Positions 1-64,000 of a stretch of 64,000 nt of DNA are shown here, one piece after another. This DNA is from Betaproteobacteria bacterium. Its GTDB lineage: Bacteria; Pseudomonadota; Gammaproteobacteria; Burkholderiales; Thiobacillaceae. The translations under genes and the position numbers were made by a program. Location of the stretch: contig JACRNB010000015.1 of assembly GCA_016219425.1 (NCBI GenBank), forward strand, positions 124,001 through 188,000, in the 5' to 3' direction. The notes beneath the pieces are model-generated. The model was given only the letters and a program-made list of their open reading frames with translations, ran no database searches and had not been told where the DNA came from. The stretch's first letter is position 1. Every line of letters starts with the position of its first letter.

Positions 1-1960
1 TCTTGTCCTGAAGGGCGCGGAAGAGCTGTTCTCCCTCTCCCTCCGGGAGAGGGCCGGGGTGAGGGAGCGACGGTGAATCGGACGATGGTGGTGACACAAC
101 GGTTGCCCCAGCCCCTCCCCCGGAGGGAGAGGGAAGCAGGGCGTCCAGATACCCCTGCCAGCGTTCCCGCACCTCGGTGCACAGGGCCAGGGCGCGGCTG
201 CGGCGCGCCTCGGTCTGGAGCGGGTCGGCCACGCCATCGTCGTCCTCGATCAGGGGCAGGGGGCCGGCCAGGAATTCCATCAGGGCGTCCGCCAGGGCGA
301 GCTTGTTCCGGATCGAAAGCTCGATGTTGATGCGCTCGATGCCGTCCGAGTAGTCGCCCAGGCGTGGCAGGGGGATGACCACATCCTCGTTCACCTTGAA
401 CGCGTTGGTGTGCTTGGCGATGGCGGCGGTGCGGGCGCGGTCGAGCCAGAACTTCTTGCGCATCTCCGGGCTTGCGGCGATGAAGCCCTCGCCGCCGCGC
501 CGGTTCGCCGCCTCCACGATCCAGGCGGCGGCGGCGTCCACGCGGGCGGCGTCGTCGCAGGCGATATCCGCCAGCAGCACCATGTTGGGACGTCCGTGCC
601 GGGCGGCCTTGGTGGCGTAGCCCACGGCCTTGATGTAGCGCGCATCCATGTGTTCCAGGCCGGCGAGCAGAGGGTGCGCGCCCCGGCGCTGCTGGAAGTG
701 GCCGGTGATCTCGACGATGGCCGGCACCGCCTCCGCCACCGGGCCGAAGAACTCCAGGCACACGGTACGCACCTCTTTCGGCATGCGGTGCAGCACGAAG
801 GTGGCCTGGGTGATGAGCCCGTCGCAGCCCTCTTTCTGGATGCCGGGCAGACCCGCCAGGAACTTGTCGGTGACATCCTTGCCCAGGCCCTGCTTGCGGA
901 AGGCCGCGCCGGGAATCTCCAGAATCTCCGGCTCACCCTTGGGATGGCCGTCGGCGTGGGTGCGGCGCAGCTCAAAACGGGCCACATCCACGTCATGGAT
1001 CTTGCCCAGGTTGTGATCCAGGCGCGTGACCGTGAGCCAGTCCGCGTCCGGCGTCACCATCTTCCAGGACGCCAGGTTGTCCAGCGCCGTGCCCCACAGC
1101 ACCGCCTTCTTGCCGCCCGCGTTCATCGCCACGTTGCCGCCGATGCAGGAGGCGTCGGCGCTGGTGGGGTCCACGGCGAAGGCGAGGCCGGCGCGTTCGG
1201 CATCCTCCATCACGCGCCGCGTCACCACGCCCGCGCCGCAGGTGATGGTGGACGTGGGCTCGCGGTGGCCGGGCAGGACGCGCGGCTCGATGGCGGAGCG
1301 CTGGTCCAGCTTCTCGGTGTTGATCACGGCGGAGAGCCGGGTCAGCGGCACTGCGCCGCCGGTGTAGCCGGTGCCGCCGCCGCGCGGGATGACGGTGAGG
1401 CCCAGTTCGGCGCAGCCCGCCACCAGGGCGGGGATTTCCGATTCCTGGTCCGGCGTGAGCACCACGAAGGGGTATTCCACACGCCAGTCGGTGGCGTCGG
1501 TGACATGGCTGACCCGGCTCAGACCGTCGAAGGCGACGTTGTCGCGCCGGGTATGCCGCGCAAGCCGCTGGGTAAGGGCGGCGCGCAGGCGGCGCGTCTG
1601 TTCAAAACGGGCCTCGAAGACATCCACCGCCTGGGTGGCGAATCCCAGCAATTGGCCGACCCGCTCATTACCCTGGCGGCGCTTTTCGATCTCGCCCAGA
1701 CGGTGTCGCAACGCCTGCACCAGCAGGGCGCGACGATCCGGGTTGGCCAGGAGGTCGTCTTCCAGATAGGGGTTGCGCGTCACCACCCAGATGTCGCCCA
1801 GCACTTCGAACAGCATCCGCGCCGAGCGTCCGGTCTTGCGTTCGCCGCGCAGTTCCTCCACCAGCTTCCAGCCGTCCCGGCCCAGCAGGCGGATGACGAT
1901 CTCCCGGTCGGAGAACGAGGTGTAGTTGTAGGGGATCTCGCGGATGCGCTGGGAAGACAT
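1..1960 (-). CDS. FAD-binding oxidoreductase, DUF3683 type (N-terminal part; runs off left edge)
   Basis: This reading frame is missing from the ORF track because it has no stop inside the window. Translating the minus strand from the ATG at 1960 gives an open frame of about 653 codons starting [20 protein letters not shown]. Around residue 190 it carries the FAD-binding type-4 (PCMH) signature [15 protein letters not shown], followed by [17 protein letters not shown]. These fit the large two-part FAD/Fe-S oxidoreductases (D-lactate/glycolate dehydrogenase-like, DUF3683 at the N-terminus) common in betaproteobacteria, about 1,300 residues long. The iron-sulfur half would lie outside. Substrate is unknown. 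The frame stays open through a REP-like repeat near residues 610-645 and resumes with FRALQD, which I expect in the family. The large plus-strand ORF 410-2170 is its antisense shadow. Confidence 0.88.
31..133. repeat. REP-like inverted pair translated inside the FAD oxidoreductase
   Basis: Two facing arms, CTCCCTCTCCCTCCGGGAGA near 31-50 and CCCCGGAGGGAGAGGG near 118-133, bracket about 65 bp. This is the familiar CCCTCTCCC/GGGAGAGGG interspersed repeat. On the minus strand it is read without a stop as a Pro/Gly/Ser-rich insert containing [14 protein letters not shown], interrupting the otherwise conserved oxidoreductase. Confidence 0.8.
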
Positions 1961-2118
1961 GGGAAAGGGCCGGCTGGAAAGTGCCGCGCGATTGTACCGG
2001 CGCGCCTCGTCCCGGCTCAAATTTTACTTAAACATCAATGGGATAGAGGTTGTTGCATGGCAGCATGCGGGGGTGATTCGAGGGTGTTGAGCCGCCTGGG
2101 AACCGGGCCGTTCCGACG

Positions 2119-2424
2119 TCAGCGCGGCTGGATCAGGCTGGCGCCCAGCACCCGGTCGCCCAGGAGATAGACCCGCCCAGGATGGCGGTCGTCGCCCAGG
2201 GAGGAGTAGTCGAAGCTGAATTCGCGGTAAAGGCGGACGCGCTGGAAGTCGTCCCGGCGCAGGGTCATGCGGTGCAGGGCGACGCTGTCGTCGAGGAATT
2301 GCACCTCGGATTGGGCGCATAGCCGCCGTGCGATGGTGAGGGCGATCTCCCGCTTTTGCAGGCCGTCCCACCACACCCAGCCTGCACCCAGCAGCAGGCC
2401 CAGGAGCAGCAGTTCCCAGGTCAC
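2119..2424 (-). CDS. DUF3301 family small membrane-anchored protein
   Basis: A 101-residue protein starting MTWELLLLGLLLGAGWVWWD: one N-terminal hydrophobic helix followed by a roughly 80-residue soluble part (REIALTIARRLC, then RVRLYREFSFDYSS). Both length and pattern match the DUF3301 family, whose function is unknown. The start is GTG, and the GTGA overlap with the rhlE stop codon indicates translational coupling to the helicase upstream. It is the last gene of the dapA-bamC-MBL-rhlE run. Confidence 0.75.
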   Translation of the reverse strand: MTWELLLLGLLLGAGWVWWDGLQKREIALTIARRLCAQSEVQFLDDSVALHRMTLRRDDFQRVRLYREFSFDYSSLGDDRHPGRVYLLGDRVLGASLIQPR

Positions 2425-3773
2425 GCTTCCGGCGCGACGGGCTCGGGGGGGCGCGGCGCCGGCGGCATCAGCAGGGCGCAGACCGGGGCTTCGCGCCGGC
2501 GGATGGAACGCTGTATCGGTGCGGCGGCGGCGGCGGTCGGCGCGGGGGCGGGGACTTCGGCGCGCGGGGCCGCTGCCACGGTGATCTCGGGCAGGGGGGC
2601 GGGCGTGAGGTCGCGCTTGATGAAACGCTCGATGCCGCCCAGGAGGCGCTCTTCTTCATGCGATACCAGCGAAACGGCCAGCCCGGATGCGCCTGCGCGC
2701 CCGGTGCGACCGATGCGGTGGACGTAGTCTTCCGGCGAGTAGGGCAGTTCGTAGTTGAACACGCAGGGGAGTTCAACGATGTCGATGCCGCGCGCGGCGA
2801 TGTCGGTGGCTGCCAGAAGTTGGACCGTGCCCTGCTTGAAGCCGTCGAGGGCGGCCAGACGCTCGATCTGGGCCTTGTCGCCGTGGATGATGCCGGTGGG
2901 GATGCCGCGTTTTTGCAGGCGGCGGCCCAGCTTGTCGGCGGCGATCTTGGTGCGGGTGAAGACCAGGGCCTGGGTGATCTCGCGCGCCTTTACAACGTGG
3001 ATGAGGGCGTCCATCTTGTCGTCCTCCTTTACCTTGTGCACCACCTGTTCCACCGTTTCGGCGGCGGTGTTGCGGCGCGCGACTTCCACCTTGAGCGGGT
3101 TCTGCAGGAAGCTCTTGGCGAGGCCGACGATGCTGTCGTCGAAGGTGGCGGAGAAGAGCAGGGTCTGACGCTGCGCCGGGAGCAGGTTGAGGATGCGCTT
3201 CAGGTCCGGCAGGAAGCCCATGTCGAGCATGCGGTCGGCTTCGTCCAGCACCAGGAACTGCACCTGGGAGAGGTGCACGACCTTGCTGCCGGCGTGATCG
3301 AGCAGGCGCCCCGGGGTGGCGACCAGGATCTCGACGCCGCCGCGCAGGTCCAGTTCCTGCGGTTTCATGTCCACGCCGCCGAACACGCAGGTGCTGCGCA
3401 GGGGCAGGTTTTTTTTGTAGGTGACGATGGCTTCATGCACCTGGAGCGCAAGTTCGCGCGTGGGTGCGAGCACCAGGCCGCGCACCGGGTGCCGCGCGGG
3501 GGAGGCGCTGGTGTTGGCGTGCGGCAGCATCTTCTGCAACAGGGGCAGGGCGAAGGCGGCGGTCTTGCCGGTGCCGGTCTGGGCCTGGGCCATGAGGTCG
3601 CGTCCGGCCAGCACCAGGGGGATGGCCTGTTTCTGGATCGGGGTGGGGGTCTGGTAGCCCAGGTCTGTCAGGGCGGCGAGGATGGGCGGCGCGAGCCCCA
3701 GTTCGTCGAAACGGGTGGCCTCTTCCAGGGCGGCGGCGGTGTGGGCGCTGACTTCCATCAGAGGGTCCGCCAT
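2421..3773 (-). CDS. rhlE: DEAD-box ATP-dependent RNA helicase, RhlE type
   Basis: 450 residues with the helicase motifs in order: Q motif (RFDELGL...TPIQ), Walker A AQTGTGKT near residue 65, PTRELA, TPGR, DEAD, SAT, then ARGID and HRIGRTGRAG in the second RecA lobe. The C-terminal tail is Ala/Pro-rich with a short basic patch (RSIRRRE), typical of RhlE-like enzymes of RNA remodelling and ribosome assembly or decay. The chosen ATG has AGGAAG about 11 nt upstream and overlaps the end of the MBL gene; an alternative Met six codons in lies in a TGATG overlap with the MBL stop. It is translationally coupled to the DUF3301 gene downstream. Confidence 0.93.
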   Translation of the reverse strand: MADPLMEVSAHTAAALEEATRFDELGLAPPILAALTDLGYQTPTPIQKQAIPLVLAGRDLMAQAQTGTGKTAAFALPLLQKMLPHANTSASPARHPVRGLVLAPTRELALQVHEAIVTYKKNLPLRSTCVFGGVDMKPQELDLRGGVEILVATPGRLLDHAGSKVVHLSQVQFLVLDEADRMLDMGFLPDLKRILNLLPAQRQTLLFSATFDDSIVGLAKSFLQNPLKVEVARRNTAAETVEQVVHKVKEDDKMDALIHVVKAREITQALVFTRTKIAADKLGRRLQKRGIPTGIIHGDKAQIERLAALDGFKQGTVQLLAATDIAARGIDIVELPCVFNYELPYSPEDYVHRIGRTGRAGASGLAVSLVSHEEERLLGGIERFIKRDLTPAPLPEITVAAAPRAEVPAPAPTAAAAAPIQRSIRRREAPVCALLMPPAPRPPEPVAPEA

Positions 3774-4522
3774 GCGAGACCGTCTTCCTGATCGGCCACG
3801 GCGATCCAGTCCGGCGTGCAGTGGAGGGCGGAGGCCAGCGCGCCACGCGCGAGGTCCGGGCTGTTGTTTTCTTCCGAGAGGTGGGCGGCGACGATGTGCT
3901 TCAGGCGCGGACCTGCGACCTTGCCGAGCAGGGCGGCGGCGGCCTCGTTGTCGAGGTGGCCCCAGGGGCCGAGGATGCGGCGCTTGAGGGCGGCGGGGTA
4001 GCTGCCGTTGCGAAGGCGTTCCACGTCATGGTTGCATTCCAGGGCGATGGCGTCGCAGTCGGACAGCATGGCCTCCATGTGCGGGGTGGCATGGCCTGCG
4101 TCGGTAAGCAGGGCGAAGCGGCGCGCGCCGTCGCTGAAGGCGAATTGCAGCGGCTCCCGTGCGTCGTGCGGGACGGTGTAGGCGGTGATGTGCATGTCCT
4201 TGAGGTCGAAGTGTTCTTGCGCGGAGATTCGGTGTACGGCGCAGGGGGCGTCGCCCGTAGCGTCCAGCATGGCGTGGCTGCCGTGCGAGAGGTAGACCGG
4301 GCAGCGCGCCCGTTCCGCCGTCTTGGCCGCGCCGCGGCCATGGTCGCTGTGTTCGTGGGTCACCAGGATGGCGTCGATCTGTTCCAGTTCGACGCCCAGA
4401 CGTTGCAGGCGGCGCGCCGTCTCGCGCGGGCCGAAGCCGCAATCCACCATGATGCGGGTGTCATTCGCCTGCACGACCCAGGCATTGCCTTTGCTGCCGC
4501 TGCCGAGACAGGCGAATCGCAT
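3758..4522 (-). CDS. MBL-fold metallo-hydrolase
   Basis: 254 residues starting MRFACLGSGSKGNAWVVQA. The metallo-beta-lactamase metal motif HEHSDH is seen near residue 60, with later ligands in YTVPHDA and LLTDAGHATP, and a closing AAHLSEENNSP. The SGSKGN start and overall pattern match the YycJ/WalJ-like branch (possible nuclease or phosphodiesterase; role unproven). The ORF track extends it to 5032, but the extra N-terminus is out-of-frame bamC; the ATG at 4522 lies just 5 bp after the bamC stop. It sits between bamC and rhlE in one transcription unit. Confidence 0.85.
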   Translation of the reverse strand: MRFACLGSGSKGNAWVVQANDTRIMVDCGFGPRETARRLQRLGVELEQIDAILVTHEHSDHGRGAAKTAERARCPVYLSHGSHAMLDATGDAPCAVHRISAQEHFDLKDMHITAYTVPHDAREPLQFAFSDGARRFALLTDAGHATPHMEAMLSDCDAIALECNHDVERLRNGSYPAALKRRILGPWGHLDNEAAAALLGKVAGPRLKHIVAAHLSEENNSPDLARGALASALHCTPDWIAVADQEDGLAWRTL

Positions 4523-4527
4523 CCCGT

Positions 4528-5670
4528 TTACTTGAGCTGCTCGAAGAGCAGGGTGGCGATGCGGTGGCCGGTGTCGTTCTTGGCGGCGTTGCCATCCGCC
4601 TGGAATACGTGGGCGCTGGTGGCGCCTTCCGTTTCCTTGACGCGAATCTGGTACTTGAGGGCGGTCAGCGCCTTCTTCTCGTCGCTGCTCCAGAACGCCA
4701 GCTTGCTCAGGAAGCCCTTCTTCTCCGCCTTGGCGTCGGCCTCGGGGTCGGCGTAACGCACGAAGTAGATGCCGCTGGCGCGGTCGCGATCCTCGACCAC
4801 GAAGCCGACCCGGTCCAGGGCCAGACCGATGCGGCGCCAGGCGCGGTCGAAGGGTTCCGGCAGGGTTACGCCGGGGGCGGCGTTGGGGTCTTTGACCTGC
4901 ACGGCATGGGGTTGATGGATGGCCTTCTCCGCGAGCATGGACTTGGCGCGCGCGTCTTCGACGCCGAAACGGACCATGAGGCGGCGCAACATCTCGGCTT
5001 CCAGGTCCGGATCGCTCGGGCGGGGCTGCCACATGGTGCGGCCCTGGCCCTGGTCCGCGCCGGACTGGGTGCCTTCATACACCTCGATCATGCCGCGGTG
5101 GCTGATGTAGATCTCGGTGGTTTTGCCGTCCTTGCCGGGTTCGACGCGGGTGCGGAACTTGTCGCGCTCGGCGGTCGAATAGAGCATGTCGATGGCCTTG
5201 CCCAGCAGTTTGCGGATGCCGTCCTCGGGGATCTTGGCGCGGTTTTCGGCCCAGTCGGTCTCCATCACACCGGTGTCGGGCGCTTCCACGTTGATGAGGA
5301 AGCCGGTCTCCTGCCAGAAATCCTTGATGACGGGCCAGACATCCTTGGCCGGTATTTGCACCACCAGCCAGCGCTGGCCGCCAGCCCGCTCGATGCTGGC
5401 CTTTTCCACCGTGGGCAGAAGGTCCGAGGCGGCGCCTGCCTGGGGTTTGCCCATGCGCTCGCGGTCATATTCGGAATAGGTGGCGCTGCCCTTGGGGTTG
5501 ATGTCCGGCACCTTGTAGCGGTCCTGTCCGGAGGGCAGCACCAGATCCGGCGGGACTTCCAGCGACTTCACCGTGCCGCTGGATTTGTAGTCGATCTTTT
5601 TGCTGTTGAAGACGGAGCAGCCGGAGGTCGCCAGGACCAGGAGGGAGAGCAGGAGGATGGATGTGCGCAT
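4528..5670 (-). CDS. bamC: Outer membrane assembly lipoprotein BamC
   Basis: 380 residues. The start MRTSILLLSLLVLATSGCSVF is a lipoprotein signal peptide with the lipobox TSGC, so the mature protein should be acylated and held in the outer membrane. The body shows the NlpB/DapX features: IDYKSS, LEVPPDLVLP, then two helix-grip-like domains (RWLVVQIPAKDVWPVIKDFW; the second around LALDRVGFVVEDRDR). BamC is an accessory lipoprotein of the BAM complex that inserts beta-barrels. The start at 5670 is preceded by GAGG; the ORF track extends it wrongly into dapA. The dapA-bamC order is the classic arrangement. Confidence 0.93.
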   Translation of the reverse strand: MRTSILLLSLLVLATSGCSVFNSKKIDYKSSGTVKSLEVPPDLVLPSGQDRYKVPDINPKGSATYSEYDRERMGKPQAGAASDLLPTVEKASIERAGGQRWLVVQIPAKDVWPVIKDFWQETGFLINVEAPDTGVMETDWAENRAKIPEDGIRKLLGKAIDMLYSTAERDKFRTRVEPGKDGKTTEIYISHRGMIEVYEGTQSGADQGQGRTMWQPRPSDPDLEAEMLRRLMVRFGVEDARAKSMLAEKAIHQPHAVQVKDPNAAPGVTLPEPFDRAWRRIGLALDRVGFVVEDRDRASGIYFVRYADPEADAKAEKKGFLSKLAFWSSDEKKALTALKYQIRVKETEGATSAHVFQADGNAAKNDTGHRIATLLFEQLK

Positions 5671-5681
5671 GGCGGATGACC

Positions 5682-6557
5682 TCAGAGACTGCCGGCTTCC
5701 CGGAGTGCGTTGCGGATGGTGTCGTGGTGGGCGGCGGAGAGGCTGGTCAGCGGCAGGCGGATGGAGTCCTCGACCCGGCCCATGGCGGCCAGCGCCCACT
5801 TTACGGGGATGGGGTTGGCCTCGACGAACAGCCTCTGGTGCAGGGAGAGCAGGCGGAAGTTGATCTCGCGTGCGCGGGGCAGGTCGCCGCCCAGCGCTGC
5901 GGCGCACATCTCATGCATCAGGCGCGGGGCGACGTTGGCGGTGACGGAGATGACGCCCTTGCCGCCCAGCAGCATCAGGCTCATGCCGCTGGCGTCGTCG
6001 CCGCTGTAGACGGCGAAGCTGGCCGGGGCGCGCTTGATCAGCTCGGAGCCGCGCTCGATGTTGCCGGTGGCGTCCTTGATGCCGACCACGCCCGGCGCCT
6101 GCGCCAGACGCAGGGCGGTGTCGTTGCTGATGTCGGCAACGGTGCGGCCCGGCACGTTGTACAGAATCAGGGGCAGTTCCACCGCCTCGGCGATGGCCTT
6201 GAAATGCAGGTACAGGCCTTCCTGGGTGGGCTTGTTGTAGTACGGGGCCACGGAAAGCCCGGCGGCGGCGCCGGCGGCCTTGGCGCATTGGGTGAGTTCA
6301 ATCGCCTCGCGGGTGGAGTTGGCGCCAGTGCCGGCGATCACCGGTACGCGCCCGGCGGCCTGTTCCACGGCGGTGCGGATCAGGCCGCAGTGCTCTTCCA
6401 TGTTGACCGTGGGCGATTCGCCGGTGGTGCCGACAATCACCAGTCCATCCGTGCCCTGGTCGATATGCCAGTCAATGAGCGACCGGAAGCGGGGCAAGTC
6501 CAGAGCGCCGTCAGGCAGCATGGGTGTGACAAGGGCGACGAGGCTGCCGGTAATCAT
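5682..6557 (-). CDS. dapA: 4-hydroxy-tetrahydrodipicolinate synthase
   Basis: 291 residues, the usual DapA length. The enzyme condenses pyruvate with aspartate semialdehyde at the first committed step of lysine/meso-diaminopimelate synthesis in the cytoplasm. Visible signatures are GTTGESPT near residue 45, the catalytic tyrosine in LYNVPGRT near 133 and the Schiff-base lysine in GIKDATGN near 161. It is followed after 11 bp by bamC and starts 58 bp after the fliR stop, so it may be the first gene of its own unit or be read through from the flagellar operon. Confidence 0.96.
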
Positions 6558-6615
6558 GACGATGGGGCGATGGGCGTGGGTTGGGAAAGCGCGGATTTTA
6601 GCCGAAACCCGCGGC

Positions 6616-7401
6616 TTATCGCCCGACCATCCCGCTCATGGCCTTGATTCCGCTGGAGAGCGCCAGGCCCCAGGCCCGGTCCAGGGTCGCCGGGAGGTAG
6701 ATCAGGCTGAGATACAGCACGATGAATCCGGCGCTCAGGGTCAGGGGGAAGCCCACGGCAAAGATGTTTAGCTGGGGTGCGGCGCGGGTCATCATGCCGA
6801 TGGAGAGGTTGGTGGTGATGAGGGCGGCGGTGACCGGCAGGGCGATCTGGAGACCGATGCTGAACAGCGAGCCGCCCCAGTGGGCCAGCATGGCGAACCC
6901 GGCGCCGGTCAAGGTCGCGCCGATGGGGATGTCGGCAAAACTCTGGGCCAGGGCGGTAATCACCAGATGGTGGCCGTTCATGGCGAACAGGATCAGGGTG
7001 GCGGTGACGGTCACCATCTGGGAGATGACCGGGGTCTGCGCGCCATTCACCGGGTCATACAGGGTGGCCATGGACAGACCCATCTGCAAACCCATGATGG
7101 AGCCGGCGAATTCGATCCCGGCGAACAGGATGCGCATGGAGTAGCCCAGGGCCATGCCGATGGCCATCTGCTGCAACAGGGTCATCAGGCCCTGGGCGGA
7201 GACCAGCGCCACCTGGGGGATGGGGGGCAGGATGGGCGCCACGGCCATGGTCAGCACCACCCCGGCGGCGATGCGGATGGAGACGGGTACGGCGCGATTG
7301 CCCAGGAGCGGATCGGTGGCCAGCCAGGCGAGGATGCGCGCCAGCGGGAACAGGAACATTGCCGCCATGAGTTCCAGGTCGGCGCTGTTCAGGGTGAACA
7401 T
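6616..7401 (-). CDS. fliR: Flagellar export apparatus protein FliR
   Basis: 261 residues with about six hydrophobic segments, starting [33 protein letters not shown]. FliR joins FliP and FliQ in the core export gate of the flagellar type III secretion system in the inner membrane. The conserved region [23 protein letters not shown] and the end near [13 protein letters not shown] fit the family. Its ATG overlaps the fliQ stop (TGATG). It is the last gene of the fliLMNOPQR run; the usual flhB or regulators do not follow, dapA does. Confidence 0.94.
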
Positions 7402-7673
7402 CAGGCGCCTACGAGGGCGGGGATGCTGGTGAACAGGCGAGTGACGAAATCCACCAGCAGTTGCAGGATCCAGGGGCCGGACACCACCAGCACCACGAAG
7501 ATCACCAGCAGCTTGGGCAGGAACGAGAGGGTCATCTCGTTGATCTGGGTGGCGGCCTGGAAGATAGAGATGAGCAAGCCGGTGAACAGGGCCGCCAGCA
7601 GGAGGGGACCGCCGGCCAGCATGCCCACCTCCATGGCTTGGCGCACGATGCTGACGACGGTGTCCGGGTTCAA
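7401..7673 (-). CDS. fliQ: Flagellar export apparatus protein FliQ (TTG start created at a MITE junction)
   Basis: 90 residues with two transmembrane helices (MLAGGPLLLAALFTGLLISIF and LLVIFVVLVVSGPWILQLLV) around the conserved QAATQINE loop: a full-length FliQ of the export gate. The frame opens directly at the inner end of the 247-bp repeat element. The first family-like residues are NPDTVVSIVRQAM, immediately preceded by TTG, with GAGG eight bases upstream inside the element's terminal repeat. No in-frame ATG gives a sensible FliQ; the ORF-track start at 7871 lies inside the element. I infer the original ATG overlapped the fliP stop (ATGA) and was replaced. Confidence 0.9.
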   Translation of the reverse strand: MNPDTVVSIVRQAMEVGMLAGGPLLLAALFTGLLISIFQAATQINEMTLSFLPKLLVIFVVLVVSGPWILQLLVDFVTRLFTSIPALVGA

Positions 7674-7919
7674 CCTGGAAACCTCAGTTGGACGCGCCCG
7701 AGTGTGCGGTTTTCGCGTTGTCTGGCAAGGCGCGCGCAGTGGCCAATACGCGCCGCGGGGCCGGCCCCGCAAGGAGGAGCAACGCGGCCAGGCGGCGCGA
7801 AAATCGTGCAATCGGGTGCGTAGCGGCGCCACCTGACAGGTGAGCGTCCCCGGAGGCGCAAACGCCAGCACCCATGCGACCTCACAAGGGCCAAGGAGCG
7901 GTCAACTGAGGTTTCCAGG
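7673..7919. mobile_element. MITE-like 247-bp element with terminal inverted repeats, between fliP and fliQ
   Basis: AACCTGGAAACCTCAGTTG and its exact reverse complement (19 bp) form the two ends, near 7672-7690 and 7903-7921. The four bases TTCA occur directly outside both ends (7669-7672 and 7920-7923), consistent with a target duplication. The interior is GC-rich and has only short ORFs (7684-7875, 7670-7924) without recognisable domains and no transposase. This is best called a non-autonomous inverted-repeat element. It splits what should be an overlapping fliP/fliQ gene pair. Confidence 0.8.
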
Positions 7920-7920
7920 T

Positions 7921-8655
7921 TCATAGCTGGATGGTCTGCACCAGCGACGAAATGAGCAGGTTCCAGCCGTCCGCCATGACGAACAACATGATCTTGAAGG
8001 GCAGGGAGATCAGCACCGGCGACAGCATCATCATGCCCATGGACATGAGCACGCTGGCCACCACCATGTCGATGATGAGGAAGGGGATGAAGACGATGAA
8101 GCCGATCTGGAACGCGGTCTTGAGTTCGGAGATGACATAGGCCGGCACCAGCACCTTGAGCGGGGTCTCCTCCGGGGTGTTGAGCGGCGGCGTCTTCGAC
8201 AGGCCGATGAACAGGGCCAGATCTTCCTGGCGCGTCTGCTTCAGCATGAACGACTTGAGCGGCCCGGCGGCGCGGTTGCCCGCTTCGACCAGATTGATCT
8301 TGTTTTCCGAGTAGGGAACCCAGGCGGTCTCGTAGATCTTGTCGAACACCGGGGCCATGATGAAAAACGTGAGGAACAGGGAGAGGCCGATGATTACCTG
8401 GTTGGGCGGCGCGGTCATGGTGCCCATGGCCTGACGCAGCAGGGAAAGCACGATGACGATGCGGGTGAAGGAGGTCATCATCAGCAGCAGGGCGGGCAGG
8501 AAGGAGAGCGCCGTGAGCAGCAGCAGCGCCTCGATGCTGAAGGTGTAGTTGGTGCTGCCGCCGGGGCCGGGCGCGCTGGAGAAGGCGGGGATGCCCGCCG
8601 CGCCCCAGGCCAGCGCGGGCGAGATCAGCGCGAGCAGGAGCAAAACCCGTTTCAT
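7921..8655 (-). CDS. fliP: Flagellar export apparatus protein FliP
   Basis: 244 residues. A cleavable signal peptide (MKRVLLLLALISPALAWGAA) is followed by the FliP core: SFLPALLLMMTSFTRIVIVLSLLRQA, GLSLFLTFFIMAPV, VLVPAYVISELKTAFQIGFIVFIPFLIIDMVVA and SLPFKIMLFVMADGW. FliP pentamerises to form the channel of the flagellar export gate. Its start overlaps the fliO stop (TGATG). Its stop TGA lies on the outer edge of the inserted element, so the protein is complete. Confidence 0.96.
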   Translation of the reverse strand: MKRVLLLLALISPALAWGAAGIPAFSSAPGPGGSTNYTFSIEALLLLTALSFLPALLLMMTSFTRIVIVLSLLRQAMGTMTAPPNQVIIGLSLFLTFFIMAPVFDKIYETAWVPYSENKINLVEAGNRAAGPLKSFMLKQTRQEDLALFIGLSKTPPLNTPEETPLKVLVPAYVISELKTAFQIGFIVFIPFLIIDMVVASVLMSMGMMMLSPVLISLPFKIMLFVMADGWNLLISSLVQTIQL

Positions 8656-9062
8656 CAGCCCTGACGTCGCGGCAGGAGTTCTTTGAGCTTGTCGGCGAAG
8701 CCCGGCAAGGGCGCGTGTGCAGAGGGCGTGTAACCGGCGGGGCGCGGCAGGGTATGCAGGGTGTTCACCTGCCCGCCGCCCACACCCAGCAACAGCCAGG
8801 TCTCGCCCACTTCCACCACCACCAGACGTTCGCGCGGCCCCAGCATGACGCCGCCCACCACCTTCACCGCGCCCTGCGCCCCGCTCTGGCCGGGGGAAAA
8901 ACGGCGCAGGAACCAGAAGAACACGGCCAGCGCGGCCAGTACGATGAGCAGGCCCAGCAGGCCCTGCAACAATGCGCCGGAGGTGGATACGCCAGGGGGT
9001 TCGGCGGCGGCGAACGCGGTGGATGCAGTCGCACAGGCGACCGCGACCGGCCAGCGCATCAT
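8655..9062 (-). CDS. fliO: Flagellar biosynthetic protein FliO
   Basis: 135 residues: signal-like start MMRWPVAVACATASTAFAAA, one strong transmembrane helix (LLQGLLGLLIVLAALAVFFWFL), then the small cytoplasmic FliO domain (VVGGVMLGPRERLVVVEVGETWLLLGVGGGQVNTLHTL). FliO assists assembly of the FliP ring. ATGATG at the end of fliN gives two coupled starts (9062 or 9059). The ORF-track extension to 9425 is out-of-frame fliN. Confidence 0.88.
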   Translation of the reverse strand: MMRWPVAVACATASTAFAAAEPPGVSTSGALLQGLLGLLIVLAALAVFFWFLRRFSPGQSGAQGAVKVVGGVMLGPRERLVVVEVGETWLLLGVGGGQVNTLHTLPRPAGYTPSAHAPLPGFADKLKELLPRRQG

Positions 9063-9520
9063 TTGTTGATGCGGCGCAGCCGCTCGGCGGGGCTGATGAT
9101 GTCGGTGAGGCGGATGCCGAACTTGTCGTTCACCACCACCACTTCGCCCTGGGCGATGAGGCAGCCGTTCACCAGCACATCCATCGGCTCCCCCGCGAGA
9201 CCGTCCAGTTCCACCACGGAGCCCTGGGCCAGTTGCAGCAGGTTGCGGATGGCGATCCGGGTGCGCCCCAACTCCACTGTGAGATGAACCGGGATGTCGA
9301 GGATCAGGTCGAGATTGTTGGCGGCCCCGGGTGCGCCCTCGGGGGCCAGACTCTGGAATATCTGCGCCTTCTGCACCGCCGGGGCGGCGTCTGCCGCCTC
9401 CTGTTCGGCCAGGGCTGCGCTCCAATCGTCCGCCGTTCCTGCGGGCGCCGTGCTGTCCTGTTCCGCCATGGCGGCGGCCCAGTCATCGGCGGAGATATTG
9501 GGCTGGGCGTCTTCGCTCAT
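9059..9520 (-). CDS. fliN: Flagellar motor switch protein FliN
   Basis: 153 residues. A low-complexity acidic N-terminus with a repeated ADDWAAAMAEQ/ADDWSAALAEQ motif precedes the SpoA domain (LDIPVHLTVELGRTRIAIRNLLQLAQGSVVELDGLAGEPMDV, VNDKFGIRLTDII). FliN forms the lower C-ring with FliM. The start at 9520 overlaps the fliM stop (ATGA); the longer track ORF is shadow. The two ADDW repeats resemble the FliH-docking segment seen in some FliN N-termini (inference). Confidence 0.92.
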   Translation of the reverse strand: MSEDAQPNISADDWAAAMAEQDSTAPAGTADDWSAALAEQEAADAAPAVQKAQIFQSLAPEGAPGAANNLDLILDIPVHLTVELGRTRIAIRNLLQLAQGSVVELDGLAGEPMDVLVNGCLIAQGEVVVVNDKFGIRLTDIISPAERLRRINK

Positions 9521-10518
9521 TTCTTGGCAGACATCTTTACGGGGGGGGTGGGCTGGCCGGCGATCACTTTGTCCACCTTGAGCGCCAGCTGACCATTTTT
9601 CTGTCCGAACTGGCATTCGAACAGCGGGACGCCATCCACTTGGGCCACGACGGCGTCAGGCAGGTCCAGGGAAAGGACATCACCCACTTTCAGGTCCAGT
9701 ATCTGGCGGAAGGTCACGGCAGTATGGCCCAGGTTGGCGACCAGTTCCACTTCCGCATCCTGCACCTGCATGGTCATCTGGGAGACCCAGCGTTCGTCCG
9801 CTTCGGCCCGATCCGCCTGCATGGTGCTGGTGAGCTGGTCGCGGATCGGTTCGATCATGCTGTAGGGCATGCACACATGCAGATCGCCGCCGCCCACGCC
9901 CAGTTCGATGTTGAAGGTCGTCACCACCACCACCTCGGTGGGGGTGGCGATGTTGGCAAACTGGGTGTTCATCTCCGAACGCATGAACTGGAAGTTCACC
10001 GGGAAGATGCTGGCCCAGGCCTTGGCCATCTCTTCGAAGGTGACGTCCAGCAGGCGCTTGATGATGCGTTGTTCCGTGGCTGTGAAGTCGCGCCCTTCCA
10101 CGCGCACGTGGTAGCGACCATCGCTGCCGAACAGGTTGTCGATCACCAGGAACACCAGGTTCGGGTCGTACACAAACAGTGCGGTGCCGCGCAGGGGCGA
10201 CATCTGCACCAGATTCAGGTTGGTGGGAACCACCAGATTGCGCACGAACTCGCTGTACTTGATGACCGTGACCGGACTGACCGAGATCTCCGCGGTGCGG
10301 CGGATCAGGTTGAACAGGCCGATGCGGAAATTGCGAGCGAAGCGTTCGTTGATGATCTCCAGCGTGGGCATGCGCCCGCGCACGATGCGCTCCTGGCGCC
10401 CGATGTCGTAGGCGCGCACCCCCCCCTCACCCTCGGCGGCGGCGGTCTCCTCGGTGTCACCGGTTACGCCGCGCAGCAGGGCATCTACTTCTTCCTGGGA
10501 AAGGATGTCGTCAGCCAA
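9517..10518 (-). CDS. fliM: Flagellar motor switch protein FliM
   Basis: 333 residues. The N-terminal CheY-P docking peptide DILSQEEVDALLRG is intact, followed by the CheC-like middle domain (MPTLEIINERFARNFRIGLFNLIRRTAEIS) and a C-terminal SpoA domain (DLKVGDVLSLDLPDAVVAQVDGVPLFECQFG). FliM receives phospho-CheY and switches rotor direction. It lies 20 bp after fliL and overlaps fliN by 4 bp. Confidence 0.97.
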   Translation of the reverse strand: MADDILSQEEVDALLRGVTGDTEETAAAEGEGGVRAYDIGRQERIVRGRMPTLEIINERFARNFRIGLFNLIRRTAEISVSPVTVIKYSEFVRNLVVPTNLNLVQMSPLRGTALFVYDPNLVFLVIDNLFGSDGRYHVRVEGRDFTATEQRIIKRLLDVTFEEMAKAWASIFPVNFQFMRSEMNTQFANIATPTEVVVVTTFNIELGVGGGDLHVCMPYSMIEPIRDQLTSTMQADRAEADERWVSQMTMQVQDAEVELVANLGHTAVTFRQILDLKVGDVLSLDLPDAVVAQVDGVPLFECQFGQKNGQLALKVDKVIAGQPTPPVKMSAKK

Positions 10519-10538
10519 GTCCCTCTCGTCGCTTCAGG

Positions 10539-11054
10539 TCACTGGATGATGAATGCCGGGAACAGCACCTTCTGTACCCCTTTGGATGCCTTCTTGACGC
10601 CCAGAATCTGGTTCACGTTCTGCTGGACTTCCTCGGCCAGAAGGTCACGGCCTTCGACGCTGGACATCTCTTCCACGGTCTTGCTGGAGAGCAGGCGCAG
10701 CAGCATGTCGCGAATCTCGGGCATGTAGGTCTTGATCTTTTCCTGCACCTTGGCGTCCGCCACCCTCAGGTTGATCTCGCACTGGAGGTAGGTCTCGCCG
10801 TCGGAGAGGCGGGTGGTGAACTGCTCCAGCTTCTCGTAGATGGGGGCATGACCATCCCCCTGGGCGACTTCCTCTTCCGCTGCGTCTTCACCATGCGCGT
10901 CGGCGTTCTGCTCTGTGGCGGGCTTCTTCAGTAGCAGGTAAGCGCCCACTCCACCGCCCACCAGCACCACGGCGGCGACTGCGATGATGATGATGAGCAG
11001 TTTCCCCTTCTTTTTCGGGGCCTCGCCTTCCGGCTGCTCGGGTTCCTTGGCCAT
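10539..11054 (-). CDS. fliL: Flagellar basal body-associated protein FliL
   Basis: 171 residues: a basic, Lys-rich cytoplasmic start (EAPKKKGK), one transmembrane helix (LLIIIIAVAAVVLVGGGVGAYLLL), an acidic linker, and the periplasmic FliL domain (YEKLEQFTTRLSDGETYLQCEINLRV ... MPEIRDMLLRLLSSKTVEEMSSVEGRDLLAEEV). FliL associates with the stators. GAGG five bases before ATG supports the start. It is the first gene of the fliLMNOPQR run: a terminator-like hairpin separates it from fliK, so a promoter should lie in 11055-11186. Confidence 0.93.
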   Translation of the reverse strand: MAKEPEQPEGEAPKKKGKLLIIIIAVAAVVLVGGGVGAYLLLKKPATEQNADAHGEDAAEEEVAQGDGHAPIYEKLEQFTTRLSDGETYLQCEINLRVADAKVQEKIKTYMPEIRDMLLRLLSSKTVEEMSSVEGRDLLAEEVQQNVNQILGVKKASKGVQKVLFPAFIIQ

Positions 11055-11186
11055 GCTGCCCTCGTGGTGTGACTGAAATGGAAAATATCACAATAAAACA
11101 GAAAGTTCTGCGACGAAGCTTATGTTCTTTATTACGTTAGCGCAAGGCGGGCCCAAGGCTTGGTCCGACGGGTGAAAGCACAGACG

Positions 11187-11211
11187 AAAAGCCCGGCGGG
11201 GTGCGCCGGGC
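11187..11211 (-). terminator. Rho-independent terminator-like hairpin between fliK and fliL
   Basis: Read on the minus strand, GCCCGGCG and CGCCGGGC form a strong stem with a short CACC-type loop, followed directly by TTTT. It lies 35 bp after the fliK stop and about 130 bp before the fliL start. Confidence 0.7.
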
Positions 11212-11245
11212 GGAGGTTGATCAGGGGGGGAAAGGCGATTGCCGG

Positions 11246-12496
11246 TCAGGCGTAGAGGTCCACCAGACCGCGGCCCGCGTATGTCCGCGGGAGGGTGTGG
11301 GCGGGGGCGACGGCATCCTCGCCGGCGTGCTCGGCGCGTCCGCCCCAGGCGCGGCCTTCAGAGCCGTTACGTTGGGGCAGTGACTGGTCATGCACGGCGG
11401 CGTCCTGCAGGGCGATGCCGGCCTGGCCCAATAACTCACGCAGGCGGGGCAGGGCGGCTTCCAGCGCCTCCCGCACCTGCGGGTTGGGCGAGAAGAACTG
11501 GGCGCCGGCGTTGTCCCCGGAAAGGGACAGCCGCACCTCCACGGAACCGAGATTGGCGGGATTGAGGGTGAGGTCGGCCCACTGTTCCCGTTTTCCTGCC
11601 ATCCACACCACCTTGTCGGCAAAGTCCGTGGAGAAACCGGGCGCGCGCACCGGGGTTTCCACCGTCATGTGCATGATCTGGGCTGCGGGGCGCGAGAAGG
11701 ACTCCATTTGTCGGGCAAGGCCCGTTTCCGTGGGGGGCGATGCGGGCGTGGTCGCGGCGAAGGCGTCAGGCCGCGAGGTTGCGACCTCGCTCGGTCCTGC
11801 GGCGAGGACGGCGGGCGGCAACGCCTGCCGCTCCATGGCAGGCATTGCCGGGGTGGCGTCGGCGTCGGATACGGGGGCGGCGGCAAGTGCAGCGGGGGTT
11901 TCCGGCGTGGTTCGGCCCTGAATCTCCGGTTGTGCGGCCTGTGCCTGCACGCGGGCGGGCGCGGATATTTCCGTTGTGCCGGTAAGGTTGGGCATGGTCG
12001 CCTGTGCGGCCTCCACGGCTGGGGCGGCGGGCAGCTTGGCCGGGGTTGCAGGGATTGCGGGGATTGCGGGGATTGCGGGGGCAAAGGCTTGAGCCTGGGC
12101 CTGTCCCGCAATGCTCTGGGCCATGGGGCCTGCGGGCAGCGCTGCGGAAGACGCCTCGATGACCTCGGGCGGGGCCGCCGCCGGGGCGGGCAGCGGCGCG
12201 GGGGGCGGCAGGATGGCTGCGGCCAGCAGCGCTTCGGGCAGGGTAACGGAGGGCGGCGCGGCGAGCGGTGTTGCGGCGCCGGCCTCGGTCGGCGTCTCGG
12301 CGGGCGCGGCGGACTCCTTGTCTGCATCGTCGGCGTAGGCGCGGGCGGCGCTGGCCAGGCCGCTTTCTGCGGGTTCGCCCATTTGGGCGGAGAGGGCGGA
12401 ATGGAAACCGTCGCCGACAGCCGGGTCGGAGGCCTCCCCGGTGCGGGAATTGGCGGCAGGAAGATCAGGGCCTAGGGCTTGGATGGCGGTCAGCAT
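11246..12496 (-). CDS. fliK: Flagellar hook-length control protein FliK
   Basis: 416 residues. The first ~300 are low-complexity Ala/Pro-rich, as in hook rulers. The C-terminal domain shows the FliK switch-domain pattern: ADLTLNPANLGSVEVRLSLSGDNAGAQFFSPNPQVREALEAALPRLRELLGQAGIAL. FliK sets hook length and triggers the FlhB substrate switch. The start MLTAIQALG is chosen because AGGAG lies six bases upstream; the ORF-track start at 12676 lies inside fliJ. The run AIPAIPAIPATP comes from a 9-bp tandem repeat. Confidence 0.9.
   Translation of the reverse strand: MLTAIQALGPDLPAANSRTGEASDPAVGDGFHSALSAQMGEPAESGLASAARAYADDADKESAAPAETPTEAGAATPLAAPPSVTLPEALLAAAILPPPAPLPAPAAAPPEVIEASSAALPAGPMAQSIAGQAQAQAFAPAIPAIPAIPATPAKLPAAPAVEAAQATMPNLTGTTEISAPARVQAQAAQPEIQGRTTPETPAALAAAPVSDADATPAMPAMERQALPPAVLAAGPSEVATSRPDAFAATTPASPPTETGLARQMESFSRPAAQIMHMTVETPVRAPGFSTDFADKVVWMAGKREQWADLTLNPANLGSVEVRLSLSGDNAGAQFFSPNPQVREALEAALPRLRELLGQAGIALQDAAVHDQSLPQRNGSEGRAWGGRAEHAGEDAVAPAHTLPRTYAGRGLVDLYA
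12042..12077. repeat. 9-bp tandem repeat inside fliK
   Basis: GGGATTGCG occurs three times in tandem (12051-12077), preceded by a degenerate copy GGGGTTGCA at 12042. It encodes the Ala-Ile-Pro repeats of the FliK linker and is a likely site of length variation. Confidence 0.8.
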
Positions 12497-12551
12497 GGTG
12501 GACTCCTGTTGGTCTTGCATCCATTCCAGCAAGCCCCATGCCAAAGGGTGT

Positions 12552-13004
12552 TCAGGCCAGGGGGTCGTCCGTGCGTTGCCGATGGGCGCGGTTGGCGAAC
12601 TCGTCCATGTTGCGCTGATCGCGGCGTTCTTCCTTGAGCAGTTCACGCGCCGCGTGGCGGGCGGCCATGGCCTCATAGGCCTTCACCTTGCGGCGCTGCT
12701 CCGCCCATTGCTCCTGGCCTCGCTTCAGGTTGGCGCGGGTCTGATCGACGATCAACTCCTGATGCCGCACCGCCTGTTCCATCTTGGCCAGAAAGCCGTG
12801 GTAGTCCCGCAGCAGGTGGATGGCCATGCCCTGCTCCCCCCGGCGGGCGAATTGCCGTTCGTACTCGCGGTGATAGGCGCGCAAGGCCTCCAGTTGGACC
12901 AGGGCCTCTTCTTCCTTGCGTTTGAGGTTGCGTAACAGCCGCTCCGCCGCCTCCAGGCGATGGAGCGCGTGATCCAGCAGGGATTGAAGGGCAAACCGCG
13001 CCAT
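12552..13004 (-). CDS. fliJ: Flagellar export chaperone FliJ
   Basis: 150 residues, almost entirely a predicted helical coiled coil rich in Lys/Arg/Glu (AAERLLRNLKRKEEEALVQLEALRAYHREYERQF), the FliJ pattern. FliJ couples the FliI ATPase to the export gate. The start MARFALQSLLDHAL is taken as the family-like N-terminus; the longer track ORF runs into the Trm112 gene. The usual partner fliI is not upstream; Trm112/lpxK are. Confidence 0.85.
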   Translation of the reverse strand: MARFALQSLLDHALHRLEAAERLLRNLKRKEEEALVQLEALRAYHREYERQFARRGEQGMAIHLLRDYHGFLAKMEQAVRHQELIVDQTRANLKRGQEQWAEQRRKVKAYEAMAARHAARELLKEERRDQRNMDEFANRAHRQRTDDPLA

Positions 13005-13021
13005 GGAACCCCGCGACGGGG

Positions 13022-13204
13022 TCAGGCGATCTCTTCGGTCTCTTCCAGGCGTCGCGCCTCGTCCTCCAGCATCACCGGGATGCCGTCGCGGAGGGGAAAG
13101 GCCAGACGATCCGCCTTGCACACCAGTTCCTGCTCTGTCTTGCGGTGGACGAGCGGCCCCTTGCACAGCGGGCAGACGAGGATTTCAAGCAGTTTGGGGT
13201 CCAT
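13022..13204 (-). CDS. Trm112/YcaR family small zinc-binding-like protein
   Basis: 60 residues, starting [20 protein letters not shown]. The CPLC pair, the LVC and the DGIPVML ending are hallmarks of the Trm112p-like (UPF0434) family. Only three of the four potential cysteine ligands are visible (two in CPLC, one in [12 protein letters not shown]), common in bacterial members. It lies directly after lpxK and overlaps it by 20 bp, the common proteobacterial order lpxK-Trm112-kdsB, but here fliJ follows instead of kdsB. Confidence 0.9.
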
Positions 13205-14198
13205 GGCAGGCTTTTAGAAGAAGGAGGATGCGGTCTTTTAGACCCGCGTCAACGCGGGCGTCAACCGGCAGAAACCAGCAGTCGTCATGGGCGAAGGCGG
13301 CGCATTTCACGGCATCCTTTTCCGTCATGAGTACGGTTCCTGCGGGCAGGTCGGCGGGCTGGAACGGATGGTGGTCGGGAAAGGCGCGGGCGGTCAGGGT
13401 CAGCCCCTGGCGCGTGAGATGGTCGAAAAAACGGCGGGGATGGCCGATGCCGGCGATGGCCTGCACCGGCTGGCCGACCAGCTCCGTCAGCGCCAGGGTG
13501 CGCTCGGGGCGGACCAGATTCACTGCACGGTCCCCCGTCAGGGTCATGGCATACGCGGGCGGGCCGGACTCCGGCAGGGCGCAGGGGCCGCCGTTGCACA
13601 CCACGGCGCTGACCCTGGCGAGGCGCGCCGTCGGTTCGCGCAGGGGGCCGGCGGGGAGCAGGCGACCATTGCCCAGGCCGCGCGCCGCGTCCACCACCGC
13701 CAGTTCGATGTCGCGCGCCAGGGCGTAATGCTGGAGGCCGTCGTCGGTCAGGATCACGTTGACCTCCGGGTGCGCCGCCAGCAGGCGTCGTCCGGCCTCG
13801 GCGCGCAGTCGGCCTATCCATACCGGGCATCCTGCGCGCCGGGCCAGCAGCACCGGCTCATCGCCCGCCTCGCCGGGGGGGGTGGATGCAGTCACCGGCA
13901 TGGGGGCGACGGCTGCGCCGCCGTAGCCGCGGCTGACGATGCCGGGCCGGTATCCGGCCTCGCTCAGGGTCCGGGCCAGCCACAGGGTCAGGGGGGTTTT
14001 GCCGGCGCCGCCGACGCCAAGGTTGCCCACCACGATCACCGGCACGGGCAGGCGCTCGCTCCGCAACAGGCCGTGGCGGTAGGCCAGTCGGCGCGCTGCC
14101 GCGATCAGGCCGAATAGCCAGGACAGCGGGATCAGGAGGGGATGCAGCAGGAGACAGACAGGCCTGGGCGAATACCAGCAGGCGTTCCAGAAACTCAC
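13185..14198 (-). CDS. lpxK: Tetraacyldisaccharide 4'-kinase
   Basis: 337 residues. LpxK phosphorylates the 4' position of the lipid A disaccharide precursor at the inner membrane. The Walker A-type motif [12 protein letters not shown] is near residue 60, followed by [33 protein letters not shown] and a C-terminal [10 protein letters not shown]. An N-terminal hydrophobic helix ([17 protein letters not shown]) serves as membrane anchor. The start overlaps the exbD stop (ATGA). Confidence 0.95.
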
Positions 14199-14617
14199 TT
14201 GTCGGCGGGGCTCTGGGTCACGAAGGTGATGCGCGGATAGCCCGCGCGGCGCGCCGCGTCCATCACCCGGACCACGGACTGATGGGTGGCATGGGCGTCG
14301 GCGGAGATCACCACCATGGGGTCTTTCTGCGCGCCTGCCGCCTCTTTCAGCGCCCCGGCCAGGCCGTCCACGCCGATATTGCCCAGGGAGCGCCGGCTCA
14401 CCGAGTAATTGCCCTGCGCGTCCACGTTGATGTCGATCTGGCTGGGCGTGTCCTTGGCGGAGTCGCCCTTGGCCTCGGGCAGGTTGATCTGGAGTTCGGA
14501 AAAGCGCGCGTAGGTGGTGGTGACCATGAGGAAGATCAGGATCACCAGCAACACGTCGATGAGGGGGATCAGGTTGATTTCCGGCTCATCGCGCCGTGCG
14601 CCGCGGGCGAAGTTCAT
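14195..14617 (-). CDS. exbD: Biopolymer transport protein ExbD/TolR
   Basis: 140 residues: short cytoplasmic start, one transmembrane helix containing the functionally essential Asp (INLIPLIDVLLVILIFLMV), then a periplasmic domain ending [11 protein letters not shown]. With ExbB it forms the proton-driven energising complex. In this lpxK-linked context (exbB-exbD-lpxK) its real partner (TonB, Tol or lipid export) is uncertain. It overlaps both neighbours by 4 bp. Confidence 0.93.
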   Translation of the reverse strand: MNFARGARRDEPEINLIPLIDVLLVILIFLMVTTTYARFSELQINLPEAKGDSAKDTPSQIDINVDAQGNYSVSRRSLGNIGVDGLAGALKEAAGAQKDPMVVISADAHATHQSVVRVMDAARRAGYPRITFVTQSPADK

Positions 14618-15219
14618 TTGCGTTCGCCGTGCACGATTTCCACCAGCATCACCGCCTGCTGTTCCATTTCCACCAGGAAGGCGTCCACGCGGGCGCGGAA
14701 GAAGCGGTAGAAGATCAGGCTGGGGATGGCGACGATGAGGCCGAAGGCGGTGTTGTAGAGCGCCACCGAGATGCCGTGCGCCAGCACCGCCGGGTTGCCG
14801 CCGGTGGGGGACTGGGAACCGAAGATGTCCACCATGCCCACCACGGTGCCGAGCAGGCCCATGAGGGGGGCGACGGAGGCGATGGTGCCGAGGGAATTCA
14901 GATAGCGCTCCAGGTCGTGGGCTACCAGCCGACCGGCCTCTTCCAGGGATTCCTTCATTACCTCGCGCGTGGACTGCACGTTGCGCAGGCCGGTGGCCAG
15001 TACGCGTCCCAGAGGCGAGCCTTCCGCCAGGGCGCGCAGCACCTCCGGCGTGATGCCCTGTTTGCGCAGTTTCTCGACTGTCTGTTCCAGCAGACCCAGG
15101 GGGAGCACCTGGACTCGGCGCAAGGTGTAGAAGCGCTCGAACACGATGGCCAGGGCAAGAATGGAGGCGAGGATGATGGGCCAGATGGGCCAGCCGGCGG
15201 CTTCGATGAGGGCTAACAA
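14614..15219 (-). CDS. exbB: MotA/TolQ/ExbB proton channel family protein (TTG start)
   Basis: About 201 residues with three transmembrane helices and the ExbB signature: WPIWPIILASILALAIVFERFYTLRR, SVAPLMGLLGTVVGMVDIFGS and AHGISVALYNTAFGLIVAIPSLIFYRFF. No ATG lies near the conserved N-terminus. TTG at 15219 has AGGA eight bases upstream and gives LLALIEAAGWPIWPI, so I prefer it over the longer track ORF (15327), whose N-terminus overlaps the end of the next gene. Confidence 0.9.
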   Translation of the reverse strand: MLALIEAAGWPIWPIILASILALAIVFERFYTLRRVQVLPLGLLEQTVEKLRKQGITPEVLRALAEGSPLGRVLATGLRNVQSTREVMKESLEEAGRLVAHDLERYLNSLGTIASVAPLMGLLGTVVGMVDIFGSQSPTGGNPAVLAHGISVALYNTAFGLIVAIPSLIFYRFFRARVDAFLVEMEQQAVMLVEIVHGERK

Positions 15220-15304
15220 GAGCGTATTCCTGCTATGAGAATTGGCCGCTAATGTAGCCGCGCACCCCCGGAGGGGCAAGCCGCGCGGTTCGCCGGGGGC
15301 GCCG

Positions 15305-17494
15305 CTATCCGTTGCCTTCCTCCGCAATGGCGTTACGGCAAAGCAGTTGTTCGAACTCCAGCAACGGCAGCGGACGGCTGAACAGGTATCCCTGGTAGGC
15401 GTGGCAGCCGTGCCGTTCCAGAAACAGGCGTTGCTGCACGGTTTCCACGCCTTCTGCGATTACGTCCATTCCGAGGATGCGCCCCATGGAGACGATGGTC
15501 TGCACGATGGCGGCGTCATGGGGGTTGCTGGAGATGTCGTTGACGAAGGTGCGGTCGATCTTCAACTGGTCCAGCGGCAGGCGCTTGAGGTAGGACAGGG
15601 AGGAAAAACCGGTGCCGAAGTCGTCCATGGCAAAGCCGACGCCCAGGGTCTTCAGTTCATGCATCTTGGCGATGGTGTCGTTCACGTTGTCGATCACCAG
15701 GCTCTCGGTGAGTTCTATTTTCAGACGGGCTGCATCGGCCCCCGTATCGGCCAGAACCTGCCGAACCTCGCTGACGAATTCCGGCTGGCGGAACTGGCGC
15801 GCGCTCACATTCACCGCCAGGGTCAGGTGGCGCGTGGCCGGGTCTGCCGCCCAGACATGGATTTGGGTGCACGCCCGCGCCAGCACCCAGTGGCCGATCG
15901 ACAGAATCAGGCCGGTTTCCTCCGCCAGGGGGATGAAGAGATCGGGCGGGATGGTCCCGCGCTGGGGATGCATCCAGCGCAACAGCACCTCGGCGCCGAT
16001 GACCCGGTGCTGCTGGTCGATCTGGGCCTGAAAATGCAGGGACAACTGCCCCCGCTTCAGGGCCTTGCGCAACTCGCCCTCCAGGGCGATGCGTTCGTTC
16101 AGGGCGGCCTGCATGGCCGGGTCGAAGAAATGCAGGGTGTTGCGCCCGGCGTCCTTGGCCTCATACAGGGCCAGGTCCGCCTGCTTGAGCAGGGATTCCA
16201 CCGTATCGCCGCGGCCCCGGAACAGGGTAATGCCCAGGCTGGCGGTGCAGAAATACTCGCCGTTGGACAGTTCATAGGGCTGGGCCAGGGCCTCGCGCAG
16301 CTTCTCCCCCGCCAGCCGGGCTTGTGCGGTCGCCTCCATCGCCAGAGGGCTCAGATCCTCCAACACCGCCACGAACTCATCCCCGCCCAGGCGGGACACG
16401 GTATCGCCCTCCCGCACCGCGCTGTTCAGGCGCTGGGCCGCCAGCACCAGCAACTGGTCGCCAAAGTCGTGGCCACGGGTGTTGTTGAGGGTTCTGAAAT
16501 TGTCCAGGTCCAGGAACAGAAGCGCCCCGTGGCGACCATTGCGGGCGCTGCTTGCCAGGGCCTGGCCCAGGCGGTCATAGAGCAGGCGGCGGTTGGGCAG
16601 GCGGGTGAGGGAATCGTAGTAGGCCAGGCGATGGATCTCCGCCTCCGCCTCCTTGTTGTGGGTGATGTCGGAAAAGGCGCCGACGTAGTGGGTAATGCGT
16701 CCATCCGGCGCGCTTACGGCGCTGATGGTGAGCCACTCCGCGTACACCTTGCCGTTTTTGCGCCGGTTCCACATCTCGCCCTGCCAAAAGCCCGTCTGCT
16801 TCAGCTCCGACCACATGGCCTGATAGAACTCGGTGGAGTGGCGTCCCGAGCGCAGCAGGGCCGGCGTGTGGCCGATGGCCTCCGCCTCGCTGTACCCCGT
16901 CAGCCGGGTGAACGCCTGATTTACCCGCACGATCACGCCATTCGCGTCCGTCACCACCATGCCGGCATGGGATTCAAAGGAGATGGCGGCGATGCGCAAC
17001 TCCTCTTCTACGCGCCGATGGGCGCTCAGGTCGCCCACGTTCACCACGACCAGATCCGCGTCGCCCATGCGCAACGGCCCCAGGCCCACCTCCACCGGAA
17101 ATTCGGAGCCGTCGCGGCGCAGGCCCTGATAAGCGCCATCCCCCATGGCGCGGTGACGGGAACCTTGTGCGGCGTAGCGCTCCAGGCTGGCCGCATGTCC
17201 GGTGCGGAAACGCACGGGGATGAGGTCTTCCACGCCCCGGCCCGACAGCGCGCCGGTCTCGTAGCCGAACAGGCGTTCGGCGCTGGCGTTGGCCTGGAGG
17301 ATGCGTCCCTGCCGGTCTACCACCAGAAGGGCCGCAGGCGCGGCCTGCAATATGCGTTGCGCGCACCCCTCGCCGTCCTGCGCCCAGGCGGGGACGGGTT
17401 CAGACGGGAGTCTCATGGCCGACCGCGTTGGCGCAAGAGGCTGGCGTATCGTCTTTTTGGGGGTGCGAAGGGGGGTAGATCGGGTGGACGCCAT
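15305..17494 (-). CDS. PAS-PAS-GGDEF-EAL c-di-GMP signalling protein
   Basis: 729 residues: an N-terminal PAS (LLVVDRQGRILQANASAERLFGY), a second PAS with PAC (GMVVTDANGVIVRVNQAFTRLTGY), then a diguanylate cyclase domain with intact RLGGDEF and an RxxD inhibitory site (REGD) five residues before it. The EAL domain has EVLLRW, NVSARQF, IELTES, AMDDFGTG, LKIDR and VIAEGVET, so phosphodiesterase catalysis looks possible too. No membrane segment is visible; it should be a cytoplasmic sensor with both activities potentially intact. AGGAG precedes the ATG. It lies downstream of the ANTAR regulator, separated by a 196-bp leader. Confidence 0.94.
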   Translation of the reverse strand: MASTRSTPLRTPKKTIRQPLAPTRSAMRLPSEPVPAWAQDGEGCAQRILQAAPAALLVVDRQGRILQANASAERLFGYETGALSGRGVEDLIPVRFRTGHAASLERYAAQGSRHRAMGDGAYQGLRRDGSEFPVEVGLGPLRMGDADLVVVNVGDLSAHRRVEEELRIAAISFESHAGMVVTDANGVIVRVNQAFTRLTGYSEAEAIGHTPALLRSGRHSTEFYQAMWSELKQTGFWQGEMWNRRKNGKVYAEWLTISAVSAPDGRITHYVGAFSDITHNKEAEAEIHRLAYYDSLTRLPNRRLLYDRLGQALASSARNGRHGALLFLDLDNFRTLNNTRGHDFGDQLLVLAAQRLNSAVREGDTVSRLGGDEFVAVLEDLSPLAMEATAQARLAGEKLREALAQPYELSNGEYFCTASLGITLFRGRGDTVESLLKQADLALYEAKDAGRNTLHFFDPAMQAALNERIALEGELRKALKRGQLSLHFQAQIDQQHRVIGAEVLLRWMHPQRGTIPPDLFIPLAEETGLILSIGHWVLARACTQIHVWAADPATRHLTLAVNVSARQFRQPEFVSEVRQVLADTGADAARLKIELTESLVIDNVNDTIAKMHELKTLGVGFAMDDFGTGFSSLSYLKRLPLDQLKIDRTFVNDISSNPHDAAIVQTIVSMGRILGMDVIAEGVETVQQRLFLERHGCHAYQGYLFSRPLPLLEFEQLLCRNAIAEEGNG

Positions 17495-17690
17495 GTTCCG
17501 CTCCTGTCCTTCCGGGGACGCACGAACGGCATGCGGCGCAGGGAAGTTCCATCAAGCGGGACAGTTTCTTGGGCCCCGGAGTTACCGCCCCGGCAGGGCC
17601 GGGAGGGTCAAAAACAGACCGAATTCTATTGCAGCCGGGATGCAAGCTGCGGGGGACTGATCGTCCCGTCCGCATGGGGCGGGAGCTTAT
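17495..17690 (-). other. Structured 196-bp leader between the ANTAR regulator and the GGDEF-EAL gene
   Basis: This is the only sizeable gap in an otherwise overlapping minus-strand set. On the minus strand it contains several small inverted repeats: GGGAC-GATCA-GTCCC, GCAGC...GCTGC, TTGCA...TGCAA, GGTCTGTTTTTGACC and CCCGGC-CCT-GCCGGG. No protein-coding frame looks real. Because ANTAR proteins act on RNA hairpins, this is a candidate target, but I could not identify a canonical two-hexaloop motif or a clear terminator. Confidence 0.35.
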
Positions 17691-18314
17691 TTATTGACGC
17701 GTATTGACGCGGCCTGAGCCGGTTTCGACAGGCGGTGCGTCTTCCACCATCTCGCGCGCCAGATCCTCCAGGCGGCGGCAATGGTCGCGCGCCTGTTTGC
17801 GCAGGGTCTCGAAGGCGTCGCCCCGGTTCAGGCCGCTGCGCGCCATCACCAAGCCGACGGCGGCGCCGATCACGCGGTTGCTGCTCAGGGCGTCCTTCAG
17901 CCCCTGATTCAGTGCAGCCAGTTCGCTGATCTCCGCCGCCCGCGCCAGGGCGGTGCGCAAGGCGGGCAGGAGGGAAGGCACGCTGAGCGGTTTGACCAGA
18001 TAGCCCAGCGCCCCCGCGTCCACCGCCTGCTGCACCAGATCCCCATCGTCGTAGGCGGTCAGGAACAGGAAGGGAACCGCCGTCTCGTCGCGCAGACGCC
18101 GCGCCAGTTCCAGGCCATCCAGGCCCGGCATGCGGATATCCAGCAGCGCCAGGTCGATCGCCTCCCGCTGGCACAGTTCCAGGGCGCGCACCCCGTCCTG
18201 CGCCACCAGTACAGCGTATCCGGCCTCACGCAGGCCCTCGGCCAGGGTGAACAACACCACCCGGTCATCATCGGCCAACAGCAGGGTCTGCACGGGGTCG
18301 CCTGCCATGGTCAT
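17691..18314 (-). CDS. ANTAR-domain response regulator (putative RNA-binding antiterminator)
   Basis: 207 residues. The receiver domain shows the acidic pair ADDD, the phospho-Asp in LALLDIRMPGLDGLELA, the FLTAYDD region and the lysine in YLVKPL. The C-terminus (SELAALNQGLKDALSSNRVIGAAVGLVMARSGLNRGDAFETLRKQARD) matches the ANTAR three-helix domain of AmiR/NasR-type antiterminators. The start overlaps the histidine kinase stop (ATGA), so kinase and regulator are a cognate pair. A one-domain output binding RNA rather than DNA is expected from the family. Confidence 0.93.
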   Translation of the reverse strand: MTMAGDPVQTLLLADDDRVVLFTLAEGLREAGYAVLVAQDGVRALELCQREAIDLALLDIRMPGLDGLELARRLRDETAVPFLFLTAYDDGDLVQQAVDAGALGYLVKPLSVPSLLPALRTALARAAEISELAALNQGLKDALSSNRVIGAAVGLVMARSGLNRGDAFETLRKQARDHCRRLEDLAREMVEDAPPVETGSGRVNTRQ

Positions 18315-19837
18315 CCCGCCGCGTCCGCCGCCAGCGGTTGCACCACCGGCCAGGACAGCGTCAGTTCGGTGAGCAGGTTGCCATCCCCGTCGCGGGCGTG
18401 GTCGAGCGCCGCGCCCGCTTCCGGCAGCAACGCCCGCACCAGATTCAGGCCGGTGTTCAACCCCTTGCCGTTCGCCAGATTGAAGTCCGGCGTCCCGTCC
18501 ACCGCATTGCGGATGACCAGGCGCGCGCTCCGGCCATCGGCATGCAGGCTGACCTGCACCGGCATGGCAGCCGGCGGAGAGTGCTTCACCGCGTTGAGCA
18601 CCAGTTCATTGACGATGAGGGCCACGGCCACCGCCTCGTCCCGATGGATCTGCACCGGCGTGAAGGCGCTGCCCGCCGCCTCGATCCGCCATACCACCGG
18701 ACGCAGCGACTGCGCCTCCACGTTCATGCAGATCTGCGCGGCGGTATCGCAAAAGCGGATGGTCTCCGCCGGACTGGAGGCTTGCAGGCCGTGGGCCACG
18801 GCGATGGCGTGCACCTGACCGATGGCCGCCTGCAGGCGCGGGTCCAGTTCCAGAAAACGGCCCAGTTCCCGCTGCAACAGACCGGCCACGCTTTGCAGGG
18901 AGTTCTTGATGCGGTGATGCACCTCCCGCACCAGGGTGTCGCGTTGCCGTTTGAGCGCGTCGAGACGCTCCGCCTCGGCTCGCTTGTGGTCGGTGATGTC
19001 GCGGGCGATGCCAACCAGGCCCGTGACCTGACCCGAGCCGTTGCGTAGCGGGGTGCGTACGGTGAGGCGGGTGCGTTTGTCAGCCCCGCTGCCCACCTCA
19101 TCCTCGGCGTGCAGGGTCTGTCCCTGGGCCATGGTCTGCTCATCCAGCGCCATGAAGGACCGGGCCAGCGGGACATCCCCGAAGATGCCTAGCGCATCGA
19201 GCCCCATCAAATCTTCCAGCGCCAGGTCAGGACGCCCCCGGAATTCCCGCGCCAGGCGGAGCGAGATGGGATTGAAATAGCGCAGGCGATGCGCCCGATC
19301 CAGCACAAAGATCGCGTCCGGGCTGATCTCGGCGATGGTGCGCAGCAGCCCTTCCTGTTCCGCCAACTCCCGCTCCGCCCTGGTTGCACGCGAGGTGTCG
19401 GTCAGGGCCAGGCGAATCTCCAACCTCCGTTCCATCGACCTGAACAGCAAACCGTCGAGACGGACAGGGCAGGGGCTGGCGTCGGCCCGCAGCAGGGTCA
19501 GCTCGCATTGTTCGCGTTCGCCTTGGCGCAGAAGTCGGGAAAAACAGATTTGCCAGCGGTCCCGATCCGCTTCGGCCAGCAGGGTGGCGAAACGGCGTCC
19601 CAGCAGAAGCGCCCGCTCCACCCCCAACAAGGCCGCGCAGGTGAGGTTGGCGGATGTAATCAGGCCCTCCGGCCCCAGGCTGAGGTAGCCCACCGGGGCG
19701 AATTCGTAGAGATCCACATAGCGGTCGCGCGATTCTTCCAGGTCGATCTGGGCCTGGCGCAGGGCCTCGTTCTGCATCTCCAGCTCGATCTGATGCACCT
19801 GGAGCTCGTGCAGGAGCGACTCGGCGCTGCGCGTCAC
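18311..19837 (-). CDS. PAS-domain sensor histidine kinase (HisKA_2 type)
   Basis: 508 residues, no transmembrane segments, so a cytoplasmic sensor. N-terminal helical region LLHELQVHQIELEMQNEALR leads into a PAS domain (LYEFAPVGYLSLGPEGLITSANL), a second PAS with PAC (ISPDAIFVLDRAHRLRYFN ... VGIARDITDHKRAEAE), the HisKA_2 phosphoacceptor VREVHHRIKNSLQSVAGLL, and an ATPase domain with VNELVLNAVKHS and a G box near GKGLNTGLNLV. HisKA_2 kinases commonly pair with ANTAR regulators, as here. It overlaps both neighbours by 4 bp. Confidence 0.93.
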   Translation of the reverse strand: MTRSAESLLHELQVHQIELEMQNEALRQAQIDLEESRDRYVDLYEFAPVGYLSLGPEGLITSANLTCAALLGVERALLLGRRFATLLAEADRDRWQICFSRLLRQGEREQCELTLLRADASPCPVRLDGLLFRSMERRLEIRLALTDTSRATRAERELAEQEGLLRTIAEISPDAIFVLDRAHRLRYFNPISLRLAREFRGRPDLALEDLMGLDALGIFGDVPLARSFMALDEQTMAQGQTLHAEDEVGSGADKRTRLTVRTPLRNGSGQVTGLVGIARDITDHKRAEAERLDALKRQRDTLVREVHHRIKNSLQSVAGLLQRELGRFLELDPRLQAAIGQVHAIAVAHGLQASSPAETIRFCDTAAQICMNVEAQSLRPVVWRIEAAGSAFTPVQIHRDEAVAVALIVNELVLNAVKHSPPAAMPVQVSLHADGRSARLVIRNAVDGTPDFNLANGKGLNTGLNLVRALLPEAGAALDHARDGDGNLLTELTLSWPVVQPLAADAAG

Positions 19838-21510
19838 TCCGGCAACCTCATGTCGTTGCCCTGCACCACCTTGATGCAGGCCGCCACCACATCGGCGTCG
19901 TACTGCGCGCCGCTGCCGCGTTCGACCTCCGCCAGGGCCGCCGCCACCCCCAGGCCGGCGCGGTAGGGGCGGTGGGAAGACATGGCCTCCACCACGTCGG
20001 CCACGGCCAGGATGCGCGCCTCCAGCAGGATGTCGCTCCCCTTGAGCCCGAAGGGATAGCCGCTGCCGTCCAGGCGCTCGTGGTGCTGCACGATCATCTG
20101 CGCCATGGGCCAGGGGAATTCGATGTCGGCGACGATGCGCCGCCCGGTCTCCGGGTGCTCCCGGATCAACAGCATCTCCACCGGGGTCAAGCTTCCCGGC
20201 TTGGCCAGGATCTCCGCCGGGACGCTGATCTTGCCGATGTCGTGGATCATGCCGCCGAACTTCAAACCTTCCTGCTGCGCCGCACTCAGACCCAGTTCCC
20301 CGGCGATGGCCATGGCCAGCCCGGTCACGCGCTGCTGATGGCCGGAGGTATAGGGGTCGCGCATCTCCAGGGTGCGGGCCATGGCCGTCACCGTGCTCTG
20401 CATGGCTTGTCCGAAGTGGAGCTGGTAGCGGTCGCGCTCCCGGCTGGTGCGCAGGGCGGCGATGCCGAAGGCCAGATCGGCGGCCAGCTCCTCCATCAGA
20501 GCCACCTCGGCGGCGTCGAAATTGTCGGTCTGGGACGAGAAGATGGTGAGCGCGCCCAGAACCTGGCCGTCATTGAGCAGGGGCAGGGACAGGGCCGCCG
20601 CCACGCCCATCCGGCTCAGTTCATCAAAACGGCATTCCGGCGTGCTGTTGAGCTGATTGCAGACCTGGGTTTGGCGGGTGTCCAGGGCGGCGTTCACCAG
20701 GCAATGGCGCAGGTGGTCCGGGTCATGGTCCATGGCGAGGTGGACTTGATAGGCCGCCTTGTCGCCATGCCAGGCGACCGGCGTGTTGGCGCCCTTCGGG
20801 GCGGCCTCGGCCACCCAGGCCAGCAGGTAGCCGCCAATCTCGACGATGTCGCGGCAGACGTCTTGCAGCAGGTCGGGCTCGCTGCGCGCACGCACCAGGT
20901 CTTCGTTGCAGGCGCTGACGGTGCGCAGGATGCGGTTGAGGTGGCGAATCTGGGCCTCGCGCCGCAACTGGTCGCTGATGTCGGTGAAGGCCAGGCGCAG
21001 GCCGCTGGGCGCTCCGTCCTGCGTCAGCCGCTGGCAATCCAGTCGCGCCCGGAACGGGGCGTTGCCGCCGCGTTGCAGCGTGATTTCGTCATGCCGACGC
21101 TCTCCCTCGGTTTGGGTGGTGTGGATCAGACGTCGCCAGAGAGCGCGGTCTTCCGGCGCGACGCAAAAGTCGAAGCGGCGCTGGAGCAACTGCCGGCGCT
21201 CCACCCCCAGCAGGGCCGCGCCGGTGAGGTTGACCCCGGTAATCAGGCCGTCGTGATTGAGGGTGAGGTAGCCCACCGGGGCGAATTCGTAGAGATCCAC
21301 ATAGCGGTCGCGCGATTCTTCCAGGGCGACCTGGGCCTGGCGCAGGGCCTCGTTCTGCATTTCGAGTTCGATCTGGTGCACTTGAAGTTCGTGCAGAAGG
21401 GTTTCCGGATCGCTTTCGCGCGCGGGTGGCGGCGTGGCGGCCAGGAGCTGCTCCGCCAATTCCCGCAGGGGGGAATTGCGCCGTTCCGTACCGTCCCATG
21501 GTTGTTTCAT
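19834..21510 (-). CDS. PAS-GAF-HD-GYP putative c-di-GMP phosphodiesterase
   Basis: 558 residues: the same LLHELQVHQIELEMQNEALR helix and PAS (LYEFAPVGYLTLNHDG) as the downstream kinase, then a GAF-like domain (RVLRTVSACNEDLVRA-like start, VAAALSLPLLNDGQVLGALTIFS), then an HD-GYP domain with HDIGK and HHERLDGSGYPFG. It should hydrolyse c-di-GMP. GAGG precedes the ATG. It is the first gene of the overlapping HD-GYP/kinase/ANTAR set, and its promoter region is occupied by REP and tandem repeats. Confidence 0.92.
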   Translation of the reverse strand: MKQPWDGTERRNSPLRELAEQLLAATPPPARESDPETLLHELQVHQIELEMQNEALRQAQVALEESRDRYVDLYEFAPVGYLTLNHDGLITGVNLTGAALLGVERRQLLQRRFDFCVAPEDRALWRRLIHTTQTEGERRHDEITLQRGGNAPFRARLDCQRLTQDGAPSGLRLAFTDISDQLRREAQIRHLNRILRTVSACNEDLVRARSEPDLLQDVCRDIVEIGGYLLAWVAEAAPKGANTPVAWHGDKAAYQVHLAMDHDPDHLRHCLVNAALDTRQTQVCNQLNSTPECRFDELSRMGVAAALSLPLLNDGQVLGALTIFSSQTDNFDAAEVALMEELAADLAFGIAALRTSRERDRYQLHFGQAMQSTVTAMARTLEMRDPYTSGHQQRVTGLAMAIAGELGLSAAQQEGLKFGGMIHDIGKISVPAEILAKPGSLTPVEMLLIREHPETGRRIVADIEFPWPMAQMIVQHHERLDGSGYPFGLKGSDILLEARILAVADVVEAMSSHRPYRAGLGVAAALAEVERGSGAQYDADVVAACIKVVQGNDMRLPE

Positions 21511-21522
21511 CCTGAAACCTCG

Positions 21523-21574
21523 GTAGGTGCGAATTCATTCGCACGGATTTCAGTGCGAATGAATTCGCACCTAC
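21523..21574. repeat. REP-like palindrome pair, family A (GTGCGAATGAATTCGCAC)
   Basis: GTAGGTGCGAATTCATTCGC at 21523-21544 faces its reverse complement at 21553-21574, giving a large inverted repeat. The same unit recurs at 30460-30648 and 53874-53931. Confidence 0.9.
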
Positions 21575-21689
21575 AGGCCACTCGCACCTACAGGCCACTC
21601 GCACCTACAGGCCACTCGCACCTACAGGCCACTCGCACCTACAGGCCACTCGCACCTACAGGCCACTCGCACCTACAGGCCACTCGCAC
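21571..21689. repeat. 17-bp tandem repeat, 7 copies
   Basis: CTACAGGCCACTCGCAC is repeated seven times head to tail with no visible variation and ends before the GCATTGAATC sequence. The unit appears to be made from the CGCACCTACA end of the adjoining family A palindrome plus GGCCACT, suggesting local amplification from it. Confidence 0.92.
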
Positions 21690-21869
21690 CGCATTGAATC
21701 GTAATGAACGCATCCGACATCGGCGGTTTTCAGGTGTTGCTTCTTTGCCGAAGCCCGGTGGACGGAGCTTGTTTTGAAGATACCTCAATGCCCATGTCAT
21801 TCAAGCGGAAACACGAGCGTCATGAGCCTTATCGGCCCGGCCTGGGGGAACTTGAAGCGAGGTCTCCGC
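21690..21869. other. Non-coding remainder upstream of the HD-GYP gene
   Basis: About 180 bp between the tandem array and the end of the CheB/CheR gene. Small ORFs here (21704-21940, 21774-21956) show no domain or coding bias and overlap the CheB/CheR gene. The segment is less GC-rich than its surroundings. I see no convincing promoter or RNA gene. Confidence 0.5.
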
Positions 21870-24737
21870 CTAGTCCGCCGCCTCTTCCAGCGCCAGCAGG
21901 ATCAGGGGCGCGGCGCTGCCGACCACACGGCGGGCGTTGAGGAGGAGGCGCCGTGAACCCGCACCCGGCGCGCGCTGTTCCATGGCGTAGTTCTCGAAGC
22001 TCTGGTCGCGCGGCAGCACCGTCTCCAGCAGCTCCCGCAGGGCCGGCTGGTCCCAGGCGCGGTCGCCCAATTCGTACAGGGCGCGCCCCACGGTGTCGCC
22101 GGGCGCAACCTGGAAGCGCTGGTAGAAGGACTGGCTGGCGCTGATTACGCGCAGCTCGCCATCCAGCACCAGCAGGGGTTCCCGCACGGTGTTGACGATG
22201 GCCTCCGCCAGTTCCCGCGCCTCCCGCACCGCGGTCTCGGCGGCCACCCGTTTGCTGATGTCGGTGAAGGTGAACACCACGCCCTCGATCACGTTGTCCA
22301 GGGTGCGGTAGGGCTGGATGCGGGCCAGATACCAGGCGCCGCTGGCGGTGCGCACCTCGCGTTCGCGCGGGGCCAGGGTGTCCAGCACCGTTTGCGCCTC
22401 GGTCAGCAGGTCTTCGCCTTCCAGGTCCGACTTGATGTCGCCCAGGGGCCGGCCCACATCGCTGGCGACCAGGCGGTAGACCCGCGTCGCTTCGCGCGTG
22501 AAGCGGCGGATGACCAGGTGTTCGTCCAGGAACACGGTGCCGACGTTGATGTTGTCGAGCAGGTTCTTCATGTCGTTCTGCATCCCGGCCAGTTGCTCGA
22601 TCTTGGCCTGGAGTTCGGCGTTGACCGTGATCAGTTCCTCGTTCACCGATTGCAGCTCTTCCTTGGAGGTCTCCAGTTCTTCATTGGTGGACTGCAATTC
22701 CTCGTTGGTGGATTGCAGCTCTTCGTTGGTGGACTTGAGTTCTTCGTTGGAGGCCTGTTGTTCCTCGATGGTGGCTTGCAGGTTCTCGCGGGTGTAGGCC
22801 AGGTCGCGCTCCAGTTCTTCCACTCGCCGCACCGCGACGGAGGCGCTGCTCCGTTTGCCCCGCGCGGGCGGGGCGGGGATGGTGGCGTGGGGCAGATCCT
22901 GAAAACTCACCAGCAGCAGGCCCTGGCCGCCTTCCGGGTCCGGCAGGGGGCGCACGCTGAGGCTGACGGGCTGGAAGTCGCCATTGGTCTTTACCAGCAC
23001 CTCCCGGTTCAGGCTGGCGCCGCCTTCCGCTCCCTGCAGGGCGGCGCGCAGTTCCAGTTGCAGGCCTTCGCGCGCCATGTCGATGAGGTTGAGGCTGGCC
23101 TGGCCCGGCGCGGGGCGCAGGTATTTGCCGGTCTCGCCATGCACGAACAGGAGATTGCCCTTGGCGTCCGTCACCACCGAGGCGGGGGCGTAAGACTGCA
23201 ACAGCATGCGCCGGGTGAGTTCGGCGAAATTGGTCTCACGGGTCTTCTTCACGACTTCCTCCGGGGTCTTGTTGCCGCCCTGCGCGGCCCAGGACAGGCC
23301 CCCGGCCATCACCGCGCGGGTGGAGGCGGCGGAGGCGATGGCGCGGTAGAACTTCCATTTGCGGTTGAGGGCGGCGAACAGGTCCGGGTGGTTGCCGGTG
23401 CTCTCCGAGGGGGAGAGGAAGAGCACGCCGCCGGGTTTGAGGGCGTAGTGGAAGGCGGGCAGCAGGCGGTTCTGCAACTCCGGTTCCAGATAGATCATCA
23501 GGTTGCGGCAGGCGAGCAGGTCCAGGCGGGTGAAGGGCGGGTCTTTGATCACGTTCTGCAGGGCGAACACCACCATCTCCCGCACCTCCTTCTTCACCCG
23601 GTAGCCGGCGTCTTCCTTGGTGAAGAAGCGGCGCAGGCGCTCGGGCGAGACATCGGCGGCGATGTTGGGCGGGTAGAGCCCGGCGCGGGCCAGGGCGATG
23701 GCGTCCTCGTCCAGGTCGGTGGCGTAGATCTGCACCTTGAATTCGCGCTTGTGCTCGTCCATCCACTCGCGCAGCAGGATGGCGATGGAATAGGCCTCCT
23801 CGCCGCTGGCGCAGCCCGCCACCCAGACCCGGAAGGCGTAGCCCTCGGGCTTGTCCATGCATAGCAGGGGCAGGATGTCCTGCCTGAGGGTGGCGAAGGC
23901 CTCGGTGTCGCGGAAGAAGCTGGTGACGTTGATCAGCAGTTCCTTGAACAGGATCTGGGCCTCGCCCGGATGTTCCTTCAGATAGCGGGCGTAGATCTCG
24001 TAGTCGTCCAGGTCATGCTGGTTCATGCGCCGCTCGATGCGGCGACCGATGGTGCTCTTCTTGTATTGGGAGAAGTCGTGGCCGGTGGCGGCGCGCAACA
24101 GCATGAGGATGCGGTTGAGGCCGCCGGCGGGCAGGGCGGTCTTGGGCGGCAGCAGGGGTGCGCTCAGTTGCGGCAGGGCCGCCGGCATCTGGTCCGGCGG
24201 CAATACGCGGGTGGCGTAGCCGGCCTGGATGGCGCTGGCGGGCATGCCGTCGTACTTGGCCGTGACCGGCTCCTGCACCAGGGTGACGCCTCCGGCCCCG
24301 AGGATGGCGCGCAGACCCAGGGTGCCGTCCGTGCCGGTGCCGGAGAGGAGGATGCCGATGGCGCGTTCGCCCTGGTCTTCCGCCAGAGAGCGCAAAAAGG
24401 CGTCGATGGGCATGCGTTGCCCGCGCGGGACGTCCGGCACGGAGAGTTGCAGCACGCCGTGGAAGATCGCCATGTCGCGGTTGGGCGGCAGAACATGGAC
24501 ATGGTTGGGCCGCACCGGGGTCTGGTCCCGCACCTCCACCACCGGCAGGCTGGTGCTGCGTTGCAGGATCTCGGTGAGCAGGCTGGCGTGGTCCGGGTCC
24601 AGGTGCGGCACCAGGACGAAGGCCATGCCGGTATCCGCCGGCAAGGCGCGGAAGAACTGCTCGAAGGCCTCCAGCCCCCCGGCGGAAGCGCCCAGCGCGA
24701 CGATGGGGAAGGGGGCGGGGGGTGTGGAGGGGGTCAT
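21870..24737 (-). CDS. CheB-CheR-PAS hybrid chemotaxis/signalling protein
   Basis: 955 residues from MTPSTPPAPFPIVALGASAGG; AGGA sits six bases before the ATG, so the track start at 24800 is too long. Domains: CheB methylesterase (Ser in GASAGG, HVLPPN, Asp in GTGTDGT); CheR N-terminal helices and CheR methyltransferase (NVTSFFRD, WVAGCASGEEAYSIAI, NLMIYLEPELQ); a first PAS-like region; a long coiled coil with tandem LQSTNEELQ/STNEELETSKEEL repeats near residues 680-740; then PAS domains (FLDEHLVIRRFTREATRVYRL and a C-terminal one). No histidine kinase domain follows. Such hybrids often act with two-component or c-di-GMP partners rather than classical chemotaxis; the adjacent genes fit that. 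Confidence 0.93.
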   Translation of the reverse strand: MTPSTPPAPFPIVALGASAGGLEAFEQFFRALPADTGMAFVLVPHLDPDHASLLTEILQRSTSLPVVEVRDQTPVRPNHVHVLPPNRDMAIFHGVLQLSVPDVPRGQRMPIDAFLRSLAEDQGERAIGILLSGTGTDGTLGLRAILGAGGVTLVQEPVTAKYDGMPASAIQAGYATRVLPPDQMPAALPQLSAPLLPPKTALPAGGLNRILMLLRAATGHDFSQYKKSTIGRRIERRMNQHDLDDYEIYARYLKEHPGEAQILFKELLINVTSFFRDTEAFATLRQDILPLLCMDKPEGYAFRVWVAGCASGEEAYSIAILLREWMDEHKREFKVQIYATDLDEDAIALARAGLYPPNIAADVSPERLRRFFTKEDAGYRVKKEVREMVVFALQNVIKDPPFTRLDLLACRNLMIYLEPELQNRLLPAFHYALKPGGVLFLSPSESTGNHPDLFAALNRKWKFYRAIASAASTRAVMAGGLSWAAQGGNKTPEEVVKKTRETNFAELTRRMLLQSYAPASVVTDAKGNLLFVHGETGKYLRPAPGQASLNLIDMAREGLQLELRAALQGAEGGASLNREVLVKTNGDFQPVSLSVRPLPDPEGGQGLLLVSFQDLPHATIPAPPARGKRSSASVAVRRVEELERDLAYTRENLQATIEEQQASNEELKSTNEELQSTNEELQSTNEELETSKEELQSVNEELITVNAELQAKIEQLAGMQNDMKNLLDNINVGTVFLDEHLVIRRFTREATRVYRLVASDVGRPLGDIKSDLEGEDLLTEAQTVLDTLAPREREVRTASGAWYLARIQPYRTLDNVIEGVVFTFTDISKRVAAETAVREARELAEAIVNTVREPLLVLDGELRVISASQSFYQRFQVAPGDTVGRALYELGDRAWDQPALRELLETVLPRDQSFENYAMEQRAPGAGSRRLLLNARRVVGSAAPLILLALEEAAD

Positions 24738-24854
24738 GGGGGTTCCTGGTGGGTGTTTGCATGCTACGTGGCAGGCATAGGCTGGTCTATGAAGCGCCAT
24801 GAATTGGGGGGAGCTAAAGCGGCTTCAACCCGTTTCTCCCGGTTCGCACGAAAT

Positions 24855-24918
24855 CAATGGAATATTTCAATTCCATTGAAAATCTATTGTATATAAAGTA
24901 CTTTCGCGTTTTGCGAAA
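24855..24918. promoter_or_regulatory. AT-rich palindromic promoter/operator region of the wHTH-nucleotidyltransferase pair
   Basis: CAATGGAA and TTCCATTG are 8-bp inverted arms with an 8-bp spacer (24855-24878), followed by TATATAAAG (candidate -10) and a second palindrome TTTCGCGTTTTGCGAAA (24902-24918). The AT-richness is striking in this GC-rich window. The arrangement fits autoregulation by the winged-helix protein encoded 30 bp downstream. Confidence 0.55.
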
Positions 24919-24948
24919 CACGAAATGTTGTTCTTTTAACCCTGTCTC

Positions 24949-25482
24949 ATGCGCCGCCCCGTCAATCGTCAACCTACTCTCAAGTCCCAGGACTTTTATG
25001 TGCTGCTGGCGCTGCTGGCGCGTCGCGGCGAGGTATTGACGTATCCGGGCCTGGCCGCCTTCGCCGGGCTCTCCATGTCCGAGGTGCACGGCGCTTTGAA
25101 ACGGGCCGAGTTGGCGCGGTTGCTGGCATTCGTGGACGGGCAGCCGCGCATCATCACCCCCGCATTCAAGGAGTTCCTGTTGCATGGCGCCCGCTATGCA
25201 TTTCCCGCTGCACGGGGGACGATGGCGGGCGGAGTTCCGACGGCCTATGCCGCCGCCCCGCTCAACACGCTGATCGCGCCTTCTGCTGACCCGCCTCCCG
25301 TGTGGCCGTACGCCGAGGGCAGCGTGCGCGGCATTGCCCTGACGCCGCTCTATCCGTCAGCGCCGGCAGCGGCTTTGCGCAGCCCGGCCTTGTACGAAAA
25401 CCTGGCGTTGTTCGATGCCTTGCGCATGGGCAACGTGCGCGAGCGCAATCTGGCCGAAAAGTTGTTCGAGGAGCGGTTGTGA
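24949..25482 (+). CDS. Winged-helix DNA-binding protein, putative type IV antitoxin-like
   Basis: 177 residues. The first ~60 form a MarR-like winged helix-turn-helix (DFYVLLALLARRGEVLTYPGLAAFAGLSMSEVHGALKRAELARLL); the rest is Pro/Ala-rich and ends with a helical YENLALFDALRMGNVRERNLAEKLFEERL. No Shine-Dalgarno is obvious before the ATG, possibly a leaderless or near-leaderless start. It overlaps the nucleotidyltransferase downstream by GTGA. In AbiEi/AbiEii systems the wHTH antitoxin precedes and represses the nucleotidyltransferase toxin; the architecture is analogous, but I cannot place this protein in the AbiEi family with certainty. Confidence 0.75.
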   Translation: MRRPVNRQPTLKSQDFYVLLALLARRGEVLTYPGLAAFAGLSMSEVHGALKRAELARLLAFVDGQPRIITPAFKEFLLHGARYAFPAARGTMAGGVPTAYAAAPLNTLIAPSADPPPVWPYAEGSVRGIALTPLYPSAPAAALRSPALYENLALFDALRMGNVRERNLAEKLFEERL

Positions 25483-26189
25483 ATCCGCTGGACCCGAATG
25501 TTCAGTTGGTGGAAGTGGTGGCGCGGGCGCTGGGCGAGTTGTGCGACGAACTGGTGTTGGTGGGCGGGTGTGCGGCGGGCCTGTTATGCACCTCGCCCCA
25601 GGCGCCGCCGCCCCGTGTGACCTACGACGTGGACGTCATCGCCGAGGTGGCCGCCTTGTCCGGCTACCACGCCCTGGAGAAACAGTTCGCGTTGCGCGGG
25701 TTTGCCAGGGATATGTCGCCGGACGCACCCATCTGCCGGTGGCGCATCGGTCATGTGGAAGTCGATCTGATGCCGAGTGACGAACGCATCCTCGGGTTCT
25801 CGAACCGCTGGTACGCAGCAGCAATTGCCACGGCAACGGAGATGCTGTTACCCAGCGGTACGCGGATTCGACTGATTGCGGCGCCAGCCTTCCTGGCCAC
25901 CAAATTCGAGGCATTTACGACGCGGGGCGGCAGTGACTTGCTGTCCAGCCATGATTTCGAAGACATCATCAATGTGTTGGATGGACGCCCTGGCATCGAG
26001 CAGGAAGTGGCTGTCTCGGGTATGGACCTTGCCGCTTATCTGGCGGCAAGTTTCCAGAACATCCTGCAACACCCGGACTTCGAGAACACGCTGCCAGGAT
26101 TGGTTGCCTACGACAATCTGTATGAATCCCGTTTACAGGCGGTACGCCAACGTATCGTCGCCATCGCCGCCATTGATCTGCCAAGGTAG
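25479..26189 (+). CDS. Nucleotidyltransferase-fold protein (AbiEii/DUF6036-like), putative toxin
   Basis: 236 residues from a GTG overlapping the upstream stop (GTGA); the track start at 25302 is upstream shadow. The polymerase-beta nucleotidyltransferase core is visible: LVLVGGCAAGLL, then TYDVDVIAEV (DxD metal pair), then the third Asp in GHVEVDLMPSD. RLIAAPAFLATKFEAFTTRGGSDLLSSHDFEDIINVL matches the segment seen in AbiEii-like proteins (KFEA...D..DI). All catalytic acids appear intact. The partner gene and operator suggest a regulated toxin or modifying enzyme; the function itself is inferred. Confidence 0.75.
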   Translation: MNPLDPNVQLVEVVARALGELCDELVLVGGCAAGLLCTSPQAPPPRVTYDVDVIAEVAALSGYHALEKQFALRGFARDMSPDAPICRWRIGHVEVDLMPSDERILGFSNRWYAAAIATATEMLLPSGTRIRLIAAPAFLATKFEAFTTRGGSDLLSSHDFEDIINVLDGRPGIEQEVAVSGMDLAAYLAASFQNILQHPDFENTLPGLVAYDNLYESRLQAVRQRIVAIAAIDLPR

Positions 26190-26264
26190 CTGCGAAGGTG
26201 CAGAAATCAGGGCTGATATACTGCCGCGCCCGCATCGCCACCCCCTCATCCCGCTCCCAACTCC

Positions 26265-27632
26265 ATGATTCGTCGGTTCATTCGGAAGGTCTTCGGCAAG
26301 AAAGCCGCTCCCGGCCCCCGCATCCTCGCCCAGGACGCCCACGGCATCCGCCGCGATCTGATCCATCCCTGCGCCCTCAAGACCTGTCGCACCCTGTATG
26401 ACGCGGGTTACGCCGCCTTTGTGGTGGGCGGCGCGGTGCGCGACCTGTTGCTGGGGCGTGAGCCGAAGGATTTCGACGTCGCCACCGACGCTACGCCGGA
26501 CGAGATTCGCCGCCTGTTCCGGCGCTCGCGCGTGATCGGTCGCCGCTTCCAGATCGTCCACGTCTACTGCGGCGCGGACACCATCGAGGTCACCACCTTC
26601 CGCGCCGGCGCGCCCAGCGCCGAGGCGGATGAGGACGACGCCGACCACGTCACCGGCGAGGGCGGCATGCTGTTGCGCGACAACGTGTTCGGCAATCAGG
26701 AAGAGGATGCGGCGCGCCGCGACTTCACCGTCAACGCCCTCTATTACGACCCGGAAAACGAAGAGGTGTGGGATCTGCACGGCGGCGTGGAAGACGCCAA
26801 GCGCAAGGTGCTGCGCATGATCGGCGACCCGGAGCAGCGGTACCGCGAAGACCCCGTGCGCATGCTGCGCGCCGCGCGTTTCGCCGCCAAGCTGGAGTTC
26901 CACATCGACCCCGCCACGCGCGCGCCCATCGCCTGCCTGGCCCCCATGCTGGCGCACATCCCCACCGCGCGCCTGTTCGACGAGATGATGAAGCTGCTGC
27001 TCTCCGGCCATGCCGAGCGGGGTGTGCGCCAGTTGCGCGCCGAGGGCCTGCATCACGGCATCCTGCCCATGCTGGACACGGTGCTGGATGACCCGGCGCG
27101 GCAGAAATTCCTGCACCACGCCCTGCACGACACCGACCTGCGTGTGCGCCAGGGCCACTCCGCCTCCCCCGCCTTCATGCTCGCCTGCCTGCTCTGGTTC
27201 GACTTCCAGGCCGAGTTCAGCCGCAACAAGGAACGCGGTCAGCACCTGCAATCGGCCCTGTTCGATGCCATGGACACGGTGCTGGAGCGTCAGCGTGACG
27301 TACTCGCCTTCCCGCGCCGCTTCGACGGCACGATCAAGGAGATCTGGGGCATGCAGGGGCGCCTGGAACAGCGCTCCGGCAATCGCCCGTTCCGCCTCAT
27401 GCAGCATCCGCGTTTCCGCGCCGCCTACGATTTCCTGCTGATCCGCGCCGAGTCGGGCGACGCCCCGGCGGAACTGGCGGAGTGGTGGACCCGCTTCCAG
27501 GACGCGGAGGATTCGGAACGCGAAGCCATGTTGATCCAGCCCGGCGCCGGCGAGGGGGCCAAGCGCAAGTGCCGCCGCAAGCCGCACAAGTCGGAGGATG
27601 GCGCGGGGCCGGTTGAGGTCATCCTTGGCTGA
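26265..27632 (+). CDS. pcnB: Polynucleotide adenylyltransferase (poly(A) polymerase I)
   Basis: 455 residues. Nucleotidyltransferase motif VVGGAVRDLLLGREPKDFDVATDATP near residue 50, the RRDFTVNALYYD motif and the RNA-binding helical domain (EDPVRMLRAARFAAKL) identify the tRNA-nucleotidyltransferase superfamily. The basic N-terminus (RRFIRKVFGKK) and the basic tail (AKRKCRRKPHKSE) point to PcnB rather than Cca. It polyadenylates RNA for decay. pcnB-folK is the usual betaproteobacterial order. Confidence 0.94.
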   Translation: MIRRFIRKVFGKKAAPGPRILAQDAHGIRRDLIHPCALKTCRTLYDAGYAAFVVGGAVRDLLLGREPKDFDVATDATPDEIRRLFRRSRVIGRRFQIVHVYCGADTIEVTTFRAGAPSAEADEDDADHVTGEGGMLLRDNVFGNQEEDAARRDFTVNALYYDPENEEVWDLHGGVEDAKRKVLRMIGDPEQRYREDPVRMLRAARFAAKLEFHIDPATRAPIACLAPMLAHIPTARLFDEMMKLLLSGHAERGVRQLRAEGLHHGILPMLDTVLDDPARQKFLHHALHDTDLRVRQGHSASPAFMLACLLWFDFQAEFSRNKERGQHLQSALFDAMDTVLERQRDVLAFPRRFDGTIKEIWGMQGRLEQRSGNRPFRLMQHPRFRAAYDFLLIRAESGDAPAELAEWWTRFQDAEDSEREAMLIQPGAGEGAKRKCRRKPHKSEDGAGPVEVILG

Positions 27633-28134
27633 GATTCCGGTCTACGTCGCACTGGGCGCCAACCTGGAAGACCCGGTGACGCAGGTGGAGCGGGCCATGG
27701 ACGCGCTGGCGCGTCTGCCCGAGACCCGGCTCACCGCCCGTTCCGGCCTGTATCTGTCCAAACCCGTGGGCTATTCCGAACAGCCTGATTTCGTCAACGC
27801 CGTGGCGGGCCTCTCCACCCAGTTGACGCCGCGCGCCCTGCTGGACGCCCTGCTGGCCATCGAGGCGCGTCAGGGGCGCGACCGCAGTTTCAAGAACGCC
27901 CCCCGCACCCTGGATCTGGACCTGCTGCTCTACAACGGCCTGATCATGCACGAGCACGGCCTGACCTTGCCGCACCCGCGCATGGCGGAGCGGGCCTTCG
28001 TGCTGGCCCCGCTGTGCGAGATCGCGCCGGAGGCGGTGATCCCCGGCAGGGGGTCCGTCACCCACTGTCTGGCCGCCCTGGATTGCGCCGACCTGGAGCG
28101 GCTGCCCGCCCCCCGGCGCAGGGCCGCCCGCTAA
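27625..28134 (+). CDS. folK: 2-amino-4-hydroxy-6-hydroxymethyldihydropteridine pyrophosphokinase
   Basis: About 169 residues starting LAEIPVYVALGANLEDP. HPPK signatures: YVALGANLEDP, FVNAVAGLSTQL, LLAIEARQGRDRSFKNAPRTLDLDLLLYN and HPRMAERAFVLAPLCEIAP. It transfers pyrophosphate to the pterin in folate synthesis. I choose TTG at 27625 because GAGG lies six bases upstream; the ATG at 27598 in the track has GGAGG directly abutting it and adds a nine-residue basic extension. Both overlap the end of pcnB. Confidence 0.93.
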   Translation: MAEIPVYVALGANLEDPVTQVERAMDALARLPETRLTARSGLYLSKPVGYSEQPDFVNAVAGLSTQLTPRALLDALLAIEARQGRDRSFKNAPRTLDLDLLLYNGLIMHEHGLTLPHPRMAERAFVLAPLCEIAPEAVIPGRGSVTHCLAALDCADLERLPAPRRRAAR

Positions 28135-28140
28135 CTTTCG

Positions 28141-28779
28141 ATGCTGGGTCGTTTCAAACATATCGTGGTGGAAGGCCCCATTGGCGTGGGCAAGACCAGC
28201 CTGGCGCGGCGTCTGGCGGGTCTCATGGGGGCCGAGCTGATCCTGGAGAACCCGGAAGAAAACCCCTTCCTGGCCCGCTTTTACGAAGACCGCAAACGCA
28301 ACGCCCTGCCGGCGCAGTTGTTCTTTCTCGTGGCGCGGGTGGAGCAGGCGCGGCGCATGGCCCAGGGCGAGCTGTTCACCCCGTCCACGGTGGCGGACTT
28401 CATGTTGGAAAAAGACCCCCTGTTTGCCCGCCTGACCCTGGATGAGGCCGAGTTCAAGCTCTACCGCCAGCTCTACGAGGGCCTCAAGCCCACCTCCGCG
28501 GCCCCGGACCTGGTGATCTACCTGCAAGCCGGCGTCCCCGCGCTGATGGATCGGGTGAAGCGGCGGGGCCGCCCCTATGAGCGCCAGATCGCGGACCACT
28601 ATCTGGCGGACTTGTCCCGCGCCTATAACGAATTCTTCTACCACTACGACGCCGCCCCGCTTCTGGTGGTCAACAGCGAGCACCTCAACTTCGCCGACAA
28701 GACGGAGGATTTCGATCTGCTGGTGCGCCGCGTCCGCGACATGCGCGGGGCGCGCGAATTCTTCAATTTAGGAGCGTGA
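28141..28779 (+). CDS. Deoxynucleoside (deoxyadenosine/deoxyguanosine) kinase family protein
   Basis: 212 residues. P-loop VVEGPIGVGKTSLARRL at the N-terminus, then ENPEENPFLARFYED, the DRKR/QLFFLVARVEQ segment, FMLEKDPLFARLTL, and the LID-like RVKRRGRPYERQI. These are hallmarks of the dNK family. It is placed between folK and panB, where betaproteobacteria usually carry it; whether it salvages deoxynucleosides or serves another purpose is not known from the sequence. It lies 6 bp after folK. Confidence 0.9.
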   Translation: MLGRFKHIVVEGPIGVGKTSLARRLAGLMGAELILENPEENPFLARFYEDRKRNALPAQLFFLVARVEQARRMAQGELFTPSTVADFMLEKDPLFARLTLDEAEFKLYRQLYEGLKPTSAAPDLVIYLQAGVPALMDRVKRRGRPYERQIADHYLADLSRAYNEFFYHYDAAPLLVVNSEHLNFADKTEDFDLLVRRVRDMRGAREFFNLGA

Positions 28780-28781
28780 CC

Positions 28782-29564
28782 ATGTTCCTGCCGCAACTCC
28801 TGACCCGACTTGAGCAAGGCGAAAAACTCGCCGTGCTGACCTGCTACGACGCCAGCTTTGCGCGCCTGATGGCCGCCAACGGCGTCGATATCCTGCTGGT
28901 GGGCGATTCCCTGGGCATGACCGTGCAGGGCCACGCCACCACCCTGCCGGTGAGCCTGGAGCAGATGGTCTATCACACCGAGGCAGTGGCGCGCGGGGCG
29001 GCGGGCCGGTGCTTCCTGATCGGCGACCTGCCCTTCGGCAGTTACCAGGCCAGCCCGGAGCAGGCCTTCCACGCCTCCGCCCGGTTCATGGCGGCGGGGG
29101 CCAACATGGTCAAGCTGGAGGGCGGCGCGGTGATGGTGGAGACGGTGCGCTTTCTGGTGGACCGGGGCATCCCGGTGTGCGGCCACCTGGGCCTGTTGCC
29201 GCAGTCGGTCAACACCACCGGCTACCGCGCCCAGGCCAGGGAGGCGGCGCAGGCGGAGCAGCTCCTGCGCGACGCCGCAGCGCTTCAGGACGCCGGCGCG
29301 CAGATGCTGGTGATGGAATCCATCCCCTCCGCCCTGGCCGAGACGGTGACGCGGCAACTCGCCATTCCCACCATCGGCATCGGCGCCGGCCCGGCCTGCG
29401 ACGGTCAGGTGCTGGTGCTGCACGACATCCTGGGTCTGACCGAGAAACCGCCGCGCTTTTCCAGGAATTTCATGGACGGGGCCGGCAGCCTGGGCAACGC
29501 CGTCCAGGGGTTTGTGACGGCGGTGAAGACGGGCAGCTTCCCAGGGCCGGAACACGGGTTTTAA
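28782..29564 (+). CDS. panB: 3-methyl-2-oxobutanoate hydroxymethyltransferase
   Basis: 260 residues. First step of pantothenate synthesis: hydroxymethylation of alpha-ketoisovalerate with methylene-THF. Seen are LAVLTCYDASFARL, the metal-binding LLVGDSLGMTVQGHATTLPV, VKLEGG, GHLGLLPQSV, and PTIGIGAGPACDGQVLVLHD. AGGAG lies seven bases before the ATG at 28782; the track start (GTG, 28776) overlaps the previous stop codon. PanB is followed by a palindrome and then panC. Confidence 0.96.
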   Translation: MFLPQLLTRLEQGEKLAVLTCYDASFARLMAANGVDILLVGDSLGMTVQGHATTLPVSLEQMVYHTEAVARGAAGRCFLIGDLPFGSYQASPEQAFHASARFMAAGANMVKLEGGAVMVETVRFLVDRGIPVCGHLGLLPQSVNTTGYRAQAREAAQAEQLLRDAAALQDAGAQMLVMESIPSALAETVTRQLAIPTIGIGAGPACDGQVLVLHDILGLTEKPPRFSRNFMDGAGSLGNAVQGFVTAVKTGSFPGPEHGF

Positions 29565-29565
29565 T

Positions 29566-29614
29566 GTAGCGCCGGCTTCCAGCCGGCAACCTGCCGGCTG
29601 GAAGCCGGCGCTAC
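29566..29614. repeat. REP-like palindrome, family C, between panB and panC
   Basis: A 49-bp perfect inverted repeat with 22-bp arms (GTAGCGCCGGCTTCCAGCCG...) around a 5-bp AACCT loop, one base after the panB stop. It lacks a T-run, so termination is not obvious. Confidence 0.92.
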
Positions 29615-29626
29615 GGAAAATCGACC

Positions 29627-30469
29627 ATGCAACTCCTCCACACCGTCGCCGACCTCCGCGCCGCCCTCAAGGGCGAGAGCGAGACCGCCTTCGTGCCCAC
29701 CATGGGCAACCTGCACACGGGCCACATCGCCCTGGTGCAACAGGCGCGCCGCCAGGGCCGCCCGGTGGTGGCCAGCCTCTTCGTCAACCCGCTGCAATTC
29801 GGCGCGGGCGAGGATTTCGAGCGCTATCCCCGCACCCTGGTGGCGGATTGCGCCCAACTCGAACCCGCCGGCTGCGACCTCGTGTTTGCCCCGGATGTGC
29901 GGGAGATGTACCCGGAGCCCCAGACCTTCACGGTCATCCCCCCCCTGGCGGACGAGTTGTGCGGCGCGCACCGGCCCGGCCACTTCGCGGGCGTGGCGAC
30001 GGTGGTGCTCAAGCTGTTCAACATGGTGCAGCCCCGTTATGCCGTGTTCGGCAAGAAGGACTACCAGCAGTTGTTCCTCCTCAAGGGGCTGGTGCGCCAG
30101 TTCAATCTGCCCATCACGGTGCTGGAAGGCGAGACGGTGCGGGCGGAGGATGGTCTGGCGCTGTCCTCCCGCAATGGTTTTCTGAGCCCGGAGGAGCGCG
30201 CCGAAGCGCCGCGTCTGTACCGGCTGCTGAAGCAGATTTGTGCACGCCTGGGTGCGGGGGAGACCGACTTCGCCGCACTGGAGGCCGTGGCTGCACAGGA
30301 ACTGGCGCACCACGGCTGGGAGGTGGATTACGTCAGCATCCGCTCCCGCCGCACCTTGCTGGCCCCCGCCGCCGGGGAGCGCGACTGGGTGGCGCTGGCC
30401 GCAGCCCGGCTGGGGCGGACGCGGTTGATCGACAACCTGGAGGCGGGGGCGGCGTCGGTGTGCGAATGA
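29627..30469 (+). CDS. panC: Pantoate--beta-alanine ligase
   Basis: 280 residues. ATP-dependent condensation of pantoate with beta-alanine. Signatures: [20 protein letters not shown] (HIGH-like), [53 protein letters not shown] and [11 protein letters not shown] (KMSKS-like). The last residues AASVCE and the stop TGA are read from the first copy of the family A palindrome (GTGCGAATGA), so the repeat forms the C-terminus. Confidence 0.96.
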
Positions 30470-30648
30470 ATTCGCACCTACAGCCGCTTTCGTCGTGGAT
30501 GTGCGAATGAATTCGCACCTACAACTGCTTTCGTCGTGGATGTGCGAATGAATTCGCACCTACAACGGTCCCGTAGGTGCGAATTCATTCGCACCCCCGC
30601 CAGCAGGGCCGCGCAGACATAACGATGTAGGTGCGAATTCATTCGCAC
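30460..30648. repeat. Cluster of five REP-like palindromes, family A
   Basis: Three direct copies of GTGCGAATGAATTCGCAC (plus CTACA) begin at 30460, 30501 and 30542; the last two share an extra GCTTTCGTCGTGGAT spacer, making a ~41-bp period. Two inverted copies lie at 30573-30594 and 30626-30648. The first copy contains the panC stop codon. Confidence 0.93.
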
Positions 30649-30718
30649 ACCCCTCCGTTGTTGCACTGCAATATTGCCGCTATAGTCGCGCCCCCCTACT
30701 GATTCCCGCCCCATCGCC

Positions 30719-31093
30719 ATGCAACGCACCCTGCTCAAATCCAAGCTGCACCGCGTTCGCGTCACGGCTTCCGAACTGGAATACGAAGGCTCCTGCGCCA
30801 TCGACGAACTGCTGCTGGCGGCGGCGGACATCCGGGAGTTCGAGCGCATCGAGATCTACAACGTGAACAACGGCGAGCGCTTCGCCACCTACGCCATTCG
30901 CGGCCAGAAGGGCTCCGGCATGATCTCGGTGAACGGCGCCGCCGCGCGCCGCGCCGCCGTGGGCGACATCCTCATCATCGCCAGCTACGCCGATTACGCC
31001 GAGATGGAGATGGCCGACTACGCGCCCAGGCTGGTGTATGTGGAGGCCCACAACCGCATCCAGCGCATCGGCGCGGAGATCACCGCCCTGTAG
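30719..31093 (+). CDS. panD: Aspartate 1-decarboxylase (pyruvoyl-dependent)
   Basis: 124 residues, the usual proenzyme size. It makes beta-alanine for PanC. The self-cleavage site is visible as YEGSCAID (Gly24-Ser25, serine becomes the pyruvoyl group), with [10 protein letters not shown] before it and [17 protein letters not shown] and [10 protein letters not shown] after. The stop codon TAG is the TAG of a family B repeat (CTGTAGGAGCCC). It completes panB-panC-panD, all on one strand. Confidence 0.95.
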
Positions 31094-31164
31094 GAGCCCG
31101 GCTGTGCCGGGCGATCCACCCTCGCACCGCGCCAAGGCATCGCCCGGCACAGCCGGGCTCCTAC
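31090..31164. repeat. REP-like inverted pair, family B (GTAGGAGCCCGGCT)
   Basis: GTAGGAGCCCGGCTGTGCCG and its complement form arms around ~20 bp, between the convergent panD and ampD genes. Other copies are at 45518-45595, 56982-57059, 57146-57201, 60220-60298 and 60343-60421. Confidence 0.93.
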
Positions 31165-31174
31165 AGGGGAGGGT

Positions 31175-31720
31175 TCATCCGTTGGGGCGGACTTCGGCCT
31201 CCACCCGCCCCCAATCAAAGTACTGCCCCGGATCGGTCTTGCGCCCCGGCGCGATGTCGGAATGGCCGATGACCGCCTCGATCGGATAGGCCGCTCGCAG
31301 CGTCGCCAGTAGCCGGTTCAGTGTCGCGTACTGCGCCTCGGTGAAGGGTTGTGCGTCCGTCCCTTCCAGCTCGATGCCCATCGAAAAGTCGTTGCAGCGC
31401 TCCCGCCCTTGCCAGTGCGACGCCCCGGCATGCCAGGCGCGCAGGCCGCAGGGGACGAACTGGATCAGTTCACCGTCGCGGCGGATAAAGAAGTGGGCCG
31501 ACACCCGCAGTTCGGCGATGCCGGCGTAGTAGGGATGCGCATGGGGGTCGAGGCGGTTGGTGAACAGCGCTTCCACCCCCGGCCCGCCGAACTCGCCCGG
31601 CGGCAGGCTGATGTTGTGGATCACCACCAGGCGGATCGCCTCGCCCTGCGGACGCGCGTCGCAATTGGGCGAGGGCGCGCGCCGGGCGGCGTCCAGCCAG
31701 CCTTCCGGGTCGAGTTTCAT
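31175..31720 (-). CDS. ampD: 1,6-anhydro-N-acetylmuramyl-L-alanine amidase AmpD
   Basis: 181 residues from [24 protein letters not shown], with AGGAGG seven bases before the ATG. The zinc/catalytic motifs VVIHNISLPPGEFGG, AHFFIRRDGELIQFVPCGLRAWHAG, GIELEG and VIGHSDIAPGRKTDPG match the cytosolic AmpD family that cleaves anhydromuropeptides in cell-wall recycling. No signal peptide. The 553-residue track ORF is an N-terminal shadow through the antiporter gene. Confidence 0.94.
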   Translation of the reverse strand: MKLDPEGWLDAARRAPSPNCDARPQGEAIRLVVIHNISLPPGEFGGPGVEALFTNRLDPHAHPYYAGIAELRVSAHFFIRRDGELIQFVPCGLRAWHAGASHWQGRERCNDFSMGIELEGTDAQPFTEAQYATLNRLLATLRAAYPIEAVIGHSDIAPGRKTDPGQYFDWGRVEAEVRPNG

Positions 31721-31807
31721 TTGCGGGCCTCCTGGGCGGGTGCGCGAGGGCCGCATGGTAGCGCCAGCCGGGCCGGTAAAATCCGCGCACTTTTTCGGAG
31801 CCCTCCC

Positions 31808-32809
31808 ATGATCGCCCTCGAACTCTTCTTTTTCCTCATCGTCATCCTCGTCGCCGCCGAGGTCTTCGTGAACGCCCTGGAGCATCTGGGGGAGCGCCTG
31901 GGCATCTCGGAGGGGGTCACGGGCTCCATCTTCGCCGCCGTGGGTACGGCCCTGCCGGAGACCATCGTGCCCTTGCTGGCGATCTTCGCCGGCACCCAGA
32001 ACCAGCAACTCAATGAGGAGATCGGCGTGGGGGCCATCCTGGGCGCGCCCTTGATGCTGTCCACCCTGTCCCTGTTCCTGATGACCTTGGCGGTGTGGAA
32101 GAAGCGCGGCGCTCAAGGCCATTTGAGCCCGGAGCGCACCGGCCTGAAGCGGGATCTGGATTTCTTCCTGGGCGCTTTTGCGGTGGCCGCCGTGGCCCTG
32201 TTCGTGCCCCATGACAACCCCGCAGTGCGCGCCATGCTCGCCGTGGTGATGGTGCTGACCTATTTCTTCTATGTGATGCTGACCCTGAAGGCCTCCGCCG
32301 CGCTGGTGAAGGACGGCCACGCCACCGAGGCGGAAGACCCCATGTTCCTGGCCCGTCTGGGGCTGCCCACCAACTGGCCCACCATCCTGTTCCAGCTTCT
32401 GGCGGGTCTGGTCCTGCTGGTGGTGGGGGCCAAGGGCTTCATCCATGGCATCGAACAGGCTGCGCCGCTCTTGGGCATCTCCGCCCTGGTGCTGTCGCTG
32501 ATGATCGTGCCGGTGGCGACGGAGTTGCCGGAGAAGGTGAATTCCATCCTGTGGATACGCAAGCACAAGGACACCCTGGCCTTCGGCAACATCACCGGGG
32601 CGATGGTGTTTCAGGGCACCCTGCTGCCCGCCATCGGCGTTCTGCTCACGCCCTGGGCGCCGGTGAAGGAGGTGCTGGCGGGGGTGGTCATCACCCTGGT
32701 CGCCGCCGCCTGGCTGCGCTTCATGGTGCAACGGGGCCAGTTGCGGGTGTGGCATCTGGCGGTGAACGGGGCGCTGTATGTGACTTATCTGAGCGTTGCC
32801 CTGAGCTGA
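31808..32809 (+). CDS. Sodium/calcium exchanger family (CaCA) membrane protein
   Basis: 333 residues from the ATG at 31808, about ten hydrophobic segments, arranged as two related halves. The two alpha-repeat motifs are GTALPETIVPLLAIFAG near residue 45 and IVPVATELPEKVNSILW near 240; each has the acidic residue required for cation binding. The transported cation cannot be read from the sequence. It diverges from ampD with 87 bp between. The track start (31349) lies in ampD. Confidence 0.88.
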   Translation: MIALELFFFLIVILVAAEVFVNALEHLGERLGISEGVTGSIFAAVGTALPETIVPLLAIFAGTQNQQLNEEIGVGAILGAPLMLSTLSLFLMTLAVWKKRGAQGHLSPERTGLKRDLDFFLGAFAVAAVALFVPHDNPAVRAMLAVVMVLTYFFYVMLTLKASAALVKDGHATEAEDPMFLARLGLPTNWPTILFQLLAGLVLLVVGAKGFIHGIEQAAPLLGISALVLSLMIVPVATELPEKVNSILWIRKHKDTLAFGNITGAMVFQGTLLPAIGVLLTPWAPVKEVLAGVVITLVAAAWLRFMVQRGQLRVWHLAVNGALYVTYLSVALS

Positions 32810-32985
32810 TCCGGTACGCCGCTCAAGTTCCCGCACGCCTGTCCGTTATCTCCTCCATACCGGATTGAGCCCCGCCAGGGCCGAGGGGCGCTGCGCCCCG
32901 GCTCGGGAAAACGCCCGAGCCGCCCCCCGTGGGGGCCAAGTCGTTCTTGGGGCGGCCCGGCGCACGACTTGAGAGGAGAGCGCCC

Positions 32986-33507
32986 ATGAAGAACCCCAAC
33001 ATCGTCCCCACGACGGTGGAGAAGGTGATGCGCGAAGACGATTTCATCGTCTCCAAGACCGACCCGACCGGGCGCATCACCTATGGCAACCGCATCTTTG
33101 TTGAGTTTTCCGGCTATTCCGAGAAGGAGTTGCTGGGCGCGCAGCACAACATCATTCGCCATCCGGACATGCCCAGGGCCGTGTTCAAGCTGCTTTGGGA
33201 CACGATTGCCGCGGGCAATGAATGCAACGCCTATGTGAAGAACATGGCCAAGGACGGCAGCTTCTACTGGGTGTTCACCAACGTCACGCCGCAGCACGGC
33301 CCGTCCGGGAACATCGTGGGGTACTACTCGGTGCGTCGCAAACCCAAGGCCTCCGGGGTCAAGACGGTGACGGGCCTGTACCGCGCCATGCGGGAGGCGG
33401 AGAAGAATGCGGGGGCGCGGGACGCCATCGCCGCTTCCGCCAAATTGCTGACCGATCTGCTGGCGGAAAAGGGGTTGAGCTATGACGAACTGGTCCTTGC
33501 AATCTAG
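32986..33507 (+). CDS. Aer-like PAS domain sensor protein
   Basis: 173 residues from [31 protein letters not shown], with GGAG seven bases upstream of the ATG. A single PAS fold with the Aer/aerotaxis signature ([49 protein letters not shown]). In Aer the PAS binds FAD; here flavin binding is likely but unproven. No transmembrane or signalling domain follows; instead a separate chemoreceptor gene overlaps its 3' end, so the two look like a split Aer-type receptor. Confidence 0.88.
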
Positions 33508-34933
33508 GTTGGCGGCCCTGCTCTGGGGGTTTTCCGGGCTGGTTCTGGCCACCATTCTGGCGGCCTGGGTCATGCATGGTTTTGATTGGGCGCTGCTCCT
33601 TTTTCTTTTGATCGGCATGGCTGTTTCCGCCTGGGGTCAGGTGCGTGTGCGGCAGTGGTTGGCGCCCATCGCCCTGCTCGACGCCCTGACCGGCGAGGTG
33701 GCCGACGGTCATTTCCAGGGCCGCATCACCGGGGTGGGGGATGCGGACGAGATTGGCCGCCTGTGTTGGCGCATGAATGACATGCTGGATCAGTTGGAGG
33801 CGTATTTCCGCGAGGAAGGCACGACCTTTCGCGCGCATCTGGACGGCAGGTTTTTTCGCAAGAGCTTCCCGTCAGGCCTGCACGGCGGGTTTGCCAAGGG
33901 CCTGGAGAGTCACAACGTCTTGCTGGGGAGCATGGAGGATCAACGCCGCACCCAGATGCGCAACGCGCTGATTTCACAAGTGCATCACCTGAATACGGGA
34001 AATTTGCTTACCAATCTGGCCTCGAATCAGGCGGACCTGAAGCATGTGACCGACGAGATGCAGCAGGTGGTGGACCTGGCCACCCGCACCACGGCGGACG
34101 CGGAGACCAGTCAGGCTTCGGTGTTGGAGGTGGTGGAGCGGCTGGGCGAGATCACCACCCGCATCAACCATGTGGCGGATGGCGTGGTCGCCCTCAACAA
34201 CAGCAGCCATGAGATCACCCGTGCGGTGCAGCTCATCACCGCGATTGCCAACCAGACCAACCTGCTGGCGCTCAACGCGGCCATCGAGGCGGCGCGCGCC
34301 GGCGAGGCGGGGCGCGGCTTCGCCGTGGTGGCGGACGAGGTGCGCAAGCTGGCGGAGAACACGAAACAGGCGTCGGAGTCCATCGGGCGGGTCATGGAGG
34401 CGCTCAACAGCGACACCAGCCGCATGCTGGAAGATTCCAACGCCATGCGCGAGATGGCGGCCAGTTCCAGTCAGGTCATTACCGAGATGGAGGGGCGTTT
34501 CGCCTCCTTCGCCCGCTCCGCCAAGGAGACTCAGGGACGCGCCGGGCGCGCCCAGGACATGAGTTTCGCCTCCCTGGTCAAGGTGGACCATGTGATCTAC
34601 AAGCAGCGCGCCTACATGGCGCTGAATACGGATGGCGACGAGACCTACGCCACGCCGGTGCGGGTGGACCATCACGGCTGTCGCCTGGGCCAGTGGTACG
34701 AGAGCGTCGGCCAGCGGAGCTTCGGCGGCATGCCTTCCTACGCCGCCCTCGCGCGGCCCCATGGCCTGGTGCACAGCCATGTGCACGCCATGCTGTCTTA
34801 CCTGGGGCGCGGCTGGGAGAAGAACCTGGAGATGCAGCAGGCCATGTTCGCGGCCATGCAGGAGACTGAACGCGCCAGTTATGAGGTCATGGAACTGATT
34901 GACCGGCTGGTGGTGGAAAAGCACGGCGCCTGA
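33482..34933 (+). CDS. Methyl-accepting chemotaxis protein with C-terminal CZB domain
   Basis: 483 residues. Two close hydrophobic segments ([25 protein letters not shown] and [18 protein letters not shown]) form a hairpin without a periplasmic sensor domain; then a HAMP-like region, the MCP hairpin ([43 protein letters not shown]), and a C-terminal chemoreceptor zinc-binding domain ([38 protein letters not shown]) with the 3His/1Cys zinc set. It probably reads the PAS protein encoded immediately upstream, with which it overlaps by 26 bp. Confidence 0.92.
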
Positions 34934-34950
34934 ACGCCGACGCGTGCGCC

Positions 34951-35178
34951 TTACGCGTCCGGCGCGCCTTGCCGATGCGCCTCGCAACAGTAGAACTTGC
35001 CCTGGCTGAGAATGGCTTCGGAGCGGGGCAGGTTCACCCCGCACTGCGCGCAACGCACCATGTTCTCCACCGGCTTGTCCGCCGGTTTCGAGGCGTCCCG
35101 CACCCGTTTGTTGGCCTGATGCTTGTACCAAAGCACTACCGCCAGACCCAGCAGCGCAAAAAAGATCAGCTTACTCAC
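34951..35178 (-). CDS. PP0621-family small membrane protein with zinc-finger-like C-terminus
   Basis: 75 residues: one N-terminal transmembrane helix (LIFFALLGLAVVLWYK), a short basic linker, then a compact metal-binding-like domain with CAQCGVNLPRSEAILSQGKFYCCEAHRQGA. It matches the widespread PP0621 family of unknown function. It overlaps the hypothetical gene upstream by 8 bp, so the two are co-transcribed. It converges on the chemoreceptor gene with only 17 bp between. Confidence 0.85.
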   Translation of the reverse strand: MSKLIFFALLGLAVVLWYKHQANKRVRDASKPADKPVENMVRCAQCGVNLPRSEAILSQGKFYCCEAHRQGAPDA

Positions 35179-35479
35179 GAGCGAGCCCGTCCTTGTGCGT
35201 GGTGTTGATCACCACCAGCAGTTGCTTGAACGGGACTTCCTTGCCCCAGCGGTTGAGGAACTGCATGTAGGGCAGATCCTTGCCGGTGGGAAACTGGTAG
35301 GTGTCGGCCACCATCTCGTCGTACAGCTTGCGCAACACGCCATCCAGATGAGCCAGCATGGCGGACCAACGCTCCGCGTTCTCCGGGTCGTAGTCGATGC
35401 CGGCGCTCATCTCATCCACCTCGTATACGGCGTTGTGCACGAGATCGACGTATTCGTCGTAGGTTCTGGGTTGTTTCAT
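35171..35479 (-). CDS. Conserved hypothetical protein (acidic, soluble)
   Basis: 102 residues from MKQPRTYDEYVDLVHNAVYEVDEM. Acidic and helical, no signal peptide, membrane segment or recognised motif; it ends with PFKQLLVVINTTHKDGLARE. Start chosen at 35479 by composition change; the track ORF reaching 35755 runs through a repeat/hairpin. It is coupled to the PP0621 gene downstream. I do not assign a function. Confidence 0.7.
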   Translation of the reverse strand: MKQPRTYDEYVDLVHNAVYEVDEMSAGIDYDPENAERWSAMLAHLDGVLRKLYDEMVADTYQFPTGKDLPYMQFLNRWGKEVPFKQLLVVINTTHKDGLARE

Positions 35480-35502
35480 AGGTTTGTCCTCGAAATAAAA
35501 CA

Positions 35503-35553
35503 GGGGCGAGGCGGTTGCCCTCTCGGTTGCCTTCTCGGTTGCCTTCTCGCCCC
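35503..35553 (-). promoter_or_regulatory. Terminator/attenuator-like hairpin with a 12-bp tandem repeat in its loop
   Basis: On the minus strand GGGGCGAG (35553-35546) pairs with CTCGCCCC (35510-35503), followed by TGTTTTATTT. The loop is three near-perfect copies of a 12-bp unit (AAGGCAACCGAG on the minus strand). It lies 24 bp before the start of the hypothetical gene, in its probable 5' leader. Confidence 0.5.
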
Positions 35554-35738
35554 CGTCATTGTGACAGCGCAGACGCTTGCCTGCCCGCGAACCACTCCTG
35601 TCAGCCCGGAACTGGACCTTCCCGCCGCCCTGGGTTTCGCCGGATGCGCCCAAGACCATAAAATGGCCGCCTTCCATACGGGTGGGGCGCGTGTAGCCGC
35701 CCTCTCCGTTCACCTTCACCCTCCCAAGAGCCCGCCCC

Positions 35739-36368
35739 ATGTTCACCGGCATCATCCAGGCCGTCGGCCACGTCTCCCAGTTTCAGGAATCCGGCGCCGG
35801 CGATGCGCGCATCACCTTTCACGGCGGCGGCCTGCCCATGCAGGACGTGCGTCTGGGCGATTCCATCGCCTGCAACGGCGTCTGTCTCACGGTGGTGGCG
35901 TTCACCCCGGAGAGTTTCAGCATGGACGTCTCCGCCGAGACCTTCGCCTGCACCATCGGCTACGCCCCCGGCGACCCGGTGAACTTCGAGAAGGCCATGC
36001 AGCTTTCCGACCGCCTGGGCGGGCATCTGGTCTCCGGCCATGTCGATGGCGTGGGCGAGGCGCTCCACTTCGCGCCCGTGGGCGGCGAGGACGACAGTTG
36101 GCGGCTCGACCTGCGTGCGCCGGACAGGATGGCGCGCTACCTTGCGCCCAAGGGCTCCATTGCCGTCAACGGCGTCTCGCTCACCGTGAACCGGGTGGAC
36201 GGCGCGGATTTCTCCATCAACCTCATCCCCCACACCCTGGCGCACACCATGCTGCACACCCTCAAGCCGGGGACCAGGGTCAACCTGGAGGCCGACATGC
36301 TGGCGCGCTACGCCGAACGTCTGCTGGCCTACACCCACGCGTTTACCCCATCCATTGATAAGGATTGA
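35739..36368 (+). CDS. ribE: Riboflavin synthase (alpha subunit)
   Basis: 209 residues, two tandem lumazine-binding repeats. MFTGIIQAVGHV is the family start; IACNGVCLTV and VNGVSLTVN mark the two substrate-binding halves, with GGHLVSGHVDG between. It dismutates dimethylribityllumazine into riboflavin. Three bp separate it from ribBA. ribD is not nearby, and no FMN riboswitch-like leader could be recognised upstream. Confidence 0.96.
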   Translation: MFTGIIQAVGHVSQFQESGAGDARITFHGGGLPMQDVRLGDSIACNGVCLTVVAFTPESFSMDVSAETFACTIGYAPGDPVNFEKAMQLSDRLGGHLVSGHVDGVGEALHFAPVGGEDDSWRLDLRAPDRMARYLAPKGSIAVNGVSLTVNRVDGADFSINLIPHTLAHTMLHTLKPGTRVNLEADMLARYAERLLAYTHAFTPSIDKD

Positions 36369-36370
36369 CC

Positions 36371-37453
36371 ATGTCTCTCGCCTCCATCCAGGAAATCGTT
36401 GCCGAACTGAAAGCGGGCCGCATGGTCATCCTCGTCGATGAGGAAGACCGTGAAAACGAAGGCGATCTGGTCATGGCCGCCGAGTTCGCCACCCCCGAGG
36501 CGATCAACTTCATGGCCCGATATGGGCGCGGCCTGGTCTGCCTCACCCTCACCGACGACCGCTGCCGCCAGTTGGGACTGAAGCAGATGGTGAGCGACAA
36601 CCAGACCCCGCACGGCACCGCCTTCACCATCTCCATCGAGGCCGCCGAGGGCGTCACCACCGGCATCTCCGCCGCTGACCGCGCCGTCACCATCCTCGCG
36701 GCGGTGAAGCGGGACGCGAAGCCTGCCGACATCATCCAGCCCGGCCACATCTTCCCGCTGCGCGCCCAGCCCGGCGGCGTGCTGAAACGCGCCGGCCACA
36801 CCGAGGCGGGTTGCGACCTGGCGGCCATGGCGGGCCTGATCCCGGCCTCGGTGATCTGCGAGATCCTCAAGGACGACGGCACCATGGCGCGCCTGCCGGA
36901 TCTGGTGGTGTTTGCGCAGGAGCACGGCCTCAAGATCGGCGCCATCGCCGACCTGATCCAGTACCGCAGCGAGAACGAGGCCCTGGTGCAGCGCGCCGCC
37001 GAGAAGACGGTAGAGACCGCCTACGGTGCGTTCCGCCTGGTGGCCTACCACGACGACACCGTCAACGAGACCCATCTGGCCCTGGTCAAGGGCGAGCTGC
37101 GCGCCGAGGTCGAGACCCTGGTGCGGGTGCACGAGCCGGTTTCCGTGCTGGACTTTCTGGATGCCGGCACCGGCCATTCCTGGAGCATGGACGCGGCGAT
37201 GAAGGCCCTGGCGGCGAGCGAGGCCGGCGTCATGGTGCTGTTGCACCGGCCCGAGACCGGCGCCGATCTGGTGGACCGCCTCACCAGCGCGCCCAAGCCC
37301 CCCGCCAAGGTGGACCTGCGCAACTACGGCATCGGCGCCCAGATCCTGCGTGATCTGGGCGTGGGCAAGATGAAACTGCTGGCGCACCGCCGCCGCATGC
37401 CCTCCATGACCGGCTTCGGCCTGGAAGTCACGGGGTTCGTGGAACAGGGCTGA
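36371..37453 (+). CDS. ribB: 3,4-dihydroxy-2-butanone-4-phosphate synthase with degenerate GTP cyclohydrolase II domain (RibBX type)
   Basis: 360 residues from the ATG at 36371 (AGGA upstream; the track's TTG start is six bases earlier). The RibB half is intact: VDEEDRENEGDLVMAAEFATPEAINFMARYGRGL, HIFPLRAQPGGVLKRAGHTEAGCDLA. The C-terminal half has the GCHII fold remnants (TLVRVHEPVSV, RNYGIGAQILRDLGVGKMKLL) but contains no cysteine at all, so the zinc site C-x2-C of RibA is gone and LLHRPETG replaces the usual REGRGIG loop. It should supply only the butanone-phosphate half of lumazine; GTP cyclohydrolase II must come from elsewhere. Confidence 0.92.
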   Translation: MSLASIQEIVAELKAGRMVILVDEEDRENEGDLVMAAEFATPEAINFMARYGRGLVCLTLTDDRCRQLGLKQMVSDNQTPHGTAFTISIEAAEGVTTGISAADRAVTILAAVKRDAKPADIIQPGHIFPLRAQPGGVLKRAGHTEAGCDLAAMAGLIPASVICEILKDDGTMARLPDLVVFAQEHGLKIGAIADLIQYRSENEALVQRAAEKTVETAYGAFRLVAYHDDTVNETHLALVKGELRAEVETLVRVHEPVSVLDFLDAGTGHSWSMDAAMKALAASEAGVMVLLHRPETGADLVDRLTSAPKPPAKVDLRNYGIGAQILRDLGVGKMKLLAHRRRMPSMTGFGLEVTGFVEQG

Positions 37454-37456
37454 GCC

Positions 37457-39262
37457 ATGGGCGAGGCCGGGATCTTCGACCCCAAACCCCGGCTCGCCGC
37501 GCTGCCCAACCTGCCGGGCGTCTACCGCATGCTGGACGAGGCCGGCGCAACGCTCTATGTGGGCAAGGCCAAAGACCTGAAGAAGCGGGTCTCCAGCTAC
37601 TTCCAGAAGTCCGATCTCTCACCGCGCATCGCCCATATGGTGGCGCGCATCCGCGACATCCAGACCACGGTGACGCGCACCGAGGCCGAGGCGCTGTTGC
37701 TGGAGAACAACCTCATCAAGGAACTGGCGCCGCGTTTCAACATCCTGTTCCGCGACGACAAGTCCTACCCCTACCTGCTCCTTTCCGGCCACGAGCGCCC
37801 CCGCATCGGTTTTTTTCGCGGCACGCCGGACAAGCGCAATACCGTGTTCGGCCCCTTTCCCAACTCCTTCGCGGTGCGCGAAAGCATCCAGATCCTGCAA
37901 AAGGTGTTCCGCCTGCGCACCTGCGAGGACACGGTGTTCAGCAACCGTTCCCGCCCCTGCCTGCTGCATCAGATCAAGCGGTGCAGCGCCCCCTGCGTGG
38001 GCCTGGTGTCGGCGCAGGACTACGCGCGCGACGTGGCGGACGCGCGCCTGTTCCTGGAAGGCCGGGATAACGAAGTGATCGACGCCCTCACTGCGCGTAT
38101 GAACGCGGCGGCGGAGACCTGGCGCTTTGAACAGGCCGCGTTCTGGCGCGACCAGATCCAGTCCCTGGCCAAGGTGCGCGCGCAGCAATTCGTGGAAAGT
38201 CGGGGCGATCAGGACGTGGATGTGATCGGCGCGGCGCTGGCGGGCGGGCGGGCCTGCGTCTATCTGGTGATGGTGCGGGGCGGACGCAACCTGGGCGGTC
38301 GCGCCTTCTTCCCCGCCCACGCCGAGGAGGCGGATCGCGCCGCCCTGCTGGAGGCCTTCGTCGGCCAGCACTACGCCGGCGGCGCGATTCCCGCCGCCCT
38401 GGTGCTGGGGGAGGAGATCGAGGGCCTGGGCGAAACCCTGAGCCAACAGGCCGGGCGGCAGGTGCGGATGGTGAGCCGGCCCCAGGGCGAGCGCCGGGTG
38501 TGGCTGGAGATGGCGGACAAGAACGCGCAACTGGCCCTGGCCGCGCGCGAGGGCCAGCGCGAGAACCAGGCCGCGCGCGTGGCGGCCCTGAACGAGGCGC
38601 TGGGCGAGGAGGGCATCGCCCGCATCGAGTGCTTCGACGTCAGCCATACGATGGGCGAGGCCGCCACCGTGTCCTGCGTGGTGTTCGACCAGGGTGCGAT
38701 GCAGTCTTCGGAATACCGTCGCTACAATGTCTCCACCCCCGCGCCCGGCGACGACTACGCCGCCCTGCGCGAGGCCCTGAGCCGGCGTTACGGCAAGCTG
38801 GCGGCAGGGGAAGGGCGCTTGCCCGACCTGCTGTTGATCGACGGCGGCAAGGGGCAGTTGCATGTGGCGGTGGATGTGCTGTCGGAGTTGGGCCTGGGTC
38901 ACCTGCCCATGCTGGGGGTGGCCAAGGGGGTGGAACGCAAGCCGGGTATGGAGCAGTTGTTCCTGCCGGGCGAGGTGGAGCCGCTACGGCTGGCGCCCCA
39001 TCACCCGGCCCTGCACCTGATCCAGCAGGTGCGGGACGAGGCGCACCGCTTCGCCATCACCGGCCACCGCGCCCGCCGCAGCAAGGCGCGCACCCAGTCC
39101 AGCCTGGAAGAGATCGCCGGGGTGGGGGCGAAGCGGCGGCAGCGCTTGTTGCAAACCTTTGGCGGCCTGCGCGGCGTGATCGACGCAGGCATCGAGGATC
39201 TGGCCCGGGTGGACGGCATCAGCCGCGACCTGGCGGAACGGATTTACCGGGAATTGCATTGA
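37457..39262 (+). CDS. uvrC: Excinuclease ABC subunit C
   Basis: 601 residues. GIY-YIG nuclease domain at the N-terminus ([32 protein letters not shown]), the C(x)nC region, a UVR segment ([27 protein letters not shown]), the RNase H-like endonuclease domain ([33 protein letters not shown]) and a C-terminal helix-hairpin-helix pair ([24 protein letters not shown]). It makes both incisions in nucleotide excision repair. It begins 3 bp after ribBX. Confidence 0.97.
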
Positions 39263-39326
39263 ACGCGTTGTTGCAAATGACGCCAATCCCGTACGCCGAC
39301 TCATTGGATAGCTGACCGGAATCGTC

Positions 39327-39824
39327 ATGGCCCCAACCGTAGTTCGCGATGGACTATTCAGGCTCTTCTTCTTTTCCCGTGAAGAGCCAAGAATGCATGT
39401 GCATGTGGCTCACCCGGACGGTGAGGCCAAGTTCTGGCTCGAACCTGCCATTACACTGGCCGACCATGTCGGACTGACTGCCCATGAACTGGCCGAGGCC
39501 GAAAACGCATCATTCATCGTCACAAGCAGGAGATTGCGGATGCCTGGAAAGAGCATTTTGGAAGCTGAGGTTACTCACGTCTCCAGGCATGGCCTCTGGC
39601 TGCTCCTGGGCGAAGAGGAGCTTGCCCTCCCCTTCGTCGAATTCCCCTGGTTCCAACAGGCCACCATCGACCAACTCTGCTCTGTGGAACGGCCCAGCCC
39701 CGATCATCTTTACTGGCCGCGGCTCGATATCGACTTGTCGGTGGAGTCCATTCGCCACCCGGAACGCTTTCCGTTGAAATCGGGCATGGCGGCTGGCCGC
39801 GCGCCCGAGGCGGAAGCTTCCTAG
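39327..39824 (+). CDS. DUF4160-DUF2442 fusion, apparently created by a -1 frameshift
   Basis: 165 residues as an open frame. Residues 1-57 are a clear DUF4160 start (TVVRDGLFRLFFFSREEPRMHVHVAHPDGEAKFWLEP). Residues 78-165 are DUF2442 (VTHVSRHGLWLLLGEEELALPFVEFPWFQQATID, DLSVESIRHPERFPL). The linker NASFIVTSRRLRMPGKSIL is unlike either family. In the -1 frame from the AAAA tract at 39502-39505 the DNA reads KRIIHRHKQEIADAWKEHFGS-stop, the expected DUF4160 ending, with stop at 39566-39568. DUF2442 could have begun at TTG 39558. So two overlapping genes, commonly paired, look merged by loss of one base or linked by frameshifting. Function unknown; the pair is often described as a putative toxin-antitoxin-like module. 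Confidence 0.8.
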   Translation: MAPTVVRDGLFRLFFFSREEPRMHVHVAHPDGEAKFWLEPAITLADHVGLTAHELAEAENASFIVTSRRLRMPGKSILEAEVTHVSRHGLWLLLGEEELALPFVEFPWFQQATIDQLCSVERPSPDHLYWPRLDIDLSVESIRHPERFPLKSGMAAGRAPEAEAS

Positions 39825-39851
39825 CCGCATCCCTCAACACCGCGCCCCACG

Positions 39852-40430
39852 ATGCCCTTCAACCTGCCCAATACCCTGACCTGGCTGCGGATCGCGCTGA
39901 TCCCGCTGTTCGTCGTCGTGTTCTATCTACCGGACGGGTTGCTGCCGAAGCATTCGATCAACCTCTATGCGACGCTGATCTTTGCCCTGGCCGCCGTCAC
40001 CGACTGGCTCGATGGCTGGCTGGCGCGGCGGCTGAACCAGATGTCGGCGTTCGGGGCCTTTCTCGACCCGGTGGCGGACAAGCTCATGGTGGCGGCGGCG
40101 CTGATCGTGCTGGTGGACCTGGACCGCGCCGGGGTGGATGTGGCGCTCATCATCATCGGGCGCGAGATCGCCATCTCGGCGCTACGCGAGTGGATGGCGC
40201 GCCTGGGGCAGAACAAGGAGGTGGCGGTGGCCTTCATCGGCAAGCTCAAGACCGCAGCGCAGATGGTTGCGATCTTGCTGCTGCTCTATCACGAGCCCAT
40301 CCTGGGCTGGCCCCACACCTTCATCCTGGGGCGCTGGCTGCTCTATCTGGCTGCGCTGCTGACCCTCTGGTCCATGGCGCACTACCTGATGGCGGCCTGG
40401 CGGACCCTGGCCAAAGAGCCCGCCGCCTAG
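39852..40430 (+). CDS. pgsA: CDP-diacylglycerol--glycerol-3-phosphate 3-phosphatidyltransferase
   Basis: 192 residues with about five transmembrane helices, starting MPFNLPNTLTWLRIALIPLFVV. The CDP-alcohol phosphotransferase motif is intact: DWLDGWLARRLNQMSAFGAF followed by LDPVADK. It makes phosphatidylglycerol phosphate in the inner membrane. The common uvrC-pgsA linkage is interrupted here only by the DUF4160/DUF2442 gene. The stop codon lies inside a terminator hairpin. The tRNA genes that often follow pgsA are absent. Confidence 0.95.
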   Translation: MPFNLPNTLTWLRIALIPLFVVVFYLPDGLLPKHSINLYATLIFALAAVTDWLDGWLARRLNQMSAFGAFLDPVADKLMVAAALIVLVDLDRAGVDVALIIIGREIAISALREWMARLGQNKEVAVAFIGKLKTAAQMVAILLLLYHEPILGWPHTFILGRWLLYLAALLTLWSMAHYLMAAWRTLAKEPAA

Positions 40431-40440
40431 GCGGGTTTTT
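40419..40440 (+). terminator. Rho-independent terminator overlapping the pgsA stop
   Basis: CCCGCC-GCCTA-GGCGGG followed by TTTTT. The TAG stop of pgsA is part of the loop/stem. On the other strand it lies at the end of the convergent PEP-CTERM gene, so it may serve both. Confidence 0.85.
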
Positions 40441-41249
40441 CAACCCCGGTTTTTGCGCGCCCGGCCCAGCAGCAACAGACCCAGACCCATCAGGGCCAGG
40501 GATTCGGGTTCGGGTACGGGGTTCAGGCTCAACCCTTGAACTTCGGACTGGCTGAGGGCGGTGTTGTAGAGACGGGCCTCGCTGATGAGGGCGTCGATCG
40601 CACCGGGGCCGGACAAGCCGGCGGCATGGCGTATGCCGAACAGGATCTCGGTGTCGCCCGCACTCCAGCTGGTGGCGTTGGCGGTGATGTAGCTGCCGAT
40701 GTTGATGCCGTTGCGGTAGCCCGTGACGCTCATCTGCCCGCCGCCCAGGTCGTCGTAGGCAAAGGCCATCTGGACCAGTGTGTTGGTGGCGGTTTCCGTG
40801 TATCCGGGATTGAGGGCCTGGGTGCGCCACCAGTACGAGCTGCCGGGCAGCCATCGGTTGGCCTGCTGTTCGCCGTAGATGATGCCGTCGAATTGATCCG
40901 AGCCGATGCGGTCGATGGTCATCGCCGAACCCGCGTTGGCCACATTGCTCAGGTTTTGCATCGCCACCCAGACCACCAGGGTCTTGTCGGTGATGGTGGG
41001 GCCGCTGTAGCCGGTGGTCCGGGCCCAGCCGGTGGCGGTAGTGCCGCTGCCGTTCACGTCCAGCTTGCCGCCCGTGATGCTGGCGTTGCCCATCAGTTGC
41101 AGGTTGCCGAAGTTGCCTTGCGTATCCGCCAGGGCGTTGGAACCTTCAAAGGTCCATTGGCCGATCAGACTGGCGCTTGCAACGGAGCTGGCCAGCGCCA
41201 AGGGGAGGCCAGCCAGCAGAAGGGATTTCCAGGAATTCACCAGGGTCAT
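40440..41249 (-). CDS. PEP-CTERM protein with LamG/concanavalin-like domain
   Basis: 269 residues from MTLVNSWKSLLLAGLPLALASSVASA (signal peptide; GGAG before ATG). The middle (LIGQWTFEGSNALADTQGN ... TLVVWVAMQNLSN ... ISEARLYNTALSQSEVQGL) is the typical laminin G-like/concanavalin fold found in exported proteins. The end VPEPESLALMGLGLLLLGRARKNRG is a full PEP-CTERM sorting signal: PEP motif, hydrophobic helix, basic tail, recognised by exosortase. No exosortase gene is in the window. A perfect FNR-type box lies about 80 bp upstream. Confidence 0.92.
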   Translation of the reverse strand: MTLVNSWKSLLLAGLPLALASSVASASLIGQWTFEGSNALADTQGNFGNLQLMGNASITGGKLDVNGSGTTATGWARTTGYSGPTITDKTLVVWVAMQNLSNVANAGSAMTIDRIGSDQFDGIIYGEQQANRWLPGSSYWWRTQALNPGYTETATNTLVQMAFAYDDLGGGQMSVTGYRNGINIGSYITANATSWSAGDTEILFGIRHAAGLSGPGAIDALISEARLYNTALSQSEVQGLSLNPVPEPESLALMGLGLLLLGRARKNRG

Positions 41250-41320
41250 GTCTCGCTCCGAATGCACCATGTCAAAAGATGGCGACCCGTAAGCAAGCGC
41301 CACGCCAGGGGTGGAACCTG

Positions 41321-41334
41321 TTGATGCATATCAA
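41321..41334. promoter_or_regulatory. Perfect FNR/CRP-superfamily binding site
   Basis: TTGATGCATATCAA exactly matches the FNR consensus TTGAT-N4-ATCAA. Its centre is about 78 bp upstream of the PEP-CTERM start and about 160 bp upstream of cysE, so the PEP-CTERM gene is the more likely target. A clear -10 could not be seen at the class II distance. Confidence 0.75.
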
Positions 41335-41427
41335 TGTTTGCACTGGGTAAGTATCCCGCTGTAAGAATCCCCGACAAATTGAAACCCCCTTTTTTGCACC
41401 CATATTCAACGCCGACTGCGTAAGTGT

Positions 41428-41487
41428 TTGACCTGCTTACTCGGGAATTGGGACAATCTGCTCCTCAATCTTTTTTGAATATTCAAA
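41428..41487 (+). promoter_or_regulatory. cysE promoter candidate and start-site palindrome
   Basis: TTGACC (41428-41433) and GACAAT (41452-41457) are spaced by 18 bp. Immediately before the cysE start lies a perfect 14-bp palindrome TTTGAATATTCAAA (41474-41487) that overlaps the A of ATG and occupies the ribosome-binding region. Confidence 0.5.
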
Positions 41488-42236
41488 TGTTCGACAGGCT
41501 GCGTGAAGACATCCGCATTGTTTTTGACCGCGACCCGGCGGCGCGCACCTTCTTTGAGGTGCTCACCACCTATCCGGGGCTGCATGCCATCCTCTGGCAT
41601 CGGATGTCGCATCGCCTGTGGAACTGGGGTTTCAAGTGGCTGGCGCGCCTGTCCAGCACCTTCGCGCGCTGGTTCACGGGCATCGAGATCCATCCTGGCG
41701 CCAAGTTGGGGCGGCGCGTGTTCATCGACCACGGCATGGGCGTGGTGGTGGGCGAAACCGCCGAGATCGGCGATGACTGCACCCTGTATCACGGCGTCAC
41801 TCTGGGGGGGACTTCCTGGAACAAGGGCAAGCGCCATCCCACCCTGGAGGCGGGGGTCATCGTCGGCGCCGGGGCCAAGATTCTGGGCCCCATCACCCTG
41901 GGGGCCGGCTCCAAGGTGGGCTCCAATGCGGTGGTGGTGAAGGATGTGCCGGCGGGGGCTACCGCCATCGGCATCCCCGCCCGCATCCTGGACAGCGAAC
42001 AGGAAAAGACCCGGGAGGAAACCGCCAACAAGCTGGGCTTCTCCGCCTACGGCGTGGGCGCCGACATGAACGATCCCATGGTGAAGGCCTTGCACGGTCT
42101 CATCGACCACGCCGCCAACATGGACCGCCGCATCGAGTGGATGCAGGCCGAACTCAAGCGCCTGGATGTCGGCGCCAATGCCAACGTACCGGATGACCAT
42201 TTCGACCCCGAGCGCCTGAATCGGATGGTGGACTGA
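41487..42236 (+). CDS. cysE: Serine O-acetyltransferase
   Basis: 249 residues from [31 protein letters not shown], the standard CysE opening. N-terminal helices precede a left-handed beta-helix with hexapeptide repeats; the conserved [44 protein letters not shown] is complete. It supplies O-acetylserine for cysteine, the sulfur source for the IscS reaction encoded next door. The track start 21 codons upstream lies in the promoter. Confidence 0.96.
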
Positions 42237-42251
42237 GTGTTGCCCAAATGA

Positions 42252-42275
42252 ATAGTTGACCAAAACAATCGGGAT
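42252..42275 (+). promoter_or_regulatory. IscR type 1-like site / isc promoter
   Basis: ATAGTTGACCAAAACAATCG-GGAT resembles the Fe-S IscR (type 1) operator ATAsTTGACTAAawtAGTCGGGtAT and includes the -35-like TTGACC. It lies 45 bp upstream of iscR, as expected for autorepression. Confidence 0.7.
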
Positions 42276-42319
42276 TAGTAGAGTGCATTACCCCCCACAC
42301 AGAGAGAGCGAGGCACATC

Positions 42320-42811
42320 ATGCGTTTGACCACCAAAGGACGGTTCGCGGTAACGGCGATGATCGATCTGGGCATGCGCCAGCAGCGCGGCCCTGTCACC
42401 CTGGCGGGGATCAGTGACCGCCAGCGCATCTCTCTGTCGTATCTGGAGCAACTGTTTGGTCGCCTGCGCCGGCAGGGTATTGTCGACAGCGTGCGCGGTC
42501 CCGGCGGCGGCTACACCCTGGCCAAGCCCATGGAAGACATCTCCGTGGCCTCCATCATCCGCGCCGTGGACGAGCCCATCGACGCGACCCAGTGCGGCGG
42601 CCTGGGCAACTGCCACGACGAACGCGAGTGCATGACCCACGAATTGTGGACGGCCCTCAACGCCCGCATCTACGACTATCTGGAGTCGGTCAATCTGGCC
42701 GCTCTGGTCCAGACCCAACTGGACAAGAAGGCGGAAGAGATTGTCGATACGCGCAAGGATTCACGCCGCCAGGTGGGGTCTGCCGAACTCAAGTCGGCGA
42801 TGCTGGGCTGA
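42320..42811 (+). CDS. iscR: Fe-S cluster-responsive regulator IscR
   Basis: 163 residues, Rrf2 family. [17 protein letters not shown] and the winged helix ([37 protein letters not shown]) are intact, as are the three cysteines holding the [2Fe-2S] cluster ([16 protein letters not shown]). Holo-IscR should repress the operon from the site upstream. It opens iscRSUA-hscBA-fdx-iscX. Confidence 0.97.
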
Positions 42812-42828
42812 AGTTTCAAGGAAACAAC

Positions 42829-44040
42829 ATGGTCAACACCCCCATTTATCTCGACTACTCCGCCACCACCCCGGTGGACCCGCGCGTGGCCGGGAAGATG
42901 ATCCCCTACCTCACGGAGCTGTTTGGCAACCCGGCCTCCCGTTCCCATCCCTTCGGCTGGGCGGCGGAAAAGGCCGTGGAAGAGGCGCGCGAACAGGTCG
43001 CCGCCCTGGTCAACGCCGACCCCAGGGAGATCGTCTGGACCTCGGGGGCGACCGAATCCAACAACCTGGCCATCAAGGGCGCGGCCCATTTCTATGCCGG
43101 CAAGGGCAAGCACCTGGTCACGGTGAAGACCGAGCACAAGGCCGTGCTGGACACCTGCCGCGAACTGGAGCGTCAGGGCTTTGAGGTCACCTACCTATCG
43201 CCCAGGCCGGACGGTCTGGTGGACCTGGCCGAGTTCGAGGCAGCCCTGCGCCCGGATACCCTCCTGGCCTCGGTGATGTACGTGAACAACGAGATCGGCG
43301 TGATCCAGGACATCCCCGCCATGGGGGACATCTGCCGCGCCAAGGGCGTGATGTTCCATGTGGACGCGGCCCAGGCCACCGGCAAGGTGGCCATCGACCT
43401 GGCCCGGCTCAAGGTCGATTTCATGTCCTTCTCCGCGCACAAGACCTATGGACCCAAGGGCGTGGGCGCCCTATATGTGCGGCGCAAGCCGCGCGCGCGC
43501 CTGGAGGCGCAGATGCACGGCGGCGGCCACGAGCGCGGCATGCGCTCCGGCACCCTGGCCACGCACCAGATCGTGGGCATGGGCGAGGCCTTCCGCATTG
43601 CGCGCGAGGAGATGGGGGCCGAGACCGAGCGCATCCGCCATCTGCGCGACAAGCTCTGGAAGGGCCTGCAAGACATCGAAGAGGTGCACCTCAACGGCGA
43701 CTTCGAACGTCGCATCGCCGGCAACCTCAACGTCAGCTTCAACTTTGTCGAGGGCGAGAGCCTGATCATGGCGATCAAGGATCTCGCGGTATCGAGCGGT
43801 TCCGCCTGCACCTCCGCCAGCCTGGAGCCGTCCTACGTGCTCAAGGCCCTGGGCCGCAACGACGAGCTGGCGCACAGTTCCATCCGATTCACCATTGGCC
43901 GCTTCACCACTGAAGAAGAGATCGACTACGCCATCGCCCTGCTGCACGAGAAGATCGGCAAGCTGCGCGAGATGTCTCCGCTCTGGGAGATGTTCAAGGA
44001 CGGCGTCGATCTCAACTCCGTGCAGTGGGCGGCGCATTGA
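42829..44040 (+). CDS. iscS: Cysteine desulfurase IscS
   Basis: 403 residues from [20 protein letters not shown], with AAGGAA upstream; the long track ORF begins in iscR. PLP enzyme signatures are visible: [23 protein letters not shown], the PLP lysine in [11 protein letters not shown], and the mobile active-site cysteine in [14 protein letters not shown] near residue 327. It releases sulfur from cysteine as persulfide for IscU and tRNA thiolation. Confidence 0.98.
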
Positions 44041-44050
44041 GAGGTACTTC

Positions 44051-44479
44051 ATGAGCTACAGCACCCAAGTCCTGGAACACTACGAGAACCCCCGCAACGT
44101 GGGGGCGTTCGACAAGGCGGATGGCGGCGTCGGCACCGGCATGGTGGGCGCGCCCGCTTGCGGCGACGTGATGAAGCTGCAAATCAAGGTGAACGAGCAG
44201 GGCATCATCGAAGACGCCAAGTTCAAGACCTACGGCTGCGGCTCCGCCATCGCCTCCTCTTCCCTGGTGACCGAGTGGGTCAAGGGCAAGACCCTGGATC
44301 AGGCCATGGAGATCAAGAACACCGCCATCGCCGAAGAACTGGCCCTGCCGCCGGTGAAGATCCACTGCTCCATCCTGGCCGAAGACGCCATCAAGGCCGC
44401 CGTCGCCGACTACAAGCAGAAGCACGGGCTTGGCGGCGGCGAGGAATACAAGGCCTGCAACGCGAACAAGGGAGCATGA
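44051..44479 (+). CDS. iscU: Fe-S cluster scaffold IscU
   Basis: 142 residues. The three scaffold cysteines occur in [22 protein letters not shown] and KIHCSIL, and the LPPVK motif bound by HscA is intact. It accepts sulfur from IscS and builds the cluster. The tail [16 protein letters not shown] adds a further Cys beyond the usual end. The start follows iscS by 10 bp; the next gene's ATG overlaps the stop. Confidence 0.97.
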
Positions 44480-44481
44480 GC

Positions 44482-44880
44482 ATGGGCGCCGATACCTGTG
44501 CCGTCCCCGAGGGCATGCCCACCGAACTACAGATGCGCGAGGCGGACGTTTCCGGCGCCTCCGTCACCATGACCGAGCGCGCCGCCAATCACGTCCGCAA
44601 CTTCCTCGCCAAACGCGGCAAGGGCTTGGGGATCAAGCTGGGGGTGCGCACCTCCGGCTGCTCCGGCATGGCCTACAAGCTGGAGTTCGTCGATGTGGCG
44701 GACCCGGAAGACCATACCTTCATCCACTTCGGCGTCACCCTCTACATCGACCCGAAAAGCCTGGCCTACCTCGACGGCACCGAGCTGGACTTCGCGCGCG
44801 AGGGCCTGAACGAAGGCTTCAAGTTCAACAACCCCAACGTCAAATCCCAATGCGGCTGCGGGGAGTCGTTCAACGTTTGA
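44482..44880 (+). CDS. iscA: A-type Fe-S assembly protein IscA (N-terminally extended)
   Basis: 132 residues from the ATG at 44482, which has GGGAG seven bases upstream; an ATG at 44476 overlaps the iscU stop. The core begins [20 protein letters not shown], about 25 residues in, then [15 protein letters not shown] and CGCGESFNV, giving the three conserved cysteines. The extension [24 protein letters not shown] is not part of classical ~107-residue IscA and includes an extra Cys. An internal start at MTERAANHV would give the normal size but lacks a good Shine-Dalgarno. Confidence 0.92.
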
Positions 44881-44894
44881 TCCCGGACGGAGCT

Positions 44895-44971
44895 GTAGCC
44901 CGGATGTAGCGCAGCGAAATCCGGGGCGCGCGGCGTCCAACCTGGATTCCGCTACGCTGTATCCAGGCTAC
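44895..44971. repeat. REP-like inverted pair, family D, between iscA and hscB
   Basis: GTAGCCCGGATGTAGCGCAG...CCGGG faces CCTGGATTCCGCTACGC...CCAGGCTAC, an imperfect inverted repeat inside the isc operon. No T-run is present. Confidence 0.85.
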
Positions 44972-44982
44972 GAGCATCCTCC

Positions 44983-45498
44983 ATGCAAACCCACTTCGAT
45001 CTGTTCCATCTCCCCGCCGCCTTCGACCTGGACGTCGATCGTCTGGAAGCGGCCTACAAGGAGGTGCAGGGCCAGGTGCACCCGGACAGGTTCGCCCACG
45101 CCGGGGATGCAGAGCAGCGCCAGGCGGCGCAATGGGCTACCCGCGCCAACGAGGCCTATCAAACCCTGAAGTCCCCCTTCAATCGCGCCTGCTACCTGCT
45201 GGAGCTGCGCGGCGTTCACGCCCTGGATGCTAGGAACACCGCCATGCCGCCCGTCTTCCTGATGCAGCAGATGGAGGCCCGCGAGACCCTGGCGGAGGTC
45301 GCCGCCGGCGCGGATCTGGACGCCCTGGAGCGCCTGGAGCGCGACGCCAAGACCCAGGCCGCAGCGCTCATGCAGGAAATCGCCGGTCTGTTCCAGACCC
45401 ACGGCAACGATGCCGCCCTGGTGGAAGCTCTGCGAAAATACCGCTTCCTCGACAAGTTCCTCGCCGACATCGGCGCGGCCTACGACACGATTGGCTGA
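44983..45498 (+). CDS. hscB: Fe-S assembly co-chaperone HscB
   Basis: 171 residues. J domain with HFDLFHLPAAFDLDVDRLEAAYKEVQGQVHPDRF (HPD intact) and the C-terminal three-helix HscB domain (FLMQQMEARETLAEV). It delivers IscU to HscA. It is flanked by two different repeat families, D before and B after. Confidence 0.96.
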   Translation: MQTHFDLFHLPAAFDLDVDRLEAAYKEVQGQVHPDRFAHAGDAEQRQAAQWATRANEAYQTLKSPFNRACYLLELRGVHALDARNTAMPPVFLMQQMEARETLAEVAAGADLDALERLERDAKTQAAALMQEIAGLFQTHGNDAALVEALRKYRFLDKFLADIGAAYDTIG

Positions 45499-45517
45499 TG
45501 CGCGCATGAAACCTGTT

Positions 45518-45595
45518 GTAGGGGCCCGGCTGTGCCGGGCGATCCCCATCCGACCTACCCACTGCCCTGATCGCCCGGCACAGCCGGGCTCCTAC
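45518..45595. repeat. REP-like inverted pair, family B, between hscB and hscA
   Basis: GTAGGGGCCCGGCTGTGCCG...CGGCACAGCCGGGCTCCTAC with about 35 bp between arms; one arm has GGGG instead of GGAG. Confidence 0.92.
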
Positions 45596-45619
45596 CGGGT
45601 GGTTTGACGCTGACTGCCC

Positions 45620-47488
<1,869 letters not shown>

Positions 47489-47492
47489 CGCC

Positions 47493-47831
47493 ATGCCGCA
47501 ACTGATCGTCCTCCCCCATGTGGATTTGTGCCCCGACGGCGCCGTGCTCGACGCCCAGAAAGGCGTGTCGATCTGCGACACCCTGCTGGAGAACGGCATC
47601 GACATCGAGCATGCCTGCGAGAAGTCCTGCGCCTGCACCACCTGTCACGTCATCCTCCGCGAGGGCTTCGACACCCTGTCCGAGGCCACCGAGCTGGAAG
47701 AAGACCTGCTGGACAAGGCCTGGGGCCTGGAACCCACCTCCCGCCTGTCCTGCCAGGCCCTCATGGGCAGCCAGGACGTGGTGCTGGAGATCCCGAAATA
47801 CACCATCAACATGGTGAAGGAGGGCCACTGA
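47493..47831 (+). CDS. fdx: Isc-type [2Fe-2S] ferredoxin
   Basis: 112 residues from MPQLIVLPHVDLCPDGAVLD. The cluster cysteines are in ACEKSCACTTCHVILREG and in SRLSCQAL near the end, the adrenodoxin-type C-x5-C-x2-C...C set. It donates electrons to cluster assembly. The start lies 4 bp after hscA; its stop abuts the iscX ATG. Confidence 0.96.
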   Translation: MPQLIVLPHVDLCPDGAVLDAQKGVSICDTLLENGIDIEHACEKSCACTTCHVILREGFDTLSEATELEEDLLDKAWGLEPTSRLSCQALMGSQDVVLEIPKYTINMVKEGH

Positions 47832-48026
47832 ATGAAATGGATCGACACCCTGGACATCGCCATCGCCCTGGCGGAACACCACCCCGAGATCGACCCCCGC
47901 GCCATTCGTTTCACCGACCTGCACCGCTGGGTCATGGCCCTGCCGGGGTTTGACGACGACGCCAACCGTTCCGGCGAGAAGATCCTGGAAGCCATTCAGT
48001 CCGCCTGGATCGAAGAGCTGGACTGA
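47832..48026 (+). CDS. iscX: Fe-S assembly protein IscX
   Basis: 64 residues, the family length. MKWIDTLDIAIALAEHHPEIDPRAIRFTDLHRWVMALPGFDDD is the YfhJ/IscX pattern: an acidic small protein that binds IscS and iron and modulates desulfurase activity. It is the last gene of the operon, with a 37-bp gap to the CHAT gene. Confidence 0.96.
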   Translation: MKWIDTLDIAIALAEHHPEIDPRAIRFTDLHRWVMALPGFDDDANRSGEKILEAIQSAWIEELD

Positions 48027-48063
48027 GCCGGCCCGCACCTCATGTCCCCACTAGAATAAGGAC

Positions 48064-49995
48064 ATGGGCTTGCATCACATATCGGGTCGAGGTGGCCCAT
48101 TCTCCGGGGGGCGTTTGCGCGCGCGGGTGGCGCTTGCACTGGCGCTGGCCTGTTCGGGTCTTCCCGCCGTCGCCCAGACGGTCACCCCGGACCTTTCCCT
48201 TTCCCTTCAGTCCCTGCATCAGCAGGCGGCGTCCCTGTATGGCCGGGAAACCGCACGCACCATAGAGGTTCTCAGGGATCTGGCGAATCGCGTGGAACAG
48301 GCGCGGGCCAGTGTCGGCCCGGTGGATGACGATGGTCGCCAGTTGCTGGCGCGCTGGTCGCCGGATTACAAATTCCTGGCGCGCATGTTGGTGGAGCAGA
48401 AACGCCCCGACGAGGCCTGGCGCTACGTCGAACTGGCCAAGGGGCGCGCCCTCATGGATCGGGTCCATATCCGGGAGGCGGAAGAATCGCCCCAGCTACC
48501 CCTGGAGGCCCGGCGCGCCCTCAGCGCCGCCGGGGACCGACTGGCCAAGGCCGATGTGCGTCTCTCGGTGCAGGCCGCAGACCCTGCCAATTCGACCCAG
48601 GCCGCGCAGGAGCGCAAGCAGTTGATGGCGGAGTTGTCCACCCAGTTGCAAGAGTTGGCCCGGCGTTTCCCCGTGGCCAGCGCCCTGATGCAACCGGCCC
48701 TGCCGGATCAGGAGGCCCTGCGTCAGGCGTTGCCGGAAGACGCCATCTATCTGTCCCTGGCGTACGAGCCGAATCTCATGCTCCTGTTCGCCACCACGCG
48801 GGAGGGGACACTGGCCGGCTATCTGTCCGCAGGCGAGCACTGGGAGCACTCCACCATTGCCCTGCACAAGGCCATCTCCCACCGGGAGGGCGTCAAGGGG
48901 CTGAAGGCGGAGGGAACCTACATCATTCCCGCCGCCCAGGGGTTCCGCATCAGCATGGCGGAGGAGGATGAGGCCAACGCGATCACCCGCCTGGAGCCCA
49001 TCGCCGACTGGTTTGGAGAGCAGTTGTTGCGGCCTTTGCTGGAGCGTTTTCCCGGCAAGCGCCGACTCATCATCTCCCCGGACGGCCCCCTGCACTTCCT
49101 GCCGTTCGAAGTCATGCGCGTGAAGGGGCGCTGGCTGGTGGAAACCTTCGATGTCTCGTATGCCGCTTCCGCCGCCTCGCTGTTGCTATCCAGGGAGCGC
49201 CTGCTGCGTTATGGCCGCCAGCGTGAACGCCTGCCCCTGCTCGCCATGGGGGGCGGAAGCTATCAGCCCATCAAGCAGATATCCCGCAGCCTGGCGGTGG
49301 ATGAGCGTCTGAGTCAGGTCAGCGGGGAGGCGCGCCAGGTGGTCACGCAGAACGGGCGCATCTTCCTCAAACCGGGGGGCGGAGTCGGGGTGGAACAGGC
49401 CTATTCCAACTACAAGGGCAATTTCAGCGATCTGCCCGCGAGCGAGCAGGAGGTGCGGGAGGTGGCCTCGCTGTTTCCCCGCTCCCACGTCCTCCTGGGC
49501 AAAAAGGCCACGGAGCAGAGCCTGGTGGACCTGGAGATGTCGGGCGATCTGGCGCGATATCGTTATCTGGTGATGTCCGCCCACGGCGTTGTGCATCCGA
49601 CGGACCCCTGGCTTTCCGCCATCGTTCTGACCCAGACCGGTCCCAGCGGGCAGGAAGACGGGTTCGTCACGGCGGGGGAATGGCAGCGCTTCCACCTGCG
49701 CAGCGACCTGACCGTGCTCGCCTCCTGCGAAAGCGGGGTGGGCCGGGTGCAGCGCGGCGAGGGAGTGCTGGGATTGACCTATGCCCTGACCCTGGCCGGT
49801 TCCGCCAACGTGGCGCATACCCTGTGGACGGTGGATGACCGCGCCACGGCGGACTTCGTCATCGACTTCTTCCGCCGGCTGGCGTCCGGCGCTTCACAGG
49901 TGTCAGCCATGGCCCAGGCCAAACGCGACGCCCTGGCCAAGCATGGTGCGGAGAAGGCCTACTTCTGGGCGCCGCTGGTGTTGTACGGCTGGTAG
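48064..49995 (+). CDS. Exported CHAT-domain protein (caspase-like peptidase)
   Basis: 643 residues. N-terminus MGLHHISGRGGPFSGGRLRARVALALALACSGLPAVAQT looks like a signal peptide with a long n-region. Residues ~45-220 are helical with a TPR-like remnant (KRPDEAWRYVELAKGRALMDRV). The C-terminal half is a CHAT domain: LIISPDGPLHFLPFEVM, the catalytic His in VMSAHGVV near 505 and the catalytic Cys in LASCESGVG near 555, ending YFWAPLVLYGW. It lacks the extended TPR arrays usual in CHAT proteins. The substrate is unknown. Its relation to the isc genes upstream is probably only positional. Confidence 0.9.
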   Translation: MGLHHISGRGGPFSGGRLRARVALALALACSGLPAVAQTVTPDLSLSLQSLHQQAASLYGRETARTIEVLRDLANRVEQARASVGPVDDDGRQLLARWSPDYKFLARMLVEQKRPDEAWRYVELAKGRALMDRVHIREAEESPQLPLEARRALSAAGDRLAKADVRLSVQAADPANSTQAAQERKQLMAELSTQLQELARRFPVASALMQPALPDQEALRQALPEDAIYLSLAYEPNLMLLFATTREGTLAGYLSAGEHWEHSTIALHKAISHREGVKGLKAEGTYIIPAAQGFRISMAEEDEANAITRLEPIADWFGEQLLRPLLERFPGKRRLIISPDGPLHFLPFEVMRVKGRWLVETFDVSYAASAASLLLSRERLLRYGRQRERLPLLAMGGGSYQPIKQISRSLAVDERLSQVSGEARQVVTQNGRIFLKPGGGVGVEQAYSNYKGNFSDLPASEQEVREVASLFPRSHVLLGKKATEQSLVDLEMSGDLARYRYLVMSAHGVVHPTDPWLSAIVLTQTGPSGQEDGFVTAGEWQRFHLRSDLTVLASCESGVGRVQRGEGVLGLTYALTLAGSANVAHTLWTVDDRATADFVIDFFRRLASGASQVSAMAQAKRDALAKHGAEKAYFWAPLVLYGW

Positions 49996-50005
49996 GAAAC
50001 CCGGA

Positions 50006-50743
50006 TCAGCCTTTGTGGCCGATGTGCAGCGCCACTACCCCGGCGGTCAGGTTGTGATAGTCCACGCGGGTGAAGCCCACGGACTCCATCATCCCCTTCA
50101 GGGTTTCCTGGTCCGGGTGCATGCGGATGGATTCGGCCAGATAACGGTAGCTTTCGGCATCCTGCGCCACCAGTTGGCCCATGCGCGGCAGCAATTGGAA
50201 GGAATACAGGTCATACAGCGGGGCCAGCGGTTTCCATACCTTGGAAAACTCCAGCACCATGAGCTTGCCGCCCGGCTTCAGCACCCGGCGCATCTCCGCC
50301 AGGGCCAGATCCTTGTGGGTCATGTTGCGCAGGCCGAAGGCCACGGTGACGAGATCGAAATAGTCGGACGGGAAGGGCAGTTTTTCCGCATCGCATTGCG
50401 CCACCGGCAGCATCAGCCCCTGATCCAGCATGCGGTCGCGCCCCACCCCCAGCATGGAACCGTTGATGTCGGTGAGCCAGACCTCGCCGGTTGGCCCGAC
50501 CTCCTTCGACAACAGCCTGGCGATATCGCCGGTGCCCCCGGCGATGTCCAGCACCTTCGCGCCGGGACGCAGGCGCGCCAGCAGCGAGAGGTAGCGCTTC
50601 CAGATGCGGTGCACGCCCGCCGACATCAGGTCATTCATACCGTCGTAGCGCTGGGCGACGGAATGGAACACCTCCGCAACCTTGTGGGCCTTTTCTTCCT
50701 CGGCCACCTGCCGGAAGCCGAAGTGGGTCTGCTTGTCGCTCAT
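50006..50743 (-). CDS. ubiE: Demethylmenaquinone/2-methoxy-6-polyprenyl-benzoquinol methyltransferase
   Basis: 245 residues. Starts with [35 protein letters not shown], then SAM-binding [14 protein letters not shown], and [25 protein letters not shown]: standard UbiE. It C-methylates the ubiquinone ring (and menaquinone if made). It converges with the CHAT gene, 10 bp apart, and follows yggX. Confidence 0.97.
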
Positions 50744-50826
50744 GTCAGTTCCGCCCGACCGTTCCGAAGGGACTGACCTCCCCCTCGGGGGGAAACGAGC
50801 ATAGCGAGTAAGGGGGCTGTTTCATG

Positions 50827-51093
50827 TCAGTGGGGCCGGAAGCCTTCCGGCGCGCCAACGCCATCGCCGAAGAAGTATTTCTCGGCCTGTTCCATCAGGT
50901 ACTTGCGGTGCTGGGTATCGGCCAGATTGAGGCGGTTCTCGTTGATGATCATGGTCTGGAGGCGAATCCAGCCGCCCCAGGCCTCCTTGGAGATGGACTC
51001 GAACACGCGCCGGCCCAGTTCGCCGGGCAAGGGGGGGAAGTCCAGACCTTCGGCCTCGCGACCGAGTTTTACGCAATTGACTCTGCGCGCCAT
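50827..51093 (-). CDS. yggX: Oxidative damage protection protein YggX (probable Fe(2+)-trafficking)
   Basis: 88 residues from [57 protein letters not shown], ending AEKYFFGDG, the entire YggX pattern including the conserved Cys7. Linked to labile-iron and Fe-S protection. It lies in the trmL-TPR-yggX-ubiE minus run. The ORF reaching 51300 is a shadow extension. Confidence 0.94.
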
Positions 51094-51152
51094 GTGCAAC
51101 TCCTGATGAATACGGGGGGATGGCCGGATGGTAGCCGAAGGGGGGTGGGGCG

Positions 51153-51479
51153 TCAGCCGCCCGCCTGTTGTTTTTCCAGGCGTCTGGCAAATACCTTCAT
51201 CTCCTTCGCCGCCTGGATATCGCCCTTGCCCTCGGCGGCGGCGATGCCCTGGCGATAGGTCTCCAGGGCCGCCTCGTTCCGTCCCGTTTCGGCCAGACAC
51301 CTGCCCAGCAGCTTCCAGGCGGCGGAATAACGCGGGTCTTGCTGCACGGCGGCGCGCAGGTGGGCGATGGCCTCCTCCAGACGCTCCGCCTTGTGCAGCT
51401 CGTTGCCGAGGGAATAACGCAGCAGGGCGCTGTCGCGGCCCTGTGCAAGCATCTTTTCAAAGGTTTCCAGGGGGCTCAT
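51153..51479 (-). CDS. Small TPR-repeat protein
   Basis: 108 residues with roughly two and a half tetratricopeptide repeats: [60 protein letters not shown]. No signal peptide or other domain. A protein-interaction adapter of unknown partner. Its ATG overlaps the trmL stop (ATGA), suggesting translational coupling. Confidence 0.85.
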
Positions 51480-51976
51480 GGCAGACCAGCTTGGGGTGGG
51501 TCTGCGCTTTGCAAGGCCGCCCCGGCAAAGCCGTTTTGACGCCAGGCCTCAAACACCGCCACAGCCACCGTGTTGGACAGGTTGAGGCTGCGGCTGGTGG
51601 GCAGCATGGGCAGGCGCAGACGTTGCCCGGAAGGAATCTGCTCCAGGATGTCCGCGGGCAACCCGCGAGTTTCCGGGCCGAACAGGAACACATCGCCGGG
51701 CAGAAAGCGGAGGTCGGTATGGCAATGCGCACCCCGCGTACTGAAGGCGAAGCGGCGTCCTGCGGGCAGCGCGGCGCACAACGCCTGCCAGTCCTCATGC
51801 ACCCGGACCTCGGCGTACTCGTGGTAGTCCAGTCCCGCCCGGCGCAACTGCTTGTCTTCCAGCGAGAAGCCCAGGGGTTTCACCAGATGCAGGCGGCAGC
51901 CGGTGTTGGCGGCCAGTCGGATGACGTTGCCGGTATTGGGCGGAATTTCCGGCTGGAACAGCACGATATGGAACAT
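51476..51976 (-). CDS. trmL: tRNA (cytidine(34)-2'-O)-methyltransferase
   Basis: 166 residues, SPOUT superfamily. MFHIVLFQPEIPPNTGNVIRLAANTGCRLHLVKPLGF opens it; the trefoil-knot SAM site is seen as LFGPETRGLP and LPMLPTSRSLNLSNTVAVAVFE. It methylates the wobble base of certain leucine tRNAs. It is the first gene of the minus run and diverges from the ATPase gene with 82 bp between. Confidence 0.95.
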   Translation of the reverse strand: MFHIVLFQPEIPPNTGNVIRLAANTGCRLHLVKPLGFSLEDKQLRRAGLDYHEYAEVRVHEDWQALCAALPAGRRFAFSTRGAHCHTDLRFLPGDVFLFGPETRGLPADILEQIPSGQRLRLPMLPTSRSLNLSNTVAVAVFEAWRQNGFAGAALQSADPPQAGLP

Positions 51977-52058
51977 GGTGACGGCAAAACCCTTACGGCA
52001 TGGTGCTTGGGACGATATCAGGGTAACTTACGCGCCACTTTTGATGTCGGAGGAGAAC

Positions 52059-53759
<1,701 letters not shown>

Positions 53760-53760
53760 C

Positions 53761-53870
53761 CGGCTCGCAACGCTTGATCCAGCAAACGTTGCAGGCTGCC
53801 AACGGATTCATACCCCGCTGCATGGCCTGCATCGGCTCGCAACGCCCGATCCAGCAAACGTTGCGAGCCG
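53761..53870. repeat. REP-like repeat, family E, two direct copies
   Basis: GGCTCGCAACG-(CC/TT)GATCCAGCAAA-CGTTGC occurs at 53762-53792 and 53834-53870. The second copy is a perfect inverted repeat with 11-bp arms (GGCTCGCAACG/CGTTGCGAGCC); the first has a degenerate right arm. They begin two bases after the ATPase stop. Confidence 0.88.
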
Positions 53871-53873
53871 CCC

Positions 53874-53931
53874 GTAGGTGCGAATTCATTCGCACAACCA
53901 AAGCGTCAAGTGCGAATGAATTCGCACCTAC
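53874..53931. repeat. REP-like inverted pair, family A
   Basis: GTAGGTGCGAATTCATTCGC (53874) faces GTGCGAATGAATTCGCAC plus CTAC (to 53931), 14 bp apart. Same unit as at 21523 and 30460. Confidence 0.93.
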
Positions 53932-53955
53932 GGGCATCTCATCCGCGGTTTCCAG

Positions 53956-53989
53956 AATAAAAAACCCCGCCGCGGCGGGGTTTTTTATT
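53956..53989. terminator. Bidirectional Rho-independent terminator
   Basis: A perfect 34-bp palindrome: AATAAAAAACCCCGCCG and its complement. It gives a GC stem with A6 before and T6 after, working on either strand between the convergent ATPase and PEP-CTERM genes. Confidence 0.95.
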
Positions 53990-54002
53990 GGGCGGCGGGG
54001 CG

Positions 54003-54827
54003 TTACGCCTTGCGCTGCCTTCTGGCCAGGCCCAGCAGCCCGAGCCCGAGAGCAAACAACGCAGGAACCGCAGGTTCCGCAACATGGACGGCTGCGCCCA
54101 GATTGAACTCTGCACCCAGGGTGTAGCCGGAGATGCCGGGCAGGGAGGTGGTGGAAAGCAGGGCGCCGTTGGCGCCGTACTGATACATCTGATGCGAGGA
54201 ATAGTTGATGGTCCAGAAGGTCTGGTCCGCCGGGTCGAAGGCCAGCGCATAGCCGAGCGAGGCGTTCGGGCTCAGGGTGACGCGGCTGATGAAGGTTCCG
54301 CCCAGGCTCCACTGCTCCATGGCCGTGCCAGAGCCCACGGTATTGAGCACCCAAAGGGTGTTGTGCACGGTGTCATAGGTGATGCCGGAACTGCGGATCT
54401 GCGGCGTGAACAGGACGCTGCGGTTGGCCCAGTTGCGGTCATAGCGATGCACTGCATAGCCGCTGCCGTTGTGATCCAGGGTGTAGTTGTAACTGCCGTC
54501 GGTAGTGCCGTCGTAGTAGTTGCTGATGCCGCTGGGCGTGGTGTAGGCGTTGGCGGCGATCAGGTTGCCCGCCAAGTCATACTGGCTGCCTTTGTTGCTG
54601 TAGCCGCTATCTCCGAAGGTGCGCACGTCGCCATAAACGGCGATGGCGGATTCGTTCCCGTTCGGGTTATTGAACGAGGTCACCGTGTTGCCCTGCACGA
54701 TGTAGGTTCGACTCCCCGAGTTGAAGTCAGTGGTGAGATACAACTGACTCACCGGCCCGGCGAATGCCGACATGGACAGGCAGGAAAAGGCGCAGAACAG
54801 AGCCTTGTTCAGGAGCGACGGGGTCAT
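54003..54827 (-). CDS. PEP-CTERM protein, second in the window
   Basis: 274 residues from MTPSLLNKALFCAFSCLSMSAFAGPVS (signal peptide). The body has repeats of beta-rich Gly/Asn/Tyr-rich sequence and a possible beta-propeller-like pattern (GITYDTVHNTLWVLNTVGSG, ALAFDPADQTFWTINYSSHQMYQYG). It ends EPAVPALFALGLGLLGLARRQRKA: an AEP variant of the PEP motif, a hydrophobic segment and a basic tail. Surface or matrix role is likely; substrate unknown. Confidence 0.87.
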   Translation of the reverse strand: MTPSLLNKALFCAFSCLSMSAFAGPVSQLYLTTDFNSGSRTYIVQGNTVTSFNNPNGNESAIAVYGDVRTFGDSGYSNKGSQYDLAGNLIAANAYTTPSGISNYYDGTTDGSYNYTLDHNGSGYAVHRYDRNWANRSVLFTPQIRSSGITYDTVHNTLWVLNTVGSGTAMEQWSLGGTFISRVTLSPNASLGYALAFDPADQTFWTINYSSHQMYQYGANGALLSTTSLPGISGYTLGAEFNLGAAVHVAEPAVPALFALGLGLLGLARRQRKA

Positions 54828-55065
54828 GGCGGTACTCGGGAATTGGTGGTGACGCCTGTGCAGCAATTATTGAGCCGTCTACCGATGGCCATTGAAAACA
54901 AGGGGTTGCCCATGACCGTACGAGGGCGTCGCCTATGGTTGTAAACCAGCCCGACGTCCGCCTCGACGAACGCGCGGACGATTGGGGCTGGCTGCCCGGC
55001 CATCCGCCGGTAAAATCACCGCCCCGCGCTGAGATCGCGCCCCGTTATCCCTCTGGAGTCCGGCC
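54828..55065. other. Divergent intergenic region between PEP-CTERM gene and ribH
   Basis: 238 bp without a recognisable gene. The ORF 54935-55123 overlaps ribH out of frame and shows no domain. It must hold both promoters, but I could not identify a clear -35/-10, an FMN riboswitch, or an FNR-type site here. Confidence 0.5.
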
Positions 55066-55533
55066 ATGCCCCGCTACGACAAGATTTTTGAATACGAACC
55101 CAACCTGGACGGCAAGGGCCTGAAGATCGGCGTGATCATGAGCCGCTTCAACATCGACGTATGCGAGGGCCTGCTCTCCGCCTGCCAGGCCACCCTGCTC
55201 AAGCAGGGCGTCGCCGCCGCCGACATCCGCCTTGCCACCGTGGCCGGCGCGCTGGAAGTCCCCCTGGTCGCCAAGAAGATGGCCGAATCCGGCAAATACG
55301 ACGCCCTGGTGGCGCTGGGTGCGGTGATCCGCGGCGACACCTACCACTTCGAGATCGTCTCCAACGAGATGGCCAGCGGCATGACCCGTATCAACCTCGA
55401 CACCGGCGTGCCCGTCGCCAACGGCATCCTCACCACCAATACCGACCACCAGGCCACCGAGCGCATGACCGAAAAGGGCCGCGACGCCGCCCTCTGCGCC
55501 ATCGAGATGGCCAACCTGCTGAAGGCGCTATGA
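55066..55533 (+). CDS. ribH: 6,7-dimethyl-8-ribityllumazine synthase
   Basis: 155 residues. [54 protein letters not shown] and [19 protein letters not shown] are the lumazine synthase signatures. It condenses the RibBX product with the pyrimidine to feed RibE, 18 kb away. Coupled to nusB by ATGA. Confidence 0.97.
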
Positions 55534-56006
55534 GCGCGCAGCGAGCGGAGGGCTCAGTCAGCGCCCCCGCCCCGAAAAAGGGGCGCGGCAGCCGCCAACT
55601 CTCGCGCGAACTGGTGTTGCGCGCCCTGTACCAGTGGCAGGTGGGCGGCTCCGACCTGGCCGCCCTCATCGTCAGCATGGAAGAAGAAGAGGACTACGCC
55701 GAGGTCAACGTCGGCTTCTTTCGCGAACTCCTCACCGGCGTCCTCGCCAACGCCGCCGACCTGGACGCCGCCCTGGCCCCGCACCTGGACCGCGCCGTGA
55801 AGGAACTCTCCCCCATCGAACACGGCTGCCTGCTGATCGGTGCGCAGGAACTCGCCTACACCCTCAACGTGCCCTACAAGGTCGCCATCAACGAATCGGT
55901 CAACCTGGCCAAGAAATACGGCGGCACCGACGGCCACAAGTTCGTCAACGGCGTGCTCGACAAGCTTGCCAAGGTGACGCGCGTCGCGGAACTGACCGCG
56001 CGCTGA
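55530..56006 (+). CDS. nusB: Transcription antitermination protein NusB
   Basis: 158 residues from the ATG overlapping the ribH stop. An Ala/Lys/Arg-rich N-terminal stretch ([27 protein letters not shown]) is followed by the all-helical NusB core ([47 protein letters not shown]). NusB with NusE binds boxA RNA. The long track ORF from 55161 is a ribH shadow. Confidence 0.95.
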
Positions 56007-56020
56007 CTTCCCGGCGGCGC

Positions 56021-56977
56021 ATGCCCTCCGAGTTCGACCTCATCGCGCGCCACTTCACGCGCCCCTGCCCCGGCGCAACGCTGGGAGTGGGGGACGACGC
56101 CGCCCTGCTGCGCCCCGCGCCCGGCATGGATCTGGCGGTCTCCACCGACATGCTGGTCTCGGGACGTCACTTCCTACCGGATACGGACCCCCGCCGCCTG
56201 GGCCACAAGACCCTGGCCGTCAACCTTTCCGACCTGGCCGCCATGGGCGCGATTCCGCGCTGGGCCACCCTGGCCCTGGCCCTGCCGCAGGCGGATGAAG
56301 CCTGGCTGGCGGCCTTCAGCGCCGGATTCTTCGATCTCGCCGCGCATCACGGTGTGGATCTGGTGGGCGGCGACACCACGCGCGGGCCGCTCGCCCTCAG
56401 CGTCACCATCCTGGGCGAGGTGGAGTCCGGGCGGGCGTTGCGCCGGGATGCCGCCCGCGCCGGGGACGAACTCTGGGTCTCGGGTGAACTGGGGGGCGCC
56501 GCCCTGGGGCTGATGCATGTGCAGGGCGCGCTGCATCTGAATGCGGAGCATGCCCGCGCCTGCCTGGCGCGTCTGGAAGCGCCACAGCCGCGGGTAGCGC
56601 TGGGGCGGGCGCTGATCGGCCTGGCCCGCGCCGCCATTGATGTCTCCGACGGTCTGCTGGCGGACCTGGGCCACATCCTGGAACGCTCCGGGGTGGGGGC
56701 GGAACTGGCGCTGGAGCGTCTGCCCGTACCTGCCGCCCTGTCCCCCCTGATGGCGCAGGAGGCGGGCCGCGCCTGCGCCCTGGCGGGCGGGGACGACTAT
56801 GAACTGTGCTTCACCGCCCCGGTCTCGGCGCGGGAGGCGTTGGCGGAGCTGGAAGCGGAGTTGGGGCTGCGGCTGACCCGCATCGGCCAGATCACGGCGA
56901 CGGCTGGCCTGACGGTGCGGGATGGGGAAGGCCGGCCCCTGCCGACCCTGCGGCAGGGCTACGACCACTTCGGATGA
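56021..56977 (+). CDS. thiL: Thiamine-monophosphate kinase
   Basis: 318 residues from MPSEFDLIARHF. ThiL family motifs: GVGDDAALL, STDMLVSGRHF, NLSDLAAMGAIPRWATLAL, GGDTTRGPLALSVTILG, AAIDVSDGLLADLGHIL and LAGGDDYELCF. It makes thiamine diphosphate. The order ribH-nusB-thiL is conserved. The ORF from 55634 extends into nusB and is not used. Confidence 0.96.
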   Translation: MPSEFDLIARHFTRPCPGATLGVGDDAALLRPAPGMDLAVSTDMLVSGRHFLPDTDPRRLGHKTLAVNLSDLAAMGAIPRWATLALALPQADEAWLAAFSAGFFDLAAHHGVDLVGGDTTRGPLALSVTILGEVESGRALRRDAARAGDELWVSGELGGAALGLMHVQGALHLNAEHARACLARLEAPQPRVALGRALIGLARAAIDVSDGLLADLGHILERSGVGAELALERLPVPAALSPLMAQEAGRACALAGGDDYELCFTAPVSAREALAELEAELGLRLTRIGQITATAGLTVRDGEGRPLPTLRQGYDHFG

Positions 56978-56981
56978 CCCC

Positions 56982-57059
56982 GTAGGAGCCCGGCTGCGCC
57001 GGGCGAACCCGTGTGGTCTGTGCGATCCGGCGCATCGCCCGGCGCAGCCGGGCTCCTAC
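56982..57059. repeat. REP-like inverted pair, family B, after thiL
   Basis: GTAGGAGCCCGGCTGCGCCG...CGGCGCAGCCGGGCTCCTAC, arms about 27 bp. Confidence 0.93.
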
Positions 57060-57145
57060 GAGCGCTGCGCCGGGGCTGGCTACATCGGTGGCGTCAGCGT
57101 GGACAGCGGGGTCATCGCGAACGGTGACAGAGCAGGATCGCCCCC

Positions 57146-57201
57146 TGTAGGAGCCCGGCTGCGCCGGGCGAACCCGTTCGGCCAGGGCGACCCGGCGCCT
57201 A
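57146..57201. repeat. Partial family B repeat at the end of the methyltransferase gene
   Basis: TGTAGGAGCCCGGCTGCGCC (57146 on) is complete, but the facing arm is shortened to CGACCCGGCGCCTAC near 57187-57201. The minus-strand stop codon of the neighbouring methyltransferase (57201-57199, TAG) lies in the final GTAGG. Confidence 0.75.
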
Positions 57202-58038
57202 CGACGTCTCGGACGTACTGCGCTTCGATATGCGTCCGGAGATCAGCACCCGACCGGCCAGGATATGGGCGACCGGGCTCAACAGCATCAGCAGGAGCCG
57301 GTCCAGCCGGGCTGCCAGGTTGTAGCGCTCCGGGATCACGCGGGTGACCAGGAAGTTGAAGTATTTGCGCAGCAGGATGGGCGACAGGATCTTGCAGACC
57401 TCGCGCACGTCCCGCTCCGTCAGCTTGCGCTCGTCCTCGGTGATGTAAGGCGTGTCGGTGCCGTAGATCAGCCGGGTCATGCGCGGGTAGAGGAACTTCT
57501 CCACCAGGGCGGAATGCCGGATCGTGTTGGTCAGCGAGTGGGAATAGATCTCGTCGAACACGAAATGCGCGCCGGGTTTCGCCACGCGGCGGATCTCCGC
57601 CATGGTGAGGGGGATATCCACGTGATGCAGGATGTCGCAGGCGAGCACGAGGTCGAAATGGTCGTCTTCATAGTGCAGATGCTCCGCCGGCATCTGGGCG
57701 AAGTGCACCTGCTCGCCCTCCCGCTGCGCCAGCTTGCCGCCCACTTCCAGCAAGTCGGCGCTGAGATCGAAGGCATGCACCTCCGCCCCCAGCCGCGCCA
57801 GACGGATCGCATCGGAACCGATGCCGCAGCCCACCACCAGCACCCGTTTACCGCACAGTTCCAGTTCCTGAAGGTGCGCAAACATGCGCCAGTAGGCGTT
57901 CCACCAGCGGCGCATGGGGCGGTCCAGCACATCCCAGATGAAAGGCTTGTCCAGGGCCGCCGCCACCACCTTGGCGTGTTCCCGGTGATAGTCCAGCTCG
58001 CGTTGCTGGCGCTCGGTCAGAGTGGTTGTTTTTTTCAT
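57199..58038 (-). CDS. Class I SAM-dependent methyltransferase
   Basis: 279 residues. SAM-binding motif RVLVVGCGIGSDAIRLARLGAEVHAFDLS, then FDLVLACDILHHVDIPLTMAEIRRVAKPG. A helical C-terminal region (KILSPILLRKYFNFLVTRVIPERYNLAARLDRLLLMLLSPVAHILAG) suggests membrane association; the substrate is unknown. The stop codon lies in the partial repeat, so the last residues (KRSTSETS) may be altered. The start overlaps the IMPase stop (TGATG). Confidence 0.85.
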   Translation of the reverse strand: MKKTTTLTERQQRELDYHREHAKVVAAALDKPFIWDVLDRPMRRWWNAYWRMFAHLQELELCGKRVLVVGCGIGSDAIRLARLGAEVHAFDLSADLLEVGGKLAQREGEQVHFAQMPAEHLHYEDDHFDLVLACDILHHVDIPLTMAEIRRVAKPGAHFVFDEIYSHSLTNTIRHSALVEKFLYPRMTRLIYGTDTPYITEDERKLTERDVREVCKILSPILLRKYFNFLVTRVIPERYNLAARLDRLLLMLLSPVAHILAGRVLISGRISKRSTSETS

Positions 58039-58868
58039 CAGTCAGCGGTCTCTTCGAGGGAGGCGTGTAGCGGTGGCCGGATGCCCAGCCAGTCCTGCCA
58101 CTGGCCCAGCAGGTCCGGGGTCAGGGCGGCAATGACGGAACGGCTCCAGGGCGAGCCGGAAAAAAAATTGTCGCCGCGCATGCTGCACGCGGCGCCGCCG
58201 GCCTCGAACAGGATCAGGCTGCCGGCGGCGTAATCCCACAGCTTCTGCCCCCCGTGCAGGTAGAGGTGCATGCGCCCGGAAGCGAGATAGCACCAGTCCA
58301 GGGTGCTCGCGCCCAGGTTGCGTTGCGATGAAAACGGATGCTCAAAGGCGAGACGCCCGGCCAGTTCCCGGTCGATGCGCTTCAACTCGATGCCGGCCAT
58401 GCAGCGCCCCAGGCTCTCGGGCGGCAGCTTCACCGGCAGACGCTCGCCATTGACCCATGCACCCTGGCCTTCGATGGCGTAGAAGGCCTCCTCGTTGCTG
58501 GGGTCGTACACCACCCCCAGCACGCTGCGGCGGTTCACCATGAGGGCCACGGAGATGGCGAAAAAGGGCAGGCCGTTGACGAAGTTGCTGGTGCCGTCGA
58601 TGGGGTCCACGCACCACAGGCCCTCGTCGCCGATCTCCCACAGGGCATGCTGTTCCGCCTCGCTCATCTCCTCGCCCAGCACCGGCAGGGGCAGGATCTC
58701 GCGCAAGCGGCGGATCAGCGCGTTTTGCGCCGCCAGGTCCGCCTCGGTGAGCAGGCTGCCATCCACCTTGCGCTGGTGCGCCACCTTCAGATAACGCGGC
58801 ATGACCTCCTCCCGCCCGATGTCGCGGCAGGCGGTGATGACCTGTTCGAGGATGCGCGGATAGTCCAT
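58038..58868 (-). CDS. Inositol monophosphatase family protein
   Basis: 276 residues. Metal-binding motifs: VLGEEMSE, WCVDPIDGTSNFVNGLPFFAISVAL and LWDYAAGSLILFEAGG. These are the FIG superfamily (IMPase, CysQ, FBPase) sites, all acidic residues present. The exact substrate (inositol phosphate, PAP or NADP-type) is not decided by sequence. It is coupled with the methyltransferase downstream and lies 6 bp after the redoxin gene. Confidence 0.9.
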   Translation of the reverse strand: MDYPRILEQVITACRDIGREEVMPRYLKVAHQRKVDGSLLTEADLAAQNALIRRLREILPLPVLGEEMSEAEQHALWEIGDEGLWCVDPIDGTSNFVNGLPFFAISVALMVNRRSVLGVVYDPSNEEAFYAIEGQGAWVNGERLPVKLPPESLGRCMAGIELKRIDRELAGRLAFEHPFSSQRNLGASTLDWCYLASGRMHLYLHGGQKLWDYAAGSLILFEAGGAACSMRGDNFFSGSPWSRSVIAALTPDLLGQWQDWLGIRPPLHASLEETAD

Positions 58869-58874
58869 GGCGGG

Positions 58875-59441
58875 TCAGTGCTGCCCTTCGCCCGTCCACT
58901 TGATGGAACAGCCCATGCTGGGGATCTGCACCGCCGGGCCGCGCTGGGTCAGGGCGACCTCCTGCATCGCCTCGAACAGGTCGCGGCGCACGCCCTCGGG
59001 CGCGGTTTCCTTGCGCGATTCGTCGAGCCGACCGCGGTATTGCAGGCCCAGATCGCGGTCAAAACCGAAGAAGTCCGGCGTACACACCGCACCGTAGGCC
59101 TTGGCCACAGCCTGGCTTGCATCCAGTACATAGGGCATGGGAAAGCCCATCTGCGCCGCCACCGCCTGCATGTTGTCGAAGCTGTCCTCGGGATACTCGG
59201 CGGGGTCGTTGGACATGATCGCCACCGCGCCGACGCCCAGCGTCTTCAGCTCCGCCACATCGCGCACGATGCGGTGGAGCACCGCCTTCACATACGGGCA
59301 GTGGTTGCAGAGGAACATCACCAACAGGCCGTTGGGGCCGGCCACGTCCGCGAGCGCATAGGTCTTGCCGTCCACGCCCGGCAGGCGGAAATCCGGGGCC
59401 TTCCAGCCGAAATCGCAGACGGGGGTTTCCATGCGCACCAT
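58875..59441 (-). CDS. Thioredoxin-like redoxin (AhpC/TSA-type) protein
   Basis: 188 residues from MVRMETPVCDFGWKAPDFRLPGVDGKTYALADV; GGAG seven bases before the ATG. The fold signature is APDF ... LLVMFLCNHCPYVKAVLHRI with a CxxC (CNHC) active pair near residue 45, and IPSMGCSIKW at the end. This is the common cytoplasmic AhpC/TSA-like thioredoxin family. No signal peptide. The 979-residue track ORF is a chance extension antisense to rsmE and argA. Confidence 0.9.
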   Translation of the reverse strand: MVRMETPVCDFGWKAPDFRLPGVDGKTYALADVAGPNGLLVMFLCNHCPYVKAVLHRIVRDVAELKTLGVGAVAIMSNDPAEYPEDSFDNMQAVAAQMGFPMPYVLDASQAVAKAYGAVCTPDFFGFDRDLGLQYRGRLDESRKETAPEGVRRDLFEAMQEVALTQRGPAVQIPSMGCSIKWTGEGQH

Positions 59442-59483
59442 GGGGGGGCTCCAGACATATGAACGGCGCGGATAATACCGCGC

Positions 59484-60209
59484 ATGCCCCGTTTTCACTG
59501 CCCGCTCCCCCTGCTCCCCGGCCACTCCTGCGCCCTGCCCGACGAGGTTGCGCGCCATGCCATCGGCGCCCTGCGCCTGCGCGACGGCGAGGCGGTCACC
59601 CTGTTCAACGGCGACGGCGCGGAATACGACGGGGTGCTGGAGACGCGGGGCCGGGGCGCGGCGGTGCAGATCGGCGCGCGGCGCGAGGTCAGCCGCGAAT
59701 CGGCCCTGCGCCTCACCCTGGTCCAGGGCGTCTCCAGCGGCGAGCGCATGGACCTCACCATCCAGAAAGCGGTGGAACTGGGGGCGGCGGCGATCCAGCC
59801 GGTGCTGATGCGGCGCACCGTGGTCAAGCTGACCGGCGACAAGCTGGAACGCCGCCGCGCGCACTGGCAGGCGGTCGCCATTTCCGCCTGCGAGCAGTGC
59901 GGGCGCAACGTCGTGCCGGAGGTGGCCCCCATCACCGACTTCATGGATTGGCTGCGCGGCCCGTCGCCTGCCGGGCGACTCCTGCTGCTCGATCCCGAGG
60001 CCGAAACCAGCCTGCACCGGCTGGGCGTACCGGAAGGCCCGGTCACCCTGCTGGCCGGCCCCGAAGGCGGCTTCGACCCCGCCGAACGCCGCGCCGCGCT
60101 GGCCGTCGGCGGCATCAGCGTGCGTCTCGGGCCGCGCATCCTGCGCACCGAGACCGCCGCACTGGCCGCGCTGGCGGCGATGCAAGCGCTCTGGGGCGAC
60201 TTCGCCTGA
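59484..60209 (+). CDS. rsmE: 16S rRNA (uracil(1498)-N(3))-methyltransferase
   Basis: 241 residues. N-terminal PUA-like domain (FHCPLPLLPGHSCALPDEVARHAIGALRLRDGEAVTLFNGDG), then the SPOUT domain (DLTIQKAVELGAAAIQPVLMRRTVV, ISACEQCGRN, LAGPEGGFDPAE, LGPRILRTETAALAAL). Divergent from the redoxin gene. The parallel ORF 59459-60223 is a frame shadow. Confidence 0.96.
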   Translation: MPRFHCPLPLLPGHSCALPDEVARHAIGALRLRDGEAVTLFNGDGAEYDGVLETRGRGAAVQIGARREVSRESALRLTLVQGVSSGERMDLTIQKAVELGAAAIQPVLMRRTVVKLTGDKLERRRAHWQAVAISACEQCGRNVVPEVAPITDFMDWLRGPSPAGRLLLLDPEAETSLHRLGVPEGPVTLLAGPEGGFDPAERRAALAVGGISVRLGPRILRTETAALAALAAMQALWGDFA

Positions 60210-60219
60210 ACTCGCCCTC

Positions 60220-60298
60220 GTAGGAGCCCGGCTAAGCCGGGCGATAGCCGGTTCGCGCCGGTGCGACGGTGGATCGCCCGGCGCAGCCGGGCTCCTAC
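60220..60298. repeat. REP-like inverted pair, family B, first of a tandem duplicate
   Basis: GTAGGAGCCCGGCTAAGCCG...CGGCGCAGCCGGGCTCCTAC, with inner AGCCGGTTCGCGCCGGTGCG. Confidence 0.93.
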
Positions 60299-60342
60299 AC
60301 GGCCCCGTGGCGCGGAGTCCGGGCCGCCCCCAGCCCCCCCCT

Positions 60343-60421
60343 GTAGGAGCCCGGCTATGCCGGGCGATAGCCGGTTCGCGCTGGTGCGACGGTGGATCGC
60401 CCGGCGCAGCCGGGCTCCTAC
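60343..60421. repeat. REP-like inverted pair, family B, second of a tandem duplicate
   Basis: Almost identical to the copy at 60220-60298 (79 bp each, differing at two or three bases), separated by 44 bp that are GC-rich and non-coding. Both share the central GATAGCCGGTTCGCG segment. Confidence 0.93.
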
Positions 60422-60491
60422 AGGGACTGCGGTGCGGGTTTCGGGCCGATTCCGTATCATCCTGCCACCCCCCAAAAACCAGGAGACCGCA

Positions 60492-61808
60492 ATGCCCAAG
60501 CAGGCCGAGCACGATGCTGCCGCTTTCGTCGAATGGTTCCGCGCTGCCGCCCCCTACATCCACGCCTTCGGCGGCAAGACCTTTGTCCTTGCCTTTGGCG
60601 GCGACGCCATGTTGCGCGACGACTTCGTCGATCTGGTCTACGACATCAACCTGCTCAATGCCCTGGGGGTGCGTCTGGTGCTGGTGCATGGCGTGCGCCC
60701 GCAGGTGGAAGAGCGCATCGAGGGTGCGGCCCGCTATGTGCAGGGTCGGCGCGTGACCGACGCCGAGGCGCTGGAACACGTCAAGGATGCGGTCGGTTCG
60801 GCGCGGGTGGACATCGAAAGCCTGCTCTCCGTGGGCCTGCCCAACACCCCCATGGCGGGGGCCGAGATCCGCGTCGCCTCCGGCAACTACGTCACCGCGC
60901 AGCCCGCCGGGGTGGTGGAAGGCGTCGATCTCCTGTTCACCGGCGAGGTGCGCAAGATTGCCGTCGCCCCCATCCGCGACCGGCTCAATGCCGGCGAGAT
61001 CGTGTTGCTCTCGCCCATCGGCTACTCCCCCACCGGCGAGGTGTTCAACCTCACCCTGGAAGAGGTCGCCACCCAGGCCGCCATCGCCCTGGAGGCGGAC
61101 AAGCTGGTGTTCATCCTCGACCACGGCGACACCGTGGATGCCAAGGGGCGGCGCATCAACCGTCTCACCGCCGCCCAGGCCCAGCGCCTGCACAAGGAAC
61201 TGCCCGAGGGCGACATGAAGCTGTACCTGCCTCATGCCGTGCAGGCCTGTCGCAAGGGCGTGGGCAAGGTGCATCTGGTGAGCGCCGATGTGGATGGCGC
61301 CGTGCTGATGGAACTGTTCACCCACGGCGGCGTGGGCACCATGGTCACGCGTCAGTCGGTGGAAAGTCTGCGTCCCGCCACCATCGACGATGTCGGCGGC
61401 CTGCTCTCCGTGATCGAGCCTCTGGAGCAGGACGGCGTCCTGGTGCGGCGCTCGCGCGAGCGGCTGGAACAGGAAATCGGCCAGTTCTTCGTGGATGAAC
61501 TGGATGGCCGCATCGTCGGCTGCGTCGCCCTCATGCCCTTCCCGGACGCCCGCGCCGCCGAGATGGCCTGTCTCGCCGTGGCCCCGGAGTTCCGCCGCAC
61601 CGGGCGCGGCGACGCCCTGCTCGCGGCAGTGGAGGACGAGGCGCGGGAACAGGGTCTGGAAAAGCTGTTCGTGCTCACCACGCGCACCGCGCACTGGTTC
61701 ATCGAGCGCGGCTTTCAGCAGGGCGCGCCGGACGACCTGCCGGCCCCGCGCAAGGCGCTCTACAACTGGCAGCGGCGCTCCAAGGTGCTGATCAAGGCGC
61801 TGGGATGA
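60492..61808 (+). CDS. argA: Amino-acid N-acetyltransferase (N-acetylglutamate synthase)
   Basis: 438 residues from MPKQAEHDAAAFVEWFRAAAPYIHAFGGKTFVLAFGGDAM; AGGAG precedes the ATG. The amino-acid kinase-like domain occupies the first ~290 residues (VLVHGVRPQVEERI, FILDHGDTVDAKGRRINRL), and the GNAT acetyltransferase domain follows (FFVDELDGRIVGCVALMPF, AVAPEFRRTGRGDALLAAVE, TTRTAHWFIERGF). It begins arginine synthesis. The track start 77 codons upstream lies in the repeats. Coupled to the PhnD-like gene by ATGA. Confidence 0.95.
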   Translation: MPKQAEHDAAAFVEWFRAAAPYIHAFGGKTFVLAFGGDAMLRDDFVDLVYDINLLNALGVRLVLVHGVRPQVEERIEGAARYVQGRRVTDAEALEHVKDAVGSARVDIESLLSVGLPNTPMAGAEIRVASGNYVTAQPAGVVEGVDLLFTGEVRKIAVAPIRDRLNAGEIVLLSPIGYSPTGEVFNLTLEEVATQAAIALEADKLVFILDHGDTVDAKGRRINRLTAAQAQRLHKELPEGDMKLYLPHAVQACRKGVGKVHLVSADVDGAVLMELFTHGGVGTMVTRQSVESLRPATIDDVGGLLSVIEPLEQDGVLVRRSRERLEQEIGQFFVDELDGRIVGCVALMPFPDARAAEMACLAVAPEFRRTGRGDALLAAVEDEAREQGLEKLFVLTTRTAHWFIERGFQQGAPDDLPAPRKALYNWQRRSKVLIKALG

Positions 61809-62638
61809 CGCCACGCCGGCTATTCCTGCTGTGCGCCCTGCTCCTGCCCCAGCTTGCGTTGGCGGCGGCCCAGGTCTTCACCATCGGCGTGCTCCCCGTG
61901 CACAGCGCCCGCATCCTGACGGAACGCTACGAGCCTCTGCGGGCCTACCTGGAAGCGCGTCTCAAGCAGCCGGTGCGGGTGGAGAGCGCGTCGGACTTCG
62001 CACGTTTCCACGCGCGCATGCTGAAGGGGGATTTCGATCTCACCCTGACCGCCTCCCACCTTGCCCGTCTGGCGCAAAAGGATGCCGGGTTCCAGCCCCT
62101 GGCCCAGTTCACGCCGGATCACGACTCCCTCCTGATGTATGCGGCGGAACGTCCGCTCCGCAGCCCCAAGGAATTGCAGGGCAAACAACTGGCCGTGATC
62201 GACCGGCTCGCCGTCACCGCCATGGCCGCCCTCAGTTACCTGGATGAGCAGGGCCTGGAGGCGGATCGGGATTTTCGCGTGTCCGAACATCGCACCCATG
62301 CCAGCGTGGCCCATGCCTTGATCAGCGGGGTCGCCGCCGCCGCCGTCACCACCAGCCAGGGCCTGTTGCAGATTCCGGATGACCTGCGGCGCAGGTTGGT
62401 GGTGCAGAAACACATCGCCGACATCCCCGCCTTTGTGTTCCTGTCCAGGCCGGACGCCCCGCGCGCGCAGGCGGAGGCCCTGAAGACCCTGCTCCTGGCC
62501 TTTCCCAACGACCTGGAAGGCATCGACTTCCTGGGGCACACCGGCTACGCCTCCATCCTCGCCGTGAGCGAGGCGCACATGCGGCGAACGGATGCCTACC
62601 TCAAGCTCACGCGCAAGACCCTCGCCGCCAGACCCTGA
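61805..62638 (+). CDS. PhnD-like periplasmic substrate-binding protein
   Basis: 277 residues with a signal peptide (MTPRRLFLLCALLLPQLALAAAQ). The body matches the PhnD/SsuA/TauA-type binding fold: FTIGVLPVHSARILTERYEPLRAYLEARLKQPVRVESA, FDLTLTASHLARLAQKDAGFQPLAQF. No ABC transporter genes are beside it. The next gene, a membrane GGDEF protein, overlaps by TGATG, so the two probably form a ligand-sensing pair, as in other PhnD/diguanylate-cyclase operons. The ligand cannot be inferred. Confidence 0.9.
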   Translation: MTPRRLFLLCALLLPQLALAAAQVFTIGVLPVHSARILTERYEPLRAYLEARLKQPVRVESASDFARFHARMLKGDFDLTLTASHLARLAQKDAGFQPLAQFTPDHDSLLMYAAERPLRSPKELQGKQLAVIDRLAVTAMAALSYLDEQGLEADRDFRVSEHRTHASVAHALISGVAAAAVTTSQGLLQIPDDLRRRLVVQKHIADIPAFVFLSRPDAPRAQAEALKTLLLAFPNDLEGIDFLGHTGYASILAVSEAHMRRTDAYLKLTRKTLAARP

Positions 62639-64000
62639 TGCGTTTCGTCCCCCGCCACCCCTCCCTCTGGCTCAAGCTCACCCTTGCGGGTCTGCTGGTG
62701 GAGGCCCTGATTCTGGGAATGCTGGTGTACGGCAACGTGCGCCTGACGCACGACGAGCTGCTCAGCAAGACCCGGCTGCGCATGGAGAGCGCCAAGCCCC
62801 TGCTCAATGCCGCCCTCTCTTCTCCCCTGATGCAACGCGACTACGGCGCGCTGCACGACGTGATCGCCGAGGCGGGGAGCGCCTACCGCTACCTGGCGCT
62901 GTTCGACACGGAGGGTCGCCGCGTCGCCGCCGTCGGCCTGCCGGAGAACGCCCCGCTGCCTCAACTGGATCAGGACTTTGCCGCGGACGATCCGGTGTTT
63001 GACGCCGCCATCCCCATCCAGTTGGGCGGCGTGCGCTACGGCATGCTGCGGTTCGGCATCGACACCGGGTTTCTCGCCGAGGCGCGCGACCGCGCCGTGC
63101 GGCAGGGGCTGTATGCCGGTCTGGCCGCGGTGCTGCTCACCTTTCTTACCCTGGCCCTGATCGGCTATCTGCTCACCCGGCGTCTGCACCAGCTCACCGA
63201 GGCCAGCCGTGTGCTCGCCGCGGGTGATTTCGATACGCCCATGCCCGCCTCCGGCACGGATGAGGTGGGACGCCTGGCCGAGGCGTTCCGGGAGATGTCG
63301 CACCAGTTGAACAGCCGCATCCGCGCCCTGAGAAGCTCCGAGACCCGCGCCCAGAGGGCGCTGGACGACTCGGAGGCGGAACACGCCCGTTTGCAGGCCC
63401 TGCTGTCCGCCATGAACCTGGGCATCCTCTACGTCGGCGTGGATGACCGGGTGATCTATCACAACCCCGCCTTCAACCGCCTCTGGGCGCTGCCTGCGGG
63501 CGTCGGCGTGGTGGGCCTGTCCACGATGGAGGCGTTCCGCCTGGGCGGTGCGGCGATGGAGCAGCCGGAACTGTTCCTGGCGCACATCGGCGGGGTGCTG
63601 GCCTCGCGTGAAGACAGCGCGTCCTATGAGATCCGCCTGCGCGATGGCCGCATCGTCAATCTGTCGGCCTACGCGGTGCGCAACCGGGAAGGCGGCTTCA
63701 TCGGCCACCTGTGGATCTTCGAGGACATCACCGGCGAACGGCAGACCGCCGAGCGCCTGATCTACCTGGCCGAACGGGATTCCCTCACCGGCCTGTTCAA
63801 CCGCCACCGCTTTCAGTCCGAACTCCAGCGCATGCTGGTGGAGAACGCGCGCAATGACATCCGCTCCGCCCTGCTGTTTCTGGATCTGGACGAATTCAAG
63901 GCGATCAACGACCACTTCGGACACAAGGCGGGGGACGCCCTGCTGATCCGCGTGGCGCACGAGGTATCCGGCGAGATTCGCCGCAACGAGTTGCTGTTCC
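62638..64000 (+). CDS. Membrane HAMP-PAS-GGDEF diguanylate cyclase (C-terminus beyond window)
   Basis: 454 residues visible from MRFVPRHPSLWLKLTLAGLL, absent from the track because it has no stop inside the window. Transmembrane helix 1 (LWLKLTLAGLLVEALILGMLVYG), periplasmic sensor ~140 residues, helix 2 (AGLAAVLLTFLTLALIGYLL), HAMP (RRLHQLTEASRVLAAGDFDTPMPASGTDEVGRLAEAFREMS), coiled coil, PAS (LLSAMNLGILYVGVDDRVIYHNPAFNRLW), and the beginning of GGDEF (RDSLTGLFNRHRFQSELQRML ... LFLDLDEFKAINDHFGHKAGDAL). The GGDEF signature itself lies just beyond the right edge, so activity cannot be judged. Confidence 0.92.
   Translation, partial: MRFVPRHPSLWLKLTLAGLLVEALILGMLVYGNVRLTHDELLSKTRLRMESAKPLLNAALSSPLMQRDYGALHDVIAEAGSAYRYLALFDTEGRRVAAVGLPENAPLPQLDQDFAADDPVFDAAIPIQLGGVRYGMLRFGIDTGFLAEARDRAVRQGLYAGLAAVLLTFLTLALIGYLLTRRLHQLTEASRVLAAGDFDTPMPASGTDEVGRLAEAFREMSHQLNSRIRALRSSETRAQRALDDSEAEHARLQALLSAMNLGILYVGVDDRVIYHNPAFNRLWALPAGVGVVGLSTMEAFRLGGAAMEQPELFLAHIGGVLASREDSASYEIRLRDGRIVNLSAYAVRNREGGFIGHLWIFEDITGERQTAERLIYLAERDSLTGLFNRHRFQSELQRMLVENARNDIRSALLFLDLDEFKAINDHFGHKAGDALLIRVAHEVSGEIRRNELLF

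Follow-up and report, generated by a model that had tools for sequence, protein, structure and literature searches.

The closest described relative of the gene pair studied here is PDC-M21, which has the status of a candidate phage-defence pair in PADLOC. We found there no description of an operator, of a kinship with MenT toxins or of a variant with a PP2C-type phosphatase. A literature search on PDC-M21 returned no paper, and no toxicity, binding or phage test of a PDC-M21-type pair was found in the literature. The type IV toxin-antitoxin (TA) system AbiEi-AbiEii is bicistronic and combines an antitoxin gene in first position, a helix-turn-helix antitoxin, promoter repeats and a nucleotidyltransferase (NTase) toxin; the AbiEi operator consists of two 23-bp inverted repeats (PMC7319586). 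The toxins of the MenAT1 and MenAT3 systems of Mycobacterium tuberculosis are autophosphorylated under antitoxin control, on T39 of MenT1 and S78 of MenT3, and are thereby blocked (PMC11375011). Their partners are the small protein MenA1 and the AbiEi-like MenA3. TA genes also occur within the type I restriction-modification (R-M) operon of the RptR-controlled R-M/DarTG island (PMC12255303). The repressor of this island, the 79-aa helical dimer RptR, reads short tandem repeats of 9 bp with TAGCTA.

In the window, by which we mean the whole 64,000-nt stretch of betaproteobacterial DNA that was analysed, a gene for a winged-helix (wHTH) protein is followed by an NTase gene (Table 1). Both proteins match PDC-M21 over most of their length and in the same order, the wHTH protein as PDC-M21A (E 9.1e-36, residues 34-177) and the NTase as PDC-M21B (E 2e-65, residues 7-231), and the adjacency of the A and B matches places the pair in PDC-M21. 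Pfam, NCBIfam and PHROGs gave nothing above threshold for either protein. The preliminary description could not assign the wHTH protein to a known antitoxin family. The pair is already catalogued as an untested phage-defence candidate, and what is new is a shared, unusual repeat-built switch ahead of it in several phyla and a plasmid version with a PP2C gene. We consider it likely that the pair is a mobile, self-repressed NTase TA-type module of the PDC-M21 kind, which would work in a MenAT-like way with an antitoxin family of its own. This reading draws on what the sequences show about the gene pair, the fold, the invariant residues, the operator architecture, mobility, and the R-M and plasmid contexts; from these we infer DNA binding, toxicity, substrate, phosphorylation and a role of the module in defence.

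Table 1. Features of the locus, with positions in the window
Feature	Position	Strand	Remarks
Winged-helix (wHTH) protein gene	24949-25482	+	ATG start, 177 aa, PDC-M21A family; proposed antitoxin and autorepressor
Nucleotidyltransferase (NTase) gene	25479-26189	+	GTG start, 236 aa, PDC-M21B family, MenT/AbiEii fold; proposed toxin
GTGA start/stop overlap	25479-25482	+	4 nt, couples the wHTH and NTase genes (sequence)
Codons T48-Y-D50-V-D52	25620-25634	+	Catalytic DxD and Thr at the MenT1 T39 / MenT3 S78 position (alignment; PMC11375011)
Palindrome 1, TCAATGGAAT-6 nt-ATTCCATTGA	24854-24879	.	10-nt perfect arms; may be a further operator or a site in the -35 region; lacks the heptad pattern
Possible -10 element TATATAAA	24890-24897	+	Weak inference from sequence
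Candidate heptad operator CTTTCGCGTTTTGCGAAACACGAAAT	24901-24926	.	26 bp; half-site occurring twice in direct orientation at a 7-bp period, then the mirror image of both; better than 60/60 shuffles
Block between exbB and pcnB, ~10.9 kb	15289-26205	.	Borders approximate; synteny with genus relatives
exbB, flank of block	14614-15327	-	
pcnB, flank of block	26265-27632	+	

The GTGA overlap of the two genes had been pointed out before and is borne out by their 4 shared nucleotides. The wHTH gene lies upstream of the NTase gene in 126 of 130 NTase loci, a few of which are duplicates, and a 4-nt overlap is seen more often than any other spacing (84 of the 126 loci with both genes). One locus (L095:7785-9455) has two wHTH and two NTase matches, the second NTase match being short.

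A Foldseek search with the AlphaFold NTase model (pLDDT 96.5) gives MenT1 (E 3.7e-6) and MenT3/TglT (1e-4) as the best PDB matches, and JHP933 and ANT(2'')-Ia are found as well. A profile of NTase homologues also reaches MenT1 in the PDB. The AbiEii Pfam model weakly matches 35 of 58 homologues (E <= 0.1, best 4.8e-7); the window NTase itself has no Pfam match and falls below the curated AbiEii cut-off. The window protein has the fold, the GG and DxD motifs, the third Asp and the catalytic Lys of the MenT/AbiEii NTase toxin superfamily (DUF1814-like). The GG, DxD and third Asp, earlier described as intact, are indeed present as GG29-30, D50-V51-D52 and D96. Across 127 aligned NTases, G29, G30, R46, D50, D52, D96, K142, R149, D159 and D162 are invariant, and position 48, two residues ahead of the first catalytic Asp, is Thr in 126 sequences and Ser in one. 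In a profile alignment, the R-x-T48-x-D50 stretch places T48 on the Thr of the MenT1 motif RFTRDVD, so that T48 and D50 correspond to T39 and D41 of MenT1. The window NTase and the MenAT1/MenAT3 toxins thus have in common the NTase fold and an R-x-T/S-x-D-x-D motif with the phospho-acceptor Ser/Thr, at a sequence identity of ~17-21%. An invariant T48 at this phospho-site suggests type VII-like control rather than the type IV label given to the pair initially; that label is not established. At moderate whole-chain TM-scores to MenT1 (0.43-0.65), the fold does not reveal to what the NTase would transfer nucleotides.

The wHTH protein (model pLDDT 95.4) consists of a winged helix at about residues 11-68, with the recognition helix at 43-55, and a conserved C-terminal domain. 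Its resemblance to solved structures is limited to the DNA-binding half, and the Pfam families of its members indicate a likeness to MarR-type domains. The middle of the protein had been taken for a distinct Pro/Ala-rich segment, but residues ~70-177 turn out to be a conserved domain of the protein's own family, in which W119, G128, P133, R159 and R164 are invariant or near-invariant and G95, T98 and others are, with most of these, near-invariant across the family. Conservation of this domain is at least equal to that of the DNA-binding part. A kinship with AbiEi was rejected on the basis of Pfam, hhalign and structure searches: no AbiEi Pfam family matched the window wHTH protein or was among the 25 families most often matched by 55 members, and hhalign against an AbiEi protein gave 0.2% probability.

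The pair lies behind an AT-rich promoter, as first noted, with a GC content of 0.50-0.55 against ~0.65-0.70 around it. The two palindromes reported there are real. Palindrome 1 has arms of 10 nt, longer than originally given, which were matched in 0.3% of dinucleotide shuffles (P 0.003). It was rejected as a heptad site, being an ordinary palindrome without heptad repeat. Palindrome 2 (TTTCGC/GCGAAA) lies within a larger site of 26 bp at 24901-24926, the architecture of which is conserved family-wide. A scan of the window promoter for a consensus sigma-70 promoter gave no match. The 26-bp site lies 48 to 23 nt ahead of the wHTH ATG and is the sole site within three mismatches in the whole genome, which fits autoregulation alone.

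In relatives, the geometry of this candidate operator is constant and its letters are variable, with half-sites at 7 bp that are then mirrored, for example TATTCGCTATTCG facing CGAATAGCGAATA. A fixed family-wide motif was rejected accordingly, the letters ranging over TATTCG, TTTCG, TATATG, TGTCC, GTTTC and ATTCC at a constant 7-bp geometry. A 5-mer repeat at lag 7 occurs in 98 of 112 non-redundant promoters, against 13.2 expected from shuffles, and all other lags from 5 to 24 give at most 18. In 95 of the 112 promoters, at most one of 60 shuffles reaches the composite operator score. A site scoring at least 18 is present in 92 of 115 promoters and in 2 of 115 shuffled ones, and 22 promoters have two sites. 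Among loci not used for the discovery, the heptad operator is also found in members from Cyanobacteriota, Deinococcota, Bacteroidota and Acidobacteriota, which brings the total to five phyla; scores in further genomes range from 16 to 23. Some plasmid members, including several Acinetobacter copies and one Pseudomonas copy, score poorly. When operator letters were compared with the proteins, the top column of either protein was M43 at the start of the recognition helix (1.80). The best NTase column reaches 1.53, so that much of the co-variation reflects shared descent, and the link between operator and recognition helix is suggestive only.

In the proposed mechanism, free NTase would transfer nucleotides onto RNA (most likely tRNA ends) or protein and thereby stop growth. 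The wHTH protein would silence the NTase and repress the operon, probably by binding as paired dimers to the mirrored heptads close to the start of transcription, and its loss would both free the toxin and raise expression. The invariance of T48 and its place beside the catalytic aspartates suggest that silencing may also proceed via antitoxin-induced autophosphorylation, as in MenT1 and MenT3. The module likely serves in abortive defence against phages or stabilises the DNA that carries it. The comparison links a PADLOC candidate that is still untested with a toxin mechanism that has been studied in detail, and the operator can be recognised from DNA alone across phyla.

Canonical AbiE, the reading of the preliminary description, shares with the window pair the antitoxin-first order, the gene overlap, the promoter repeats and the NTase superfamily (PMC3985639, PMC7319586). 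This part of the comparison stands, as does the NTase-toxin fold. However, neither Pfam nor hhalign revealed AbiEi homology, the operator is built of 7-bp mirrored repeats instead of two 23-bp inverted repeats, the NTase is below the AbiEii threshold, and the antitoxin families differ, which makes a canonical type IV system highly improbable. The window wHTH partner is likewise unlike MenA1 and MenA3, and both the protein and its site are unlike RptR and its repeats. A less remote, though still unlikely, alternative is that the NTase is a regulated, non-toxic enzyme that usefully modifies RNA, a protein or a small molecule, in the way that ANT(2'')-Ia modifies aminoglycosides, and that the wHTH protein is a repressor only. 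The presence of ANT(2'')-Ia among the structural matches, the MarR-like character of the wHTH domain and the common occurrence of a repressor upstream of an enzyme would be in keeping with this. Yet the MenT toxins are the better structural matches, the repressor is almost never found apart from the NTase, small plasmids and R-M neighbourhoods are settings typical of conflict systems, and the conservation of the wHTH C-terminal domain fits binding of a partner protein.

The module might also be a defence accessory to type I R-M or other neighbours, with the wHTH protein silencing an NTase that is active only once the neighbouring system is triggered. Directly 3' of the NTase gene, hsdR is found in ~6 and hsdM in 4 of 68 loci, counts that rest on simple gene calls, and in several cases these genes overlap or abut the NTase stop, as such a role might predict; one copy on a plasmid has BREX genes next to it. 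Most copies, including the window pair, are without an adjacent R-M gene, and neighbours differ by locus, many of them being ordinary metabolic genes. We regard an accessory role as somewhat less probable still than a non-toxic enzyme, and retain the self-repressed TA-type module as the preferred reading. At L053, L063, L065, L088, L105, L110 and L112, the pair immediately precedes hsdM or hsdR of a type I R-M system, with overlapping or abutting frames in several.

A gene for a PP2C-type phosphatase lies 3' of the NTase gene, and often overlaps it, on plasmids of Acinetobacter, Pseudomonas, Rhizobium, Agrobacterium and others as well as on some chromosomes. Loci of this three-gene form, mostly on plasmids, include L043, L044, L045, L049, L154-L157, L165, L166, L168 and L169; the BREX genes mentioned above adjoin L156, and traA is next to L154. 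No PP2C gene was found in the window or in close relatives. In an alignment of eight of the phosphatases, the PP2C motifs appear intact; the phosphatase frame is broken in the Azotobacter copy (L048). Many of the PP2C-carrying loci have TGTCC-type operator half-sites in common, and the three-gene form requires three changes on the NTase tree, against 9.8 when shuffled. SidD, an enzyme of the PP2C fold, undoes nucleotide transfer to protein. As a tentative hypothesis, to which we give well below even credence and which as regards the phosphatase concerns the relatives and not the window pair, a single reversible phospho-switch could underlie both the module and the related three-gene forms on plasmids. 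The wHTH protein would drive T48 self-phosphorylation and so silence the NTase, PP2C would strip the phosphate in response to a signal and so make the toxin active again (or undo nucleotide transfer to protein in the manner of SidD), and the repressor would read a mirrored heptad operator with drifting letters and fixed geometry. The PP2C subfamily, in which a phosphatase accompanies an NTase of this kind, offers a natural test of the reversibility of NTase-toxin autophosphorylation; the word 'phosphatase' is absent from the text of the MenT autophosphorylation paper (PMC11375011).

The distribution of the pair in relatives is patchy, as the mobility of such a module would predict. The NTase is present in 10 of 61 genomes (the window genome and its relatives; 8 of these 10 are among the 51 good genomes), in 16 of 74 genomes of one family, in 34 of 369 of the class and in 29 of 399 of the phylum, and host classes are intermixed on the NTase tree. 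Order-wide vertical conservation, which had been named as evidence against a TA module, was looked for and not seen, and a vertically inherited housekeeping enzyme was rejected because of the patchiness and the synteny. Broken NTase copies, with two frames or stops, occur in three relatives (G006, G035, G013), where assembly error is possible. Relatives were found in 115 plasmid records, two of about 8 kb, in none of the phage records and, three in number only, in viral contigs, which makes the direct phage link thin; a phage-borne origin of the pair was rejected on the same counts.

The pair had been thought to occupy an insertion spot between a signalling island and a housekeeping operon. 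It does lie in a strain-specific insert, but the insert is larger than the pair and the neighbouring signalling genes are inside the same block. This block is absent from the exbB-pcnB site in 20 of 20 genus relatives with readable pcnB, in all of which the neighbour of pcnB is a homologue of the window at 14.1-15.3 kb (exbB); in L140, both flanks are joined. By inspection, the block contains five signalling genes on the - strand (15305-24800), for a PAS-GGDEF-EAL protein, an ANTAR-like regulator, a sensor kinase, a PAS-HD-GYP protein and a CheB-CheR-PAS protein. Two 229-nt stretches (19588-19816 and 21171-21399) are 84% identical and represent a segment common to two adjacent sensor genes. 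A near-palindrome, GTGCGAATGAATTCGCAC, occurs in nine copies where 0.01 are expected, often as facing pairs (21527-21570, 30460-30648, 53878-53927), and resembles a dispersed repeat element. It is adjoined by a tandem array of ~7 copies of the 17-bp unit TCGCACCTACAGGCCAC (21548-21707).
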